This document shows, piece by piece, positions 1 to 64,000 of a stretch of 64,000 bases of DNA. The notes below the pieces were generated by a model. The model saw only the letters and a list, made by a program, of their open reading frames with translations, ran no database searches and had not been told where the DNA came from. Each line of letters opens with the position of its first letter. Position 1 is the first letter of the stretch. Source of the stretch: Silvibacterium bohemicum (GTDB lineage Bacteria; Acidobacteriota; Terriglobia; Terriglobales; Acidobacteriaceae); NCBI RefSeq assembly GCF_001006305.1, contig NZ_LBHJ01000019.1:124001-188000 (forward strand), written 5' to 3'. The translations under genes were made by a program, and so were the position numbers.

Positions 1-77
1 CATCGTTTTGGGAGCACATCAAAATCACTGCTGGGAGGCCCGTTTTTTGCCGGCCGGAACGCGCATAATAGCTTGGC

Positions 78-683
78 ATGAGAATTTCCCTGTTTCCGCT
101 GGATGTCGTGCTCTTTCCAGGAACCGGACTGCCGCTGCACATCTTCGAGGATCGCTACAAGGAGATGATCGGGGAATGCATGGCGGATCGCACCGGTTTC
201 GGGGTGGTGCGCGCCCAGCAGGAGGGCCTGGCCGTGATCGGGTGCACCGCCCAGATCGTTCGCGTCCTTCACCACTATGACGATGGCCGGCTGGATATTT
301 TCTGCCAGGGCGAGTCGCGATTCGAGATCCAGATGCTCGAAAACAGCCGGGACTTTCTCGAAGCCGAGGTTGACTTCTTCGACGACGAGGGCGATGTGGC
401 TCCGCGTTCTCTGCGGGAGGCGTGCGCGGCTCTGCACTTCGAAACACTGGAGCTGGCGGGGATCGAAATGCAGACCCTGCACCTCAGCCTGGACGAACCG
501 ATCTCTTTTAAACTGGCCTCGGCTCTGCCCGCCGATCTGGGTTTCAAGCAGCAGTTGCTCGGGCTGCGCTCCGATGTTGAGCGCACCCACCGGCTGCTCG
601 ATTTTTACCAGGCCATTCTTCCCAAGCTGCGCATGGGCGCATACGCCGCCAAAGCCTCCGGCCAGAACGGGCACGTCATGTGA
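78..683 (+). CDS. Stand-alone LON substrate-binding domain protein
   Basis: The 201-residue product opens with ISLFPLDVVLFPG, followed by LPLHIFEDRYKEM. This is the beta-strand start of the LON N-terminal (substrate-binding) domain found at the front of ATP-dependent Lon protease. Nothing resembling an AAA+ module or a Ser-Lys protease domain follows, so this is the short, protease-less form. Such proteins are common but poorly understood; a role in recognising unfolded protein is inferred only from the domain. The second half is helical and charged (about residues 100-195). No Shine-Dalgarno sequence is visible before the ATG. A CATAAT hexamer lies eight bases upstream of the start, so a leaderless transcript is possible. 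The AAA+/VWA pair follows 140 bases downstream on the same strand. Confidence 0.85.
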   Translation: MRISLFPLDVVLFPGTGLPLHIFEDRYKEMIGECMADRTGFGVVRAQQEGLAVIGCTAQIVRVLHHYDDGRLDIFCQGESRFEIQMLENSRDFLEAEVDFFDDEGDVAPRSLREACAALHFETLELAGIEMQTLHLSLDEPISFKLASALPADLGFKQQLLGLRSDVERTHRLLDFYQAILPKLRMGAYAAKASGQNGHVM

Positions 684-825
684 TGCTGGCCCCGCGGGGC
701 GCGGATTTTCGCCGGAGCCAAGCGGAAGCGCGGCTAGCGTGAATCGTACCGGTCCCCCGGATCGTCTACTCTGATAATAGAAATCTTCTAAATAACCCGC
801 AGTGCATCACTGCCCGGAGATTGAA

Positions 826-2343
826 ATGGCGACACAAAGCCTGCCGACAACGCTGGGGGATCTTCGCAAGAGCAAGGATTTTTCCGAAGCGCGCCTGCAA
901 GGGCGTTCCGTGAAAGACGAGCTGCGCGAAAACCTGATCGCACGTCTGAAGACGCGCGAAACCATCTTTCCCGGCATCATCGGCTATGAAGACACCGTGG
1001 TCCCGCAGATCGTCAACGCCGTTCTGTCGAAGCAGAACTTCATTCTGCTGGGCTTGCGCGGCCAGGCCAAGAGCCGCATCCTGCGCTCGCTGACAGCGCT
1101 GCTCGACGCGCATACGCCCTACCTCGCCGGCTCCGAGATTCGCGACAATCCCTACCGGCCGCTCAGCAAGTGGGGCCGCGACCTGATCGCCCGGCACGGC
1201 GACGCCACGCCGATCGCCTATCTCTCGCGCGAAGAGCGTTACGTGGAAAAGCTGGCCACGCCGGACGTGACCGTAGCCGACCTGATCGGCGATCTCGATC
1301 CCATCAAGGCGGCGCGCGGCGGCGAAGACCTCTCCAGCGAATTCACCATGCACTACGGGCTGCTGCCCCGCGCCAACCGCGGCATCTTCGCCATCAACGA
1401 GCTGCCCGACCTGGCCGGGAAGATTCAGGTTGCGCTCTTCAACATCATGCAGGAAGGCGATGTGCAGATTAAGGGTTACCCGGTCCGGCTGGAGCTGGAT
1501 GTCGCGCTGGTCTTCAGCGCCAACCCCGAGGACTACACGGCGCGCGGCAAGATCGTAACTCCGCTCAAGGACCGCATCGGATCGGAGATTCGCACCCACT
1601 ACGCGGAGACCATCGACGAAGGCCTGACCATCACCGCGCAGGAGGCGTGGACGGATCGCGGCCTCGCGCAGCTGGAGATTCCGCAATATCTGCGCGAGAT
1701 CGTCGAGCAGGTGGCCTTTTCCGCGCGTGAAGACAAGCGTGTGGACAAGCGCAGCGGCGTGAGCCAGCGGCTGCCCATCTCGACCATGGAGCTGGTGGTT
1801 TCGAATGCCGAGCGGCGCGCGCTGGTGCACGACGAATCACTGGTGCTGCCCCGCGTCGGCGATCTCTACGCGGCGCTTCCCGGCATCACCGGCAAGCTGG
1901 AGCTCGAATACGAGGGCGAGATGCGCGGCGCGGATATCGTCGTCAAGGAAGTGATGCGCACCGCCATCGGCAAGATCTTCGACAAGTATTTCTCGGCGAC
2001 GAATACCCAGCAGATCGAGCAGTGGTTCAACCTGGGCGGCACGACCAGGGTCGAAGACAGCCAGCCGACCAAATCCACTCTCGAAGAACTCCGCCAGATT
2101 CAGGGGCTGATCGAAAAGCTGTCGCCGCTGGGCATCAAGGGATCGAGCAAGGCGGAGGAGATTGTAGCCGCGGCGGAGTTTCTGCTCGAAGGCATGTGCG
2201 CGCATCGCCGCCTCAGCCGCAGCGAAGAGCGGGCCTTCGTCGCGCAGAAGAAGGCGCAGCCCTCACGGCAGGAGCGGCCCAGCGCCGAAAATGAATACGA
2301 CGAGTGGCAGACGCGGCGCTCCCGGCGCGGGGGACTGAACTAG
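826..2343 (+). CDS. MoxR/magnesium-chelatase-like AAA+ ATPase
   Basis: This 505-residue AAA+ ATPase resembles the ChlI/MoxR group, which remodels partner proteins together with a VWA-domain protein. The nucleotide-binding loop is read in GLRGQAKSR (about residue 81). It keeps K-S but has Ala where the usual P-loop has Gly. The Walker B region reads GIFAINELPDL, with Asn where Asp is usual. I believe the NELPDL form is typical of this subfamily, so the changes need not mean loss of activity. The start at 826 (MATQSLPTT) is preferred over an upstream ATG at 802 because a GGAGA ribosome-binding site sits just before it. The VWA gene begins 74 bases after the stop, which supports an operon and a working AAA+/VWA pair. 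The substrate is unknown. Confidence 0.85.
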   Translation: MATQSLPTTLGDLRKSKDFSEARLQGRSVKDELRENLIARLKTRETIFPGIIGYEDTVVPQIVNAVLSKQNFILLGLRGQAKSRILRSLTALLDAHTPYLAGSEIRDNPYRPLSKWGRDLIARHGDATPIAYLSREERYVEKLATPDVTVADLIGDLDPIKAARGGEDLSSEFTMHYGLLPRANRGIFAINELPDLAGKIQVALFNIMQEGDVQIKGYPVRLELDVALVFSANPEDYTARGKIVTPLKDRIGSEIRTHYAETIDEGLTITAQEAWTDRGLAQLEIPQYLREIVEQVAFSAREDKRVDKRSGVSQRLPISTMELVVSNAERRALVHDESLVLPRVGDLYAALPGITGKLELEYEGEMRGADIVVKEVMRTAIGKIFDKYFSATNTQQIEQWFNLGGTTRVEDSQPTKSTLEELRQIQGLIEKLSPLGIKGSSKAEEIVAAAEFLLEGMCAHRRLSRSEERAFVAQKKAQPSRQERPSAENEYDEWQTRRSRRGGLN

Positions 2344-2417
2344 AGTCTGGCCGTCCAGGCGGACTCTATGTCCAGCGATTGCGGAGTAGGTCAGAGTCAA
2401 GGGCATGGAGGCACGGA

Positions 2418-3653
2418 ATGAAGCGGGTTCGGTATACCAAGTACAACGGCGACCTGGCGTCGGAGATGAGCATGGACGACCTGCTTCAGGCGCTCTCCGA
2501 CTACCTGCTGGATTCCGGCTTTCAGAACCCCTTTGCCGATTTCCAGGAGCTGGACCACACCCTCGACGACCTTCGCGAGGCCCTGCGCCGCGCTCTTGAG
2601 TCGGGCGACTTCCTCGATGACCGCATGCAGGAGGCAGTCGACGCCCTGGCTGAGGAGGGTAAGCTCGACAATCTGATCGAAAAGCTGATCGAACGCATGG
2701 AGCAGGAAAACTTCATCTCCAGCAGCATCTCCGAGCATCCCGGCGAGATTTCCCGCAGCCCTGGACAGCGGGGCGACGCGCAGCAGCAGGTGCGCTTCGA
2801 GGTGACCGACAAGAGCCTCGACTTTCTCGGCTATAAAACACTGCGCGACCTGCTCGGCTCGCTGGGCAAATCGAACTACGGACGCCACGACACCCGGCAT
2901 TTTGCCACCGGCATCGAAACCAGCGGCGGGTCACGCCAGTATGAATTCGGCGACACGCTCAATCTGGACGCGACCGCCACGCTGACCTCGGCCATCGCCC
3001 GCGAAGGACTGTCGCTGCCATTGAACATCGAATATCGCGACCTGCAGGTGCACCAGTGCGAATACCAGAGCTCCTGCGCGACGGTGGTGATGCTCGACTG
3101 CTCGCATTCGATGATCCTCTACGGCGAAGACCGCTTCACTCCGGCCAAGAAAGTGGCCATGGCGCTCTCACATCTGATTCGCACGCAGTATCCCGGCGAC
3201 TCGCTGAACCTCGTGCTCTTTCACGACTCCGCCGAAGAGATGCCTGTCTCGCAGCTGGCGCGGGTGAAGGTCGGCCCCTTCTACACCAATACCCGCGAAG
3301 GCCTGCGGGTGGCGCAGCGCGTGCTCAAGGCACAGCGCAAGGACATGAAACAGATTGTGATGATCACCGACGGCAAGCCCTCGGCGCTCACCCTCGAAGA
3401 TGGGCGCATCTACAAAAACGCCTTTGGCCTCGATCCTCTGGTGGTGAGCGAGACGCTGGAAGAAGTGGCCCGCTGCAAGCGCTCCAACATCATGATCAAC
3501 ACGTTCATGCTGGCCTCCGATCCGGGGCTGGTCAGCTTCGTCCACAAGGTGTCGGAGATGTGCCGCGGTAAGGCTTACTTCACCACCCCGCAAAACCTCG
3601 GCGAATACCTCCTGATGGATTACATGCAGCGCAAGACGCGAACCATCCACTGA
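2418..3653 (+). CDS. VWA-domain (CoxE/ChlD-like) partner of the AAA+ ATPase
   Basis: This 411-residue protein has an acidic, Asp/Leu-rich helical N-terminal half (about residues 1-190) and a C-terminal von Willebrand A domain. The MIDAS metal site is visible as MLDCSHSM (the D-x-S-x-S motif), followed by a downstream ITDGKPSA segment that holds the later Asp. VWA proteins of this kind act as substrate adaptors for MoxR-type AAA+ ATPases, as in CoxD/CoxE and NorQ/NorD, usually to insert metals or mature an enzyme. The ATG at 2418 is chosen because a GGAGG sequence stands eight bases upstream; an in-frame opening further upstream lacks one. It meets the next gene tail to tail, with one base between the stop codons. 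Confidence 0.85.
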
Positions 3654-3654
3654 G

Positions 3655-4179
3655 CTACGCGAAGCTCCGCTTCGAAATATCGGCCGGCGGAATATCGGCG
3701 ATACTCTGGCGCAAGCTTCCCGCGAGCGCGACTACTGTTTTCAATTTTGCCGCCAGCGAGGGTGAGATTCCCGGCTCAGCGTGGGCCAGCTCGGCATGGA
3801 GCAGCAGCCCGGCAAGGCCCTCCCTGATGTCGCTCCGGATGGCGGCAACAGCGGTACGCGCTGCGATCTCTCCCTCTCTCTGGCGCCGTTCGAGCGCAGC
3901 CCGCACCGAGCGCTCCACGCGTCCGTAGCCGGAGAGAGCGAAGTTGATTTCGAGCGGAGTGGCGGGGCCGGTGTGCCGCAGCAGCGCCTCAGCTCCGTGA
4001 TGATCGTCCTCGATCAGCGATTCGTCGAGGATGGCCAGCAGGAAATCCTGGCGCCGCAACGCGGCGAGCCCTTCCCTGCGGCTGGAGGCTACTTCGACCG
4101 GCATCTGGAATTGTTTGGAGAGCATGGCGGCGCAGTTTTCGGCGCCGGCAATCGCAGTAATCATCAGTATTCCCTGCAT
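3655..4179 (-). CDS. Degenerate receiver-like protein, function unknown
   Basis: The 174-residue product has no certain family. Its first half (about residues 5-85) has the alternating strand/helix look of a response-regulator receiver domain, with LAILDESL at the place of the phospho-acceptor strand, but the paired acidic residues near the N-terminus and the conserved Lys of a true receiver are not evident. The second half (about residues 95-170) is helical, with IRSDIREGLAGLLLHAEL resembling the dimerisation helix of a histidine kinase but lacking the phosphorylatable His. An AAGGAAAGGA ribosome-binding site precedes the chosen ATG. The NtrC-type regulator lies about 120 bases upstream on the same strand, so a shared signalling role is possible but unproven. 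Confidence 0.5.
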   Translation of the reverse strand: MQGILMITAIAGAENCAAMLSKQFQMPVEVASSRREGLAALRRQDFLLAILDESLIEDDHHGAEALLRHTGPATPLEINFALSGYGRVERSVRAALERRQREGEIAARTAVAAIRSDIREGLAGLLLHAELAHAEPGISPSLAAKLKTVVALAGSLRQSIADIPPADISKRSFA

Positions 4180-4299
4180 ATTGTTCCTTTCCTTGGCATT
4201 CGAAAGCCGTATCGATGCGGCTCATCATCGGATCGGATTGCGAGACTCATGATGCGGCTTGGAGCAACGTGGGCAAACTTCGTTCCAACAAGCCCCTGC

Positions 4300-5775
4300 T
4301 CAATCCCCTGCCGCGGGCTCACCCACGCCGTATTCCTTCAGCTTCCGGTAGAGCGTCGTCTTGCCGATGCCGAGCAGCTTGGCGGTGGCAAGCTTGTCGC
4401 CATGAAGCTCGTGCAGCGCCTGGAGAATCGCCGTCCGTTCGACCTCCGCCAGAGGCGTCACCCCGTGAGACGGAGAAACAGCCGGCCTTTCGCTGTCCCC
4501 TCTTAGAGAGGTCTCGCGATGGGCATGCAGGCGGAAGTCCTGGAGGCAGGTGGGTAGATTGCCAATGTGCAACACCGGACCTGTAGTGAGAGCACAGGCT
4601 CGCTCGATGGAATTTTCGAGCTCCCGGACATTGCCCGGCCAGGCGTATTCGGTCATGATGCGCAGAGCGTCATCACTGAAGACGCAGGGCACTTCGCGCC
4701 GCTGGTTGCACCGCTCCAGAAAGTGCTGGGCCAGCAGCGGAACATCCTCGTGCCGGTCGCGCAGCGGCGGGATACGGAGACTCACCACGTTGAGCCGGTA
4801 ATAAAGGTCCTTGCGGAAGCGGCCCTGCTCGACCATTCCGGCTAGGTCGCGATTCGTCGCGGCCAGAATGCGCACATTGATGGGGATGCGATGCGTGGCG
4901 CCGACCGGCCGGATCTCCTTCTCCTGGAGCGCCCGCAGCAACTTGGCCTGAAGATCGAGAGGCAGCTCGCCGATCTCGTCGAGAAAGACGGTCCCTCCCT
5001 CTGCCGCAACCAGCAGCCCATCTTTCGAGCGGTTGGCCCCGGTGAATGCGCCCTTCGCATAGCCGAAGAGCTCGCTCTCGACCAGCGTCGGCACCAGCGA
5101 TCCGCAATCCACGGGGAGAAACGGCTTGGCGGCATGAGGACCATTCGCGTGGATCGCCCGTGCCACCAGCTCTTTGCCGGTGCCGCTCTCGCCGATAATC
5201 AAAACCGGATGCGCGGTCTGCGCCACTTTGGAGAGGATGCGATACAGCCGTTCCATCTCCGGGCTGCTGCCGATGATGTTTCCCAGCCCTCGCTGTCCGC
5301 GCAGCCGCTCGCGCAGCCGGCGGCTGGCCGCGTCGATGCTGTGCTGCCCGGCAATCCGACGCAGAATAGCTGCAAGCTCGTCGACATTGAAGGGTTTGGT
5401 CAGGTAGTCCGTAGCGCCGGTACGCATGGCCTCGACCGCCGAGGTCACAGTCGCAAAGGCGGTCATGGCGACGATGGCCATCTCCGGCTGCAGGAGCCTG
5501 ATCTCCTCCAGCAATTCGAGATCCCCCGCCGGATTGCCCTTCAGGTCAATCAACAAAATATCGACGCTGTTGCCGCGCAGCAGGTTGCGCGCCGCCTCGA
5601 TGGTGGCGACGCCATGGGCGGCGAAGCCGCGGCTGGAGGCAATTTCGCAGCACGCGGAGCGCACTGTCTCGTCCTGGTCGACAACCAGGACGTGAAGACG
5701 TACCGCGGGCTCGGGGACGTACGCGCAGAGGGAGTTCATTGGCTTGTCTCGAATAGTTGCAAGCATTCTATGCAT
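4300..5775 (-). CDS. Sigma-54-dependent response regulator (NtrC family)
   Basis: The 491-residue protein shows the full NtrC layout. A receiver domain (about residues 27-140) carries Asp77 in ILLIDLKG and Lys127 in YLTKPF. A central AAA+ domain carries Walker A GESGTGKE (195-202), the sigma-54 contact loop GAFTGA (242-247) and Walker B GTVFLDEIGE (261-270). A C-terminal Fis-type helix-turn-helix contains KLLGIGKTTLYRKLKEYGV. It should activate sigma-54 promoters after phosphorylation. No sensor kinase is adjacent, so its input is unknown. Three starts are possible (5775, 5766, 5739); the longest is listed. A GGAAAAGG sequence lies just before the first ATG and fits the second one better. Confidence 0.93.
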   Translation of the reverse strand: MHRMLATIRDKPMNSLCAYVPEPAVRLHVLVVDQDETVRSACCEIASSRGFAAHGVATIEAARNLLRGNSVDILLIDLKGNPAGDLELLEEIRLLQPEMAIVAMTAFATVTSAVEAMRTGATDYLTKPFNVDELAAILRRIAGQHSIDAASRRLRERLRGQRGLGNIIGSSPEMERLYRILSKVAQTAHPVLIIGESGTGKELVARAIHANGPHAAKPFLPVDCGSLVPTLVESELFGYAKGAFTGANRSKDGLLVAAEGGTVFLDEIGELPLDLQAKLLRALQEKEIRPVGATHRIPINVRILAATNRDLAGMVEQGRFRKDLYYRLNVVSLRIPPLRDRHEDVPLLAQHFLERCNQRREVPCVFSDDALRIMTEYAWPGNVRELENSIERACALTTGPVLHIGNLPTCLQDFRLHAHRETSLRGDSERPAVSPSHGVTPLAEVERTAILQALHELHGDKLATAKLLGIGKTTLYRKLKEYGVGEPAAGD

Positions 5776-6226
5776 CCTTTTCCGTTTTCGTCAGCACGGA
5801 AATTGCGCAGTTAACAAACTCAGTACGTGCCGGAGGTAATCTCCGGTCAGTGGCTACGCTGCCTTCGCTGAACTCAGGTGCGATGCCCGAAGCGAAATCC
5901 GATCCTGCCGCAGCCGCTCTTCTCCGGTCCTTGTCCACGTTACAGCTCCGCCTCTCCTTGTTACACGTCGAGTGCCAAAGTGTGGGGAGGATCAATATCG
6001 AATGAATGGACGGTCTTAGCGATGAGGGGAGGAACGGCGTTGGCGCCCCGTATTTTCCAAAATGAAACGAGAAGGTTTCGGTTTGACCACGATCAGAAGC
6101 TAGCTCCATGGAAAGATGCATCTTCGGGCCTTGACCCAATCTGGAACGCTCAGTCCCGTTTCTGAACTGCCGGTCGAGGATGTGTTCCGTGATCGCGCTC
6201 CGCAAGACCTCGTACAATGAGCAGCG
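5776..6226. other. Intergenic region without a gene
   Basis: This stretch separates the divergent NtrC-type regulator and RNase PH genes. No convincing coding sequence was found. A short perfect hairpin (CCGGAG, 5-base loop, CTCCGG) sits at 5830-5846 close to the regulator start. A TGGCAC sequence on the minus strand near 5979 lacks the matching -12 element of a sigma-54 promoter. Confidence 0.5.
6213..6226 (+). promoter_or_regulatory. Possible -10 element for leaderless rph transcript
   Basis: TACAAT at 6213-6218 lies eight bases before the rph ATG, and no Shine-Dalgarno sequence is visible between them. That spacing would place transcription start at or next to the start codon. No good -35 hexamer was found, so this is tentative. 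Confidence 0.3.
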
Positions 6227-6991
6227 ATGCAGACCAATGAAAAGTTCTTTCGCAGTGAAGGGCGATCCCCTTCCGATCTTCGTCCCGTGCGGCTTACGCC
6301 GGGTTATGTGGCCACCGCCGAAGGCTCGATCCTGATCGAAGTTGGTAATACCCGGGTGCTGTGCAACGCGACCGTGGAGCAGGGCGTTCCCGCGTGGATG
6401 CGCAACAGCGGACGCGGCTGGGTGACGGCCGAGTATGGCATGCTGCCGCGCGCCACGCTCACGCGCAGCCCCCGCGAGGCCGAGCGCGGCAAAGTCGGCG
6501 GGCGCACGCATGAGATTCAACGGCTGATCGGCCGCTCCTTGCGCGCCGTAGTCGATATGCAGGCGCTGGGCGAGCGCACCGTCATTCTCGACTGCGACGT
6601 GCTGCAGGCCGATGGAGGCACGCGCACGGCGGCCATCACCGGAGCCTGCGCGGCGCTGGCCATCGCCTTCAACCGCATGCTGGCGGCCGGCGCGCTGAAG
6701 AGTTCTCCTCTGAAGCAGCTGGTTGCGGCCACCAGCGTGGGCATCGTCGAAGACACCGCGCTTCTCGATCTGGCCTACGAAGAGGACTCGCAGGCCGAGG
6801 TCGATATGAACGTGGTCATGACCGAAGACGGCGGCCTGGTCGAAGTGCAGGCCACCGCCGAACGCGTCGCCTTTCCCCGCTCCCGCATGCTGGAGATGAT
6901 GGATATGGCCGAGGCCGGCATTCGCCAGCTGCTCGACGCACAGCGGGAGGCGCTGAAGCGCGAACAACAGGAACGCGCACCGGCGAAGTAA
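6227..6991 (+). CDS. rph: Ribonuclease PH
   Basis: The 254-residue product matches RNase PH over its whole usual length (about 240-255). This phosphorolytic 3'-5' exoribonuclease trims the 3' ends of tRNA precursors. Recognisable family segments are FRSEGR and [10 protein letters not shown] at the N-terminus, [61 protein letters not shown] and [15 protein letters not shown]. The last two include the phosphate-binding and metal-binding regions. The protein acts in the cytoplasm as a hexameric ring. The stop codon lies inside the first copy of a 17-base tandem repeat, and a strong hairpin follows before the aldolase gene. Confidence 0.96.
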
Positions 6992-7019
6992 GAATCCTGG
7001 AGAAGTAAGAATTCTGGAG
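6986..7019. repeat. 17-bp tandem duplication spanning the rph stop codon
   Basis: AAGTAAGAATCCTGGAG (6986-7002) is followed immediately by AAGTAAGAATTCTGGAG (7003-7019), a head-to-tail copy with one mismatch. The rph stop codon TAA is inside the first unit. Confidence 0.85.
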
Positions 7020-7050
7020 ACGAGACCGGCGGAGAGCCAAAGAGAGACGG

Positions 7051-7086
7051 TCCGCGCAGCTTTTACATTGAGAAAAGCTGCGCGGA
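7051..7086. terminator. Perfect 14-bp hairpin between rph and lacD
   Basis: The arm TCCGCGCAGCTTTT (7051-7064) pairs perfectly with AAAAGCTGCGCGGA (7073-7086) around an 8-base loop. No T-run follows on the plus strand, so it may be a rho-independent-like terminator of rph or an RNA-stability element rather than a classical terminator. Confidence 0.6.
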
Positions 7087-7200
7087 TCGAATCTCCCCAA
7101 GGTCTCCGGAACAGGAAAAATGCTCTAGAATGGGTCGACACAATTTTCGGCCCCGCCCGGAGCCCGGAACATCTCAAACCGCAAGAGCAGGAGAAAAATT

Positions 7201-8214
7201 ATGCCATCGAAGATCACCCCAGGAAAACTGGAAGGGTTGAAGGCCGTGTCCAATGAGCGCGGCGTGATTGCAGCAGCGGCCATGGACCAGCGCGGTTCTT
7301 TGAAGAAATCTTTGGCCAAGGAAAAGGGCGTCGCCGATCTTCCCGACTCGGCGCTCATCGAGTTCAAGGAGCTGGTCACCGAGGTGCTCACCAAGCATGC
7401 TTCGGCCATCCTGCTCGATCCCGAGTTCGGCCTGCCCGCCTCGAAGAAGCGCAACGGCAAAGGCCTGCTGCTGGCCTATGAGAAGACCGGCTACGACGCC
7501 GCCACCCCCGGCCGCCTGCCCGACCTGCTCGATGTCTGGTCGGTGCGCCGCCTGAAGGAAGCGGGTGCGGACTGCATCAAGATCCTGCTCTACTACACGC
7601 CCTTCGAGAAGTCGCACGTCAATGACCTGAAGCATGCCTGGATCGAGCGCATCGGCGACGAATGCCGCGCGCACGATATTCCCTTCTTCCTCGAGTTCGT
7701 CGGCTACGACGTGCACGGCGAGGATGAGAAGGGTATCGGCTACGCCAGGCGCAAACCGGATATCGTGACCGGCTCGATGGAAGAGTTCGGCAAAGAGAAG
7801 TACGGCGTCGACGTGCTCAAGGTCGAAGTGCCGGTGCAGATGGAGTTCGTCTCCGGCACCAAGTCCTTCAAGGGCGAGCAGGCTTACACCCGCGCCGAGG
7901 CTCTCGAACACTTCCGCATCGCTGCCTCCTCCACCCACAAGCCGTTCATCTATCTGTCGGCCGGCGTGAGCAATCCAGTCTTCATCGAAACCCTGGAGCT
8001 GGCCGGAGAGAGCGGCACCACCTTCAACGGAGTGCTCTGCGGCCGCGCCACCTGGAAGGATGGCATCGCCATCTACGCCAAGCAGGGCGCCAAGGCCTTC
8101 GAGGAATGGCTCAACACCCAGGGCGTCGAGAATATCAACAACGTCAACAAGGCGCTCGAAGCCGCGCACTCCTGGTATGACAAGATCGATGTGAAGGAAC
8201 CGGCGCTGGCGTAA
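7201..8214 (+). CDS. lacD: Tagatose 1,6-bisphosphate aldolase (LacD type)
   Basis: The 337-residue protein reads as the class I, Schiff-base tagatose-1,6-bisphosphate aldolase of the LacD family, which splits the sugar bisphosphate into dihydroxyacetone phosphate and glyceraldehyde 3-phosphate. Family landmarks are AAAMDQRGSL near residue 22, LLDPEFGLPA, KILLYYTPFE (strand bearing a likely active-site Lys), FFLEFVGYD, DVLKVEVPV (candidate Schiff-base Lys strand) and the C-terminal YLSAGVSNPVFIETLELAGESG and GVLCGRATWKDG phosphate-binding loops. An AGGAGAAAAATT ribosome-binding site precedes the ATG, and a strong terminator follows. A truncated second copy of the last 94 codons plus terminator lies at 30352-30687. 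No lactose or galactose operon partners are adjacent. Confidence 0.9.
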   Translation: MPSKITPGKLEGLKAVSNERGVIAAAAMDQRGSLKKSLAKEKGVADLPDSALIEFKELVTEVLTKHASAILLDPEFGLPASKKRNGKGLLLAYEKTGYDAATPGRLPDLLDVWSVRRLKEAGADCIKILLYYTPFEKSHVNDLKHAWIERIGDECRAHDIPFFLEFVGYDVHGEDEKGIGYARRKPDIVTGSMEEFGKEKYGVDVLKVEVPVQMEFVSGTKSFKGEQAYTRAEALEHFRIAASSTHKPFIYLSAGVSNPVFIETLELAGESGTTFNGVLCGRATWKDGIAIYAKQGAKAFEEWLNTQGVENINNVNKALEAAHSWYDKIDVKEPALA

Positions 8215-8534
8215 GAAGAAGTTAGTAATCGCAATATAAAGCCGTCCCGATTGGGACGGCTTTGTATTTGTGGCATGCGACGCCTTCCGTGCAAACCTTC
8301 ACGATGGCGATTGTTGACCATGATTCAATGAAGCCGCCGGATCTGCCATTTGCATTCGGTGCATCATGAAGTGAAGCTCCTAAATGAGTTGTATCCTTAT
8401 CATCAGTCGACGACTCAAAAGATCCAGAATCAAGGGTTGATGCGAAGCGCTGATCGTCACGTGCGCTCTGAGTCTTCGCTCGCACAGTGACGGCATCGGC
8501 TTAAGATCGAATATCTGTAGGAAGCGAGGTTTGA
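8215..8534. other. Intergenic region after lacD
   Basis: Apart from the terminator at 8238-8263, nothing recognisable was found. Short openings on the minus strand here have no family resemblance. An AGGAAGCGAGG ribosome-binding site for the next gene lies at the right end. Confidence 0.5.
8238..8263 (+). terminator. Intrinsic terminator of lacD
   Basis: AAAGCCGTCCC and GGGACGGCTTT form a perfect 11-bp stem around a 4-base loop, 24 bases after the lacD stop, followed by a T-rich stretch. A near-identical hairpin follows the truncated copy at 30661-30687. Confidence 0.9.
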
Positions 8535-9593
8535 ATGGACCAGTCCCCTCTAATACCAAAACCGTTTCGGCTCGGGCCGTTCGTCGTTATTGCCGCGGTG
8601 GTTGGCATAGCCGCCGTTGCTTTCGCATACACTGCCGGATGGCTTTCCCCCCACAGGCTGACTCCTAAGAAGCTGGTCGCGGGATTGGCGCCGCCCGGCG
8701 GACCGGCGCTCGGCCATCGCCGCAACCACGCCAAAGGCATCTGCTTTACCGGAACACTGAACGCGAATGGGGATGGCTCGACGCTCTCCAAGGCGCAGGT
8801 TTTTGTCCGCGGTCAATATCCGGTTGTGGGACGCTTCAACCTTGCTACCGCAGATCCCAATGCAGCGGACGCCATGGTGCGTGTCCGCGGTCTCGGCATC
8901 AGCATCACTACGCCGGACGGCCAGGAATGGCGCAGCGCCATGATTGATGCGCCGATCTTTCCGGCTTCCACGCCGAAAGACTTCTACGGACTTCTGACCG
9001 CCTCCGCAAGCAAGGACCCAGATGCGATGAAGGAGTTCATTGCAGGCCATCCGGGGTTTCTTACCTTCCTCGGTTGGGCCAAAAGTGCGCCGTGGACCTC
9101 GAGCTATGCGGAAGAGCGTTACAACAGCCTCGACTCCTTTCTGTTCGTCGACCAATCCGGCGCGAAGCATCCCATTCGCTGGTCGCTGATTCCAGCGGCG
9201 CAACCGGTTCCTATCGCGCCTGGGGATCTGGCGAAACGCGGCCCCGATTATCTTGAGCAGGAGATTACTCAGCGTGTTTCCGCCAGCCCTCAACGCTGGA
9301 CTCTCGTGATCACTGTCGCAAACCCTGGCGATCCCACTGCGGATCCCAACAAGGCGTGGCCTGCGGATCGTCGCACCATCAACGCCGGTACGCTCATCGT
9401 GCAACAGATCGAGCCGGAGCGCGATGGCCCGTGCCGCGACATCAATTTCGACCCGACGGTTCTGCCTTCCGGAATTACAACGTCGGATGACCCATTCCCC
9501 GCTGCTCGCTCGGCGGCATATTCCCGGTCCTACAACAGCCGTACGGCCGAATCCTCGTATTATCCGCGTACCGACGCAGGAGCAAAGCAATGA
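8535..9593 (+). CDS. Membrane-anchored catalase-family peroxidase
   Basis: The 352-residue product is a short catalase-fold protein of the catalase-related peroxidase group, about 150 residues smaller than ordinary monofunctional catalases. An uncleaved membrane anchor (FVVIAAVVGIAAVAFAY, about residues 16-34) should place the enzyme outside the cytoplasm. The distal heme region is read in RRNHAKGICFTG, the core in YPVVGRFNLA and VRVRGLGISI, and the proximal heme ligand in RSAAYSRSY (the R-x3-Y motif) near the C-terminus. The stop codon overlaps the start of the cytochrome b561 gene (ATGA), which implies translational coupling and suggests that electrons from the membrane reach the peroxidase, or that both belong to one peroxide-handling unit. 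Confidence 0.88.
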   Translation: MDQSPLIPKPFRLGPFVVIAAVVGIAAVAFAYTAGWLSPHRLTPKKLVAGLAPPGGPALGHRRNHAKGICFTGTLNANGDGSTLSKAQVFVRGQYPVVGRFNLATADPNAADAMVRVRGLGISITTPDGQEWRSAMIDAPIFPASTPKDFYGLLTASASKDPDAMKEFIAGHPGFLTFLGWAKSAPWTSSYAEERYNSLDSFLFVDQSGAKHPIRWSLIPAAQPVPIAPGDLAKRGPDYLEQEITQRVSASPQRWTLVITVANPGDPTADPNKAWPADRRTINAGTLIVQQIEPERDGPCRDINFDPTVLPSGITTSDDPFPAARSAAYSRSYNSRTAESSYYPRTDAGAKQ

Positions 9594-10144
9594 CAACAGC
9601 CCGCACACGCTTTACAGCGCCGCAGCGATTGCTTCATTGGCTTATGGCCATCTGCATTTTGTCCATGCTGTTCATCGGTGTCGGCATGGTCTCGACCGTC
9701 ACTCCCAAATATTTGACACTGGTCCAGATTCATAAGCCGCTCGGCATCGCCATTCTCGTCCTGGTGCTCATCCGCCTGACGCTGCGCTTGATTTACGGCG
9801 CTCCGGCGCTGCCCGCCGGTCTGCCGGAGCCGATCAAGCTGGCGGCCCATCTGTCGCAGGTCATTTTGTACGCGCTGATGATTGCCATGCCCATCATCGG
9901 CTGGGCGATGCTGTCCGCCGCTGCCTACCCGGTGGTGCTCTTCGGCGGTGTCCATTTGCCACCGATCCTGCCTGTAAACCCTGGCCTGCATACGCTGCTG
10001 TGGCATGCGCATTATTACCTGGCCTTTGCCTTCTTCGCTGTCATCCTGATGCACGTTGCAGCGATTCTCTTTCACAAGCTGGTCAGAAACGACGGGGTAT
10101 TTGAAACCATGGCGCCTGTGCTTACGCACGATCGCTCAGAGTGA
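9590..10144 (+). CDS. Cytochrome b561
   Basis: The 184-residue membrane protein has four predicted helices (about residues 15-35, 45-65, 85-108 and 145-165) and the spaced His residues of bacterial di-heme cytochrome b561: RLLHWLMA in helix 1, IHKPLGI before helix 2, and WHAHYYLAF plus LMHVAAILFHKL at the C-terminus. This family passes electrons from the quinone pool, or removes superoxide, at the cytoplasmic membrane. Its ATG overlaps the stop codon of the upstream peroxidase gene by four bases, so the two proteins are probably made together. No further gene follows on this strand; the cytochrome c gene ends 139 bases away on the opposite strand. Confidence 0.92.
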   Translation: MTTARTRFTAPQRLLHWLMAICILSMLFIGVGMVSTVTPKYLTLVQIHKPLGIAILVLVLIRLTLRLIYGAPALPAGLPEPIKLAAHLSQVILYALMIAMPIIGWAMLSAAAYPVVLFGGVHLPPILPVNPGLHTLLWHAHYYLAFAFFAVILMHVAAILFHKLVRNDGVFETMAPVLTHDRSE

Positions 10145-10282
10145 TCGCCCCGCGCTTTTGAGAGTCTCCTATCGATAAGGACGCCTGAGGGTTTCGCCGG
10201 AATCGTCGAAACCCAGCGTCGCGATCGTTCCACAGAATAATGTGCCGTTCGCTGCAAATGGCGGCGGCTCCAGCCGCTTCGG

Positions 10283-11053
10283 CTACTTCTGTTGTTTGAA
10301 GTAGGCGATGATGTCCGATCTCTCCTGTGCCTTGGGAAGATGAAAGTCCATCTTGTTGTCTGCCACCATCGTGTCCGGATCGCTGAGCCATTTATCCAGC
10401 GTCGCTTCGCTCCATGTAACGTTAAAGCTTTTCAGAGCTGTCGAGTAGTCGAACCCGGCTACGCTACCCGCCCGCCTACCGAAGACACCTCCCAGTGGAG
10501 GCCCTTCTCGATTGCCCTGCAATGCATGGCAGCCTGTGCATCGCTTTTCAAATACCATCTTGCCCCGTTCAGCATCGCCGGTGCCGGTTGCGCCTGACTG
10601 TGATGCTGCATCGCTTTTTTGCATACTCGAGAGCGTGGCCACCTCTTGAGTCGTCAGAGCGGAACTTGGGTGAAGAAGCCGGTATTGCAGCGGCGGCATC
10701 TCATTGGCCTTCGCTTCGTGAATGATCTGTCCGATCGATTCCTCCTGCATATCGGCAGGCATCTGATCCCAGATTGAAAGGTTCATCCTTTCGCGTGCCT
10801 TTACGATATCCCGCTCAATAAGCCACGATCCCGGCGCCAGGCGCGCATACACCGGCCACCGTGTTTCATTCGAATGGCAGTCGGCGCAGTGGTTGATCAG
10901 AATTTTCTTTGCGTCTGCCGGCATATTGGCCTGTACCAGCAACGTGTCGAGCCCCTTTACAGGCTCGACACGGGGGTCTCCAAAGGGATGAAAAAATCCC
11001 CCAATTAAAGCAATAGCTACGGCCAGCACAATGATTACAGCTGAATATCTCAC
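10283..11053 (-). CDS. Membrane-anchored diheme cytochrome c
   Basis: The start is a GTG at 11053 overlapping the stop codon of the metallophosphoesterase gene (GTGA), giving 256 residues. A hydrophobic N-terminus (VIIVLAVAIALIGGFF) acts as signal or anchor. Two heme-binding motifs are visible: CADCH near residue 54, in the haem-binding domain context HCADCHSNETRWPVY, and CTGCH near residue 176, in a class I cytochrome c context with GPPLGGVFGRRAGS. A Met ligand for the second heme is likely in the later KMDFHLP segment. It is probably a periplasmic electron carrier. The coupling to a Tat-exported phosphoesterase suggests a shared extracytoplasmic process, not yet identifiable. Confidence 0.88.
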   Translation of the reverse strand: MRYSAVIIVLAVAIALIGGFFHPFGDPRVEPVKGLDTLLVQANMPADAKKILINHCADCHSNETRWPVYARLAPGSWLIERDIVKARERMNLSIWDQMPADMQEESIGQIIHEAKANEMPPLQYRLLHPSSALTTQEVATLSSMQKSDAASQSGATGTGDAERGKMVFEKRCTGCHALQGNREGPPLGGVFGRRAGSVAGFDYSTALKSFNVTWSEATLDKWLSDPDTMVADNKMDFHLPKAQERSDIIAYFKQQK

Positions 11054-12042
11054 ACGCCCTCCGCCAGCGAGTGATCGACCACGGCAAGATGACTGTGTCC
11101 GCGAACCACCTGGACATTGGTTACTCCGATCACGCTTTGCAGCTTGCCGGCTGGAACGACCATAGGTCCGGGGTTGGGAGCGGTGCCGGGTGCGGGCTGG
11201 GGAAATGCAGTAGCCATTGCGGTATGAAACGCAACGTTGCCTTCCACCTTCTGCACCACCTGATGGATATGACCGTTCAACACTGTGACCGATCCAAAGC
11301 GCTTCATGAGTGAGAGCGCCTGCGCGCCATCGGCCGTGCCCCAGCCCCACTTCTCATAAACCATCCACAATGGAATATGAGCGAACACCACAAGGGGTGT
11401 AGAGGCGCTCAATCCTGCAAGGTCGGATTTCAGCCAGGCCAGCTGGTCCGCACCCAGGTTACCCATTGCATCTACCTGCACGCAGTTGTTCAATCCAACA
11501 AAGTGAACGCCTTTGTGGTTAAAGCTGTACCAGCCACTACCCATCGTTCCCTTGCCATAGCGTTCCTTGTAGAGCGCTCCATCGTCGAGCGAGAAGTCGT
11601 GCTCTCCCGGGACATAGAACACCTCCGAGACCTTGGAGCTCTTGATCACCTGCGAGGCCGTGTCGAACTCCGAGGCCTTCGAGTTCTGCGTGATGTCGCC
11701 GGTGTGAATCATGAAGTCCGGAGCCTTCCCGCTTGAGGATGCCGCATCGATCTTGGCGATGGCCGTCTGCAGTGTTCCCGTAACATCCGGGTTTGCGCCC
11801 TTGTTGAATCCAATATGACTATCGCTGATCTGCACAAAAGAAAAATCTGAGACCTTACCGGCGCCGCCAGACTTGACCGCCTGCGCCAGCAGCCTGGACG
11901 TTGGCACGCCGCCGGCCATCGTCCAGAGCAGACCCGTGCCCGCCCATGCCATGCATCCCAGAAAATTCCGCCGGTCGATCCCGTCACTCGCAGGCTCCGC
12001 CTGGTTGTCCTGCACTACTTCGTCTTCTTCAAAATGATTCAT
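11050..12042 (-). CDS. Tat-exported calcineurin-like metallophosphoesterase
   Basis: The 330-residue protein starts at 12042 with a GGGAGCTGGA ribosome-binding site just upstream. Residues 22-50 carry a twin-arginine signal (DRRNFLGCMAWAGTGLLW). The metallophosphoesterase metal motifs follow: QISDSHIGF (D-x-H), HTGDI (G-D), PGEHD (the GNHD equivalent with Glu for Asn), FAHIPLW and NGHIHQ. The enzyme should be a periplasmic dinuclear-metal phosphoesterase; its substrate is unknown. The stop codon overlaps the GTG start of the diheme cytochrome c gene. It is transcribed divergently from the DUF1684 gene. Confidence 0.9.
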   Translation of the reverse strand: MNHFEEDEVVQDNQAEPASDGIDRRNFLGCMAWAGTGLLWTMAGGVPTSRLLAQAVKSGGAGKVSDFSFVQISDSHIGFNKGANPDVTGTLQTAIAKIDAASSSGKAPDFMIHTGDITQNSKASEFDTASQVIKSSKVSEVFYVPGEHDFSLDDGALYKERYGKGTMGSGWYSFNHKGVHFVGLNNCVQVDAMGNLGADQLAWLKSDLAGLSASTPLVVFAHIPLWMVYEKWGWGTADGAQALSLMKRFGSVTVLNGHIHQVVQKVEGNVAFHTAMATAFPQPAPGTAPNPGPMVVPAGKLQSVIGVTNVQVVRGHSHLAVVDHSLAEGV

Positions 12043-12262
12043 ATCCAGCTCCCATCGATTTACTTGCCTGCATCGTTGATAACTGGCGAGGGCCGGATTT
12101 ATTCGCGACGAAATGTGCAATCTGACCGAAGAATAAAACTGCCGGAATTTAGTTCTCCAAACTATGATCCCCTCCGAGGAAGATTCCACCGGTGTGTGCG
12201 GCGTCGCATCGGATCGAGTACCCCCGCAACAAGGCGCTTACATTTTCGGCAATCGATCATCG

Positions 12263-13171
12263 ATGCGAGCAGCACGTTGCTTGCTTCTTTTCTATTTCTT
12301 TCTACATCCCCTCGGCTGGAGCCAGCAGAATAGCAATTGGACGAAAGAAGAATTGGTCTGGCGAGAGCATCGCGCCTCGCGTCTTTTAAGCGACCCTCCC
12401 CGTGGATGGCTCTCCGTAGTCGGCTTGGACTGGTTGACTGAGGGCGCTTCAGTCTCAGTGGGATCGGCCAGCGATAACACGATTCGCTTGGACCACTGCT
12501 CACCGCATCTTGGTGTCTTCCATCTCAACCATGGGAAAGTGACCCTCACAGCTTCCGCAAGCGGATTTCCGGGCGGCATGCAGATGGATGGTCAGAAAGC
12601 GAGCGAGCAAACCCTCCGCCCCTTTCCCAGCTCGGACAACCCATCCACAATCAAAGACGACTCCGTGACGATCTATATCTTGGCGGCTGGCAACAAGCTT
12701 GGACTCAGCATCTGGGATTCCAAGGCGCCCGCCAAACTGCAGTTTCACGGCTTGCAGTATTTCCCCCCAGACCCCAACTATGTCATTCACGCTCGTTGGA
12801 TTCCCTACACTCCGCCTCGTGTGGAGACGCACGCCTCGATCCTGGGGATTTCCAATCAAAGCACGGTACCGGGAGTTGCGGAGTTTGTTCTTGAAGGCAA
12901 GAGGTTTCGAGTAGAGCCACTGGATAGGGACGAGACTTCGCTGCAATTTCCGCTGGCCGATCGTACCAACGGCGCCTCAACGTATGGAGGTGGCCGCTAT
13001 CTCCACACTGCTTACCCTAGCCACGGCTTGGGGCATCCAGGAACGATAGTGCTGAACATGAACCGTCTGTACAACCCTCCGTGTGCCTTCACCCACTCTG
13101 TCAACTGCACACTGGCGCCGGCTCAAAACCGGCTGACAGTAGCGATAAACGCAGGCGAGAAGAAGTACTAA
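12263..13171 (+). CDS. Secreted DUF1684 protein
   Basis: The start at 12263 gives a 302-residue product with a signal peptide (MRAARCLLLFYFFLHPLG, cleaved near WSQ). The remainder matches the DUF1684 family. Characteristic segments are GWLSVVGLDWL near residue 47, GSASDNTIRL, RWIPY, and the ending LNMNRLYNPPCAF followed by QNRLTVAINAGEKKY. The family has no established reaction that I can state. An in-frame opening begins at 12164 but would put 33 uncharacteristic residues before the signal peptide. The gene diverges from the metallophosphoesterase and precedes the ECF sigma operon by 67 bases. Confidence 0.82.
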   Translation: MRAARCLLLFYFFLHPLGWSQQNSNWTKEELVWREHRASRLLSDPPRGWLSVVGLDWLTEGASVSVGSASDNTIRLDHCSPHLGVFHLNHGKVTLTASASGFPGGMQMDGQKASEQTLRPFPSSDNPSTIKDDSVTIYILAAGNKLGLSIWDSKAPAKLQFHGLQYFPPDPNYVIHARWIPYTPPRVETHASILGISNQSTVPGVAEFVLEGKRFRVEPLDRDETSLQFPLADRTNGASTYGGGRYLHTAYPSHGLGHPGTIVLNMNRLYNPPCAFTHSVNCTLAPAQNRLTVAINAGEKKY

Positions 13172-13238
13172 GGTTCTGCTCTCCGCGCAAGTTTCATCTC
13201 CATTCACGACTCTAAGTCGCATCGAGGACATCTGTACA

Positions 13239-13772
13239 ATGCCAGCCCGTAACGGTAGCGTGCTGTTCGAACAACTTGCGCTACCTCTGCTGCCGTCGCT
13301 TTATAGCCACGCATTCTGGCTCAGCCGAAACCAGGAAGATGCTGAAGACATCGTGCAGGAGACAATCTCCAAAGCACTGCGCGCTTTCGACTCCTTCCAA
13401 TCCGGCACCAATTTCAGAGCATGGATCTTCCGTATCCTGCGCAATACGTTCCTGACATCGCGCGCTGCCATTGCAACCTCACGCACAGTTTTCATGGAAG
13501 ACCATGTCGATCTTTTCGACGTCAGCGATCCTAGTCCGACTCCGGAAGACCACCTCCTCCGACTCGACAATCATGCGGCACTGACCGAAGCGTTGGAGCG
13601 CCTGCACCCGCAGCTTCGCGAAGTTCTATTGCTCTGCGAGATAGAGGAGCTCAAATACAAAGAAATTGCTGTCGTTCTCGACATACCGATTGGCACCGTT
13701 ATGTCGCGAATCTCTCGTGCTCGCAGAACCCTTTACGCGCAACTGAGCCAGCAAGTTGGGTCGTTGCTATGA
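13239..13772 (+). CDS. ECF-type RNA polymerase sigma factor
   Basis: The 177-residue protein has the two-domain ECF layout. Region 2 includes NQEDAEDIVQETISKALRAF and NFRAWIFRILRNTFL (about residues 30-80). Region 4 includes LHPQLREVLLLCEIEEL and a helix-turn-helix with PIGTVMSRISRARRTL (about residues 120-170). The stop overlaps the start of the zinc-finger anti-sigma gene (ATGA), the usual arrangement for a sigma/anti-sigma pair. It is closely similar to the sigma factor at 18681-19385, sharing the GTNFRAWIF..LRNTFL core. It is the likely regulator of its own operon, including the HDO-GNAT fusion gene. Confidence 0.93.
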   Translation: MPARNGSVLFEQLALPLLPSLYSHAFWLSRNQEDAEDIVQETISKALRAFDSFQSGTNFRAWIFRILRNTFLTSRAAIATSRTVFMEDHVDLFDVSDPSPTPEDHLLRLDNHAALTEALERLHPQLREVLLLCEIEELKYKEIAVVLDIPIGTVMSRISRARRTLYAQLSQQVGSLL

Positions 13773-14536
13773 TTCAAGACCATCAACATCTGAGTTACGA
13801 AGAGGTAAGCGCCTTAGTCGATGGCGAGTTGATACCACGCGACGCACACGATCTTGAGCAGCATCTGGCGTCGTGTCATTCCTGTGCCCTCAGCGTTATT
13901 TCTGCCATGCAGCTCAAGAGCGCCACGAAGCGCGCCTTTAAACGCTTCGCCCCTCCGCCAGAAGTTCTCACTCGCTTTCGAGCTCGACTTCTCCCGGAAA
14001 CGCCGAAGAATCCTGCTCGCGTTTACACAGCGCGGTCATTGATACGGGGCGCACTTGCCGCATGCCTGCTCCTTGCATTATCTCTACTCATCCGGCGAGA
14101 GGTACGCCAATCCAGCGGCCTCGCTGCGGAACTGCTCGATCAACACTTGGCTTTGCTCTCTAGCGACTCCCCGCCTGAAGTCATCTCGAGCGATCGTCAC
14201 ACCGTAAAACCCTGGTTCGACGGCAAGCTTCCATTCAGCTTCAACCTACCCGATGCATTTCCTTCCGGGACTACTCTCAAAGGTGGTGATCTCATCTTTC
14301 TCGACGGGCACCCTGCTGCGTTGCTCGTCTTCACGGTAGGCAGGCACCAGGCATCGGTCTTTCTCACGCAGAGATCGTTCGCTGGAACTCCATCCGTTGC
14401 CCGCAGAACTCTCTCCGGATTCACAATCCAGTATGCGAAAACTCAAGACCTGTATCTCACCGTCGTGAGCGATGGAAATCCCTCTGATCTCGCCCTCCTC
14501 GTGTCCGCCTTAGTAGCGGAACAATCGCCTCGTTAG
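13769..14536 (+). CDS. Zinc-finger anti-sigma factor, membrane-bound
   Basis: The 255-residue protein begins with an anti-sigma zinc finger: the H-x3-C-x2-C motif is read in EQHLASCHSC at about residues 31-40. A single transmembrane segment (RGALAACLLLALSLLI, about residues 91-106) separates the cytoplasmic sigma-binding part from a roughly 145-residue extracytoplasmic sensor domain, which contains LIFLDGHPAALLVFTVG and a Ser/Thr-rich end. The gene overlaps the sigma gene by four bases. The signal that releases the sigma factor cannot be read from the sequence. Confidence 0.88.
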   Translation: MIQDHQHLSYEEVSALVDGELIPRDAHDLEQHLASCHSCALSVISAMQLKSATKRAFKRFAPPPEVLTRFRARLLPETPKNPARVYTARSLIRGALAACLLLALSLLIRREVRQSSGLAAELLDQHLALLSSDSPPEVISSDRHTVKPWFDGKLPFSFNLPDAFPSGTTLKGGDLIFLDGHPAALLVFTVGRHQASVFLTQRSFAGTPSVARRTLSGFTIQYAKTQDLYLTVVSDGNPSDLALLVSALVAEQSPR

Positions 14537-14544
14537 GCTCGTGG

Positions 14545-16221
14545 ATGCTTCGCTTCGTCTTAGATTTTTTTGCCAATGCCCAGAATAAAAGCGGACTACG
14601 CCAGTTCTCTGATGCAGAGGTAATAACAATGTCCCGAGCACTTACCCACTCTATTCGGGTAATTGAAGAATCCGGAATATCAGAGCGGAAAGATGCAAAA
14701 CCGCAAGAAGAGATAAAACAAAATATGAATGCAAAACTTTCTTTAGATAAGTACAACCAGCTTCTCGCTCCTGCGCGAGAACGGTTTGAGACGAGCATCG
14801 GCCTCAGTGCCATTCGGTCCGGTAACGATCCGCGAATGCTGGAAGCCTTTCTCCTCTACTTCTGCGCAATCGGCGCTCAGATGACAGAACCGGTAGAGAG
14901 CTGGATTCGCCGGGCGGCCGCACGCTGCGCAGACCTTGGTTTTTCGGCACTCGCCGAAGCATTGCTTCGACATGCGCGAGCCGAAGCCGGTCATCACCTG
15001 ATGATGATTGCCGACCTTCGCTCTCTGGCAGCTCACTGGAACTTACGGCATAAGCCCCCTGTCGATGCCGATGAACTGCTGCGTGTCGCACCCAGCCGCG
15101 GAGCGAAAAACTACTGCCTGGTGCACGAGGAGAATATTGTCGGGAACACACCCTACGCACAGATTGCTATTGAGTACGAGATAGAGCAGCTTCCCCTTCG
15201 CTACGGCGGCTTGTTTGTAGCTCGATGTCTGGAAATCTTTGGACCGGATATTCTTCCCTCCATAAGCTTTGTGACTGAGCACATCGATCTCGATATCGGT
15301 CATACAAAGTTCAATGCACAGGAACTGGCAAGAGTCATCGACCAGATTCCTGAAAGCATGCCAGTCCTGGTGGCAGCAGGCGGCGCAGCATTGGATGCCT
15401 ACGCGCAATTCCTCACTGATTGTGTCGAGCTTGCTCAGCTTCATTGCCAGGCGCTCGAGGCCGTCTCGGAAGTGCCTTCCGAATTCCTGACATGGCAATT
15501 ACGCTGCCCGATCCGGGGTTCGATGAATGAATTGGAAGATTCGCCGGCAGAATGGTTGGACGAGGTAAGAGCTCTTCGTGGAGCCGCTCTCTTCGATAAT
15601 GGCAAGCGGCCAAAGTTTAAATCTGCCGATGGGTGCTATACAGACGCTGACCCGATAGATCTCTATTCATGGCATGTACTGGCATATGCCGGCGACACTC
15701 TTGCGGGTTGTGTGCGTGTCTACCCCCTGGCTGAGAACAGCCCGCCGTGTTTAACGGAAGACCTGCTGGGAGATAAATCCTTCGAGGAAACATTAGTCAA
15801 ACTCGCCTCCAATCGTGGCGATGTCATCGAGATCGGAAGATGGGTGGTGGACCCTGTCCTCCGCGCGCAGAATGGACTTGCGCCGGGCATCGGTTTACAA
15901 CTCGCCGCTAGTGCCGGAGCGCTCGCTCTCGCGCTCGTGAATCAATCGCAGTCGACAAATGCCGTAGCATTGTTTTCTGCCGGAAGCCAGGATAATCAGT
16001 ACCTGATGCTGTGTCGCCTGGGCTTGAAAACCATCTACGGACTCGAACCTGTGATCTCCGCCGAGTACAACGACGTGATACGAGTGATGTACTGCAAAGG
16101 CCCGCAAAAACTGCAGCACCGATTTCGTCGCCTGATGGATGCCATGGCAAGCCTTATGAAAATGGATCGGGCGCTCCGCATCTCATCACTTTGGAGCGCT
16201 TGTGTTGAGTTGTGCCAGTGA
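14545..16221 (+). CDS. Heme-oxygenase-like diiron domain fused to AHL-synthase-like GNAT
   Basis: The 558-residue product reads as two enzymes in one chain. Residues about 70-310 look like a heme-oxygenase-like diiron oxidase (HDO; iron-containing redox enzyme family). E147-x2-H150 lies in RHARAEAGHH, further acids in IAIEYEIEQ (E210, E212, E214), and H246-x3-D250-x2-H253 in TEHIDLDIGH, the spacing of HDO metal ligands. Residues about 335-545 look like a GNAT acyltransferase of the acyl-homoserine-lactone synthase/FeeM type, with AGCVRVYPL (387-395) and VIEIGRWVVDP (427-437). HDO enzymes of the UndA class oxidise fatty acids, and FeeM-like enzymes acylate amino acids, so an oxidised or desaturated N-acyl product is a reasonable inference. 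The gene starts 8 bases after the anti-sigma stop. A second start at 14725, with AGAAGAG upstream, would remove 60 low-complexity residues. Confidence 0.7.
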   Translation: MLRFVLDFFANAQNKSGLRQFSDAEVITMSRALTHSIRVIEESGISERKDAKPQEEIKQNMNAKLSLDKYNQLLAPARERFETSIGLSAIRSGNDPRMLEAFLLYFCAIGAQMTEPVESWIRRAAARCADLGFSALAEALLRHARAEAGHHLMMIADLRSLAAHWNLRHKPPVDADELLRVAPSRGAKNYCLVHEENIVGNTPYAQIAIEYEIEQLPLRYGGLFVARCLEIFGPDILPSISFVTEHIDLDIGHTKFNAQELARVIDQIPESMPVLVAAGGAALDAYAQFLTDCVELAQLHCQALEAVSEVPSEFLTWQLRCPIRGSMNELEDSPAEWLDEVRALRGAALFDNGKRPKFKSADGCYTDADPIDLYSWHVLAYAGDTLAGCVRVYPLAENSPPCLTEDLLGDKSFEETLVKLASNRGDVIEIGRWVVDPVLRAQNGLAPGIGLQLAASAGALALALVNQSQSTNAVALFSAGSQDNQYLMLCRLGLKTIYGLEPVISAEYNDVIRVMYCKGPQKLQHRFRRLMDAMASLMKMDRALRISSLWSACVELCQ

Positions 16222-16321
16222 AAGACGGGCACGCTGGATCTGGGCACCCTTCAGAAACCGAAACAAGTTGGCTTCAGGCATTCTGTTAGGAAGGTTCTAC
16301 TGAATGACTCGCAGAAAGCGT

Positions 16322-16373
16322 TGGGCCTGCCACATTGGCCGAAGTCGAATTTGACTTCATTGCGGCAGGCCCA
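16322..16373. terminator. Nested hairpin between convergent genes
   Basis: TGGGCCTGCC (16322-16331) pairs perfectly with GGCAGGCCCA (16364-16373). Inside the loop a second hairpin forms from GAAGTC (16341-16346) and GACTTC (16353-16358). It lies between the end of the HDO-GNAT gene and the end of the oppositely directed CadC/TPR gene, so it could end transcription from both sides. No T-run is present. Confidence 0.55.
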
Positions 16374-16422
16374 TCTCATTCAATCCCCGGCAAGTTGTCT
16401 GATGGCCACCTGGTTGGGCCGC

Positions 16423-18414
16423 TTAGTTGGGTAAACCAACGCGCTGCACAAGATGTTGGAAGCGCGGGTCGGAGCGGAGAGGATCGAACGCCGGCCGTAT
16501 CAGCACGCCGGGGTTGAATCGTTCCGCGTATCCCTTTTCGAGCCAATTCATCGCTTCATCCATATTTCCAAGTGACACATAGATCGCGGCAATCTCAGAA
16601 GCATGGGAATACGTGGCCGTTGAACTACTCTTCAGCTTGTTTAGAAGCTTCATGGCATCGCTCGTTCTGCCGGATAAACTGTAAGCCCGGGCAAGATTAG
16701 CGATGCATGTCGGGCTGTCTCCAGAAAGTTCGACCGCCTTTTGCAATTCTGTGATCGCCTGGTCGAACATGTGCTTCTGCATGTAGGCCTGGGCCAGTTG
16801 ATTGTGTGCCATGGCAAAGTTAGGGTCCAATGCGATGGTTTTTCGGCTTTGCTCTATGGCTGCGTCATAAGAGTGTGCAAGGACAAGCAGCTCTGCCAGA
16901 TCTGAGTTAATGATGAGAGACAACGGATCCAGGCTCTCTGCTTTTTTCATCTCCACAATCGCCCCGTCATATTGTCCCAACAGAGCCAGGTGCCAGGCAT
17001 ACCAATGGTGAGCGGTTGCGTACCCTGGGTTGAGCTCGATAGCTCGCCGAAATTCCTTTCCGCCGGAGTCCAAATCCCAGTCGAACCCATCCAGCACAAA
17101 TGCAAGCGAGGTGTGAGCTTCGCCGGGAGCGTTGTCCAATTTGATTGCATTGAGCGCTGCGGCCTTCGCTTTAGGGTAGGCCTCCCTGGGCGTCATCACA
17201 GCATATTGCCAGTCGCCCAGCAACGCATACGTATCAGCTAAGCCGGAATAGGCCTTGGCATAGTTAGGATCTTCTTCGATCGCCTGGTTGAAATAAGTAA
17301 GGGCAACCTTTAAATCATCCGCTGTTCGCTTGCTCCAAAAATATCTGCCTTTGAGATAAGACTCGTAAGCTTGCGGATCAACAACCGTCACGCTTGTCAG
17401 CGCAGCATGTTCTTGTGGCGTTAGATTGACTTGAACCTGCCCTGCAATGGCTCTTGCAACCTGATCCTGCAACGAGAGAGTATCTCGCAACTCACCCCGG
17501 TAGCTATGGGACCAGATGTGCTTGTCCGTGGAGGCGTCGATCAGCTGGGCCGTGATGCGGACCTGGTTGCCGGAACGGAGTACCGTGCCTTCCACCACCG
17601 CGTCCACATTCAGCTCCCGGGCGATTTCAGGCAGAGACTTGTGCGAACCCTTGTAGACCATTGCCGAGGTACGGGAGATCACCCGCAATGCGCTGATCTG
17701 TGCCAGGTCTGTAATCAGCTCGTCCGTCATTCCATCGGAAAAGTAATTCTGTTCCGCATCGCCAGAAAGATTCTCTAGCGGAAGCACCACCAGAGACCGG
17801 ATGGCGGCGGGCCTGTGATAGCGAGAAAGAAAAAACGAGACGGCGGGAACCGTCAAGGCTAAAGCAATCGCCAGCGCCATCAAGGCTCGATTGGTTGGCC
17901 GCAACCCAGATCCGGGCGAAGGGCTGGGCGAAACGGCCACTCCGGCGCCTTCGAGCTGAGGGAGATCCTCAATTACAGGCGGAACGCCGACCCCGTTGCC
18001 TTCGAAAGGATGCCCAGGCTCGGTCCCCATCAAGCCCGCGGATGCGGGTTCCGGCCGTCGTATGCGGCCGCTCGCGTCGACAAAAGAGACCTCCGCAATG
18101 AAACGATAACCGCGTTTGGGAAGAGTCTCGATATATCGCGGATTCTCCGCGGAATCCCCAAGCGCGCTCCGAAGCTTCGCGATCCCGATGTTCACCGCCT
18201 GGTCGGAGTCGCCAAAACTTTCGTTGGGCCACACGCGGCTGCGTAGCTCTTCCCTGGTGACGACTTCCCCGGGGCGCTCCAGCAAAACCTCCAGCAGTTT
18301 AAGCGGCTGCTGTTGGACCCTGATTCTCACACCCGCTCTGCGCAACTCGCCCGATTGCAGGGAAACCTCAAAGGTCCCGAATCGCACGATGGAGGTCTGC
18401 TGCAGTGGTTCCAT
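16423..18414 (-). CDS. CadC-like winged-helix regulator with TolB-like domain and TPRs
   Basis: The 663-residue protein has an OmpR/PhoB-type winged-helix DNA-binding domain (about residues 8-110, with LEVLLERPGEVVTREELRSRVW and the closing IETLPKRGYRFIAEV), a Pro/Gly-rich linker, one membrane helix (about 177-197, ALMALAIALALTVPAVSFFL), a TolB/FlgO-like domain (about 205-330, VVLPLENLSGD and VDAVVEGTVLRSG), and a long run of tetratricopeptide repeats (about 340-650). This makes it a one-component membrane-bound regulator whose sensory part is outside the cytoplasm. This design is frequent in Acidobacteria. It diverges from the second ECF sigma gene. Target genes cannot be read from the sequence. 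Confidence 0.88.
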   Translation of the reverse strand: MEPLQQTSIVRFGTFEVSLQSGELRRAGVRIRVQQQPLKLLEVLLERPGEVVTREELRSRVWPNESFGDSDQAVNIGIAKLRSALGDSAENPRYIETLPKRGYRFIAEVSFVDASGRIRRPEPASAGLMGTEPGHPFEGNGVGVPPVIEDLPQLEGAGVAVSPSPSPGSGLRPTNRALMALAIALALTVPAVSFFLSRYHRPAAIRSLVVLPLENLSGDAEQNYFSDGMTDELITDLAQISALRVISRTSAMVYKGSHKSLPEIARELNVDAVVEGTVLRSGNQVRITAQLIDASTDKHIWSHSYRGELRDTLSLQDQVARAIAGQVQVNLTPQEHAALTSVTVVDPQAYESYLKGRYFWSKRTADDLKVALTYFNQAIEEDPNYAKAYSGLADTYALLGDWQYAVMTPREAYPKAKAAALNAIKLDNAPGEAHTSLAFVLDGFDWDLDSGGKEFRRAIELNPGYATAHHWYAWHLALLGQYDGAIVEMKKAESLDPLSLIINSDLAELLVLAHSYDAAIEQSRKTIALDPNFAMAHNQLAQAYMQKHMFDQAITELQKAVELSGDSPTCIANLARAYSLSGRTSDAMKLLNKLKSSSTATYSHASEIAAIYVSLGNMDEAMNWLEKGYAERFNPGVLIRPAFDPLRSDPRFQHLVQRVGLPN

Positions 18415-18680
18415 ATTGATGTTTTTTCCCGAAGTCTAGCATTTTGCCCGGTCATGCTTCGCGAATGCAGGAGAAGAGATCTTCGTCCTCCGTGCGTTTG
18501 CGCACCTGTGCCGAGTATATCCGCAGAGATAACCGCCTTCGCCATCAAGCACTTGCCGGGCAATGAACCGGCTATGAGGAGAAAAGGTCGGGTGAATGGA
18601 TGCCTGCTGTCCAAGCGGTCATTGTTGAGATGCGATTCGGGAGAAGACAATTGACACTCATTGGCTTTAGCCCGCGGGGC

Positions 18681-19385
18681 ATGGTCCATCTTGGACCTTC
18701 ACCCGCGCGGGACGATTGTTCCTCGGTCGGATTCGAAGAATTGGCCTTGCCGTTGTTCGACTCCCTTTACCACTTCGCGCGCTGGCTTGCGCAGAACCAG
18801 AGCGATGCCGAGGATCTCGTGCAAGAGACTTATTTGAAGGCTCTACGCGGCTTCAAATCGTTTGAGCCTGGCACCAATTTCCGGGCATGGATATTCCAGA
18901 TCCTGAGGAACACGTTTTTAGGTTCATGTACAAAGCTCGAGCGGCGCATGACCGTGATGCTGAGCTCGGAGGAGGATATACCTCCAATTTTCGCCACTCC
19001 CGAATCTCTGTTCCTCCGCTATTCGGAAATCGACGCCGTGCGATGTGCAATCGAGCAGCTGCCCGCCAAGTTCCGCGAAATCATTCTGCTGTGCGACGTT
19101 GAAGATTTGTCTTACCGGGAGATTGCGGAGATATTGTCGATCCCGATGGGAACCGTTATGTCACGCCTAGCCAAAGCCCGAAAGACGCTTCGGGAATCCC
19201 TTCGGAGTACTCGCTGTACGCCAACGTCAGCAGACTTGCCTCATCCCGGCCCTCACCTGAAGAAGCGAAATACTCTCGCGTCGAGGGACGCCGGAGAGCG
19301 TCAGCTCTTCAGAACTTCCTCGGACGAGACATTTGAAGCCGCCGAGAGAGAGCCGCTCATCGCCGTGCCAACGTGTTGCGGATGA
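18681..19385 (+). CDS. ECF-type sigma factor with long C-terminal tail
   Basis: The start at 18681 gives 234 residues. Alignment with the sigma factor at 13239 supports it, since both begin a few residues before a (F)E(E/Q)LALPL segment. Region 2 is seen in NQSDAEDLVQETYLKALRGF and NFRAWIFQILRNTFL, region 4 in LPAKFREIILLCDVEDL and PMGTVMSRLAKARKTL. After region 4 about 60 extra residues follow that are Arg/Ser/Thr-rich and unlike any domain I recognise, possibly because the ancestral stop codon has been lost. Unlike its paralogue, it has no zinc-finger anti-sigma gene behind it. The CadC/TPR regulator is divergent and the heme peroxidase gene converges on it. Confidence 0.85.
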   Translation: MVHLGPSPARDDCSSVGFEELALPLFDSLYHFARWLAQNQSDAEDLVQETYLKALRGFKSFEPGTNFRAWIFQILRNTFLGSCTKLERRMTVMLSSEEDIPPIFATPESLFLRYSEIDAVRCAIEQLPAKFREIILLCDVEDLSYREIAEILSIPMGTVMSRLAKARKTLRESLRSTRCTPTSADLPHPGPHLKKRNTLASRDAGERQLFRTSSDETFEAAEREPLIAVPTCCG

Positions 19386-19711
19386 GCTTGGGTCTTTGAT
19401 GGCGATTTTTTGTTTGTGTAATGGAAGCGCAGTTGTTGATTCTCGATGAGCGATTCGCACACAAGAAGTTGAAGTGTGGTGATGATCGTGTAACACGGGG
19501 CAGATGGTCTCTTCGCACAGTAAACACGCAGACATCTCTAGGAATGAGTCTTTGCACGACGCACTCGACGGAAATTGCGGATCGAAGGATACGGTTGGAT
19601 TGAACGAAACGACCAGAAAGCCGAGCGCCGTCGATCGATCTCGCAGCGCAATACCGACGAATCTTTCGAGAGTGTGTCTCGTCAGGCTAGGCGACCAGTC
19701 TTTGGTCACCG
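19386..19711. other. Intergenic region without a gene
   Basis: The stretch lies between the ends of the convergent sigma factor and heme peroxidase genes. Openings exist on both strands (for example 19227-19754 minus) but show no family resemblance. No terminator hairpin is obvious. Confidence 0.45.
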
Positions 19712-21043
19712 TTAAGAAGCAAGCAGCTCGCTCAGCGTCTTGTGAGGTTGCCAATTCCGGTCACTGCAGCGAAACGATGTCGAGTCCGCATCGATGAGCC
19801 CAACCAAAACCTCCGCAACGATCCGGCCACCTACCGGACCAAGATAATTACCACCTGTGCAGATGTCGGCTTCGCGGAGAATGTAGTACCACAGAGGAGT
19901 TTCGCCACTCCATCCCGCAGAAGCAATGCCCACCTGTTCCGCGGTGAGCGGTTCAATTCCAAGATGACGAGCCACAGTTTCGCCGGACGGTAATCCCACG
20001 CCCTGTCCCCGTTGCAGATCACGGACAGCCAAAGAATGATAATCCTCAATCTCGACGTCGCCGGTGACTGCTATCGGCAACTCGATGAGCGGGCGCACAA
20101 GTTTCCCATCGATCTTCTTTGAGCGCTGGGCCGACGTCCTTTCTGGTGCGTCGAAAAACAGCTTCCAGTCGACCATGTGCTGATGCGGTACCGCACGGAA
20201 GCCGAGCAGATCAGGAAACAGCGGCAGAGGATCAGTCTGTGAATTCAATTGGTACCGATGGCGAATCTGACAGTGTCCATAGCGGTAAGCTGCATCGGCA
20301 AATTCAAGTGGTATGAATCCACCATGATCGGGACGAAACCATTGCGGACCATCGCGAAGCACCTCAGCCGCAAGTGTTGATCCGACAAGTGAAGGCAAAA
20401 ACTCGTGAAGAACAATCCATTGATAATGCCATTGCAACTGGCGGACCGCTTCAATGAATGCGCTATCGTTCGGCATCCCCGCGACACGAGCTTCATCGAC
20501 GAATGCATTATGAGCCTTCAGCATAGCGAGATGCAGCTGCGATATCAGCATGTGCGAATCGTTGCGCGGATCTCCAATAATCGCAGTTCCCTCTACGTTC
20601 CGCTGAAGATCCGCTCCCTGCGGGCCGAGCAGGAACTTCGCCGGATCGTCACGCTGGTAAAGGAAGGGTTGGCCCGTCGGTCCATCGCCGTAAAGGTTTT
20701 CAAGATTGAGCTTTGGGCTGCGTGCGTTGAGGAGAGCCTCCGTTCGAGTTTGCGACTGCAGGATCGATCGGTCAGCTGTTATGTCGTGGGCTACAAATTG
20801 GCCGAAGATAGGCCAACCGGCTGCGGCATCTCCAAGAGACTCGGAGGTATCACCGACGTCTCCGCAATCGCATATACCTCCTGCACGACCGAGCGCGTGC
20901 AGGAATTGCTCATCGGCGCGGAAGGAAGGCAAATCGGGAAACATTCGAGCATACATTGCGGGGCCAAGAGGCGCATCGATGGCAACATGGGCTCGCGCGG
21001 GCGACAGGCAGTGATTTCGGACGGATGCGGCGCATTGATGCAT
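19712..21043 (-). CDS. Animal-type heme peroxidase
   Basis: The 443-residue product belongs to the animal heme peroxidase superfamily (peroxidase-cyclooxygenase). The distal heme His is read in WPIFGQFVAHDITADRS, the following structural motifs in GDPRNDSHMLISQLHLAM and LKAHN, the hydrophobic helix in WHYQWIVLHEFLPSLVG, and the proximal His in AAYRYGHCQIRH. It lacks a clear signal peptide, so secretion is uncertain. The start at 21043 is chosen over 21061 because GAGGAG lies ten bases upstream. Bacterial members are scattered; the reaction is probably hydrogen-peroxide-driven oxidation of halides or organic substrates, but the substrate is unknown. Together with the catalase-like enzyme at 8535 it adds to a peroxide theme. 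Confidence 0.85.
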   Translation of the reverse strand: MHQCAASVRNHCLSPARAHVAIDAPLGPAMYARMFPDLPSFRADEQFLHALGRAGGICDCGDVGDTSESLGDAAAGWPIFGQFVAHDITADRSILQSQTRTEALLNARSPKLNLENLYGDGPTGQPFLYQRDDPAKFLLGPQGADLQRNVEGTAIIGDPRNDSHMLISQLHLAMLKAHNAFVDEARVAGMPNDSAFIEAVRQLQWHYQWIVLHEFLPSLVGSTLAAEVLRDGPQWFRPDHGGFIPLEFADAAYRYGHCQIRHRYQLNSQTDPLPLFPDLLGFRAVPHQHMVDWKLFFDAPERTSAQRSKKIDGKLVRPLIELPIAVTGDVEIEDYHSLAVRDLQRGQGVGLPSGETVARHLGIEPLTAEQVGIASAGWSGETPLWYYILREADICTGGNYLGPVGGRIVAEVLVGLIDADSTSFRCSDRNWQPHKTLSELLAS

Positions 21044-21260
21044 GATCCCTCTGCTCCTCATTTCGTTTGTCTTTATAAAGATTGTGACACCGGCCGGTCA
21101 TTCGGATCTAATCACCTGTTCCCCGGCATGGCAAGACGTTTCTCGATACGCCGATCAGAATCAGCCATATAAGTGTAGGGAGGATGCCGCCTCGCCTATC
21201 CTCGTTTTCCAAGACAAGACAGCTGCTCGAAATGTGACAAGAAAATGGGTTATCAAAAAT

Positions 21261-21606
21261 AAATTTATCGATGCCGCCCGGAAAGGAGATCTGGCTACCC
21301 TGGAAGGTCTCTTCGCAGAAGATGTGATGTCCTATTCAGACGGCGGCGGTGTGGTACGCACGGCGGCGCGTGCACCAGTCTCCGGTCGCGAGCGGGTTTG
21401 CGAAGTTCATCGCTGTTTTCGCGTCCCATTTCTGGATCGACATGACGCTTGCCTGGGTTGAAACGAATGGGCGGCTAGCGGCTCTTATGTGGCGTGATGG
21501 CAAGCCCGTTATGCTCGCGACGACGAATGCGTCGGCAGAAGGCATCGATCAGATCATGTGGATTATGAGACCGAGCAAGCTCGCCGCGATTCCGGTGCCC
21601 AGGTAA
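21261..21606 (+). pseudogene. Frameshifted C-terminal remnant of a SigJ/ECF41-like sigma factor
   Basis: Reading KFIDAARKGDLATLEGLFAE, then a stretch with DGGGVVRTAARAPVSGRERV, matches the start of the SnoaL-like C-terminal domain of ECF41/SigJ sigma factors. Near 21390-21400 the reading frame shifts by one, and the other frame continues the same domain with AKFIAVFASHF, WVETNGRLAALMWRDGKP and IDQIMWIMRPSKL up to the stop at 21606. The sigma-70 regions 2 and 4 that should come first are missing. This is therefore a decayed, 5'-truncated gene. It could instead have come from a free-standing SnoaL-like protein, but the DGGG and WIMRPSKL segments favour SigJ. Confidence 0.65.
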
Positions 21607-21640
21607 AGATCAAGCTACGCAGATAAAGATCTTCTTGACC

Positions 21641-21672
21641 AAAGGCCCGGCTGCAATAAGCCGGGCCTTTTT
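21641..21672 (+). terminator. Intrinsic terminator after the SigJ-like remnant
   Basis: AAAGGCCCGGCT and AGCCGGGCCTTT form a perfect 12-bp stem around a 6-base loop, followed by two more T. It ends transcription on the plus strand and may also serve the minus-strand yceI-like gene that stops at 21720. Confidence 0.88.
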
Positions 21673-21719
21673 GACTCTGATTTCAGTGTGACTGGTGGAG
21701 AGAAAAAAGCGGTCGCGCA

Positions 21720-22301
21720 TTACTCAAATCTTTTGCGAATCAATCCGGGTCCGCTTACCTGCTCTGCCTTGAGATTGAGATCGACTTCACCGCGTTCATC
21801 GGTCTTCGTGCTGCTAGCCATCCCGTAGTCCTTAAGGCCGAAGGGTACGATTCCCTGAATGTATCCCGAACCGTTACCCTGATCGGCGATCGTCAGATTC
21901 AGTGTTGCCGGCTTGGAAACGCCGCGCATCGTAAAGGTGCCGACGAGGTCATAGGTGGATTTCCCGGTCTGGACAACTTTGTTGGACTTGAACGAAATGA
22001 CCGGTTGCTGCGCGGTGTTCAGCCGGTCCTTGCTCTTCAGTTCTTCATCGCTCTTGCTGCTCCTGGAATGCACGCTCGCTGTCTGTATTTCGACTTGCAA
22101 CACGGCCGACGTAGGGTCGCGTGACGCGAACGTAAGAGTCGCGTTCCATTTGTCAAAATTGCCCGCCAGAGCCTTCGAAGATGTCGTATTGAATTGGATC
22201 GAGCTTTGGATGGGAGTAACCCGGAAAACAGGCACTTGCGCCCGGGACGATGGGCACAACATTGCACTCAGTAGTACGAGAGAGAGGACGGGCATTCGCA
22301 T
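21720..22301 (-). CDS. Secreted YceI-family protein
   Basis: The 193-residue product has a signal peptide (MRMPVLSLVLLSAMLCPSS, cleaved near RAQ) and then the YceI lipocalin-like fold, a beta-barrel that binds polyisoprenoid or other amphipathic lipids. Segments typical of the family are RVTPIQSSIQF, FDKWNATLTF, LNTAQQPVISFKSNKV and TYDLVGTFTMRGVSKP, followed by LNLTI and FGLKDYGM. The ATG at 22301 (or 22295) is preferred over a longer opening that would place about 38 residues before the signal peptide. The neighbours do not suggest a specific ligand. Confidence 0.88.
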   Translation of the reverse strand: MRMPVLSLVLLSAMLCPSSRAQVPVFRVTPIQSSIQFNTTSSKALAGNFDKWNATLTFASRDPTSAVLQVEIQTASVHSRSSKSDEELKSKDRLNTAQQPVISFKSNKVVQTGKSTYDLVGTFTMRGVSKPATLNLTIADQGNGSGYIQGIVPFGLKDYGMASSTKTDERGEVDLNLKAEQVSGPGLIRKRFE

Positions 22302-22533
22302 AACGAGAGTTTGGATGCGAGAGGGATTGTTGTCAATCGCGAATTGCCTCGCGATCGTCATTCGACAAAATTGCTTCCAGACTGCCGATGACTCAGAAAG
22401 CACCCGCCACAGCAATCGCCGACCTTTGCCCGAACTGTTTTCTTGCCGGAGACAGCATAATGAGGGCCACGCCGACTACAAAGAGTGCAGCCGATCCGCC
22501 CAGAAATTCATACTTGATCGCTGATGTTCCGCT

Positions 22534-23202
22534 TCAAGCGAACTCATTGATTGGAAGTTGAGCGATGCGCCGTTTCCAGAACATCGGAAGGGCCGTCAAC
22601 TCCATCATCTGCCTCTGCATATCCGCGTCCGTTCCCATCCCGAAACTGTATTTCCAAATGTCGGCTACGCTGATCCTCTCAGGCGCGCGAGAAACCACCT
22701 CTATTACATCTCCAGGCCCGAGGCTACCTTCTCGCAATACCGAGGCGTACCAGCCCGGAAGGCCACGCCGGACAAAGAGAGCGACAATATCCGGACGTTG
22801 AAATTTGATTTGGAGCTTGTAGCAAGGACTCCTCGGTTGAGTCACTTGCAACAATGCGCTGCCGATTCGAAGTACGTCGCCAATGCAGACATCTTCTTCC
22901 GTGAGGCCATTCGTCGTGATGTTTTCCCCGAAGCTTCCTGCGGGTAGTGGACCGCTCCCTAGAAGCACCTCCCAACCAGCGTAGTGCTCGTGAGGATAGA
23001 AATAAACGGCTTTGTCCGCGCCGCCGTGTACCGTGCGATCGGCTTGAACATCTCCCTCCAGGCCGAGCCGGTAGACTGACACATTCGTGCCTACTGGTTG
23101 CTTGAAGTAGCCCGTCCTGATCGTTTGTCCAGCGAACTCGACATCTCTGAGGGCGCCACTCACATTAACCGACTGAACGTCATACTGCGAACTTGCGTGC
23201 AT
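22534..23202 (-). CDS. MOSC-domain protein (YiiM type)
   Basis: The 222-residue protein reads as a MOSC domain (about residues 30-165) with a C-terminal three-helix extension, the YiiM arrangement. Landmarks are GLEGDVQADRTVHGGADKAVYFYPHEHYAGW, FGENITTNGLTEEDVCIGDVLRIG, and QPRSPCYKL with the conserved Cys that contacts molybdenum cofactor or sulfur in the family, then GWYASVLREG. MOSC proteins carry sulfur or act as molybdenum-dependent reductases on N-hydroxylated compounds; which applies here is not visible. It is followed on the same strand by the YceI gene 232 bases away, probably a separate unit. Confidence 0.9.
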   Translation of the reverse strand: MHASSQYDVQSVNVSGALRDVEFAGQTIRTGYFKQPVGTNVSVYRLGLEGDVQADRTVHGGADKAVYFYPHEHYAGWEVLLGSGPLPAGSFGENITTNGLTEEDVCIGDVLRIGSALLQVTQPRSPCYKLQIKFQRPDIVALFVRRGLPGWYASVLREGSLGPGDVIEVVSRAPERISVADIWKYSFGMGTDADMQRQMMELTALPMFWKRRIAQLPINEFA

Positions 23203-23349
23203 GACTACCTCACCCGCGACCTACTTGTAAATAGATTCCGGGCAACATCGATCGGATTCATGTCGAGAATGCCGAATACCACCGCGGCCTGGCCATCTGC
23301 GGTCGATTGCATGACGGCCAGGCCTGCGTGGTTCCGTTGCGCAGCTTTC

Positions 23350-26300
23350 TTAGAAAAGTATCTTCAGCGCAAGTTGAGTGTTGTATGGTTCGCCGGAGCC
23401 GATGCCGGGCGCTCCGTAGGAGACGCCGATGGTTGAGGTGCTCCAGCCAAACTCCGGACCGTAGCCAAGGTTTGCAAGCGGCTGCGCCAGGTTGGTGCGG
23501 TTGAATACATTGAACATCTCTACGCGGAACTGCGCCCGAACGCGCTCCTTGTAGAGGGGTATGTTCTTGATCAGCGAAAGGTCCACGTCTCTGAAGCCGG
23601 GTCCGATGACTTCGTTGCGACCCAGGTTGCCGTAGGTGCCGTTCGCCGGTACGGCGAAGCTGCTCGGGTTAAGGTATTGCGCATAAGAGGACTGCTGCAC
23701 CGAGCGATCGCTGTTGCGGGCCGGTCCGGTGATGCTGGCACGGTCCTCATTCTCGCCTGTGCCGCTGTTGTCCTGACCGGTGAGAACGTTAACTGGCTCG
23801 CCGTTCTGGAACTTGAGGATGCCGTTGACCTCCCAGCCGTGTGTCAGAGCCTTCGGTCCATAGGACAGAGCAGGGACCTCGTAGTTGAGATATGCGGCGA
23901 AGTGATTTCGGATGTCAGCGTTTGCGTTGCCCCAGTCACCGGCAAGGTTGGCCGAGTCTTGAGGGATCGTGTTGAAGACGCTGGAGTCGTCGAGGTTGTG
24001 GCTCCAGGCATAGGCGAACTGGCTGGTAAACCCATGCCACGTGTTACTGCGCAGGGTCAACTGCAATGCGTTGAAACTCGACGACGCGGCGGAGTTGATC
24101 TGATTGATGATGCCGAAGTTGGGAAACTGCGTGAAGTATGGGCGTGAGGCCTGTTGCGCAGTGAAGGTGGAACCCGAACCGGTCGTCACCGTTGCGCTGC
24201 TTTGATCGAGTTGTTCTCCGGGGATCAATGCCGATTGGTTGATGTCCTGCAGAACAAGGTTGTGGCGGCTGACTGTTCCTGCATACCCGACGTTCAGCAC
24301 CCACGCCTTACCCAGGCTCTGTTCAATGTTCAAGCCAAAAAGCTGCGCATACGGCGTTTTGAAGTTGCGGTCGACCGAGTAGATGGAAACCACATTGTTG
24401 CCCGTAGGCAGACCCTGGCTGGCCGTAAAGATCGGCGTTGCCTGGTTGGGCGCCCACACCGGCGCCAGCGGATTCGGCGCACCGAGAACGATGGACTCGT
24501 TGGGCTGGATGCCGGCCGGATTGTTGTTGACGCCTCCGGCGCCCCCATTGGGGATGCCGATATTGCCAAAGAAGGCTTGGCCTGCAGGCTGGTCGAAGTA
24601 GATGCCGTAGTTGGCGCGGACGACTGTGTTGTTAAGCACATGGTAGGCGATTCCGACGCGCGGCGAGAAGTTAAGCTTGTTGCTGTGGTAAATGTAGTCC
24701 GGAGTTTTTGAACCGGCGTTGGTTACCACGAGACCGCCATTGCTGGGGTCGAAGATGGAGAGGTTGGAGTCGTTGGTGTAGAAGGGCTGCTGATAGTCAT
24801 AACGAAGGCCGAGGTTGACGTTCAACTTCGGCGTAATCTGCCAGGAGTCCTCCGTGAAAGCGGTGCCGGTGTGAGTGTAGATGAACCGTTCCTGCGTGCC
24901 GAGAGTAATGGTGGACTGATACGAGTAACCGGCGAGATAGTCGGCAAGGTTGAGTACGTTGGAGTCGGTGACAGAGGTATCGTTTGCCCACGGGCCAAGC
25001 ACGCCTCCGGTGCCGAAGTTGAAAGCACCCCGGCCGCCCCAGTTGTAGTAAAGATCGATGTAGGCGCGGCGATATTCAAGACCAAAGCGCAACTCGTGCT
25101 TGCCTACGATCCAGGAGACTGTGTCCGAAATGTGGCCGGTGATGTCGTTGCGGCCCGACGTTGGCGTGATGCCGATCGAGTCGAAGCCGTTGATGGCAAT
25201 CTGCGGAGAGCCGGACAAGCTCGCACCCGTGTTGAGGCCGGCCAATGTCAGTGGGTTCTGGCCGTGTTCCGCATCGGCAAAGGCCTGCGTGAAGTAGCTG
25301 ACGCCCGCGGCAAGCTGATTGTCCAGCTTGGGGTGGAGGCTGTAATTCCAGACCGTATCGTAGTTCTGGATGTGCGAGGGGACACTTTGGAAATACTCCG
25401 GCAGGTAGGAGCAGACAAAGACGCAGTCGGGAGCCTGAGCATAGCCCTGGCCGAAATACCAACGCGCCGATATGTGGCTTCTATCGCTGAAATTGTGGTC
25501 CAACTTGGCTACGATGTTGTGGCTGTAGCCGCTTTGCGGCGCGGTGCTGGAGTAATTGCCCGGCTGAGCGGGAAGGTTGGCAATGGCGCTGGGATCCCAT
25601 AGCGTTCTCAGGACGGCCTGCGAAACCTGGCTGGGCTGGACGTTGTATTTGTTCAACTCGGTGAGCGCCAGCGCCTGGTAGGCCGGTGACGGCTCGGTGA
25701 CAGTATTGGGCTCTCCGATGATGAACTTCTGTTCTTCGTAGGTAAGAAAGAAGAAGGTGTGATCCTGCCAGATGGGGCCGCCGAGCGAACCGCCCCAGTT
25801 CTGATTGCGAAGCGGCTGCTCCGGAGTTCCGGGAGCCACAAACGGCGAAGTTACGGCCAGCGCCTCGTTGCGGTTGAAGTAATAAGCCGAGCCGTGGAAG
25901 TGATTGGAGCCGGACTTGGTCGTAATATTCAGGTTACCACCCGGACTACGGCCGGATTCGCTGTTGCCCGTTGTCTGCAGCGAGTACTCGTCGAGCGCGT
26001 CGATGGGATAGATAACGCCGGCAATGCCGCTGATGCCGCCCTGGTTCACCGCGTCCACGTTCAGGTAAAGATCGTTGTTGTCCGTGCCGTCGATGGTGTA
26101 GTTAACCTGATTGCCGCGCGTACCGTTGACCGAGCCGGAGTTGTTGTAGCCGGCAAAAGATGCCGAGGTGCCGAAAAGCTGCGTGAAGTCGCGGCCGTTG
26201 AGAGGCACATCCTGCAGCGACTTGGAATCGAGGGTCGTAGTCTGCGTCACGGTAGTGGTGTCGAGCGAAATGGCATCGGCCGAAACTTCTATCGTGGAGG

Positions 26301-26652
26301 CCTGGTGCGCAACGGTCAGCTTGACGGGCAGCGTATATATCTTGCCGGCCAGCACTTGTACTCCGGTGATTTCGGCGGCCTGGAAGCCTATGGCCTCCAA
26401 CTTGATCGTGTAGGTACTCAGCGGAAGATCATTGAATGAGAATTCGCCTGCGGCAGACGAAACGGTGTCGTGGGCGGTTGCGGTGGCTACGTCAGTGGCA
26501 GTTACCTTGACGCGGGAAACAACCGCGCCGGATGGATCGGTGATGGTTCCGTTAATGCTGCCGCGAAAGGTCTGTGCGAGCGAAGATCCGACGATAAGCA
26601 AAAACAAAACAAGCAACGGAAATGCGTACATCCTGCTTCTATTTCTTTGCAT
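23350..26652 (-). CDS. Oar-like TonB-dependent receptor
   Basis: The 1100-residue outer-membrane protein has a signal peptide (FPLLVLFLLIVGSSLAQ), a carboxypeptidase-regulatory-like domain (about residues 30-110, INGTITDPSGAVV and GEFSFNDLPLSTY), a plug with LQDVPLNGRDFTQL and NYTIDGTDNNDLY, and a long beta-barrel ending in Phe (QLALKILF), as outer-membrane assembly requires. Acidobacteria carry many such Oar-like receptors, thought to import large ligands such as glycans or peptides. A GAGGAG ribosome-binding site lies six bases before the ATG. No hydrolase or binding protein is adjacent to indicate the ligand. It shares the general plan of the receptor at 42362 but the two diverge strongly. 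Confidence 0.93.
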   Translation of the reverse strand: MQRNRSRMYAFPLLVLFLLIVGSSLAQTFRGSINGTITDPSGAVVSRVKVTATDVATATAHDTVSSAAGEFSFNDLPLSTYTIKLEAIGFQAAEITGVQVLAGKIYTLPVKLTVAHQASTIEVSADAISLDTTTVTQTTTLDSKSLQDVPLNGRDFTQLFGTSASFAGYNNSGSVNGTRGNQVNYTIDGTDNNDLYLNVDAVNQGGISGIAGVIYPIDALDEYSLQTTGNSESGRSPGGNLNITTKSGSNHFHGSAYYFNRNEALAVTSPFVAPGTPEQPLRNQNWGGSLGGPIWQDHTFFFLTYEEQKFIIGEPNTVTEPSPAYQALALTELNKYNVQPSQVSQAVLRTLWDPSAIANLPAQPGNYSSTAPQSGYSHNIVAKLDHNFSDRSHISARWYFGQGYAQAPDCVFVCSYLPEYFQSVPSHIQNYDTVWNYSLHPKLDNQLAAGVSYFTQAFADAEHGQNPLTLAGLNTGASLSGSPQIAINGFDSIGITPTSGRNDITGHISDTVSWIVGKHELRFGLEYRRAYIDLYYNWGGRGAFNFGTGGVLGPWANDTSVTDSNVLNLADYLAGYSYQSTITLGTQERFIYTHTGTAFTEDSWQITPKLNVNLGLRYDYQQPFYTNDSNLSIFDPSNGGLVVTNAGSKTPDYIYHSNKLNFSPRVGIAYHVLNNTVVRANYGIYFDQPAGQAFFGNIGIPNGGAGGVNNNPAGIQPNESIVLGAPNPLAPVWAPNQATPIFTASQGLPTGNNVVSIYSVDRNFKTPYAQLFGLNIEQSLGKAWVLNVGYAGTVSRHNLVLQDINQSALIPGEQLDQSSATVTTGSGSTFTAQQASRPYFTQFPNFGIINQINSAASSSFNALQLTLRSNTWHGFTSQFAYAWSHNLDDSSVFNTIPQDSANLAGDWGNANADIRNHFAAYLNYEVPALSYGPKALTHGWEVNGILKFQNGEPVNVLTGQDNSGTGENEDRASITGPARNSDRSVQQSSYAQYLNPSSFAVPANGTYGNLGRNEVIGPGFRDVDLSLIKNIPLYKERVRAQFRVEMFNVFNRTNLAQPLANLGYGPEFGWSTSTIGVSYGAPGIGSGEPYNTQLALKILF

Positions 26653-27098
26653 AAACGCTCCTCACAAATGCATCAAGTCGCCGCACCCAAGAAGGTCACA
26701 ACAGGGGACGGCGGGCATGGTCGTGGTTATGGATGTAGGCTGGCCTGCGGGCTGAGACCAGCTCGTGTCTGGGGATATGACTACACGTCCGACTACATAC
26801 TGGTATTGAAGAGCTAACTCGGGAGCGGTAGCACCCCGCCAACGGAGATGGCGGAGCAGACTCAGTTATGTCAGAGGCGACAACAATAACGCGAGTTTGC
26901 GAACGCGCTGAGCATGAATGGGAGAAATACTAACACAGACATCTTGGTTCGCCGGATCGATATTTCTACATCGATCGCGAGACTGCCGGAGTTCACTCGC
27001 TGACCCGTTATTTCCGATGGCCTGCATCGCTGGAGATAGGACATTTCAATTTGTCCGCGCATTGCTCTCCCGAGGCCGGGATGTAATATCGAAACGAG
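26653..27098. other. Intergenic region between divergent receptor and bshB1 genes
   Basis: No coding sequence is supported here. A weak 5-bp hairpin (CCGCC/GGCGG) is at 26836-26854. The right end holds TTGCTC and TAATAT hexamers 16 bases apart (27062-27067 and 27084-27089), a plausible promoter for bshB1. Confidence 0.45.
27062..27089 (+). promoter_or_regulatory. Candidate promoter of bshB1, possibly leaderless
   Basis: TTGCTC (27062-27067) and TAATAT (27084-27089) are separated by 16 bases, and the bshB1 ATG follows only nine bases after the -10 hexamer. No clear Shine-Dalgarno sequence lies between. Confidence 0.4.
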
Positions 27099-27848
27099 AT
27101 GACAGAGGATAAGCAGAAGCAACTCCACACTAGCGAGGAATCGGTAGACATTCTCCTTTTCGGTGCGCATCCTGACGATGTGGAATGGGGCGCCGGAGGC
27201 ACGGCCTTAACACTGAAGGCAGCTGGCATTTCCTTCGGCGTTGTAGATCTCACTCGAGGCGAAATGGGATCGCGAGGTACTGCTGAAGAACGCGACAAAG
27301 AGGCAGAGGCCGCCGCCGCCGGGATGGGAGCCCGGTTTCGCCAGAACCTTGGCATGCCCGATTGCGGAGTCGTCGATTCCGTCGAGAACAGAAAACAGAT
27401 TGCGAGTGTTATCCGAAAGTGGCGCCCGAAGTTGGTGTTGGCGCCTTATTGGGAGGACCGCCATCCTGACCACGCAGCGACCGGCCAACTCATCCGAAAT
27501 GCCGCCGTCTATTGCGCGCTAAGAAAGTCGGACGACCCGAATCTGCCACACAAGCCCTCGGCTTACCTGTATTACCTGCTGCACAACTTCACACACCCTG
27601 GCCTGGTTGTCGACATCTCCGGCATCTATGCTCGTAAGCTCGAGCTCCTTCGGATACACGCTTCGCAGTTTGCAAAAACCGCCCAGGGTTTCGGAGTGTT
27701 GCCGCTTGGGATGAACGATTACTTATTCGGGCTGGAATCTCGCGACCGTTTCTTCGGCTCGCTCATCGGCGTTCATCACGGGGAAGCATTCGTGAGTGCG
27801 GTTCCTTTGAAACTTGGCAGTATCGGCGATCTTCCATTCCTCCACTAA
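27099..27848 (+). CDS. bshB1: Bacillithiol biosynthesis deacetylase BshB1
   Basis: The 249-residue product is a PIG-L-family zinc deacetylase that best fits BshB1, which removes acetyl from GlcNAc-malate in bacillithiol synthesis. The zinc site is read in LLFGAHPDDVEWGAGGTA (residues about 14-30) and in APYWEDRHPDHAATGQLIRNA. LTRGEMGSRGTAEER is the family-typical segment after the second strand, and MPDCGVVDS and QGFGVLPLGMNDYLFG are also characteristic. The other bacillithiol genes (bshA, bshC) are not in this window. The start probably lies directly downstream of a -10 element. Confidence 0.9.
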   Translation: MTEDKQKQLHTSEESVDILLFGAHPDDVEWGAGGTALTLKAAGISFGVVDLTRGEMGSRGTAEERDKEAEAAAAGMGARFRQNLGMPDCGVVDSVENRKQIASVIRKWRPKLVLAPYWEDRHPDHAATGQLIRNAAVYCALRKSDDPNLPHKPSAYLYYLLHNFTHPGLVVDISGIYARKLELLRIHASQFAKTAQGFGVLPLGMNDYLFGLESRDRFFGSLIGVHHGEAFVSAVPLKLGSIGDLPFLH

Positions 27849-28061
27849 CGTCGAAGGCCGACATGATCAATGCTCAATGTAGAAAAGGCAGTCACTGTGC
27901 GTGAGCTGTCGATGCCGAATCCGAAATCGACGCATTCGCTGCTGCCGAGATTTCAGATAACACTGGTAAATTCGCTATGGCCTTGACGTGAGCGAGGTCG
28001 CTCACTCGATTTCGTGATCGCCTTCAGGTGATGACGCGCTCTGACCCTGGCAGTTCCCGGG

Positions 28062-28117
28062 CTCGTGTCTCTTCACTCGATATGTTCTTCCATCTGAGCT
28101 CAAGTAAGAGACACGAG
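28062..28117. repeat. 12-bp perfect inverted repeat
   Basis: CTCGTGTCTCTT (28062-28073) and AAGAGACACGAG (28106-28117) are perfect inverted copies around a 32-base spacer. They lie between the convergent ends of bshB1 and the CocE-type hydrolase gene. The long loop is unusual for a terminator. Confidence 0.7.
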
Positions 28118-28142
28118 ACCGTGCCGATCGGTTGCAGTCCGG

Positions 28143-30059
28143 CTACTGAATCGCCGTGCTGGCAGGCACGACTGGCAGAAGGACAGCGCTGGCGCCAGAC
28201 GAGCCATGCTCAATGGATACTGTAGCTTTCTGATAATCCTGAGGTTGTGCAAAGAAGATGTTCGGTACGTAAGACTGCGGATTGCGATCGTACAGAGGAA
28301 AGAGCGTCGATTGGACCTGGACCATAATCCGATGCCCAGGCTTGAAGACGTAGTTCATCGTGGGCAGGCGGAACTTATATTCCTGGACCTCTCCGGCAGG
28401 AATGGCGCTCGGCTCCGCGAAGCTCTTGCGATACCTCCCGCGAAAGATATCCATGCTGACCGGTAGCTGATAACCACCCATCTCGGGCTGCTCGGCCACT
28501 GTCGGCGGGTACACGTCGATGATCTTGACGATGAAGTCCCCATCGGTGCCGGTCGTCTTCGCAAAGATATCCGCAAAGGGCGCTCCCTCAACGCGCACGG
28601 GTTCAGTCAGTATTGGCGTTTGGTACGAGATCACGTCCGTGCGAGTGGAGACAAAGCGCTGGTCCTGGACCAGCCACGTGGCCCAGCGTGGATGCGTGCT
28701 GAACTGTAACGGTACCTCGATGAACGGTACTGGCTTGGCTGGATCGGAGACGTAGCTATCCTCACCTGCTGATGCTGCACGAAAAGCCAGACCATTATTC
28801 GATTGGAGATAGAGCGGAGTGAGGTGCTGTTCCGTTGCACCTGGCCAGTCAGAGAACTTATCCCAATGGTTCTCTGCCGGGTTATAGATCAGCACCTGCG
28901 GCGTTGGTTCGGCGGGCTTCCGATCCTTGAGATAAGTATCGAAGAAAGGAATCAGAACATTTCTGCGGAAATCAGCAGCGGTGTCACCCTTCCACTTAAG
29001 GGGCCCCAGATTCTCCGCAGCACCGTTGACCTGGCTGTGATACCAGGGGCCCATCACCAAATGATTGTTGGCGATCATGCCTTTAGCTTTCAGTGCCTCC
29101 CATGTATGGATAGCACCGTACATATCCTCCTGGTCCCACAGGCCCTGAAGCCACATGGTTGGGACAGTCGACGGATGAGCAACTGTTATCTTGTCGAGCG
29201 CTTGTCCCTGCCAGAAGGCATCGTATGCCGGATGCGTTGATAAGCGGTTCCAGAAACTGAGTTGCTGAAAGCCATTTTCAATGGCCCAATTACCCGCTGA
29301 ACCGGCATCGAGGAAATTCTGATAATCGTCCGCACTCCACCGCGGACCTGAATCTCCCTTGCCAGTCTTGCTTGTCTGTTCGGTGAAATAGTCGAGGTTC
29401 ACCTGACGGAACGCGCCATAGTGAAACCAGTCATCACCCATCCAGCCGTCGATCATCGGGCTTTCTGGTGCGGCAACCTTGACGGCGGGATGCGGCCCGA
29501 GAAGTGCCATCGTCACCGTCCACCCATCGTATGAGGAGCCGATCATGCCGACTCGCTGGTTCGATTCCGAGACGTTCTTCACGAGCCAATCGACAGTATC
29601 CCAGGCATCCGTGGTGTCATCTGTCTTCGTTGGATTCATCGGACCCATCGGGGGACGTGTCATCACATAGTCGCCTTCGGAGCCATACTTCCCGCGGATG
29701 TCCTGATACACGAAGATGTAGCCATCGTCGACCCACTCGCGGTTCGCCGCCCACACGATGTCTCTCAGATGTGGACTGTCTTTTTCCGTAAAGAAGTTCG
29801 CGTCGTAGGGAGTGCGCTCAAGCAGCATGGGAAGATGGTCCGCTCCCTTGGGAACGACGATGATGGTGTGAAGCTTAACCCCATCGCGCATCGGTATCAT
29901 CACCTCGCGTTTGACATAGTCATAGTCCGCTTCAGGCTTCTGCCATTTGGCCGGAATATCGCTGCCCGTCTGGACCAGGCCGCCGTTCTGTGACCATGCG
30001 GCAGAGACCGCCAGAGAAGCAAAAAGAGAGGCAACGACAAGACTTTTACGAAGCTTCAC
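28143..30059 (-). CDS. Secreted CocE/NonD-type serine hydrolase
   Basis: The GTG at 30059 is chosen because AAAGGA lies six bases upstream; this gives 638 residues beginning with a signal peptide (KLRKSLVVASLFASLAVSAAWSQ). The alpha/beta-hydrolase domain has the nucleophile in RVGMIGSSYDGW, the Asp in WLQGLWDQEDMYG and the His in GPWYHSQ. A C-terminal jelly-roll (X-Pro dipeptidyl-peptidase C-terminal domain, about residues 420-630) follows, with PGHRIMVQVQST. The family includes cocaine esterase, glutaryl-7-ACA acylases and alpha-amino-acid ester hydrolases, so this should cleave an ester or amide outside the cytoplasm. The substrate cannot be predicted. The gene stands alone. Confidence 0.9.
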   Translation of the reverse strand: MKLRKSLVVASLFASLAVSAAWSQNGGLVQTGSDIPAKWQKPEADYDYVKREVMIPMRDGVKLHTIIVVPKGADHLPMLLERTPYDANFFTEKDSPHLRDIVWAANREWVDDGYIFVYQDIRGKYGSEGDYVMTRPPMGPMNPTKTDDTTDAWDTVDWLVKNVSESNQRVGMIGSSYDGWTVTMALLGPHPAVKVAAPESPMIDGWMGDDWFHYGAFRQVNLDYFTEQTSKTGKGDSGPRWSADDYQNFLDAGSAGNWAIENGFQQLSFWNRLSTHPAYDAFWQGQALDKITVAHPSTVPTMWLQGLWDQEDMYGAIHTWEALKAKGMIANNHLVMGPWYHSQVNGAAENLGPLKWKGDTAADFRRNVLIPFFDTYLKDRKPAEPTPQVLIYNPAENHWDKFSDWPGATEQHLTPLYLQSNNGLAFRAASAGEDSYVSDPAKPVPFIEVPLQFSTHPRWATWLVQDQRFVSTRTDVISYQTPILTEPVRVEGAPFADIFAKTTGTDGDFIVKIIDVYPPTVAEQPEMGGYQLPVSMDIFRGRYRKSFAEPSAIPAGEVQEYKFRLPTMNYVFKPGHRIMVQVQSTLFPLYDRNPQSYVPNIFFAQPQDYQKATVSIEHGSSGASAVLLPVVPASTAIQ

Positions 30060-30351
30060 GCACAATCCTTTCAAAAGGGAGATTTCAAAACCATATTATC
30101 GTGAGGAGCTTCCAAAGATTCGTTCTCTCAGCTCCGAGCGAGCCGGATGATGGGGAGAGCTGGCTGCGAGATACTCGATTGGCATTGGACAGCGCTTGCG
30201 GCTTTGCCCCGAAGAGAATGAAAGAACGACTCGACCCTCGTGGCATGCGGTTATGAAAGCCTGCCAACCTTGCTTCGTGTCCAGCGTCCGGAGTTCGCTA
30301 TGCTCTCGCTGCGATCCAAGGTCAAGGTGTCGCAAAGCGCAGCCGGCTGCG

Positions 30352-30636
30352 TCCACGCACAAGCCATACATCTATCTGTCGGCCGGCGTGAGCAAGCCGG
30401 TCTTCGTCGAAACGTTGGAGCTTGCCGGAGAAAGCGGCACCACCTTCAACGGCATGCTCTGCGGCCGCGCTATGTGGAAGGACGGCATCGCCATCTATGC
30501 CAAGCAGGGAGCGAAGGCCTTTGAGGAGTGGCTCAACACCCAGGGCGTCGAGAACATCAACAATGTCAACAAGGCGCTCGAAGCGGCGTACTTCCGGTAC
30601 GACAAGATCGATGTAAAGGAACCAGCGCTAGCGTAA
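30352..30636 (+). pseudogene. Truncated second copy of lacD (last 94 codons)
   Basis: The last 94 codons of the tagatose-bisphosphate aldolase gene (7930-8211) recur here with 86 of 94 residues identical, including YLSAGVSKPVFVETLELAGE and GTTFNGMLCGRAMWKDG. The frame is intact to the stop, and the 3' untranslated region and terminator are also repeated. The N-terminal two thirds of the enzyme, including the Schiff-base Lys region, are absent, so the fragment cannot be an aldolase. The frame is open back to about 30196, but that part has no homology. Most base differences fall at third codon positions, suggesting the copy diverged as a functional gene before it was truncated. Confidence 0.88.
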
Positions 30637-30660
30637 TAGGATGTTAGTAACTCTGATACA

Positions 30661-30687
30661 AAAGCCGTCCCGGTTGGGGACGGCTTT
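30661..30687 (+). terminator. Intrinsic terminator after the lacD fragment
   Basis: AAAGCCGTCCC and GGGACGGCTTT form an 11-bp perfect stem around a 5-base loop followed by T-rich sequence. It is the counterpart of the terminator at 8238-8263. Confidence 0.88.
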
Positions 30688-30773
30688 TGCTTTTGTGTCG
30701 TGTCATGCTTCTAACTCACTTGCCTGTGGACGGTATATGTCGGCATATCGATCTTCTGCCTATGGATAGTCGA

Positions 30774-33197
30774 TCATTCATTTCGTAATGCCTGCATCGG
30801 ATCGATTCGCGATGCTTTCCACGCCGGCAGCAGGCAGGCCAGCGCGGCGACGATGATCAGCGCCAACGAGACCAGCGCGAAGACTATCGGATCGAGCGGC
30901 TGTGTGCTGTAGAGCAACGAGGCGAGCACCCGCGTGAGCCCGGCTGAGGCAGCAATGCCCAGCATCAGTCCAACGACCGCTGGCTGCAGGCCATCAGCCA
31001 GCAATAGGCGGAGCACATGTTGCCGGTGCGCTCCCAGCGCCATGCGGATGCCGATCTCCGAGGTGCGCATGGTCACGAGGAAGGAGAGCACGCCGAAGAG
31101 CCCGACCGAGGCCAAAACCAGCGAGAGCCCAGCGAAGACCGAGAGCAGCGTCGCATTGAAGTTGGCATCGGCGGTATTTTTGCCGATCAGATCGTCATAG
31201 CTAAGGATGTCGGTCACCGCCACCGAGGGATCGACCGAGGCCACCAGCTTCTGCACGGTCGTCGCCAGCGCGAACGGATCCCCCGCGGTGCGGATGAAGA
31301 CCGAAGGATCGCTGCTGACGCCCGTCCAGAGTGGGAAATAAACAATCGGCACAATGGGATCGCTGGACGTTAGGTGAACATCGCCAACTACGCCGACGAC
31401 TTCATTCTTGTCGTTGGTTATACCGTTGGGTGCAGTATTGGAGTCGCGAAGGTGCAGGCCGATGGGATCGCGGGAGCCGAGATACTCACGTGCGAAGGAT
31501 TGACTCACAATAGCGAGCTGCCCGTGGGCGAGCCGGTCTGCGCCGGTAAAGGTGCGACCCCTCAGTAGCGGAATGCCGAGATCGCGGAAGTAATTCGGCG
31601 AGACAAAGCGAACCTCGACATCGATCATGGAGCCTTGCGGGCGTGGCATCTCGGCGACGGTCATGCCTTGGTCGGAGCCGCCGCCCTGGCCAGGGAGTGA
31701 GGAAGCGAAGCCTGCGGCGCGGACACCCGGCAGACGCTGGAGCCGTGTGAGGATCTGTTCATAGATGGAAACCAGCTTTGTCTCTTTTTGGTACTCCGGA
31801 GCGTAAGGCATGTTGAGGCTGAGCGTAAGCGTGTGGGCGCTCGAGACGCCGATCGCCGTTGAGCGCAGGTTTCGGTAGCTTCGCAGGAATAGTCCGGCAC
31901 CGATCAGCAGCACCACTGTCAGTGCGACCTCGATGGTCAGGAGAGCCCGGCGGAACCGCAGGCTCCGGCGACTGCCGCTTACTGCGCGGGACTGGTCTTG
32001 CAGCGCCGAGAGCAGCTGGTCATGACGATCCGCAAAATCCGGCGCGAGCCCGGCGAGCAGTCCGCAGGCCAGAGCTACTAGCAGCGCAAAACCGAGCGCT
32101 GTGGCATCAAGATGGATGCTCTCGACGCGGGGCAGGTCATCCCTGCGGCTCACCAGCCACTGCAACGCGAGCTGTGCGAAGAGAATTCCGAATACACCCC
32201 CGAATACGCAGAGAACCATACTTTCCATCAGGCGGTCTAACAATAGTCGCCCACGTGAACCCCCGAGGGCGCTGCGAATCGCCAGTTCCCGGCGGCGCGA
32301 GGCCGAGCGGGCAACGAGCAGGTTTGCGATATTGAGACAGGCGATCAGTTGCAGGCAGCCGGTTGCCGCGAACAGGATGTTCAGGACCGTGCGAACCCGA
32401 TAAGTATCTGCATCGAGCAGACCGGAGACGTGCGCAGATTGGTCGATAAAGTCATTCGGAGGCTGGCTCTGCGCCCGCAGGTAGGAGATGCGGCTCAGAT
32501 CGTCCTGCGCCGCAGCCAGTGTGATGCCGGGCTTGAGTTTGCCTATGACCTCGAAATTATGACTGCTGTGCGAGGCCAGTACCGTGGGAGAAAAAAGCGG
32601 ATTGAGTGTGACCCATAGCTGGGTCCGCGGGCTGGGATAGCTGAACCATTGTGGCAACACACCAATGACGGTGTAGGGCTGCGTATCGAGAAGTATCTTC
32701 TGCCCTAAAATGCCCGGCGAGCCGGCGAAGCGGCGCTTCCAGAAGCTCCAGCTTAGAATGACAGTTTTATTTGCCCCGTAGACATCATCCGCGCTGGTAA
32801 AGAGCCGCCCGAGCGTAGGCTGCACGCCAAGCAACGGCAGCGCCTGCCACGTGGAAAATTCGACAACCAGATGCTCAGGAAGCTGGCCACGCTCGCCAGC
32901 CATGTTGAACCGCCATTCGTTGGCGATGGCCATCTGCTCGAAGCTGTGGTTCTGTTCCCGCCACACGCCCCAGGTTCCACCGGCAACCTGCACATGGATA
33001 TGACCTGGGGCCGAGGTTGCCTCCCAGGCGCGCACCAGCCTATCCGAGTCCGGCAATGGCAGCGGTTTGAGTAGCACGGAGTTCACCACCGTGAACAGTG
33101 CCGCGGTGGCGCCGACGCCAAGGGCCATCACCAGCACCACAGTGAGTGAAAAACCGGACGTGCGTGCGAGATTGCGCAGGGTTTGGCGGAGATGCAT
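30774..33197 (-). CDS. Orphan MacB/FtsX-type permease (ADOP)
   Basis: The ATG at 33197 with GGGAG upstream gives an 807-residue membrane protein. It has a first membrane helix at about residues 17-42 (FSLTVVLVMALGVGATAALFTVVNSVLL), a MacB-like periplasmic core (about 45-230), an FtsX helical bundle (about 260-400), a second periplasmic core (about 430-660) and a second FtsX bundle ending with ALACLLPAWKASRIDPMQALRNE. The duplicated layout without an adjacent ATPase gene is the acidobacterial duplicated orphan permease pattern. Such proteins may act with an ATPase encoded elsewhere in efflux or lipoprotein handling. No ABC ATPase lies in the window. Confidence 0.9.
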   Translation of the reverse strand: MHLRQTLRNLARTSGFSLTVVLVMALGVGATAALFTVVNSVLLKPLPLPDSDRLVRAWEATSAPGHIHVQVAGGTWGVWREQNHSFEQMAIANEWRFNMAGERGQLPEHLVVEFSTWQALPLLGVQPTLGRLFTSADDVYGANKTVILSWSFWKRRFAGSPGILGQKILLDTQPYTVIGVLPQWFSYPSPRTQLWVTLNPLFSPTVLASHSSHNFEVIGKLKPGITLAAAQDDLSRISYLRAQSQPPNDFIDQSAHVSGLLDADTYRVRTVLNILFAATGCLQLIACLNIANLLVARSASRRRELAIRSALGGSRGRLLLDRLMESMVLCVFGGVFGILFAQLALQWLVSRRDDLPRVESIHLDATALGFALLVALACGLLAGLAPDFADRHDQLLSALQDQSRAVSGSRRSLRFRRALLTIEVALTVVLLIGAGLFLRSYRNLRSTAIGVSSAHTLTLSLNMPYAPEYQKETKLVSIYEQILTRLQRLPGVRAAGFASSLPGQGGGSDQGMTVAEMPRPQGSMIDVEVRFVSPNYFRDLGIPLLRGRTFTGADRLAHGQLAIVSQSFAREYLGSRDPIGLHLRDSNTAPNGITNDKNEVVGVVGDVHLTSSDPIVPIVYFPLWTGVSSDPSVFIRTAGDPFALATTVQKLVASVDPSVAVTDILSYDDLIGKNTADANFNATLLSVFAGLSLVLASVGLFGVLSFLVTMRTSEIGIRMALGAHRQHVLRLLLADGLQPAVVGLMLGIAASAGLTRVLASLLYSTQPLDPIVFALVSLALIIVAALACLLPAWKASRIDPMQALRNE

Positions 33198-33595
33198 TGA
33201 GGGCTCCCGAAAAGACTTCGACTTCCAAAAGGCAAGCCTGGTGCCACTTCGTCGATAGTTAAGTCGTTGAAACGATGAATCCACTAAAGAGAGAGCTGAC
33301 CATCCTTAGAACTCGGTTGTTCGATAATGAACAGCAATATGCCCGCGGATTTCGAGAACGGTATGAGGAGTGCCCTGAAACCGTTACAACTCAACTGGCG
33401 ATAAGAAACCAACGCGCTCATCCACAGTCACTCGACAACTGCCTCGTCGATTTCCCATTCATGGCGAGCAGGTCTCCTCAAGCAAAAAGCGTTCCACGAG
33501 ACAGATTGCCCCCGCGGCGGCCAATCTGTTTACCTTCGATAAATGTTCTGCCGAGCCGGCCGACCGAATCCTCAACCGGCCGAATGCCCCAGCGT
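33198..33595. other. Intergenic region without a gene
   Basis: This lies between the orphan permease start and the end of the NmrA-like gene, both on the minus strand. A plus-strand opening crosses it but is the antisense of the NmrA-like gene further on. Repeated CCGGCCGA-type words occur near 33555-33585. Nothing else was recognised. Confidence 0.4.
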
Positions 33596-34537
33596 TCAGT
33601 TGAAGAAGCTCCTGTGTTTGAGCAGAAATTGCTCGACGCTCAGCGGCGGTCTTCCACCGATCTCTTCGACATAGTTGTTGGTTCCGGCAAAGAGTCCGTT
33701 GGTGTGGTCGATCGCCACCTCTCCCAGGTGCTGCATCAGATACTCATTGCCTGCGCGGCTGGTAAGCCGATCCGTCTCGGCATACATGGACGCCGCGTCA
33801 TTCCGCTGCGGCCGGTCTGCTGCAGCCTGCGCGGTGATTTGGGCGAACTTCTCGATCGGCACATTCTGATACCTGACGGTACGGCCGAGCACCCGTCCCA
33901 TGATCTCCGCTATCTCAGCGTAAGTATGCTCGACCGGCCCGTAGAGGGGATAAATCTTTCCCCGGTGCGGCTCAGGGTTGGAGAGAATACCGGCGATGAC
34001 TCGTCCCTGATCTTCTCCCGCGATGGGCGCGTGCCGCCCCGTCGTGAATGGGCCGTAGATGGTATCGCCCTGCTTCAGCATCGGCGCCATATAGAGCAGC
34101 CACTCGGCAAAATAGGTGGGGCGGATGTGAATGACATTGAGCCCGCTCCAGTCGAAGACCCGTTCGGCCAGCCAGTGCTGCAGCGCAGAATTGCTCAGTG
34201 AATCCTCTCGCGCTGACTTCTGCGACATATTCACCACCGCGTCGACTCCAACCTCCTTAGCCGCCTGCGCAAATTGTGCGGTCGCCTGGACGAGTCCCGG
34301 TCGGATTGGATAAACGAAATAGGCGCGCTGAATTCCCTTGAGCGCCGACCGTACTGCTTCGAAATCGAGCAGATCGCCGAAGACGACTTCTGCGCCGGCC
34401 TGTTGCAGGCGCTCCGATCGCTCGTCCTGGCGGTGGGCCAGCGCCCGGACTTCATACCCCCGCTGCTGCAGTTCTTTCACGGTTGCGGAACCGGTAGCAC
34501 CTGTTGCACCTGTAACAAGAATTTTGGTTGCGGCCAT
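33596..34537 (-). CDS. NmrA-like NAD(P)-binding protein
   Basis: The 313-residue protein is an atypical short-chain dehydrogenase of the NmrA/HSCARG type. The dinucleotide-binding motif is ILVTGATGATGSATVKEL (G-x2-G-x2-G, residues about 6-22), the arginine-containing second strand EVRALAHR favours NADPH, and VVNMSQKSARED and LNVIHIRPTYFAEWLL are family-typical. These proteins act as quinone or redox-state oxidoreductases, or as sensors. AAAGGAGATCG precedes the ATG. The start is 12 bases from a perfect palindrome in the promoter shared with a divergent TetR gene, so repression by that regulator is likely. Confidence 0.9.
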   Translation of the reverse strand: MAATKILVTGATGATGSATVKELQQRGYEVRALAHRQDERSERLQQAGAEVVFGDLLDFEAVRSALKGIQRAYFVYPIRPGLVQATAQFAQAAKEVGVDAVVNMSQKSAREDSLSNSALQHWLAERVFDWSGLNVIHIRPTYFAEWLLYMAPMLKQGDTIYGPFTTGRHAPIAGEDQGRVIAGILSNPEPHRGKIYPLYGPVEHTYAEIAEIMGRVLGRTVRYQNVPIEKFAQITAQAAADRPQRNDAASMYAETDRLTSRAGNEYLMQHLGEVAIDHTNGLFAGTNNYVEEIGGRPPLSVEQFLLKHRSFFN

Positions 34538-34549
34538 TGTCGATCTCCT

Positions 34550-34571
34550 TTAGATGTCAATTGACATCTAA
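34550..34571. promoter_or_regulatory. Perfect 22-bp palindromic operator
   Basis: The half-site TTAGATGTCAA (34550-34560) is followed directly by its exact inverted copy (34561-34571). An imperfect copy of the half-site (AACATCTAA, about 34587-34595) follows. The position, between the NmrA-like gene and the divergent TetR gene, fits a TetR-type operator. Confidence 0.75.
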
Positions 34572-34639
34572 TAATATGTCGAGTAACATCTAATTTGTCA
34601 AGAGGCCAAAACGCTGGGTGGTGGGCGAGCTTGCCTTTG

Positions 34640-34689
34640 GGGCTGAAGCCCTCCTCTCTTCGAAGCGCAACGTACGGGCTGATGCCCGT
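34640..34689. repeat. REP-like pair of short palindromes
   Basis: GGGCTGAAGCCC (34640-34651) and ACGGGCTGATGCCCGT (34674-34689) are two GGGCT/AGCCC-type palindromes 22 bases apart. This is the look of dispersed REP-like intergenic elements. A genome-wide count is needed to confirm that they repeat. Confidence 0.4.
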
Positions 34690-34737
34690 GCTCTTCAAAC
34701 GGACCCATGACCTAACACTGAAAGCAGCAGGAGTGGA

Positions 34738-35364
34738 ATGAGAAGATCACGACAGGACGCAGCAGCCACGCGGGAGCGCATCTTGAAGAGTGCTGCGGCA
34801 GAATTTCGTCGCAACGGCATCGATGGTACGGGCCTGGCCGACCTGATGGCGGCAGCCGGCCTCACTCACGGCGGCTTCTACAAGCACTTCGGCTCGAAGG
34901 AACAGATCGTGGCAGAGGCCTGTGCTGAGGCTGCCAACTCCCTGACCAACTCCCTGTCGGCGATCGCGGGGCGGACAAAAAGCAAAGTCTCGCTCGAAGA
35001 CGTTGTAGGCAGCTACCTGTCTCGCGCCAAACGGGACTCACCCGCCGACAGTTGCCCTCTGGCCATGATGGGAAGCGAACTCGCCCGCCAGGGAGCGGAA
35101 ACACGGGATGCTGCATCGGGAAGCTTCTTGAAGCTCACTCGATTACTCGTGCCGCTGATGCCGGATGCGGAGCCGGAAGTGAAGGCGCGCAACGCCATGG
35201 TGGCGATGTGCGCGATGATCGGCGCGTTAACTGTCGCCCGCATCGTCCCTGAAGAATCGCTTTCGGATGCGATTCTTTCCGAGATGACACGGGCGATCAG
35301 CACGGGTCAGATGCGCGGCTCGGGCAAGCCGAAACTATCGGCAGGCAAATCTACTTCCCGATAA
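34738..35364 (+). CDS. TetR/AcrR-family repressor
   Basis: The 208-residue protein has the TetR N-terminal DNA-binding domain (about residues 8-55: ATRERILKSAAAEFRRNGIDGTGLADL and the helix-turn-helix AAAGLTHGGFYKHFGSKEQI). A helical ligand-binding domain follows, containing SYLSRAKRDSPADSCPLAMMGSE, which is common in regulators of reactive-compound or quinone responses. The ATG is preceded by AGCAGGAGTGG. It is divergent from the NmrA-like gene with a perfect palindrome between them, the standard layout for a repressor and its target. Its last 14 bases overlap the end of the GH8 gene on the other strand. Confidence 0.93.
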   Translation: MRRSRQDAAATRERILKSAAAEFRRNGIDGTGLADLMAAAGLTHGGFYKHFGSKEQIVAEACAEAANSLTNSLSAIAGRTKSKVSLEDVVGSYLSRAKRDSPADSCPLAMMGSELARQGAETRDAASGSFLKLTRLLVPLMPDAEPEVKARNAMVAMCAMIGALTVARIVPEESLSDAILSEMTRAISTGQMRGSGKPKLSAGKSTSR

Positions 35365-36826
35365 TGCGGAAGTTTCCGCTGCAATGAAGCATGCTCATCA
35401 TGTAGAGCATGCCGTCGAAATAGCGCTGCTCACCGGATGGCACCGGGGTATTCCATAGCTCCTCGACGAATGCTTTGGAGACCGGGCCCTCGGTGGCCGC
35501 GAAGCTGCCCACAGCGGTGGTCGAGACCATGCCTACGGAATGGCGCTCCGAGAGCGGCTTGCCGTCGAGCGTATAGCGGTCCACGAACTTGCCGATACCC
35601 TGGGCATATAGGAATTTCTGAATGCGATCGCTCAGCACTGTTTCCTGCGGAGCCTTCTTCCACCACGAATAATCGACTGACCAGTTGCTCACGCTGCGCC
35701 AGGAGTCATATCCGAACGATGTGGGAGTGCCGTCGCGGCTGATGATCTGCGTCATGTCGAAGTGATTGCGCTCGGGAGTTAAGCCGGTCTCTGGGCCGGT
35801 CACCTTAGCGAACATGGTGCGGCTGACGTCGGCGGCTTTGGCCCAGAACTCTCGGTCTTCCTGCGGTCCCCAGCGCGCCCAGAGTTCGTAGAAGGCGGGC
35901 AGATGATAGGAGGCATCGGTAAAACCGCCGGGCTCATTGGGCACGAAGCGAATCATGTTGTAATTTTCTTCAACCATCGGGCCGATGGTCTCGGGGCGCT
36001 GCGTTCGCGGCCCGCGCGGGAAGTGCGGCATGGTGCCGTTGGCCTCGGCTGCACGGTTATTGGGGCTGGGCCAGGGGTGGTCCGGATAGACGAACGGCGG
36101 ATCGTCGGGATGGATGCGGAAGGGACCGGTTTCTGTAACCACCGGATGATGGCGCATGCCGCGCAGAATTTTGTCCGCCTCCGCCTGATAGTTGTAGATG
36201 CCGGTGCCATTGCCCCAGCGGTGCGCCGCGAAATAAAGCGCCATGGTGTAGTACTCTTCACCATCGGGCGCGGCACCGGTCGACCGCGGCGAGCCGTCGG
36301 TGCTCATCGACCAGGCAAAATATCCCACCGACGGATTTTTAGGATCACTGATGAGCATGTAGGTCTTCGACCAGTTCCAGAGCGCGTCGAACTCTCGCTT
36401 CTTGTTCATCTGGACGGCGATCATCATGCCGTAGCTCATGCCTTCGGTGCGGGCGTCGTTGTTGGCCCAGTCGGTGATGTATGCGAGCGTTCCGTTCTCA
36501 TTCCTTCCGGTCTCGAAATAAACCCGCTCCTCCTGGCCATCGCCATGGAAGAGTTGCTGAAAGGCTTTCTCGATCTTGGCCTGTGTCTGCGCTGGGGTAT
36601 GTCCCTGTTCGGCGAAGAGATCGCGGTAATGGCCGGTCTTATAGGCGCCATCGCCATCTCCCGGCATGCGGGGAATGTCGCTGAGAGGCGCATCGATGTG
36701 GGATGCGGGCATCGATCCCGGCGAGAACTGAGCCATCACCACCGGCGCGGCACAAAGCGAAAGCAGAATAGCAGCGGAGGAGCGAAAGAATTTCGAAGAG
36801 CGGGCAGGCACGCGGGAACCTCGCAA
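35351..36826 (-). CDS. GH8 reducing-end exo-xylanase-like glycosidase
   Basis: The 491-residue protein has a signal peptide (SSAAILLSLCAAPVVMAQ) and a glycoside hydrolase family 8 (alpha/alpha)6 barrel. It most resembles Rex enzymes, which release xylose from the reducing end of xylo-oligosaccharides (EC 3.2.1.156). Family landmarks are GAYKTGHYRDLFAEQGH, the catalytic acid in ARTEGMSYGMMIAVQ, GYFAWSMSTDG with GAAPDGEEYYTMALYFA carrying a likely catalytic Asp, and FGYDSWRSVSNWSVDYSWW near the second acidic site. Because it is exported, it should act on oligosaccharides in the periplasm or outside. It converges on the TetR gene with a 14-bp overlap of coding ends. No xylose catabolic genes are adjacent. 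Confidence 0.88.
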   Translation of the reverse strand: MRGSRVPARSSKFFRSSAAILLSLCAAPVVMAQFSPGSMPASHIDAPLSDIPRMPGDGDGAYKTGHYRDLFAEQGHTPAQTQAKIEKAFQQLFHGDGQEERVYFETGRNENGTLAYITDWANNDARTEGMSYGMMIAVQMNKKREFDALWNWSKTYMLISDPKNPSVGYFAWSMSTDGSPRSTGAAPDGEEYYTMALYFAAHRWGNGTGIYNYQAEADKILRGMRHHPVVTETGPFRIHPDDPPFVYPDHPWPSPNNRAAEANGTMPHFPRGPRTQRPETIGPMVEENYNMIRFVPNEPGGFTDASYHLPAFYELWARWGPQEDREFWAKAADVSRTMFAKVTGPETGLTPERNHFDMTQIISRDGTPTSFGYDSWRSVSNWSVDYSWWKKAPQETVLSDRIQKFLYAQGIGKFVDRYTLDGKPLSERHSVGMVSTTAVGSFAATEGPVSKAFVEELWNTPVPSGEQRYFDGMLYMMSMLHCSGNFRIIGK

Positions 36827-36997
36827 AAATGGCTGATTGATAAAATTTTGGCAGCTTCGACGACGCTCTTATTCGACTACAGAATGAGCACTATCGTCGA
36901 GTCCCGAAATATCTCCGTCATATTTGAGTTTCGCTTGCGACAAAGCGATCTGGAACGGCGACGGGACCTGCGGCAGGAAAAGCACTAAACTGAAGCC

Positions 36998-37333
36998 ATG
37001 CTCGATGAACTTACCTTTCGCCGCAATGCCGACCACGCCATCGAATCCCTCAAGAAGAGCCTCATCGAGGCCGAGGAAGGCGGCGGCTTCGAAGCAGAAG
37101 AACAGAATGGCGTGCTGAATGTCGTCTTCGAGGAGCCTCCGGCGAAGTTCGTCATCACTCCCAACGCGCCTGTTCGCCAGATCTGGATCTCGGCGCTCTC
37201 GACCAGCTTCAAGCTGGACTGGTCGGATGCAGCCGGCGACTTCGTCTCGGCGAAGGATTCTCTTGCGCTGAAGCCGCTGATCGCGAAGCTGATCAACCAG
37301 CAGCTGGGCGGCGGCTCCGTCACACTCGACTAA
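36998..37333 (+). CDS. cyaY: Frataxin-like iron donor protein CyaY
   Basis: The 111-residue product has the size and pattern of bacterial frataxin, which binds iron and regulates iron-sulfur cluster assembly on IscS. An acidic first helix (ESLKKSLIEAEEGGGFEAEEQ) is followed by beta-sheet segments GVLNVVFEEPPAKFVITPN and PVRQIWISAL (matching QIWLA of CyaY), then FKLDW and a C-terminal helix LALKPLIAKLINQQL. No iron-sulfur assembly genes are next to it. TAAACT lies six bases before the ATG, so a leaderless start is possible. CyaY is best known from Proteobacteria and mitochondria. Confidence 0.88.
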   Translation: MLDELTFRRNADHAIESLKKSLIEAEEGGGFEAEEQNGVLNVVFEEPPAKFVITPNAPVRQIWISALSTSFKLDWSDAAGDFVSAKDSLALKPLIAKLINQQLGGGSVTLD

Positions 37334-37414
37334 CATTTCTGCAATGCAAGCCGCTGGATAGACCCGAGGCGGGCTGACGACCTGTAGAGAACTGCAGCAC
37401 CGCACCTGCAGATA

Positions 37415-40400
37415 GTGGCATACCGCGGTGAACCCGTCACTCGTACACTGGAGCGGGTTGCGGCACGATACTTGTTTTCGCCATTATCACCTGAGGATAG
37501 GGGTCTCTTGACAGCGGCAGTTCCCGCATCTGCGTTCGCCGGAGGTACTGCGGGTCTGTTTTTACGATCGCTGCGGAGATATTTCGCAAATGAGCCGGCA
37601 AAAACGAGAACGCTGAAGCTGCTTTCGCTTTTTTTCTTTTCAGTTTTTTTCTCGCTTCATCCTCTTCTAGCCCTCGATCCAGGCAGACCTCTTTCGCAAT
37701 ACGGACATACTTCCTGGAGGATTCAGGACGGAGTGTTTGCCGGCAGTCCCAACGCCATTACCCAGACCACGGATGGATATCTGTGGATCGGAACCGATGC
37801 AGGATTGATGCGCTTCGATGGCGTACGCTTCGTTCCATGGGCTCCGGCGAACGGACAACATCTGTTTCCCTCGAGCAGTATCTACTCTCTTCTGGGAGGA
37901 AGCGACGGAAGCCTATGGATCGGAACCGGCAGCAACCTGGCCCGCCTGAAAGACGGCAACCTGACCAACTACGCCAATGGCCTGGGCCGTATCGATTCCA
38001 TCATCGAAGATCACAGGCATGCGATCTGGATAGCCCGCACGCGATCGAGGGACGAAGGCGGCCCCATCTGTGAGGTGACAGGGCCCAGGCTTCACTGTTA
38101 CGGCAAGGCGGACGGCGTCCCAATTCCCTACTCCAATCCACTTGTGGAAGATGGCGGAGGCAATCTCTGGATCGGCGCGGCCGAAGGCGCGGCCAGCTGG
38201 CGACCTGGATCGTCGACTCTCTATGTACCTAAAGGATTGAAAACGGCAAAAGGCCTCAGCGGCGTTACATCCCTGGCAACCGGGGCAGACGGCAGCATGT
38301 GGGTGGGTATCGACCGGCACGGCAGGGGGGTGGGTTTGCAACAGCTGATCCATGGCAGATGGAAGCCCTTTGTCACCCCGGAACTGGATAGCTCGACACT
38401 GAGCGTGATGAGCCTGCTCCGGGATCGGGAGAATGCGCTTTGGGTCGCGACGCTGAACAACGGCATCTATCGACTTCACAACGGAAAGGTAGATCGGTTT
38501 GGCGCTGTCGATGGCCTTTCCGGCAACACTGTGAGTGGTTTCTATGAAGATCGAGAAGGCAACATGTGGGTGGCAACTCCGGAAGGGATCGATTGCTTCC
38601 GCAATCTGCGTGTTGTCAGTTTTTCGCCGCGCGAAGGGCTGACCGATTATTCCGTCGAATCGGTGCTGGCTACGCGCGAGGGAGACGTGTGGATCGGAAA
38701 TTTCGGCGGCCTGGATCTGCTGCGAAACAATCATCTGTCTTCCATCCGGCAACGCCAGGGCCTGCCAGGTGTCAGGGTGACTTCGCTCCTTGAAGATCGC
38801 GCCGGGCGTTTGTGGTTAGGGGTGGACGACAAGCTTGAGGTGTACGAAGACCACGCCTTCCATCCGATAAAACGCAGCGACGGCTCTCAGATGGGAGCGG
38901 TCTTCGCAATGGCCGAAGACCGTGACGGAAGCATCTGGGTGGAGGGGTTAACAAGACCCACCCAGCTTCTTCGCATCCGCGACCGCCAGGTAAGCGAGGA
39001 ATTCACGCTGCCTCCCGGGGTGGGAGCGGGGGCTCTTGCACCCGATCCCGAAGGAGGTTTCTGGCTGGGCATAACCGGTGGAGATCTGGCCCGGTACTGG
39101 AATGGCAGATTAGAGATCTTTCGCTCCGGCGCCTCGGCGAATAGCGCCGTTCGCCAGGTTTCGGTCGAGCCGGACGGCACGGTATTGGCCGCAACATCAG
39201 TTGGACTCCTCATGTGGAAGGATGGAAAGTTCCACACTCTCACTGCGAGCAACGGGCTTCCGTGTGAAGGGGTGTTCAGCTTCGTCCTGGATTCCCATGG
39301 AACTCTATGGCTCTACACCCGGTGTGGAGTGGTTGAGATTGCCGCCGTGGAGTTCGAAAGGTGGCGAAAAACACCGGATGCTCGCGTGAACGCCAGGCTC
39401 TACGATTTCCAGGACGGGGCGAGGCCGGCGATGGCATCCTTTCATCCACGCGCCTCCCTTACACCCGACGGGCGCCTCTGGTTTGCCACGAGTGTCGTGG
39501 TGCAAATGGTGGACCCCAATAATCTCGCGCTGAATACCATTGTGCCGCCGGTGCATGTGGAGGAGATGATTGCGGATCGAACGAGCTATCCGGTTCAGCA
39601 GGGACTACGCCTGCCTCCACGCACGCGACAGATCGAGATCGACTACACGGCACTGAGCTTCGACGCGCCGAAAAAGGTGCGTTTTCGCTACAGACTAATA
39701 GGCTACGATACGGACTGGCAAGAACCGGGGGCGCGGCGGCAGGCGTTTTACAGCGATCTTCGCCCCGGAAAGTATCGCTTCCATGTGATCGCCTGCAACA
39801 GCGACGGCCTCTGGAACGATGTCGGCGCCGACCTGAATTTCGTCGTGCTGCCGGCCTGGTACCAGACCAGATGCTTTTTGCTTTTGTCGATTGCCGCTGG
39901 GATATGTGCCGTCTGGATCTTCTATCGCCTGCGGGTGGAGCAGATAGCCAGAGCGATCGGCGTCCGGTTTGACGAACGGCTGGCCGAGCGCACTCGCATC
40001 GCGCGAGATCTTCACGACACCTTCCTGCAGACTGTCCAGGGAAGCAAGTTGGTTGCCGACGACGCCCTGGATGAGTCGAGCGATCTGGCCCGAACCCGCC
40101 GCGCCCTGGGACAATTATCGGTTTGGCTCGAACAGGCGACACAGGAGAGCCGAGCCGCACTGAATTCCCTGCGCACTTCGACTACGGAAAGAAACGACCT
40201 TGCCGAGGCTTTCCGGCGGGCGCTCGACGACTGTCGCACCTTGAAATCCATTGCGGTGACTTTTTCCTCGCCTACGCCTGCGAAGGAAATGCATCCCATC
40301 GTCCGTGATGAGGTCTACAGAATCGGCTATGAAGCTATTCGCAATGCCTGCAAGCATTCTGAGGCCAGCCAGTTGACCGTGGAACTGAGCTACTCGCAGG

Positions 40401-40615
40401 ATTTCTCTGTGCGTATCCACGACAACGGCATCGGAATTGACCCGGCTGTCGCGTCCGTAGGAAAAGAAGGACATTTCGGGCTGCAGGGTATGCGCGAACG
40501 TGCCTCCCGCATCGGAGGCAAGCTCACGATCGTGAGCGCCCCGAACTCGGGAACCGAAGTTACATTGACGGTTCCCGGCCGCATCGTATTCCGCAGAGCG
40601 CACCGATCTCTATAG
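37415..40615 (+). CDS. Beta-propeller two-component sensor kinase
   Basis: The open frame gives up to 1066 residues. An in-frame TTG at 37508 preceded by GAGGATAGGGG is an equally plausible start. After a signal/membrane segment (LKLLSLFFFSVFFSLHPLLA) come about twelve two-component-regulator propeller repeats, each with a (L/M)W(I/V)G-type strand such as YLWIGTDAGLMRF, ALWVATLNNGIYRL and DVWIGNFGGLDLL. A Y_Y_Y domain (VRFRYRLIGYDTDW), a membrane helix (LLLSIAAGICAVWIFY) and a NarL-class kinase follow, with the phospho-acceptor His in ARDLHDTFLQ (residue 867 from the first start) and an ATPase domain with NDNGIGID-type and GHFGLQGMRERA motifs. Such kinases often sense polysaccharide fragments. 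No response regulator gene is adjacent. Confidence 0.9.
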   Translation: MAYRGEPVTRTLERVAARYLFSPLSPEDRGLLTAAVPASAFAGGTAGLFLRSLRRYFANEPAKTRTLKLLSLFFFSVFFSLHPLLALDPGRPLSQYGHTSWRIQDGVFAGSPNAITQTTDGYLWIGTDAGLMRFDGVRFVPWAPANGQHLFPSSSIYSLLGGSDGSLWIGTGSNLARLKDGNLTNYANGLGRIDSIIEDHRHAIWIARTRSRDEGGPICEVTGPRLHCYGKADGVPIPYSNPLVEDGGGNLWIGAAEGAASWRPGSSTLYVPKGLKTAKGLSGVTSLATGADGSMWVGIDRHGRGVGLQQLIHGRWKPFVTPELDSSTLSVMSLLRDRENALWVATLNNGIYRLHNGKVDRFGAVDGLSGNTVSGFYEDREGNMWVATPEGIDCFRNLRVVSFSPREGLTDYSVESVLATREGDVWIGNFGGLDLLRNNHLSSIRQRQGLPGVRVTSLLEDRAGRLWLGVDDKLEVYEDHAFHPIKRSDGSQMGAVFAMAEDRDGSIWVEGLTRPTQLLRIRDRQVSEEFTLPPGVGAGALAPDPEGGFWLGITGGDLARYWNGRLEIFRSGASANSAVRQVSVEPDGTVLAATSVGLLMWKDGKFHTLTASNGLPCEGVFSFVLDSHGTLWLYTRCGVVEIAAVEFERWRKTPDARVNARLYDFQDGARPAMASFHPRASLTPDGRLWFATSVVVQMVDPNNLALNTIVPPVHVEEMIADRTSYPVQQGLRLPPRTRQIEIDYTALSFDAPKKVRFRYRLIGYDTDWQEPGARRQAFYSDLRPGKYRFHVIACNSDGLWNDVGADLNFVVLPAWYQTRCFLLLSIAAGICAVWIFYRLRVEQIARAIGVRFDERLAERTRIARDLHDTFLQTVQGSKLVADDALDESSDLARTRRALGQLSVWLEQATQESRAALNSLRTSTTERNDLAEAFRRALDDCRTLKSIAVTFSSPTPAKEMHPIVRDEVYRIGYEAIRNACKHSEASQLTVELSYSQDFSVRIHDNGIGIDPAVASVGKEGHFGLQGMRERASRIGGKLTIVSAPNSGTEVTLTVPGRIVFRRAHRSL

Positions 40616-40638
40616 GGAAATCGGCTTGGCGCTGCCAA

Positions 40639-42273
40639 TCATTGCTCACCTGCAACGCGATCTGTGGCGTACAACCTCACGCGATACACATGAACTTCAT
40701 GAGGAGCCATGGCAAGCTGCCGCCCCTGGTTCGATTGATCGCCATTCAAGCGGCGAGCAACAGTCCAGTTCCCTGCCACTCGATTGACTTCCTCGATGCT
40801 TGCAATGCCGCTTTGCTTGTTGTCTACGTCGGGATCACGAAAGAAGTTAACGGTGAGCCCGGAACCGGCGATGTAGAACTCATTCGGAGACGCCTCTACA
40901 ACCATCATGGCGCCATCGTCTTCCAGCAGAGCCTTAGCCGGCCAGGATCGCGAGAGCGCGGCTTCGAAGAGATAACCGCCGAGCGAGACTGTCTGCGTCG
41001 GCCGTGGGCTATCGCTGTGAAGCACAAGGCCACGCGTGCGGTTGGCAGCCTGTGCGGGGATGAGCATGTCGCTCATGCTCTCCAGCGCTGCGAAGACCTC
41101 CTCAACACTCGGCCCGGTCTTGCCTTGAGAACCACTCTGCAGGCTGTCGACTCCGAAGGGCGAGAAACCGAAGGCCTTGGCTTCTCCGTAGGCATAGAAC
41201 GCATTGTAGGGAGCAGCTTCGAGGCGAGCCTCGGGAACGAAGACGGGATTTCCTTTGAACCTGTAGCGATCGATCCAATAAGCGAAGTTCGGCCAGTAAA
41301 TATCGGGAGAATAGAAGTCGAGGACCGGCGCTGTGACGCGGTAAACCTCAAGGTAGTAAGGATGAGGTCCTCCGCTGGGATACTCCCCGGCGCGCTCGCT
41401 GGGAGCGGGCAGCTGACAGTTCGCATACATGAGCAGCGGATAGGCCTTTTTGCCGGCGGTCGCGACGATCTGAATATATCGGGCATAATTCCAGGCCATA
41501 AATACTTCATCCGCGGAGTCGCCGAAGACCTCCTGCCAGGTGTGGCCCTGCGGATCGAAATGAGCGCGCAGTTCGGGAGAAAATGAATCGCGATTGGCTT
41601 CGAGACTCCGCATCAACTCCGCGGGAACATTGCTCTCAAACAAGCGATTCGCGGCTGCGGAACGATCACGGCCCCGGCCGAGGTAGCCCACTTCGTTTTC
41701 CGCCTGGACCATCAGCACCGTTTGCTTATCCTGATCCTTCTCACGGACGTGATTCATGAGAGTGGTGAAAGCACGGCTGTCGGATTTCAAAGTTTCAGAT
41801 CCCAGCGTCGAAAGTATTTCGAGCTGTGCGCCGTCGGCAGAGATCGCACGCGGAAATCTTCTGTTATCCGCCTTCACCCATGCGGGTGCGTAGTTGGAGA
41901 AGGCATTCTTCCAGCTGCCGAACCACAGAATGACCAGGTGCAGGTGCTGCTCCCGCGCTACGTCGATCCAGTGATCGAGAATGCTGAAGTCGAAGTTTCC
42001 TTCCGTGGGCTCGATCTGCTCCCATGCCACCGGCATGAGCACGGTGTTCAGGTGCATGCTCGCGAGCTTGGGAAGAATGCTGTCGGCCTGCTCCGCGGTT
42101 CCCGCCGAAGAGTTGCCCAGCTCTCCACCGAGGATCAGATAAGGCTTTCCCTGCACCAGCAGCTGGCCGCCGGTGGCGGTCTTGGCGATGGTGGGCAGCT
42201 CCGCCGCGCTGGCGAGCAGCGCGCCACTCAGGAAACAGGCAATGCAGATGGCTCGAAATACCCTATAGGCCAA
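40639..42273 (-). CDS. Secreted GH35-like beta-galactosidase (DUF5597 type)
   Basis: A TTG at 42273 is the best start, with AGGAGA seven bases upstream (42281-42286), giving 544 residues; an in-frame GTG at 42297 lies upstream of that site. A signal peptide (FRAICIACFLSGALLASAAE) leads into a TIM-barrel glycosidase of the GH35/GH42-like group. Landmarks are GKPYLILGGELGNSSA, NTVLMPVAWEQIEPTEGNFDF, the likely acid/base Glu in VQAENEVGYLG and the likely nucleophile Glu in FVPEARL. The C-terminal part fits the DUF5597 extension. It follows the Oar-like receptor gene on the same strand with a gap of under 100 bases, so the two probably form an uptake-and-cleavage operon for a galactoside-containing glycan. 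Confidence 0.85.
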   Translation of the reverse strand: MAYRVFRAICIACFLSGALLASAAELPTIAKTATGGQLLVQGKPYLILGGELGNSSAGTAEQADSILPKLASMHLNTVLMPVAWEQIEPTEGNFDFSILDHWIDVAREQHLHLVILWFGSWKNAFSNYAPAWVKADNRRFPRAISADGAQLEILSTLGSETLKSDSRAFTTLMNHVREKDQDKQTVLMVQAENEVGYLGRGRDRSAAANRLFESNVPAELMRSLEANRDSFSPELRAHFDPQGHTWQEVFGDSADEVFMAWNYARYIQIVATAGKKAYPLLMYANCQLPAPSERAGEYPSGGPHPYYLEVYRVTAPVLDFYSPDIYWPNFAYWIDRYRFKGNPVFVPEARLEAAPYNAFYAYGEAKAFGFSPFGVDSLQSGSQGKTGPSVEEVFAALESMSDMLIPAQAANRTRGLVLHSDSPRPTQTVSLGGYLFEAALSRSWPAKALLEDDGAMMVVEASPNEFYIAGSGLTVNFFRDPDVDNKQSGIASIEEVNRVAGNWTVARRLNGDQSNQGRQLAMAPHEVHVYRVRLYATDRVAGEQ

Positions 42274-42361
42274 AGAGCGATCTCCTAACGTTTGCACTTC
42301 ACAAAAATGGCGGAGTGGTCCGAAAACCGCCTCCGCCGTAGATTACTGTACGCCTTGCTAG

Positions 42362-45300
42362 CTAGAAGGTGAGTCGTCCGCTCAGTCTCAAAGTCCGGTC
42401 GGCATTGGAGGTGGTAATGACTCCGAAGCCGCCGGAAGCAATGTTGGCGGAGGGGTTGGCGAACTGCGGCGTGTTGGTCGCATCGAAGGTCTCGGCTACG
42501 AAATCGAAGCCCACAGCGTCGTGGATCGGGAATGTCCGCTTGAGGCTTAGATCGAGGTCGAACAATCCGGGACCTCTCACACTGTCACGGCCGGAATCAC
42601 CGAAGCGCGGAGTCGTGACTCCAGTCGCCGTCGAAACGTCGGTGAATGCGTTCGGGTTGATATACTGGCGGTTGCCGTTGACATTGCTGCCAAGCACCGC
42701 CTTGACGTTGTAGTTGCGATCTGCAAGCTGGGTATTGCCGGGCGCATTCAACAGGCCGCTCGAAGCGGTCACGTTGAACGGCGCACCGCTCACACGGCTG
42801 AGGACGGTGCTGAGCTTCCATCCGCCGGCGATGTATGCCAGAGGACCGCTCGATAGAAACATCTGCCCCTTGCCGAAAGGCAGCGAATAGATGGTCCACC
42901 ATTCCAGGTTGTGTTTGCGGTCGTAGCCGGCCAGAGCCCAATTGCGATTCCAGAAAGTCGGATAGGCAAAAACGAGGCCGTTGGCTTCGCTGTTATCGGC
43001 TGCGTCCATGGACTTCGAGAAGGTGTAAATGAGACCCGTGGAGCCGAGCTTCGCGCTGGTGCGAGTGAGCTGCGCCTGCAAACCGTTATAGTTCGAGCCA
43101 CGAAACGGCTGGAGCGAGTTGATATCGGTGTTGTTGGTGTTCGGTCCGAATGTCGTATTCAACAGCCGGCCCGCAGTCCCACCGCCCGGAGGAGCAGCGT
43201 TGATGTTGACGTCGCTCTGCTGCCGCACCGCTTCCGTTCCAACATAGGTGACGTTGGCAACGAGTTGGAACGGGAACTGTCTCTGCACCGCCAGGTTGTA
43301 GCTGTGGATGTATCCGCGGCGGAAATCTTTAGGAATCGTCGCCGTGGAAATATTCGTGCCTAGGGGCAGCGCGCCGAGGGTGATGTTCGGCAGAGCCAGG
43401 GCAGGAATACCGACCTGGGTCGTTGTGCTCTGTAGTCCGGCATTCAGGCTGGTCGCCGGAATGTAGCTGTTGGCGCCGTTGATGTTGGTCGCTACTTCAG
43501 CCGGATATGACTGAAGCAGATTTCTGAGAGTATCGGGATCGGTGGTGATGCCGTAGCCGGCGCGGATGACGGTCTTGTCGTCCAGGCTATAGGAAAGACC
43601 CAGGCGCGGAACGATCATTCCCCAGCCGTTCGAGGTAAATGCGTGTTGCGGGATGCCGCCTTCGCCGCCGATGAGCACCGTTCCTACAGTGTGCGTTCCG
43701 AGTGAATCGGTCACGGTCGACAGAACACTGGGATCGTAGCGCACCGTGCCGAAGTGATCTCCCACAGGCAAGGGGTAGTACTCGTAACGAAGGCCGTAGT
43801 TGAGGGTCAGTTTAGGCGAGACCTGGTAGGTGTCCTGCCCATAGAACGCGAAGGTGGAGTAGCGCAGCGCTTCTGGATCGAAGGTCTGCACGCTCTTCTG
43901 GTAATTGTCGGCCTGGCCGAGCAGGAAGTCCGCGAACGAATTGACGTCGCTCAGCGATCCTCCCGAAGGAGCAGTCGCTCCGCCCGAGAATACGAAGGTC
44001 CCGCGCCCCGTTGTCTGCGTGCCTGATCCGGGCTGGAAGTGATTGATGGCTGCGTGAAGATACTCACCACCGAAGCGCACCGAATGCGTGCCACGCACCC
44101 AGGTTGCGTTTACGTTGCCGGTGTACTGGTTGTCGCGGAAGGTGAAGGGACTGCCGGAGTTGGCATTTCCCAGCGAGGCATAGGTTGTGAAGAAGAACGC
44201 GGGGATGCCGCCGTACTGCTGCTGGCCGTTGTTGTTGGTCCCGGGGATCTTCAGGGTATTTACGCCGTAGTCGCCGAGCCCGATGTCGCCGGCCTGGGCT
44301 CCGAGTCCCTGCCGTGTGTAGCCCGCATTGGCATCCATAGTGAAGTTGGTGGAGAACGCATGCGTCGCGCCCAGGCCGACGTTCTGGATACGTCCCGTCG
44401 CAGTACCGGGCTGGCCGCCGTCAAATGTGCCGCCGCCCGGATTGGGTCCGAAGACCTGGGGATCGCTGATGGTATCGGGCGAGATGCTGTAATGGCCGAA
44501 ATAGCTGGTGTTCTGCGTCGGCACGTACGTCACCTTCGCATCGTAGTTCGAGCGCACGAATGCGTTGGTGCCCGCGCCGAAGTAATTGTTGACCAGGGCT
44601 CCGGCTCCGCCGGTATTCGGCAGGGGCAGATTCTGCAGCAGGATGGCCGCAGCAGGAGCGATCCGGTTGGCGGGAACCATGTCCCCGGCGAATGCGGTCT
44701 TCCCTATGCCGGTAGCGGTGCCGGTGGCAGGATCGAAAATCTGCGATCCGGTGTTCGCGAAGTTGCCGGCTCGCATATCCGCCGTCGGAACCGAGAAGAT
44801 TCCGTTCACGGATTTATCCACCGAGACGCGGTCGTAATCGAAGAAGAAGAAAAGCTTGTTCTTGAGGATCGGGCCGCCGATTGCGCCGCCGATTTCGTTG
44901 TAAATGTTCTTCTGGAGAACGCCCGTTCGATTCTGCCAGGCCTGGGCGTTAAACTGCGCGATGGAGTTGTACTCCCAGGCGCTGCCGTGGAACTGGTTGG
45001 TGCCGCTTTTGATGGTTACGTTGATGGCCGAGCCGCCGGCCGCACCCTGCTCCGCATTGAAGCTTCCGGTGACGACGTTGATGCTCGAGATGCCGTCCGT
45101 CGGCGGCAGATAGGCGACCAGATAGGGCAGCCACGGATAGGCATCGACAGCGCCATCGATCCTGGTGGTGTTGGTGGCGTTGGAAATTCCGTTGACGTTG
45201 ACGGCCTGCGAGCGCTGCGGATTCGAACCCGCCGAATTCTGTTCCGCCGGCGGAGTCGAGCCGGGAACCAGGCGATAGAGGCTCTCGAAGTTGCGCCCCG

Positions 45301-45880
45301 TCGACGAGGTCGTGGGAAGATCCGTGACCTGCTGCTCGGAGAGGTTGTAGTTCACATCAGCGGTCTGGGTCTGCAGCACCGGCGGAGCCGTGGTGACGGT
45401 TACCTCCTGGCTGGTTGAGCCCACCTTGAGTTGCACGTTCACGCGCTGCGACGTGTTGGGCAACAGTTCGATGCCGCCCTGCTGCAGCGGAGCAAAGCCG
45501 GATGCGCTGGCCGTGACCTGGTAGGTGCCGGGAATCAGATCGTTGAAGAGATATATGCCCTCGGCGTTGCTCGTAGCTTCGCGCTCCACTCCCGTTGCGA
45601 CATTCAGAGCCTTTACCGTCGCTCCCGGGATGGCCGCTCCGGATGGGTCGGTCACATTGCCGGTGAGCGTACCGTAAAGAACCTGCGCAAAGCCGCTGCT
45701 CTCCGCGATCATCCCCGTCATCAGGATCAGCACCACCCACACGGCGCACGCCGACGCGACACGGCGCAGCGAAAATTTCGACAAAGCCGTGCTGGAGGAA
45801 ACTGCTGCATTGCGGCTGGGGTGAGCCGCTCCTGACCAGGTCCGGACTTCGGACCGCTTCGATTCACTCTGTTGCATCAT
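42362..45880 (-). CDS. Oar-like TonB-dependent receptor of the GH35 operon
   Basis: The 1172-residue receptor has a long N-terminal leader, with a hydrophobic segment at about residues 40-62 (VASACAVWVVLILMTGM), then a carboxypeptidase-regulatory-like domain (YGTLTGNVTDPSGAAIPGAT, GIYLFNDLIPGTY), a plug (LPTTSSTGRNFESLYRLVPG) and a barrel ending in a Phe-terminated strand (RTLRLSGRLTF). The extended leader before the hydrophobic core is longer than usual, so the true start may be internal. It is the first gene of a probable operon with the GH35-like glycosidase, and it diverges from the binding-protein/kinase/regulator genes, which probably control it. Confidence 0.92.
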   Translation of the reverse strand: MMQQSESKRSEVRTWSGAAHPSRNAAVSSSTALSKFSLRRVASACAVWVVLILMTGMIAESSGFAQVLYGTLTGNVTDPSGAAIPGATVKALNVATGVEREATSNAEGIYLFNDLIPGTYQVTASASGFAPLQQGGIELLPNTSQRVNVQLKVGSTSQEVTVTTAPPVLQTQTADVNYNLSEQQVTDLPTTSSTGRNFESLYRLVPGSTPPAEQNSAGSNPQRSQAVNVNGISNATNTTRIDGAVDAYPWLPYLVAYLPPTDGISSINVVTGSFNAEQGAAGGSAINVTIKSGTNQFHGSAWEYNSIAQFNAQAWQNRTGVLQKNIYNEIGGAIGGPILKNKLFFFFDYDRVSVDKSVNGIFSVPTADMRAGNFANTGSQIFDPATGTATGIGKTAFAGDMVPANRIAPAAAILLQNLPLPNTGGAGALVNNYFGAGTNAFVRSNYDAKVTYVPTQNTSYFGHYSISPDTISDPQVFGPNPGGGTFDGGQPGTATGRIQNVGLGATHAFSTNFTMDANAGYTRQGLGAQAGDIGLGDYGVNTLKIPGTNNNGQQQYGGIPAFFFTTYASLGNANSGSPFTFRDNQYTGNVNATWVRGTHSVRFGGEYLHAAINHFQPGSGTQTTGRGTFVFSGGATAPSGGSLSDVNSFADFLLGQADNYQKSVQTFDPEALRYSTFAFYGQDTYQVSPKLTLNYGLRYEYYPLPVGDHFGTVRYDPSVLSTVTDSLGTHTVGTVLIGGEGGIPQHAFTSNGWGMIVPRLGLSYSLDDKTVIRAGYGITTDPDTLRNLLQSYPAEVATNINGANSYIPATSLNAGLQSTTTQVGIPALALPNITLGALPLGTNISTATIPKDFRRGYIHSYNLAVQRQFPFQLVANVTYVGTEAVRQQSDVNINAAPPGGGTAGRLLNTTFGPNTNNTDINSLQPFRGSNYNGLQAQLTRTSAKLGSTGLIYTFSKSMDAADNSEANGLVFAYPTFWNRNWALAGYDRKHNLEWWTIYSLPFGKGQMFLSSGPLAYIAGGWKLSTVLSRVSGAPFNVTASSGLLNAPGNTQLADRNYNVKAVLGSNVNGNRQYINPNAFTDVSTATGVTTPRFGDSGRDSVRGPGLFDLDLSLKRTFPIHDAVGFDFVAETFDATNTPQFANPSANIASGGFGVITTSNADRTLRLSGRLTF

Positions 45881-45952
45881 TACTGTCCTCTCAAATCAAC
45901 CGCTATGGCACTCCACTTATTCCGAACAGATTTCTTCGTGGAAGACCGGTGA

Positions 45953-45981
45953 AGGCATAGAAGCGTCATCTTCTTATGCCT
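45953..45981. promoter_or_regulatory. Imperfect inverted repeat in the divergent promoter region
   Basis: AGGCATAGAAG (45953-45963) and CTTCTTATGCCT (45970-45981) are inverted copies with one bulged base around a 6-base loop. The site lies between the Oar-like receptor and the divergent binding-protein gene and could be an operator for the response regulator at 49302 or a hairpin in a leader RNA. Confidence 0.4.
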
Positions 45982-46152
45982 CACGAACGTTATTCAAAAA
46001 AGGGGACGGTTGGCATGGTACAGATGTACTGGGTCTGAAGGCGCCGATGATGGAATAAAAACGTATCCGCAGGTACAGGGATAATGATTAAAGGAGAACT
46101 AGCGCTGCCCTATTCGGATGCGACCATATTCCGCAGCCGAAAAGAATCGCCG

Positions 46153-47136
46153 ATGAAGATTTCGAAGTCTATCCTGATGTCTCTGGCCGCCGTGCTGATG
46201 GCCCTTCCACTCGCATGCCGCAAGCAATCGCCTGCTGTCGCCATCATCCCGCGCACCACGGCAACCCTGCTTTGGGAGCCAATGCACCTGGGCGCAGTGG
46301 AAACGGCGCGGGCGAAGGAGATCCAGATTTATTGGAACGCGCCCGCGGATGAGGGTGACAGCGAACGTCAGCTCGGCATATTGAAATCGTGCGCGGCTGG
46401 CAAGTATCGAGGAATCATTTTTGCGCCGGATGAAACATTGGACTCGCGCAGTGCCGTTCTCGATCTGGTCCGCCGCCGCATTCCTGTGGTCCTGGTCGAC
46501 GACGAGCTCGGACCACCGGCCGGACCATTTCTCTCCTATGTCTCGAACGACGAAACCAAAGGCGCAGAACTGGCGGCAGCAAGAGTGGCCTCCATCCTTC
46601 GTGGCCACGGCTCGATTGCCGTCATCGGCATCAGTCCACGCAGCGAAAGCGGAGTATCCCGCGAAGAGGCGTTTGAGAAAGCGCTGAGCCAGGCCGCACC
46701 TGATGTGCAGATCAGCGACAGGCGCTTTGGCGACACCGTCGTCGCCCACCAGCAACAGATTGCGCAGCAGATTCTTCACGCGCCGGATCGTGTGGACGCG
46801 ATCGTCGCGTTGACCGCGACGGCGACACGCGGCGCATACTATGCCCGAACCGCCAGCGTGCCGCACTCTTCCGTTCCGATTGTCGGGTTCGACCAGGACG
46901 CGCTGCTTCCGCTTCGATCGGGAGATGTGGACTCGGTGGTGGTGCAGGACACGCGCACCATCGGGCAGACTGCCATGGCGAATCTCGACGCACAGATGCG
47001 CGGCGAAAAAACTGCGCCGCTCACACTGGTGGCTCCGCTGCTGATGACCCGGGAGACCGTCGATTCCCCCGGCATCCGCCATCTGTGGCAGTTCGCCGAC
47101 TATTCCTGGGAGCAGCAGGGAACCGACAAACAATGA
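46153..47136 (+). CDS. Periplasmic sugar-binding lipoprotein
   Basis: The ATG at 46153 gives 327 residues beginning with a lipoprotein signal peptide (ISKSILMSLAAVLMALPLAC; the lipobox Cys is about residue 22). The mature part has the type I periplasmic-binding/LacI-like fold, with KYRGIIFAPDETLDSRSAVLDLVRRR, IPVVLVDDELG, SYVSNDETKGAELAAARVASIL and VPIVGFDQDALLPLRSGDVDSVVVQD. These are the ribose- and xylose-binding protein segments. No ABC ATPase or permease gene is nearby. Instead its stop codon overlaps the start of a sensor kinase gene (ATGA), so it is more likely a ligand-presenting subunit of the kinase than a transporter component. Confidence 0.88.
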   Translation: MKISKSILMSLAAVLMALPLACRKQSPAVAIIPRTTATLLWEPMHLGAVETARAKEIQIYWNAPADEGDSERQLGILKSCAAGKYRGIIFAPDETLDSRSAVLDLVRRRIPVVLVDDELGPPAGPFLSYVSNDETKGAELAAARVASILRGHGSIAVIGISPRSESGVSREEAFEKALSQAAPDVQISDRRFGDTVVAHQQQIAQQILHAPDRVDAIVALTATATRGAYYARTASVPHSSVPIVGFDQDALLPLRSGDVDSVVVQDTRTIGQTAMANLDAQMRGEKTAPLTLVAPLLMTRETVDSPGIRHLWQFADYSWEQQGTDKQ

Positions 47137-49286
47137 TGGGATCAACGGTGAAAGAAGCAGAGGTGAAAAGACCAGCTCGTAGTATCAGGGCGAAAGTATG
47201 GCTGGCGGCGGGTCTCTTTCTTTTGACTGCATCGATCTTTGCCGGAGTTCTGGCCGCGCACTGGCACGCCAACCGGGAGTGGCAGCGCACGCTGGCGGGA
47301 TCTTATTTTTCTCGCGCGGATAGGTGGATCGCGCTGGGAGGCACCTGGACGTCCAACGCAGCGCAGATCCAAAACAACTCGGAGGAGCGAGGGGCAAAGC
47401 TGATCGCGCGCACAGGCAACTGGAAGGACTTTCAGGTGCAAGCCGATCTGCAGATCGCGGAGCCATTCGGCGAAGCGGGCCTCATCGTCCGGTCTCATGG
47501 AGAAGAGGAGGGTGTCGATGCGTATCACGGATATTTTGCCGGCGTCCGCACCATGGATTCGTCGATTGAACTGGGCCGCGCCGATTTCGGATGGCGCTCG
47601 ATGGCCCATTCGAAGCTCCCTGCCAACGCGGATCCTCACCAATGGCTGCATCTGCACGTTGTCGCCGTCGGATGCAGGATAGGATTCGAAGTCACTTTAC
47701 CCGATGGCGCATCGACGACCTCGCTGGTCGACGATGCGGACTGCATTGCATCCGGCAGCTTCGGACTTCGCTCTTACCTCACCAGTGCGAAGTGGAGGAA
47801 TCTCCAGGTTTCAAGCGCCACGGAGCAAGACTTGACGCAGATGGAGCAGCAGTCGAAGGCCGGCATCAATCTGCACGATCTCTTGCTTACCGAGCCGTCC
47901 GATCCGGCCAGCGCGGAGCTCTACACCACATCGATGCGCGCAGAAGCCAGAAGGCATGAGACACAGCCGGGGGTAACGCCAATCGGCGATTTCCGGTTGT
48001 CGCCGGGACGACATTCGAACGTCACGATTCAGGGCGTGATCATCTCCACTCCACCACTCGCCGATATCCAGGACGATTCTGGATCGCTTATTGCCCTCAA
48101 CGTCGATCCTCGCGTATCGCTCAAGCTGGGCGACGTTGTCGAGGCGCAAGGGACGGTCATTTCGGAGCGCTTCCGCAGCCAGCTTGAAGATGCGAAGATC
48201 CGCGTGCTCTGGTCCGATACACCGGTTCCTCCTTTGGCGGTAACGGCTGCGCAACTGACCGGCGGCACCTATCGCGGACGCTTCGTCGAAGTCGAAGGCA
48301 CGCTCATCTCGACCGAGTCCCAGCCCGGCGGATACGAACTCACTTTGCAGGATGGCGACCAGACCTTTCGCGCGCTTGGCTCGCTCGATTTCCGACTCGA
48401 CCCCGCCCGCCTGGAACCCGGCAGCCGCTTGCGCTTGCGAGGGACAGCCACTTCACTGGATCAATTTACGCACGGCATCTACCCCTTCACCGTGATCACC
48501 GATCGTGTCGATGTAGTCAGCGGACCGCCGTGGTGGTCTCTCGATCGCATCGCGTGGCTGGTGCTCGGCTGCATCCCGCTGTTCGTCTGCTTCCAGTGGA
48601 TTCTGCATCGCATTCAGGCGTGGCACACGCGATCTTTGCTGCGCGAGCGCGAAGAGCTTGCATTCGAGATGCACGACACCCTCGCCCAGAGCTTTACGGG
48701 AATCGCTTATCAGCTGCAGGCGGCGAAGATCGAGCAGCGCGGAGAACGGGCCATACGGACGCATATTCAGAACGCGCTCGATATGGTTCACGCGAGCCAC
48801 AGAGATGCGAGCCGCACCATCAGCGCACTGCGGCCCCAATACCGGCAGGCCTCCGACATTGTTGCAGCGCTCAAAGAGCTGGCAGAGAGGCTGAGCGACG
48901 GAGGTGACCTGCGCATCAAGACGCAGGTGGAGGGCAAGAATGCGAATCTGCCGCTGGCGGTCACGGATGCGCTGTTTCGTATCGGCCAGGAAGCGGTCAC
49001 CAATGCGGTTCAACACTCCGGCTGCCGAACCCTCGATACTCGCCTCAAGCTGATGCGGAGCGAAGCGCAATTGACCGTTCGCGATGATGGGTGCGGAATC
49101 GTGAATGAGGAACAGGAGCACGGGTTCGGGATTGCCGGCATGAAGAGCCGGGCGGCGAAAGTTCACGCACACTTTGATATTGTCACAACGCCGTTTCAAG
49201 GCACGTGCGTCACGGTCACGGCTCCGCTCCAGATCGCGCATGGTTTGATCGCTACCCTGCGTGCTATTCTGAGCCCTGAGCGCTGA
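47133..49286 (+). CDS. Sensor kinase with lectin-like and OB-fold-like sensor region
   Basis: The 717-residue protein starts in the stop codon of the sugar-binding gene. A membrane helix (VWLAAGLFLLTASIFAGVLAAH, about residues 22-43) leads into a periplasmic region of about 420 residues. Its first part (about 65-235: DFQVQADLQIAEPFGEAGLIVRS, YHGYFAGVR, SFGLRSYLTSAKWRNLQV) resembles DUF1080/concanavalin-like lectin domains. Its second part (about 280-440: VTIQGVIISTPP, LGDVVEAQGTVIS, RGRFVEVEGTLIST) looks like two OB folds. A second helix (IAWLVLGCIPLFVCFQWIL) is followed by a NarL-class kinase with His514 in FEMHDTLAQSF and an ATPase domain with RDDGCGI and HGFGIAGMKSRA. It probably reads ligand occupancy of the neighbouring lipoprotein. 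Confidence 0.88.
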   Translation: MMGSTVKEAEVKRPARSIRAKVWLAAGLFLLTASIFAGVLAAHWHANREWQRTLAGSYFSRADRWIALGGTWTSNAAQIQNNSEERGAKLIARTGNWKDFQVQADLQIAEPFGEAGLIVRSHGEEEGVDAYHGYFAGVRTMDSSIELGRADFGWRSMAHSKLPANADPHQWLHLHVVAVGCRIGFEVTLPDGASTTSLVDDADCIASGSFGLRSYLTSAKWRNLQVSSATEQDLTQMEQQSKAGINLHDLLLTEPSDPASAELYTTSMRAEARRHETQPGVTPIGDFRLSPGRHSNVTIQGVIISTPPLADIQDDSGSLIALNVDPRVSLKLGDVVEAQGTVISERFRSQLEDAKIRVLWSDTPVPPLAVTAAQLTGGTYRGRFVEVEGTLISTESQPGGYELTLQDGDQTFRALGSLDFRLDPARLEPGSRLRLRGTATSLDQFTHGIYPFTVITDRVDVVSGPPWWSLDRIAWLVLGCIPLFVCFQWILHRIQAWHTRSLLREREELAFEMHDTLAQSFTGIAYQLQAAKIEQRGERAIRTHIQNALDMVHASHRDASRTISALRPQYRQASDIVAALKELAERLSDGGDLRIKTQVEGKNANLPLAVTDALFRIGQEAVTNAVQHSGCRTLDTRLKLMRSEAQLTVRDDGCGIVNEEQEHGFGIAGMKSRAAKVHAHFDIVTTPFQGTCVTVTAPLQIAHGLIATLRAILSPER

Positions 49287-49301
49287 GCGTTTGGTTGAAA
49301 C

Positions 49302-49994
49302 ATGTCCCCCGATTTATTTGAGAGAAGCTCAGTTGCAAGCGGCGGCAGCACACCTCCCGCGGAAACATCCTCTCGCAAAATTCGTCTCCTTCTCGTCGAC
49401 GATCATCCCGTGGTCCGCTTCGGGTTATCGGCTTTGCTCGGGCTGCAAACGGACCTGGAAGTCGCTGGAACCGCCGATGGCGGTCTGACCGCTCTCGCGT
49501 TCCTCGAGCACACGCCGATCGATGTCATCCTGCTGGACCTCCGCATGCCCGATCTCTCCGGCATTGAAACCCTCAAGCGTATCCGGGAGATTGCGCCTCG
49601 CACGCGTTCCATCATCCTGTCGAGCTTCGAGTACGACGAAGAGATCAATGCCGCGGTGAAGGCCGGTGTCCAGGGATTCGTTCACAAGCAAGCTCCTGCC
49701 GAAGACATCCTGCGCGCGATTCGAACCGTACATGCCGGCAAGCAGGCCTTTCCGCGGCGCATCGCCGAGCGGATCGCCAACAACGGCATGACTGCGGGAT
49801 TAAGCACACGAGAGCGAGAGATTCTGGAGCTGGTCGCCAAAGGACTCACCAACAAAGAGGTTGCCGGCGCGCTGGGCATCAGCCAATTTACGGTGAGAAA
49901 TCACCTCAATCACATCACGGACAAGCTCGAGGTCTGCGATCGGACCGAAGCCATCTTCATCGCGATGCAAACCGGCCTCATCACCTTGTCCTGA
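49302..49994 (+). CDS. NarL/FixJ-family response regulator
   Basis: The 230-residue protein follows the kinase gene by 15 bases and is its likely partner. After about 25 linker residues, the receiver domain has the acidic pair in LLLVDDHPVVR, the phospho-acceptor Asp79 in VILLDLRMPDLSG and the Lys in GFVHKQAPAEDIL. The C-terminal LuxR-type helix-turn-helix is read in LSTREREILELVAKGLTNKEVAGALGISQFTVRNHL (given here by its span, about residues 165-200, with key segments TREREILELV, LTNKEVAGAL and QFTVRNHL). It should bind DNA near the divergent Oar/GH35 operon, perhaps at the inverted repeat at 45953-45981. Confidence 0.95.
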   Translation: MSPDLFERSSVASGGSTPPAETSSRKIRLLLVDDHPVVRFGLSALLGLQTDLEVAGTADGGLTALAFLEHTPIDVILLDLRMPDLSGIETLKRIREIAPRTRSIILSSFEYDEEINAAVKAGVQGFVHKQAPAEDILRAIRTVHAGKQAFPRRIAERIANNGMTAGLSTREREILELVAKGLTNKEVAGALGISQFTVRNHLNHITDKLEVCDRTEAIFIAMQTGLITLS

Positions 49995-50318
49995 CTGCGC
50001 GGATGTTCGGCTACACCGGTTTCTCAAGAAGCCGCGGCACCTCGCATGGCGTGAGAGCTCCCATCACAGTGCGAGAAGGCCGGGCGAAAGTATCGTCGCG
50101 AACACGGCCCATTGGGTCATGCGGGAGCGGCAGCCGCAACAGCCGACGCCTCATTGCAAACTGTAATCGCAGACCCGCAATTTCCAGATGCCGCCTTCCG
50201 TTATGGCGGTCTTGACAACCGTTTCTGGCTCCCCTAAGTTTGCTTGGAAGTGTAAATTATCGTAAGAAAACGAAAGAAACGGCAATGCTGACTGTTGCCG
50301 AACCGAAGGGATCACTCC
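49995..50318. other. Intergenic region with candidate promoter of the M20 peptidase gene
   Basis: No gene is supported. TTGACA (50212-50217) and TAAGTT (50235-50240) are 17 bases apart, which would start transcription near 50247. The shared motif at 50259-50275 lies just downstream of that point. Confidence 0.45.
50259..50275. promoter_or_regulatory. Shared motif copy 1, upstream of the M20 peptidase gene
   Basis: ATCGTAAGAAAACGAAA matches the motif at 52921-52937 in 15 of 17 positions. It is positioned just after a candidate TTGACA/TAAGTT promoter, as expected for a repressor site. Confidence 0.45.
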
Positions 50319-51608
50319 ATGACGAGCACCGCGCCCGCAGACGTCCAGAAGCTAATCCGTCCGCTGAAAAGCAGTATCAAGCGCCTGCTTCAGGAGCTGG
50401 TGAGAACCAACAGCGTAGCCATTCTTAGCGGCGGCGATGAGATGGCAGCGCAGCGAGTGCTGCAAGGCTTTTTCCGCGATCAGGGCATTCGCGCCGAGCT
50501 TTATGACACCGCGTTTATTACAGATTCGGGATTCGCGCAGGTGCGGAAAAACAAGTCGTACGTGGGCCGCAAGAATCTGAGCGTGCGTCTGCAGGGCTCC
50601 GGCCGCGGAAAGAGCCTGCTGCTCAATGGGCATATCGATACGGTCCCTGCGGGCAAGGGGGCGTGGTCGCGCTCGCCGTGGTCAGGACAGTTTTCGCAGG
50701 GCCGCATCCATGGTCTGGGATCTTTTGACATGAAGGCCGGCCTGGCCGCCAACGCCGCGATGGTCTGCGCCCTGAAGCGTGCCGGCATCAAAACCGGCGG
50801 AGATATTTTCTTCGAGTCAGTTGTGGATGAAGAGTGGGGCGGCGGTGGCGGAACCATCGCGGCGCGTCTGCGCGGCGATACGGCAGATGCCTGCGTGATT
50901 CCTGAAGGCACGCAACTCGAGATCTATCGTGCGACGCGCGGCGGCTTCGTAGTCGACCTGGTGGTCGACGCGGGAGATCCCTCCGGTTATTTCTCAACCG
51001 CGGAGGTGGTGAGCCCGGCGATGCCGATCGGCCGGTTGTTAGGGTGGGTGGCGGAACTCGCAAAGAAGCGGAGCAAGCTGAAATCGAAGAGCGCCTACAA
51101 GAAATTCGCCGACCCCGTGCCGGTGCAGGTGCTGGCAGTCGAATCGAATCGCCTCGACGCCGATGTGCCGCTGAGTGTGCCGTCGCGTGCGACCGTGCGC
51201 GTGTATCTGCAGTTTCTTCCTGAAGAAGATGTCGACGCGATCATTGCATCGCTGCGGCGGCAGCTTGAAACCTTCTGCGCCTCCGACCCATTCTTTGCGA
51301 AGTATCCGGTGCAGTGGCTGCCTCTGATCGGCGGCCCGCTCTACGGACACGAAGTCGCGAGCGATCATCCCTGGCTGCAATGCATGGAACAAAGCGCGGA
51401 AAGGGTTCTGGGCAAAACTGCGATCACCACGGCAGCGCCTTATCCTTGCGATGCCGGGCTGATCCATCGCGACTTCGGCATTCCCACGCTACTCTTCGGG
51501 CCTTGCGGAGCAGGCGCGCACAATCCGGATGAGTATGTCGAATTCGATTCCGTAATCAAGACAGCCGAGGTGCTGCTCACGGCTGCGCTTTCATGGGCAA
51601 ACGGATAA
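50319..51608 (+). CDS. M20-family metallopeptidase
   Basis: The ATG at 50319 gives a 429-residue enzyme of the ArgE/DapE/ACY1 group. The dizinc site is seen in LLNGHIDTVPAG (first His and following Asp), GLGSFDMKAGLAA (bridging Asp) and ESVVDEEWGGGGG (catalytic and metal-binding Glu). A dimerisation domain (about residues 190-310) precedes the last metal His region near PYPCDAGLIHRDFG. Members remove acyl groups from amino acids or cleave small peptides; the exact substrate is not evident. It converges on the gatZ-like gene with 22 bases between stops and shares an upstream motif with it, so the two are probably co-regulated. Confidence 0.9.
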   Translation: MTSTAPADVQKLIRPLKSSIKRLLQELVRTNSVAILSGGDEMAAQRVLQGFFRDQGIRAELYDTAFITDSGFAQVRKNKSYVGRKNLSVRLQGSGRGKSLLLNGHIDTVPAGKGAWSRSPWSGQFSQGRIHGLGSFDMKAGLAANAAMVCALKRAGIKTGGDIFFESVVDEEWGGGGGTIAARLRGDTADACVIPEGTQLEIYRATRGGFVVDLVVDAGDPSGYFSTAEVVSPAMPIGRLLGWVAELAKKRSKLKSKSAYKKFADPVPVQVLAVESNRLDADVPLSVPSRATVRVYLQFLPEEDVDAIIASLRRQLETFCASDPFFAKYPVQWLPLIGGPLYGHEVASDHPWLQCMEQSAERVLGKTAITTAAPYPCDAGLIHRDFGIPTLLFGPCGAGAHNPDEYVEFDSVIKTAEVLLTAALSWANG

Positions 51609-51630
51609 GGCTGACTGAGTCGACCTATAC

Positions 51631-52896
51631 TTAAGCCTCGCAAGCCGCGATGTAGGGATCGAGAGCACCGCCAATCGCGTCGAGAATGAGCGCCAGCGGC
51701 TGATTGCTCAGCGTGCCGGCTCGCACCTTGCCATACTGTAGGGGCAGATAATCGCTCAGCATGGTCTCCGGTATTCCTTGAGCCTTCAGGTTCGAAACCA
51801 GCTTTTCCACCGCCGCTCCCGCTTCGGAATCATTCCAGTAATAACGGATGCGATCGCTGTAACTATGCACGCGAAGCCGGCGCTGCTCTTCCGGCGTCCC
51901 GGAATAATATTTCTTCCACTGAGCCGGATGCTGCAGCATGACCGCTTCCATCCGCTCGCGCAGATGAGACTGCTCCGCCGGCGGCACGGTCTCCTGTTCG
52001 ATGGTCGCGAGGGCATACAGAGCCTGGCGCATGGCGTAGGTCAGTCCCGGCCCCACCTTAAGAATCGCGAAGCCATCGCGCACCAGCTCTGACAAGGCCT
52101 CAGGACGTTGATAGTCCGTCGAGTGAGCCTCGAAGATCAGTCCGAGATGATGGGCGAGCATCGCTGAGAGCGGCTTCGCTTTTTCCGGCTCATAGTCTTC
52201 CACTCCGTCGTGCCCGAACTCGACACCGGGCTGCACCACCAGTGCGATCACGCGTTGCCATGCCTCATCGAGCCCGGCCTGCGTGAAGGCCTGCCGATGC
52301 AGAGCGAGAGCCTGCTCCGCTGCTTCCGGCGATGTTACGGCCAGCTCCATCTCCTCGGCAGCGCCGCCCGGCGTGGGCACCTCGGTGCCGATGATGTAGA
52401 CCAGCGGAGTTCCCTGCGCAACTTCCTCTGCGGCAGCGCACAATGCGGCCGCTCGTTGAGCGATCACGTCATCCGGCAGCGGGTGCGGATCGTCCACGCA
52501 CGCCATGCTCGCATCCAGATGAATCTTGGTGTAGCCCTCGCGAACGAACAGCCGGACCATCTCCAACGCATTTGTCATCGCGTCGGTGGCATTCAGGTGC
52601 TGCCATGGAAAGGGTCCCAGGTGATCTCCGCCCAGCAGAATGCGGTTCTCCGGAAATCCAGCCTCCGCCGCAATCTCGTGCACCAGCTTACGGAAGTCTC
52701 CCGGCTTCATGCCGGTGTAACCGCCGAACTGGTTCACCTGATTGCAGGTGGCCTCGATCAGCAAAGGCCCCGCAGCGGAGAGATGCCGCCGCATCGCGGC
52801 CTCCAGCACCCACGGGTGCGCGGAGCAGACGGAATAGATGCCACGCTGGCTGCCAACCGAGCGCTTTTGCGCAAGTTCAAGAAGATAGTGGGACAT
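51631..52896 (-). CDS. gatZ: Tagatose-bisphosphate aldolase subunit GatZ/KbaZ-like
   Basis: The ATG at 52896 gives 421 residues matching the GatZ/KbaZ/AgaZ family, whose members support the class II tagatose-1,6-bisphosphate aldolase (GatY/KbaY/AgaY). Landmarks are GIYSVCSAHPWVLEAA, LIEATCNQVNQFGGYTGM, RILLGGDHLGPFPWQ, IHLDASMACVDDP, YIIGTEVPTPGG and LIFEAHSTDYQ. The catalytic Y subunit gene is not nearby; the LacD-type aldolase at 7201 is unrelated in mechanism. GGAG stands ten bases upstream of the start. Stand-alone Z proteins may have their own epimerase or aldolase activity, as proposed for some families, so the exact role is open. An APC permease diverges from it. Confidence 0.88.
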   Translation of the reverse strand: MSHYLLELAQKRSVGSQRGIYSVCSAHPWVLEAAMRRHLSAAGPLLIEATCNQVNQFGGYTGMKPGDFRKLVHEIAAEAGFPENRILLGGDHLGPFPWQHLNATDAMTNALEMVRLFVREGYTKIHLDASMACVDDPHPLPDDVIAQRAAALCAAAEEVAQGTPLVYIIGTEVPTPGGAAEEMELAVTSPEAAEQALALHRQAFTQAGLDEAWQRVIALVVQPGVEFGHDGVEDYEPEKAKPLSAMLAHHLGLIFEAHSTDYQRPEALSELVRDGFAILKVGPGLTYAMRQALYALATIEQETVPPAEQSHLRERMEAVMLQHPAQWKKYYSGTPEEQRRLRVHSYSDRIRYYWNDSEAGAAVEKLVSNLKAQGIPETMLSDYLPLQYGKVRAGTLSNQPLALILDAIGGALDPYIAACEA

Positions 52897-52920
52897 GAGC
52901 GAGATTCTCCACAAATGCGT

Positions 52921-52937
52921 ATCGTAATAAAACGTAA
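52921..52937. promoter_or_regulatory. Shared motif copy 2, upstream of the gatZ-like gene
   Basis: ATCGTAATAAAACGTAA differs from the motif at 50259-50275 at two of 17 positions and contains a CGT-N6-ACG dyad. It lies 25 bases upstream of the gatZ-like start, next to an AT-rich TATATT stretch that could be the -10 element. Confidence 0.45.
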
Positions 52938-53113
52938 TATATATGCATCAATCGAAATTTAGAAGATTCGGTCGAGACTTTTCACTTTCCTGGCTGCATA
53001 TCCCAGTGAAATCGCTTAGGAATAGCAAAATAACGCGGTTTGCGCATCTGTCTCAGCGGGTCGGTTGTGGTTCCGGCAGTCGCAGACAAGATTAGTATTG
53101 GCGCAATTCCGTA

Positions 53114-54583
53114 ATGACTGGTAATAATACGGAATCCAATCACTCATTGGAACGGAAGACTGCAATCCCCGGCCCGGACCATCTCTCACGCCGCCGCAAA
53201 CGAGGACTTCTCTTGAAAACAGCTGTTCCCTCTACGGAAGTTCACCCAGGAACCGAAGCCGTGAGTTTGCGGCGCTCACTGAAGCTCTGGCACCTGATCC
53301 TCTACGGCATCATCATCATTCAGCCCACGGCTCCGATGAGCATCTACGGCGTCGTCAGCAACGCCGCGCGGGGACATGTGGTCACGACTATTCTGGTGGC
53401 GATGGTCGCCATGCTCTTTACCGCCGTGAGCTACGGGCGAATGGCGCGAGTCTACCCCAGCGCCGGATCGGCATACACTTACGTTGCCAAGGAGCTGCAT
53501 CCCCTGGGCGGTTATGTGGTCGGCTGGTCCATGCTGATGGATTACATGCTCAACCCCATCATCTGCGTGGTGTGGTGCAGCGTGGCCGCGCAGGATATCT
53601 TCCCCGCGATTCCCTATGCTGCCTGGGTTTTGGCGTTTGTCATCGTATTCACCGCACTCAATCTGCGCGGCGTGCAGAGCTCGGCGCGCGTCAATGCCTT
53701 CCTCGCCCTTGGCATGAGCATCGTGGTCGTCATCTTCCTGGCCTATGCGTTTCACTACATCGCCACTGTGATGCGGCCCATCGGCGGAGCATGGCTGACG
53801 CCGTTTTACGATCCCACCACTTTCTCTGCGCGCCGGCTATTTCAAGGAACCTCCATCGCCGTGTTGACTTACATCGGTTTCGATGGCATCTCGACCATGT
53901 CCGAAGAGGTTGAGAATCCGCAGCGCAACATCATGCTTGGAACCGTCTTCACCTGCCTCGCCATCGGACTGCTATCAGCCGTTGAGGTGTATGCGGCTCA
54001 GCTTGCGTGGCCCACTCGCACTCCCTTTCCCGCCGCGATGGAGGACACCGCATTTGTTCACGTAGCCCTGCGCGTGGGCGGCAGATTTCTCTTCCTGCTG
54101 TTAAATGGAACTCTGCTGGTTGCAAATATGGGGTCGGGCATCGCGGCTCAATTCGGCGCGGCGCGCCTGCTCTATGGAATGGGCCGCGAAAATGCTCTGC
54201 CGCAGAAATTCTTCGGAGTACTCAGTCCGAAAACTGCAATTCCCCGGAACAACGTTCTCCTGCTTGGGCTGGTGACTCTCACCGGATCTTTCCTTCTCAG
54301 CTTCGAGCGCGGAGCCGAGCTGCTGAACTTTGGAGCGTTCATCGCCTTCATGGGCGTGAACATTGCCGCCCTGGTGCACTACAAATTCCGGTCGGGAGAA
54401 AAAGTCAAGCTGGCTGCAACCGTCCCCGTGCTCGGGTTCCTGGTCTGCGGATTTATCTGGCTCAACCTCAGCCACGCCGCGCAGTTGCTGGGGATCGCGT
54501 GGATCGCATTTGGTCTGCTCGTCTACTTCCTTATGCGCCGCACGAAGCCGCACAATTCTACGAACTCGCTCTCGCCGTCGTAA
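53114..54583 (+). CDS. APC-superfamily permease
   Basis: The 489-residue protein is an amino acid/polyamine/organocation-type transporter with about twelve membrane helices from residue 55 on. The helix 1 signature is LILYGIIIIQPTAPMSIYG. The helix 2-3 region has ARVYPSAGSAYTYVAKELHPLGGYVVGW, and GTSIAVLTYIGFDGISTMSEEVENPQRN is the family-typical helix 6 and loop. The N-terminal 50 residues are hydrophilic and longer than usual, so translation may begin later. The neighbours (M20 peptidase and GatZ-like protein) suggest uptake of an amino-acid-linked substrate, which is inference only. Confidence 0.88.
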   Translation: MTGNNTESNHSLERKTAIPGPDHLSRRRKRGLLLKTAVPSTEVHPGTEAVSLRRSLKLWHLILYGIIIIQPTAPMSIYGVVSNAARGHVVTTILVAMVAMLFTAVSYGRMARVYPSAGSAYTYVAKELHPLGGYVVGWSMLMDYMLNPIICVVWCSVAAQDIFPAIPYAAWVLAFVIVFTALNLRGVQSSARVNAFLALGMSIVVVIFLAYAFHYIATVMRPIGGAWLTPFYDPTTFSARRLFQGTSIAVLTYIGFDGISTMSEEVENPQRNIMLGTVFTCLAIGLLSAVEVYAAQLAWPTRTPFPAAMEDTAFVHVALRVGGRFLFLLLNGTLLVANMGSGIAAQFGAARLLYGMGRENALPQKFFGVLSPKTAIPRNNVLLLGLVTLTGSFLLSFERGAELLNFGAFIAFMGVNIAALVHYKFRSGEKVKLAATVPVLGFLVCGFIWLNLSHAAQLLGIAWIAFGLLVYFLMRRTKPHNSTNSLSPS

Positions 54584-54648
54584 TCGAACCATTCCATCCC
54601 ACGATCTCTGGCGCTTGCTGCAATTTTGGCATCGTTTCCTGCATATCG

Positions 54649-55935
54649 ATGTCCCTGATCCCGTTTCGCATGGACTCTGGGGGAGAGGTGGACGTGGACC
54701 TGCGAGCAAACGCCGGAATGATTTTTTTACTCGCGGGAGTGTCGCTCGCGGCGATCTCCTGCTCCCGTGTCGCGGCAAAGACTGAAGCCGATGCGGGAGA
54801 AGAGGTGCCGGTGCGTGCCGTCCGCGCGGTCACTCAGGATGTTCCGTTCGATATCGCAGCCGTGGGCAATGTGGAGTCGGTCGACAGCGTCGAGGTGAAG
54901 TCGCGCATCGCGGGGCAGGTGGAGCGCGTCGCTTTCCAGGAAGGGGAGAACGTAGCGAAGGGGCAGACGCTCTTCGCCATCGACCGGACGGCGCTCGAGC
55001 AGCAGGCTGCGGAACAGCGCGCGGAGCTGGCCCGCGATGCCGCGATGGAGGAGCAGGCACGCGCCATCGTCGCAAGAGACGCTGCATCCGAGAAGCATAG
55101 CCAATCCGAGGCGGATATTGCAGTGCAGCTCGGAAAGTTGGGAGTAATCTCCGGGCAGCGCGTCGATGAGCTGACTACGGCGCACGATACGGCAAGCGCC
55201 GGCGTGCACTCTGACCAGGCTGCCGTTACAGCCGCTGAGGCCACAAGAAATGCAGACCAGGCGCGTCTGGCCGAGACGCAGCTGCAGCTGAGCCAGACGA
55301 ATGTGATCGCTCCGATCGCGGGGCGCGTAGGTGCAGCCATGGTAAAGGCGGGGAACATTGTCGCGAACGATGGCGCGACGCTGGTGATGCTGCTGCAAAT
55401 GACGCCCATCGATGTCACGTTCGGCGTCCCCGAGCAGGTGCTGCCCGAGGTGCGGAGGCTGAATGCACAAGGGGCATTGACGGTGGAAGCAAGCCATAGC
55501 GGAGGCGCCTCCCAGGAGGGACGGCTGGCGTTCATTGACAACACCGTGGATGCCACGACGGGAACGATCCGGCTGAAGGCGATTTTTCCGAACACGGATG
55601 GGGCGCTCTGGCCGGGTGAATTTGTTCACGTGCGTCTTCGTTTGCGAGTCGATCCATCGCGAATCGTGATTCCGAATGCATCCGTCGAGGATGGCGTCAG
55701 GGGGAAATATGCGTGGCTGCTCTGTGGAGGCCGGGCTTGCATGACATATGTAACAGTTTCACGCACATATCTTCCGGAAGAAGGGCCGGAGCTGGCCGTA
55801 ATTGGTAGCGGCGTTCGTTCCGGCGACATGGTGGTGACCGAAGGACAGCTGCGGCTTACATCCGGCGCGCGCGTAGCCGTGCTTGGCGGCAACGAGGAAT
55901 CAAGCGGCCCCAGCGCGAGTACGGTTGCGAAATGA
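54649..55935 (+). CDS. RND efflux periplasmic adaptor
   Basis: The start is uncertain: ATG at 54649 (428 residues), ATG at 54670, or a GTG near 54694 following GGGGGAGAGG. A hydrophobic segment ending in SLAAISCSR may be a lipoprotein signal. The membrane-fusion-protein fold is read in order: barrel-sandwich strand VESVDSVEVKSRIAGQVERV, FQEGENVAKGQTLFAID, a coiled-coil hairpin rich in Ala/Glu/Gln (about residues 115-215), returning strand NVIAPIAGRVGAAMVKAGNIV, and the beta-barrel DGALWPGEFVHVRLRL. It links the inner-membrane pump to an outer-membrane channel. The pump gene follows after 25 bases. Confidence 0.9.
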   Translation: MSLIPFRMDSGGEVDVDLRANAGMIFLLAGVSLAAISCSRVAAKTEADAGEEVPVRAVRAVTQDVPFDIAAVGNVESVDSVEVKSRIAGQVERVAFQEGENVAKGQTLFAIDRTALEQQAAEQRAELARDAAMEEQARAIVARDAASEKHSQSEADIAVQLGKLGVISGQRVDELTTAHDTASAGVHSDQAAVTAAEATRNADQARLAETQLQLSQTNVIAPIAGRVGAAMVKAGNIVANDGATLVMLLQMTPIDVTFGVPEQVLPEVRRLNAQGALTVEASHSGGASQEGRLAFIDNTVDATTGTIRLKAIFPNTDGALWPGEFVHVRLRLRVDPSRIVIPNASVEDGVRGKYAWLLCGGRACMTYVTVSRTYLPEEGPELAVIGSGVRSGDMVVTEGQLRLTSGARVAVLGGNEESSGPSASTVAK

Positions 55936-55960
55936 CCGGCGGGAGATCGGCGGCCAAACT

Positions 55961-58900
55961 ATGGGACTGACAGCCTTCTTTATCCGGCGCGCCACTACAA
56001 CGACGCTGATGATGGCGGCAATTGCAGGCTTTGGTTTTCTTTGCTATTTCTCCTTGCCGGTCAGCAACCTTCCCGAAGTCGAGTATCCGACGATCCGCGT
56101 GAATGCGGGGCTGCCCGGTGCGAATCCCGATGTAATAGCCTCCACGGTGGCCACGCCGCTGGAGAGCGAGTTCTCGATGATCCCCGGGATCGCGAACATG
56201 ACTTCGTCGAGCCAGACGGGAGAGACGAACATCGTTCTGCAATTCGACCTGAACCGCAGCATCGATGCGGCTGCGCAGGACGTGCAGGCGGCGATTGCGC
56301 GAGCGGCAGGCACGCTGCCAGCAAGCATGCCATCTCCACCGTCCTACTCGAAGGTGAATCCGGCGGCTGATCCCATCCTATGGCTGGAGATGTCGTCGTC
56401 GACGATGGCGCTCCGTGATTTCGCGAGATACGCGGACCAGGTTTTCGCGAAGCGCATCGCGATGGTGAGCGGAGTTTCGCAGGTGCCGGTGTGGGGGCCT
56501 TCGCAGCCTGCGATTCGCGTGCAGGTCGATCCGGCAAAGCTGGCCGCTTACGGATTGGATCTCGAGCAGATTCGGACGGCGCTCAGCGCGAACAGCTCCA
56601 GTCTCCCCTCCGGCACCTTGTATGGCGATGCGCGAGACTATTCGCTGCAGGCCAATAGCCAGCTGACGACTGCCGCGCAGTTCTCGCAGCTGATCGTGGC
56701 GTACAGAGGTGGTGTTCCGCTGCGGTTGAATCAGGTCGCGGATGTCTTCAACAGTTCGCGCGATGACAAGAGCACTTTCTGGATCAACGGGCGGCCCAGC
56801 GTGATCCTCGCTGTCAGAAAACAGCCGGGCACCAACACGGTGGATGTTGCCGATCACGTGAAGGAGGTCATTCGCTCGCTGCGCGCCTCAATGCCGCCTG
56901 GCGTTTCGCTGGGAAACGTCGCGGACGACGCCACCATGGTTCGCGATTCCATCGCAGAAGTAAACAGGACGCTGATCCTGACCATCGTGCTGGTGGTGCT
57001 GGTGATTTTCGCGTTCCTTGGTACGGTGTCGTCGACGATGATTGCCTGCGCCACCATTCCGGTGTCGATTCTCGGCTCGTTCCTTGCGATGCGGCTGCTG
57101 GGCTACTCCGTCGATTTGTTTTCCATGATGGGCATCACGCTTTCAGTGGGCTTTGTCGTCGACGACGCCATCGTGATGATCGAGAACATTGTGCGCCATC
57201 GCGAAATGGGCAAGTCCAGACTGCAGGCGGCGCTCGACGGAGCGAGCGAGGTAAGCTTCACGATCATCTCGATGACGGTTTCCCTGGTCGCCGTCTTTCT
57301 TCCGATTCTTTTTCTGAATGGCGTGCTAGGACGGCTGCTGCGCGAATTCGCCGTGACCATCTCGGTCTCGATTTTGCTCTCCGCTCTTACCGCGCTCACC
57401 CTGACTCCGATGCTGTGCAGCCGCTTCCTGGGATCGCGGGAGCAGGCGCAGAGCTGGTTCCAGCGGCAAACGGAACGCATGTATGCTGCGATGGAACACG
57501 GCTATCAGCGTTCTCTCGGCGTTGTCATGCAACACAGACGCGCGACCATCGGCCTGAGTGTAGCAATGACTTTGCTCACCATCGTTTTGTTTGTGGAGAT
57601 GCCGAAGAGCTTCATGCCTCCGGTGGACGTCGGTTCGATCAACGGCACGCTGGAGGCCGCGCAGAACAACTCTTTTGCGCAGATGATTGCCTATGGCGAG
57701 CAGGTCAACGCCATCCTGGCAAAGATGCCGTGGATGGAGAGCAACGTGTCGGGAGTGGAAGCACAGAACCGTGGATGGTTTCATATCAATCTTCTCGAAG
57801 ATCGGCATCGGCCCAACGTGCAGATTCTCATGGCCGATTTACAGAAGAAGCTGAATCGGATTCCAGGGCTGAATGTGTATCTGCGGCAGGGAGACTTTCT
57901 GAGCCTCGGACAGAATGAGACACGCTCTCAATACTCCGCGGTTCTTCAAGGGCCTGATCCCGACGAACTTTACCGATGGGCGCCGCGGTTGCAGACTAAG
58001 CTGCAATCGCTTCCTGAGTTGGCGAAAGTTTCCACCGATCTGGAGCTGAGCGCGCCGCGGGTGAATGTCGACATACGACGCGACCTGGCCATGTCGCTCG
58101 GTGTCGATCCGCAGAGCATCGCCAGCACGCTGTACGATGCGTACGGGAATCGGCGCGCCAGCACCATCACCGTCGCCTCGCAACAGTACGACGTGATCCT
58201 CGAGGTACTGAAAGAAGATCAACGCGATCCGGAATCATTGGGAAATCTCTATCTTCGATCCAGCACGGGGCGTCTCGTTCCGCTCTCCGCGGTGACTCGT
58301 CTCACGCAGACCGTGGCCCCGCTGAGCGTCAACCACGTCGGGCAGTTCCCTGCTGTGACATTTCAGTTCGACCTGCAGCGCGGCGTCTCGCTCGATTCTG
58401 CAACGAGATTGATTCAACGCGCTGCGGAAGACATTGGCATGCCGGCAACTTTAACATTCGCGTTTCAGGGAACGGCGGCACAGTTCCAGAGCTCGCTCAA
58501 GGGCCTGGGGCTCCTGCTGGTGATCGCGGTGATGGTCATTTATCTGGTTCTCGGTGTGCTTTATGAGAACTTCATCCACCCTCTGACCATTCTTTCCGGC
58601 TTGCCGTCAGCGGCTATCGGCGCGCTGCTCACACTGCTGCTTTTCGGGCAGGACCTTAATCTCTATTCCTTCCTCGGTGTGATCCTGCTGATCGGGATCG
58701 TCAAGAAGAACGCGATCATGATTGTCGACTTCGCGCTCCAGGCGGAGCACGAGCAGCATCTGGAACCTGAGGCCGCAGTCTTTCAAGGATGCGTGCAACG
58801 ATTCCGTCCGATCATGATGACGACCATGGCTGCCTTGCTCGGAGCTGTTCCCATCGCTCTCGGCAGCGGCGCAAGCGGCGAGGCACGGCGCCCGCTCGGT

Positions 58901-59062
58901 ATCGCAATTGTGGGAGGTCTTCTCTTGTCGCAATCTCTCACTCTATATGTCACGCCGGTGATCTATCTCTATCTGCACCGTTTCCAACGCCTTCGGCCGA
59001 CTTGGAGTCATCGGAATACCATCGCGGCTCCGCAAACGCTGGAAGCCACGATCTCGGATTGA
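55961..59062 (+). CDS. RND multidrug efflux pump
   Basis: The ATG at 55961 gives a 1033-residue proton-driven RND transporter, the usual length of HAE1-type pumps. The N-terminal helix (FIRRATTTTLMMAAIAGFGF) is followed by FSLPVSNLPEVEYPTIRV, a porter domain, and the proton-relay helix region VGFVVDDAIVMIENIVRHRE with paired Asp residues. A second half repeats this with GVILLIGIVKKNAIMIVDFA and AALLGAVPIALGSGASGEARRPLGIAIVGG. It works with the adaptor encoded just upstream. No outer-membrane channel gene follows, so the channel must be encoded elsewhere. Substrate range cannot be told. Confidence 0.95.
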   Translation: MGLTAFFIRRATTTTLMMAAIAGFGFLCYFSLPVSNLPEVEYPTIRVNAGLPGANPDVIASTVATPLESEFSMIPGIANMTSSSQTGETNIVLQFDLNRSIDAAAQDVQAAIARAAGTLPASMPSPPSYSKVNPAADPILWLEMSSSTMALRDFARYADQVFAKRIAMVSGVSQVPVWGPSQPAIRVQVDPAKLAAYGLDLEQIRTALSANSSSLPSGTLYGDARDYSLQANSQLTTAAQFSQLIVAYRGGVPLRLNQVADVFNSSRDDKSTFWINGRPSVILAVRKQPGTNTVDVADHVKEVIRSLRASMPPGVSLGNVADDATMVRDSIAEVNRTLILTIVLVVLVIFAFLGTVSSTMIACATIPVSILGSFLAMRLLGYSVDLFSMMGITLSVGFVVDDAIVMIENIVRHREMGKSRLQAALDGASEVSFTIISMTVSLVAVFLPILFLNGVLGRLLREFAVTISVSILLSALTALTLTPMLCSRFLGSREQAQSWFQRQTERMYAAMEHGYQRSLGVVMQHRRATIGLSVAMTLLTIVLFVEMPKSFMPPVDVGSINGTLEAAQNNSFAQMIAYGEQVNAILAKMPWMESNVSGVEAQNRGWFHINLLEDRHRPNVQILMADLQKKLNRIPGLNVYLRQGDFLSLGQNETRSQYSAVLQGPDPDELYRWAPRLQTKLQSLPELAKVSTDLELSAPRVNVDIRRDLAMSLGVDPQSIASTLYDAYGNRRASTITVASQQYDVILEVLKEDQRDPESLGNLYLRSSTGRLVPLSAVTRLTQTVAPLSVNHVGQFPAVTFQFDLQRGVSLDSATRLIQRAAEDIGMPATLTFAFQGTAAQFQSSLKGLGLLLVIAVMVIYLVLGVLYENFIHPLTILSGLPSAAIGALLTLLLFGQDLNLYSFLGVILLIGIVKKNAIMIVDFALQAEHEQHLEPEAAVFQGCVQRFRPIMMTTMAALLGAVPIALGSGASGEARRPLGIAIVGGLLLSQSLTLYVTPVIYLYLHRFQRLRPTWSHRNTIAAPQTLEATISD

Positions 59063-59108
59063 TTCCGGCTTGGACGCTCGCAACATCTTCGCACCGCCCA
59101 TGAGCCTG

Positions 59109-61490
59109 CTAGCGGATCAACTGGAATGAAGCGATGATGTCTCGCGGGCTTCCTGGATAAACCGCGAAGCGGCCGCTGGCTCCCGAGAAGTAGCGCCGGT
59201 CGAGAAGATTGTTCGCGTTCAGCGCGAAGCGATACCTCCAGCCTGCCTCCTTCGGAGGCTCATATGAGATACCGGCATCGACTCTCCCCCATCCCGGTAC
59301 GAGGTAGAAGGTATTCGGCGCAGCCTGCGTAATGAGTTGTCCCTGCATGTTGCTCACGCCGGAGACACCGGCACCGATCGAAGCTCCGCTTAACCGGCCT
59401 TGCGACTGGGTGTAGCGCGTCCAGAGATTCCCCGTATGCCTGGGCACGGATTGCAGTTGGCTGTCGACGAGGTAGGTGTTGTCCTTGTGGATGGTCGCGT
59501 TGGTAAGAGCGTAGCCGCTGATGAGATCCCACTGATGAGTCAGGTGCGTAAGCGCGTTGAACTCCATGCCGCGGCTGCGCTGCTGTCCCAGTTGGATGGA
59601 GAACCCAGGATTGTTCGGATCTGCGGTGATGACGTTGGTGAGATCGATCTGATAGACCGCCGCTGTTCCCGTAACCCGATGGCTCAAGGTGTCGAACTTG
59701 AAGCCGGTCTCGAGCAGCCGCCCATACTCGGGAACGAAGGGCGTCCCGTTTGCCTGGGTTCCAGACTCCGGCTGGAAGGACTTGTTGTAGGTTGCGTAGA
59801 ACGAGAACGCCTGAACCGGGTCATACACCAGGCCGACCCGCGGCGACCATGCCGTGTCACGGCTTGAAGAGCTTGGAGACGCGAAGTAGCCGACGGTCTT
59901 GAGCTTGGCCAGGTCATAGCGAAGGCCGCCCGTCACTTTGAGCTTCGGCGTGAGCGTGATCTGGTCTTGCAGATAACCGCCGCCGTAACCATCGCGGGTT
60001 TGATTGATGGTCGACTCCATCAGATCGCGCGGCGGCAATGCGGCATAGTTTGGATAGTAGATGTTCAAGGTCTCGGCCGGGGTTCCGGAAGCCTGGCGCG
60101 TCGTATTGGTGTCGTATATCTCGTAGTCAAGCTCCGCACCGGCGAGCAGCGTGTGCTGGATCGGTCCTGTCTTCACCGTTCCCGTCACTTCATTGATCCA
60201 ATAGTGAGCTTGAAAGTACTGATCCGAGCGCAGATCGTTCAGTGTGACCATCTGCATATCCTTCGAAAGCGCATTGGCGACGCGAGCGTTGTAGTTATCC
60301 CAGCCGGTGGAAGAGCGCTCATAGCTGCGAAAGGTCCATCCACGCCCCAGGGCTTGATCGAAACTTAATCCAGCTTTGCCCTGGCGATATGGATAGACGA
60401 GGTTGGGGTCAGCAAGATACCGGCTCACCGGCAGATTGGCCGGCCTTGTTCCGATGGCAATCAGGCCGCGGTCGTTGAGATTGCTTCCGCCGAGAAATTC
60501 CGTGTAGAGCCGCAGACTCGTCGATGGCGAGGGGGTCCACGTCAACGTGGGAGACAGGAAGAGACGCCGGGTGAAGTTGAAGTCGCGGAAGCTCTGGCTA
60601 TCCTGCCCCGAGGCAATGAAGCGATAGAGCAACGACTTGTTCGCGGTGAGAGGTCCGGAGGCGTCGATCGTCGGCCGCAGGAGTTGATACGAGCCGCCCT
60701 GCATCGTTGCGCTGTAGTAGTGCTCTGAGAGCGGCTGTTTCGTAACGAGATTGACGACCCCGCCGGGATCGAGGCGGCCAAAAACAGTTGATGATGGTCC
60801 TTTGAGAATATCCACGCGCTCGACGTTCGCGAAATCAGGAAAAGTGGCGTTGGCATTCGAAGCGTTGCGAAAGCCATCCTGAAATGTGGTGTCGGTGACA
60901 AAACCGCGTAACGTCACGCGTTCCTGCCGGCCACCGGCGTCCTCCGCAATGGTGACGCCGCTCACATTGCGAACGGCATCGGCAAGCCTTATAACCTGCT
61001 GATCCTGCAAAACCTGCTCTGGGATCACGTAGACGGCCTGCGGTATATCGCGAATCGAGGTATCGGTGCGAGTCGCTTCGCTATTTTCGCTTACCGCATA
61101 GCCTTGCGCACCAGCCCGAACTTCAACGGTGCTGTTTTCCTGTGCGACATTCAAGACCAAATCCTGTTGATTGGCCCTGTTTGGCAAAACCTGAAAGGTC
61201 TGCTGCTTCGTGGTGAAGCCTTTTGAGACCACGGCCAAGCTATATGTGCCTGCGGGAAGTTGAACGGTATAGGCTCCCGTTGCATCGGTCGTGGCGCTGA
61301 CCGCAAGGTTGCCGCAGGTGAGCGTTACCTGCGCATCGCGAAGCAGTGCTCCGCTCGGATCGGAGATGATACCGGACAGCGTGACCTCCGGATCACCGTG
61401 AGAGGGACAGGCAGACTGTGCGTAGCCGGAGTTCGGAACAGAAACAAAAAGAGCTGCGGCAAAAATCAGGGACAACAGGGAACGGAACAT
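59109..61490 (-). CDS. TonB-dependent siderophore-type receptor
   Basis: The ATG at 61490 gives 793 residues with a signal peptide (MFRSLLSLIFAAALFVSVPN, cleaved after YAQ). A carboxypeptidase-regulatory-like domain (VTLSGIISDPSGALLRDA) precedes the plug, which has the siderophore-receptor form: IRDIPQAVYVIPEQVL, RLADAVRNVSGVTIAEDAGG and KGPSSTVFGRLDPGGVVNLVTK. The barrel ends in a FhuA/FecA-like way with YRFALNANNLLDRRYFSG. It should take up ferric siderophores or a similar metal chelate. The PepSY membrane protein gene lies upstream on the same strand and may reduce or process the imported iron. No Fur box was visible upstream. Confidence 0.93.
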   Translation of the reverse strand: MFRSLLSLIFAAALFVSVPNSGYAQSACPSHGDPEVTLSGIISDPSGALLRDAQVTLTCGNLAVSATTDATGAYTVQLPAGTYSLAVVSKGFTTKQQTFQVLPNRANQQDLVLNVAQENSTVEVRAGAQGYAVSENSEATRTDTSIRDIPQAVYVIPEQVLQDQQVIRLADAVRNVSGVTIAEDAGGRQERVTLRGFVTDTTFQDGFRNASNANATFPDFANVERVDILKGPSSTVFGRLDPGGVVNLVTKQPLSEHYYSATMQGGSYQLLRPTIDASGPLTANKSLLYRFIASGQDSQSFRDFNFTRRLFLSPTLTWTPSPSTSLRLYTEFLGGSNLNDRGLIAIGTRPANLPVSRYLADPNLVYPYRQGKAGLSFDQALGRGWTFRSYERSSTGWDNYNARVANALSKDMQMVTLNDLRSDQYFQAHYWINEVTGTVKTGPIQHTLLAGAELDYEIYDTNTTRQASGTPAETLNIYYPNYAALPPRDLMESTINQTRDGYGGGYLQDQITLTPKLKVTGGLRYDLAKLKTVGYFASPSSSSRDTAWSPRVGLVYDPVQAFSFYATYNKSFQPESGTQANGTPFVPEYGRLLETGFKFDTLSHRVTGTAAVYQIDLTNVITADPNNPGFSIQLGQQRSRGMEFNALTHLTHQWDLISGYALTNATIHKDNTYLVDSQLQSVPRHTGNLWTRYTQSQGRLSGASIGAGVSGVSNMQGQLITQAAPNTFYLVPGWGRVDAGISYEPPKEAGWRYRFALNANNLLDRRYFSGASGRFAVYPGSPRDIIASFQLIR

Positions 61491-61628
61491 AACCAACCTT
61501 TCGTGCAAGGGGCCACGCGCCGCTCTCTCGTGAAGCAGTCGTAAGCCTCGAATCCATCGATCTCTCGTCCCGGTAGACCTTCGCCAAAAGACTCCACCCA
61601 AGACTTCCCAATACAACGTGCGAAAACG

Positions 61629-62801
61629 TTAGACGCGGACCGTTGTCTTCGCCTCCTTGTCGGGAGCGATTGCCATGTGGGCCCTCCGGCGCTTTCTCCA
61701 TGACGCGAAGCGCCGCAGCGAAAGCGAAAAGCCTGTCCACACCAACATAAGGGCGCTCAATGTCGCCGACAGCGCGATGAAGCGGCCAACCATTCCAAAC
61801 ATCTCTCCGGTGTGTAGAAATCTCGCATAGAGTCTCCACTGCCTGCCGCGAGGGTTTGCAGAGAACGGCTCCCAACGAACCATCTCACCGTCTTTGCGCG
61901 CGATGACCAGCTGCGCACGCTGCTGCGGTCTGCTGCCCTCTCCTTCGTCCACCGTAAAAGTCACGTTCGGGTCCTTCGCAGCCGGCAGGCGCATCGACAG
62001 GCTCTTCCATCTTGCGTCCTGCATCATGGCCTTCCGGATGGCGAGGTCGAGTGTGGGAAATTTATCGGACGAGAGCGGCTTTGGCCGCTTCGGCTCGAGG
62101 CCGGCACGCTCCATCGGAGGAGGATCTCCAGCCGCACGATAGAGGAGCGCATTCGCCCAGGGGTAGGCCATGATGATGCCGCTCAGAACGATCAGGGCCA
62201 GCGGCAGAGACATCCAGATGCCGAAGACGTTGTGCCAATTCCACTCGCGGGCACGCCCCTTGAGATTGCCGCGGAAGAAAATCGCGGGGCGCAGATGCTT
62301 CCAGGTAAACTTTCGCGGAAGCCAGATGACAATGCCGCTGAGGATCATGAAGAAGAAGCCGAGGACCGCGGCGTTCTTGATGGCGCGAAGCGTCTCGTGA
62401 CGGACCCCGTTGAGCGCGATCCACCGATGAAGGTCCCGCGTCGCCTGGAAGAAGTTTCGCAGCCCATTCGCGCCCTGGCCGATCACCTTTCCCTCACAAC
62501 CATCGACGAGGACGACTCTGTCGGTTCCGAAGGCAACTTCGGCCGGCTGGTGCGGATCGGAGTAGAGCATCAATCCGGTCGGCGAGCCGGGCTCAAAATC
62601 GACTGCATTTTCGAGGAGGGCCGAGGGCTCGACACAGCTCTGCTGAGAAGGGGCGGCAATCCGCGAATTACGCTCTGCCCAGCCGATGATCTGGGCCTGG
62701 AAGGTCATGATCGACCCGGTGATGGCGAGAAACGCAACCACCAGACCAATGGTGAGGCCGACTGTCAGGTGAAGCCAGAGAAGCGCTCTCCGGAGCGTCA
62801 T
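61629..62801 (-). CDS. PepSY-associated membrane protein
   Basis: The ATG at 62801 gives 390 residues with about four membrane helices. The first is LLWLHLTVGLTIGLVVAFLAITGSIMTF (residues about 8-35), and ALNGVRHETLRAIKNAAVLGFFFMILSGIVIWLPR and FGIWMSLPLALIVLSGIIMAYPWANALLY follow. This is the PepSY-TM (iron-regulated membrane protein/PiuB-like) pattern, with His residues in the helices that may bind heme. The pairing with a siderophore-type receptor gene 138 bases downstream suggests a role in iron release from the imported complex. A longer in-frame opening to 63032 has no family resemblance. Confidence 0.9.
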   Translation of the reverse strand: MTLRRALLWLHLTVGLTIGLVVAFLAITGSIMTFQAQIIGWAERNSRIAAPSQQSCVEPSALLENAVDFEPGSPTGLMLYSDPHQPAEVAFGTDRVVLVDGCEGKVIGQGANGLRNFFQATRDLHRWIALNGVRHETLRAIKNAAVLGFFFMILSGIVIWLPRKFTWKHLRPAIFFRGNLKGRAREWNWHNVFGIWMSLPLALIVLSGIIMAYPWANALLYRAAGDPPPMERAGLEPKRPKPLSSDKFPTLDLAIRKAMMQDARWKSLSMRLPAAKDPNVTFTVDEGEGSRPQQRAQLVIARKDGEMVRWEPFSANPRGRQWRLYARFLHTGEMFGMVGRFIALSATLSALMLVWTGFSLSLRRFASWRKRRRAHMAIAPDKEAKTTVRV

Positions 62802-63427
62802 CGAGGCTGTCGCCCGATCGCTTGAGTCGTGGCTCGCAAAATTGCCGCAGATTCCAGACAGTTTACCAACGCCATCCTCCAGAGACACCGACAGGAAAGG
62901 ATTGCGCGTTTTATACTGGCAGCAATCGTCAGCCTTCGGGTTGTCGATCTCGGACCTCCCCTGGTGCTTCGCCAAAAAGACAACCAGGGGAGGTCTCCTC
63001 GCACTCTCAAAATACGACAAATTCAGTCGCATATCAAGATGACGCCAATGTAATGTTGGTGAAATTTTGATCCCACTTCCGGGTGGGCTGCCAAAAGATC
63101 AGCGAATCTCCTCTGCGTTCGCTTGGCCAACGCCACGCACGGCCCGTTCGCTTTACTGCGAGTTCCCCCCTGGAGCGGCGGGTTAACTGCTTGGATATCA
63201 CCGTGAGATGACCGTTGCTCACCGTGTCATTTGCTTTCTCATCTGTCATTCTCACGATAGGAACCGTGGAGCCGGACGGCTGCCGGGAAACCTGACGAGG
63301 GATGGATGCGTGCATCTGCTCCCGTAGAAATCCGCGTGGGGATCACAGCGAAACCATCGGGCGGTTGTCTCGCCGGCGTGCCCCTTCAATTCATGCTCAC
63401 GAGAATCGAGAAGGGAGTTTCCTCCAG
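62802..63427. other. Long divergent intergenic region
   Basis: This 626-base stretch lies between the PepSY gene and the last ECF sigma gene. A 93-codon minus-strand opening (63034-63315) has no recognisable family and no clear ribosome-binding site. No Fur-type or other palindromic operator was evident. Promoters for both flanking genes must lie here. Confidence 0.45.
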
Positions 63428-64000
63428 ATGAGTCCGTACAGCTGCTCTGCCGGCGCCAATTCGTCTCCCTTAAAACATGCTGACGATATGCAACTGGTGT
63501 CGGCGGCCAAGTCCGGGGAGCATCACGCCTTCGTGGAGCTCTTCCATCGGCACTCGGCGAAGATCCTTAGAACAACTCTTCGCGTCACAGGAAATCATCA
63601 CGATGCCGAAGACGCGATGCAGGACGCGTTCCTCAATGCCTACGCGCATATCGCGAAGTTTGACGGAAGAGCGCAATTCGGAAGCTGGCTGATTCGCATC
63701 GCCATCAACTCCTCCCTCATTATTCTCCGCAAGCGCCGCATCCGCCCTGAGACCTCGATCGATAGCTCGTCCGATATCGATTCCTCTTACGTCTGGAATC
63801 TGATCGACTCTTCCGCGGACATCGAGACGCACTACTTCATCTATGAACGGACCCTCCGACTGCGGAAGGCCATCGGCCGGCTACCGCCGAAACTCCGGAG
63901 CGTTGTCGAGATACAACAGGCGCGCGATGGATCCCTGAAAGAAACAGCGGAGTTTGCGAATCTCTCCGTTGCGGCCGCGAAGTCTCGTCTGCTACGCGCC
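63428..64000 (+). CDS. ECF-type sigma factor (partial, runs off the window)
   Basis: The ATG at 63428 opens a frame of 191 codons to the window end with no stop. Region 2 is seen in HHDAEDAMQDAFLNAYAHIAKF and FGSWLIRIAINSSLIILRKRR, and region 4 in AIGRLPPKLRSVVEI and ETAEFANLSVAAAKSRLLRA. This is a complete RpoE-like core, so only the last part is missing. It is not close to the other two sigma factors in sequence. It diverges from the PepSY/siderophore receptor genes, and sigma factors often control such receptors, but no FecR-like anti-sigma is visible in the window. Confidence 0.9.
   Translation, partial: MSPYSCSAGANSSPLKHADDMQLVSAAKSGEHHAFVELFHRHSAKILRTTLRVTGNHHDAEDAMQDAFLNAYAHIAKFDGRAQFGSWLIRIAINSSLIILRKRRIRPETSIDSSSDIDSSYVWNLIDSSADIETHYFIYERTLRLRKAIGRLPPKLRSVVEIQQARDGSLKETAEFANLSVAAAKSRLLRA

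What the first reader, a model, noticed from the sequence alone, without database searches (positions are those of the whole stretch)
14545..16221. Fusion of a heme-oxygenase-like diiron domain with an AHL-synthase/FeeM-like acyltransferase
One reading frame joins an HDO-type metal site (E147-x2-H150 and H246-x3-D250-x2-H253) to a GNAT domain with GCVRVYPL and EIGRWVVDP. HDO enzymes such as UndA act on fatty acids, and FeeM/LuxI-like enzymes transfer fatty acyl groups to amines. A single protein doing both could make an oxidised or desaturated N-acyl amino acid or signal molecule. I know of no characterised protein with this pairing.
Basis: partly seen in the sequence, partly recalled or inferred. 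Interest (0 to 1): 0.75.

Follow-up and report, generated by a model that had tools for sequence, protein, structure and literature searches.

The report
Diiron oxidase fused to N-acyltransferase
An acidobacterium carries one gene that joins an iron-type oxidase to an enzyme of the kind that puts acyl groups on amines, which suggests an unstudied one-protein route to an oxidised N-acyl compound; the product is unknown.

Summary
One frame encodes an N-terminal haem-oxygenase-like dimetal oxidase (HDO) domain and a C-terminal GNAT domain of Pfam Acetyltransf_5. The true start is probably ATG 14725 (498 aa), not 14545. The HDO part gives a confident all-helical model whose best PDB matches have the haem-oxygenase-like fold (CADD, TM 0.82 by target). 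Six expected ligands (E147, H150, E214, H246, D250, H253) are invariant in 8 of 8 aligned sequences. The GNAT fold could not be modelled and rests on the Pfam score.

The fusion is rare: found here and in Acidobacteriaceae KBS 83, where the frame is broken inside the HDO part. In a third Acidobacteriota genome the two parts are adjacent genes overlapping at TTGA, although that GNAT carries an internal deletion. More distant HDOs lie beside acyl-chemistry genes in Pseudomonadota. The closest outside GNAT relative found is fused to ThiF in Streptomyces, recalling the Tyz/Oxz acyl-oxazolone pathways. Both halves are known families; the pairing in one chain was seen in none of the papers searched.

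Best reading: a bifunctional enzyme that oxidises and N-acylates one small amine, probably an amino acid. Substrate, order of steps and product are inferred, not shown.

The parts
14725..16221 (+). Fusion gene, probable true CDS (498 aa, P0002)
14545..14724 (+). In-frame 5' extension, probably untranslated leader
   Evidence: GC 0.42, GC3 0.37; the KBS 83 relative has an in-frame stop three codons before its Met
14725..15459 (+). HDO domain (residues 61-305 of the 558-aa frame; limits approximate)
   Evidence: model and PDB fold matches; profile match to a set of HDOs
14983..14994 (+). Predicted metal ligands E147 and H150 (E-x2-H)
   Evidence: invariant in 8 of 8
15184..15186 (+).
   Evidence: invariant in 8 of 8
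15280..15303 (+). Predicted metal ligands H246, D250, H253 (H-x3-D-x2-H)
   Evidence: invariant in 8 of 8
15460..15492 (+). Linker; in L008 the gene boundary falls in this region
15493..16221 (+). GNAT domain (Acetyltransf_5), predicted N-acyltransferase
   Evidence: PF13444 28.6 bits, cut-off 22.4; L005 35.9 and L008 34.2 bits
15658..15840 (+). Stretch holding D372, R391, E429, R432, invariant across the GNAT set
   Evidence: 5 of 5; their match to the core residues of AHL synthases is recalled, from no call
13239..13772 (+). ECF sigma factor gene upstream
   Evidence: PF08281, PF04542
13769..14536 (+). Zinc-finger (zf-HC2) anti-sigma-like gene upstream; may govern the fusion gene
   Evidence: PF13490 24.7 bits, cut-off 22.2; the regulatory link is inferred

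Best explanation
A bifunctional biosynthetic enzyme. The N-terminal HDO domain binds two metals (iron most likely) with a three-histidine, three-carboxylate set and uses O2 to oxidise a small amine, probably an amino acid or its derivative. The C-terminal GNAT domain moves an acyl chain from acyl-CoA or acyl-ACP to that amine. The output would be an oxidised (desaturated, hydroxylated, cleaved or decarboxylated) N-acyl amino acid or amide. SHOWN: domain make-up, HDO fold by model, ligand conservation, Pfam assignment of the GNAT, linkage of both parts in three Acidobacteriota genomes. INFERRED: metal identity, both activities, that one substrate passes through both, the order of steps (I lean to oxidation first; the reverse is the Tyz logic), and control by the upstream ECF sigma pair.
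For: HDO: pLDDT 74-95 in 23 of the 24 ten-residue blocks of residues 1-240 of P0002, 68 in the other; the 12 PDB matches with E <= 0.001 are 3dde, CADD and CADD-like, TenA and haem oxygenase entries, CADD TM 0.82 and 3dde 0.76 by target length; profile match E 6e-11, 0 of 100 shuffles; six ligands invariant in 8 of 8. GNAT: PF13444 above cut-off in the window, L005 and L008. Linkage: in KBS 83 the second half of the HDO part and the GNAT share one open frame; separate genes overlapping at TTGA in G429. In draws of 396 Acidobacteriota the HDO profile hits 2 genomes and the GNAT profile the same 2 plus one that I rejected as chance. A distant HDO in G764 has an Acetyltransf_5 gene about 210 bp downstream on the same strand. 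Precedent for the logic: TyzA N-acylates Tyr/Phe, TyzC desaturates the product, TyzB (ThiF homolog) cyclises it (PMC10404671, abstract and passages seen), and this GNAT's closest outside relative found is fused to ThiF in Streptomyces (hhalign 98.6%, E 6e-16, 0 of 100 shuffles).
Against: No activity is shown. The GNAT domain could not be modelled (pLDDT 36.6; its Foldseek list has no match with E <= 0.001) and FeeM's Pfam model is below cut-off (14.3 vs 27 bits). KBS 83 has reading-frame breaks and the G429 GNAT lacks about 24 residues, so an intact fusion is seen only in the window. In L006 the HDO stands without a recognised GNAT on a 6.6-kb contig. The G764 pairing is not kept: of 4 genomes with its HDO among 150, only G764 also matches its GNAT, and that GNAT does not match the window GNAT profile beyond shuffles (6 of 100 reach the score). 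No pathway gene was recognised among the seven neighbouring proteins scanned.
Confidence: 0.6

Rival explanations
1. The HDO domain acts on the fatty chain (UndA-like) and the GNAT only attaches that chain to an amine or to a membrane-lipid head group such as ornithine.
For: The G764 GNAT gives hits far below cut-off to ornithine N-acyltransferase and exosortase-associated acyltransferase models. UndA is among the PDB matches (rank 49, TM 0.67 by target).
Against: CADD and 3dde match better than UndA. [quoted passage not shown] No fatty-acid gene was recognised among the seven neighbouring proteins scanned.
Confidence: 0.17
2. The two domains are joined for dosage or scaffolding only and serve different substrates; the fusion has little chemical meaning.
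For: HDO without a recognised GNAT in L006; patchy distribution, 2 of 100 relatives with the own genome counted and 2 of 396 phylum genomes; damage in two relatives.
Against: Same order of parts in KBS 83 and overlapping genes in G429; strong HDO and GNAT hits fall in the same genomes.
Confidence: 0.13
3. A decaying gene with no current function.
For: Frame breaks in KBS 83, deletion in the G429 GNAT, few genomes with a match.
Against: The window copy is open over 498 codons with the predicted ligands and the GNAT invariant residues kept.
Confidence: 0.1

Closest known systems
Haem-oxygenase-like dimetal oxidases (HDOs: CADD, UndA, HrmI, AetD, PolF, MboA)
   Same: Fold by model and the 3H/3C ligand set (set as described in passages of PMC13108848)
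   Different: Fused to an acyltransferase domain; the review says SznF, with its cupin, differs in this from other characterised HDOs. Direct PF14518 signal is only sub-cut-off in close relatives (P0003 E 0.0039, L008 E 0.0016) and absent in P0001.
TyzA/TyzB/TyzC and OxzA/OxzB acyl-oxazolone pathways
   Same: N-acyltransferase of the FeeM/AHL-synthase structural kind working with an oxidase; fusion habit (OxzB is ThiF-nitroreductase) (PMC10404671 passages)
   Different: The oxidase there is a flavin enzyme of the nitroreductase superfamily, here an HDO; no ThiF or nitroreductase domain in P0001 or in the seven neighbours scanned.
FeeM N-acyl amino acid synthase (PF21926)
   Same: Weak profile similarity (14.3 bits)
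   Different: Below the 27-bit cut-off; not a member by that test.
T_hemolysin - AMP-binding - HDO - SDR operons of Pseudomonadota
   Same: HDO beside acyl-chemistry genes; the HDOs are homologous
   Different: T_hemolysin could not be tied to this GNAT (9 of 100 shuffles reach the score); no AMP-binding or SDR domain among the seven window neighbours scanned.

Membership tests
HDO superfamily | Haem-oxygenase-like all-helical fold | tested here: met
   by predicted model:
HDO superfamily | 3H/3C ligand set | tested here: met
   E147, H150, E214, H246, D250, H253 invariant in 8 of 8; definition from passages of PMC13108848
HDO superfamily | PF14518 score over cut-off | tested here: not met
   No PF14518 hit listed for P0001 at E<=10; P0003 17.5 and L008 18.7 bits, cut-off 28.9. 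The profile-profile match stands in its place.
HDO superfamily | Binds two metals and activates O2 | not testable with these tools
   needs purified protein
GNAT Acetyltransf_5 (PF13444) | Score over curated cut-off | tested here: met
   28.6 vs 22.4 bits
GNAT Acetyltransf_5 (PF13444) | GNAT fold | tested here: inconclusive
   model pLDDT 36.6; no Foldseek match with E<=0.001
FeeM N-acyl amino acid synthase (PF21926) | Score over curated cut-off | tested here: not met
   14.3 vs 27 bits
LuxI-type AHL synthase (Pfam Autoind_synth, name recalled) | Hit to its Pfam model | tested here: not met
   not among the two families listed at E<=10 (HMMER filters drop most weak matches)
Acyl-oxazolone (Tyz/Oxz) system | GNAT-type acyltransferase + nitroreductase-superfamily oxidase + ThiF | tested here: not met
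   no ThiF or nitroreductase domain in P0001 or in the seven window proteins scanned; the rest of the genome was not searched for them

The most novel reading that the evidence does not exclude
A self-contained oxidase-acyltransferase: one polypeptide that oxidises an amino acid (desaturation, C-C cleavage or oxidative decarboxylation) on a dimetal HDO site and N-acylates it, giving a diffusible N-acyl enamide or dehydro-amino-acid made under ECF sigma control in Acidobacteriota, the HDO counterpart of the Tyz/Oxz pathways.
Probability: 0.3. Interest if true: 0.75.

Novelty: new variant of a known kind. Interest (0 to 1): 0.52.

Why it matters
The HDO superfamily is put at more than 10,000 members, with about a dozen functionally validated (PMC13108848 passages), and substrates are hard to guess from sequence. 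A fused N-acyltransferase names the chemical neighbourhood of the substrate, an amine that becomes acylated, and gives a single gene to express and assay. If the chemistry is right, it would be a new way to make oxidised N-acyl amino acids, with a non-haem dimetal site in place of the flavin enzyme of Tyz/Oxz.

Tried and rejected
Sequence against the PDB: P0001 gave nothing at E<=10, the GNAT profile A4 nothing, the HDO profile A7 only 3dde at E 0.05. Profile A6 reached 3dde, CADD and MboA, but A6 includes Pseudomonadota HDOs, so one search is the better test of the window family. The T_hemolysin profile A5 gave one weak match, CmaX, E 0.037.

Tie of T_hemolysin to the window GNAT: 9 of 100 shuffles reach the score; not claimed. 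Tie of the G764 GNAT to the window GNAT by profile: 6 of 100 shuffles reach it; only the shared Pfam hit is claimed. The third GNAT hit in Acidobacteriota (G187, E 3.5e-4) was dropped as chance: it lies in a frame antisense to a longer one with several CxxCH motifs, by my reading of the translation.

Viral contigs with P0003: no match. Plasmids with P0003: no match at E<=1. Plasmids with the G764 GNAT: no match. PHROGs, PADLOC, Rfam and the phage collection were not searched. I looked in the stieleriacine (N-acyl dehydrotyrosine) paper PMC12479983 for desaturase, dehydrogenase, iron, heme and GNAT: no occurrence of these words in its main text, so it gave no lead to an HDO.

Of the 20 plasmid records with an HDO like that of G764 I opened 9, chosen for spread of genera: 7 have genes annotated thermostable hemolysin, AMP-binding and SDR, 1 has no annotation there (H10), 1 differs (H21). 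The other 11 were not opened. T_hemolysin was confirmed by Pfam in the 2 proteins scanned.

Full report
WHAT IS THERE. The window lies in a 6.46-Mb genome of 25 contigs. I take it for an acidobacterium because genome G048, listed as the same family, carries its match on a contig of the same length as a KBS 83 scaffold titled Acidobacteriaceae. Frame 14545-16221 (+) is open for 558 codons. The first 60 codons look non-coding: GC 0.42 and GC3 0.37 against about 0.55 and 0.57-0.58 for the two domains, and the KBS 83 relative starts at the matching methionine, three codons after an in-frame stop. I take 14725-16221 (498 aa) as the gene. Upstream lie an ECF sigma factor (13239-13772) and a zf-HC2 anti-sigma-like gene (13769-14536) on the same strand; downstream is a convergent gene, 16423-18414 (-), with a DNA-binding Trans_reg_C domain and TPR repeats.

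N-TERMINAL DOMAIN. No Pfam hit on its own. Two close relatives give sub-cut-off PF14518 hits: P0003 17.5 bits, E 0.0039; L008 18.7 bits, E 0.0016. A profile of the window family (A7, 5 rows from 4 sources) against a profile of five other HDOs (A8) gives 97.1% probability and E 6e-11. Two of those five were scanned with Pfam and both pass PF14518. The score is 76.3 against a maximum of 22.7 in 100 column shuffles; the reversed control scores 10.9. In an alignment of 8 HDO sequences (A6; the KBS 83 pieces were not in it) the residues invariant in 8 of 8 are E147, H150, D157, P203, E214, H246, D250, H253 and Y286. Six of these fit the 3H/3C set that the 2026 review describes (PMC13108848, passages seen). 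AlphaFold2 on a four-row alignment gave pLDDT 74-95 in 23 of 24 blocks of residues 1-240 of P0002, mainly helical. Foldseek against the PDB gave 12 matches with E <= 0.001: 3dde, CADD (TM 0.82 by target), a CADD-like protein, haem oxygenase HmuO and TenA. HrmI, AetD, UndA and PolF follow in the 50 rows shown. The model was full length with an unreliable C-terminal half, so TM by query is low (0.27-0.38 in the rows shown).

C-TERMINAL DOMAIN. PF13444 Acetyltransf_5, 28.6 bits against a cut-off of 22.4; the same family in KBS 83 (35.9) and L008 (34.2). FeeM's model is below cut-off. Five GNAT sequences share D372, R391, E429, R432, R440, four glycines and one leucine; that D, R and E-x2-R correspond to the core of AHL synthases is recalled. 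The structure job gave no usable model (pLDDT 36.6) and its Foldseek search no match with E <= 0.001, so the GNAT fold is not shown by structure. The strongest outside match found is the N-terminal part of a 622-aa Streptomyces plasmid protein with a ThiF domain, next to a beta-ketoacyl-ACP synthase III gene: hhalign 98.6%, E 6e-16, 0 of 100 shuffles.

RELATIVES AND LINKAGE. Relatives drawn: 2 of 100 genomes have a match, own genome included. GTDB contigs: 17 stretches matched a pattern, 2 encode a relative. L005 (KBS 83) holds both domains in the same order; its HDO part is broken into reading-frame pieces, while the second half of the HDO part and the GNAT share one open frame. I left the breaks as they are. 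HDO profile: 2 of 396 Acidobacteriota, 1 of 14 in G429's family (G429 itself), 2 of 398 genomes around the L006 genome, that genome included. GNAT profile: 3 of 396 Acidobacteriota, the same two plus one rejected. KBS 83 (G048) is among the hits of neither draw; I take it that it was not drawn, which the cut lists do not show. In G429 the HDO gene (cut by the contig end) and the GNAT gene overlap at TTGA; a sequencing slip in a fusion cannot be excluded. That GNAT lacks about 24 residues after the GRWGVHP stretch, so it may be inactive or misassembled. L006 has the HDO without a recognised GNAT on a 6.6-kb contig with an aromatic amino acid lyase and an O-methyltransferase, which hints at aromatic amino acid chemistry in that relative.

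WIDER CONTEXT. In G764 a Pfam-positive HDO (59.4 bits) is followed about 210 bp downstream, on the same strand, by an Acetyltransf_5 protein (32.4 bits). Relatives of that HDO occur in 4 of 150 genomes of its order, relatives of its GNAT in 7 of 150, and only G764 is in both lists, so this pair is not conserved. On plasmids, 20 records carry an HDO of this kind. Of 9 opened, 7 have a gene annotated thermostable hemolysin, an AMP-binding and an SDR gene around it, and in two of these (H5, H19) the HDO match lies inside the AMP-binding gene. G895 has a like AMP-binding-HDO frame, followed by an SDR-like gene (the AMP-binding and SDR labels are my reading of the translation). In this subgroup, then, HDOs sit with acyl-activating genes, but T_hemolysin itself could not be tied to the window GNAT.

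HOW IT PROBABLY WORKS. The dimetal HDO site oxidises an amine-bearing small molecule, and the GNAT part acylates the amine from acyl-CoA or acyl-ACP. Precedent for pairing an N-acyltransferase with an oxidase is Tyz/Oxz (PMC10404671, abstract and passages). [quoted passage not shown] one of the five is UndA, whose substrate is a fatty acid). Tyz runs the other way, acylation first. None of these steps has been shown for this protein.

NOVELTY. The held PMC library was searched for HDO terms with N-acyltransferase, with GNAT, with fusion, with lipid and with bifunctional (three of these five returned no paper). None of the papers listed has a title or abstract start that points to an HDO-acyltransferase fusion, and the review text holds neither 'acyltransferase' nor 'fusion'. 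Most subscription journals are not held, so this is not proof of absence. Both halves are known families; the combination is new to me. I therefore call it a new variant of a known kind.

Noticed in passing
L016, L017, L018, L019, L031, L033, L034: A recurring gene order on Pseudomonadota plasmids: thermostable hemolysin (T_hemolysin), AMP-binding, HDO (separate, or inside the AMP-binding gene), SDR, often followed by a TPR or hypothetical gene. 7 of 9 records opened out of 20. Titles and abstract starts listed did not describe it.
   Followed up: partly
L010:9890-11758: Streptomyces plasmid protein fusing this GNAT type to a ThiF domain, followed by a KAS III gene: a possible relative of the Tyz/Oxz acyl-oxazolone pathways.
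   Followed up: partly
L006:1079-4785: HDO gene beside an aromatic amino acid lyase (PF00221, opposite strand) and an O-methyltransferase in a proteobacterial MAG contig: may be part of an aromatic pathway; the literature was not searched for it.
   Followed up: no
window 19712-21061 (-): Animal-haem-peroxidase-like protein (PF03098) next to a second ECF sigma gene at 18600-19385 (+).
   Followed up: no
window 8535-10144 (+): Catalase-family protein (PF00199) followed by what reads as a cytochrome b561-like membrane protein (label from the translation, no family search).
   Followed up: no
G000:C16:754032-754340 (L013): The same genome holds a second, much stronger Acetyltransf_5 protein (106.6 bits against 31.8 for the fusion), far from the window.
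   Followed up: no
L005 about 6318-6389: The KBS 83 copy has reading-frame breaks inside the HDO domain; sequencing error or decay cannot be told apart here.
   Followed up: partly
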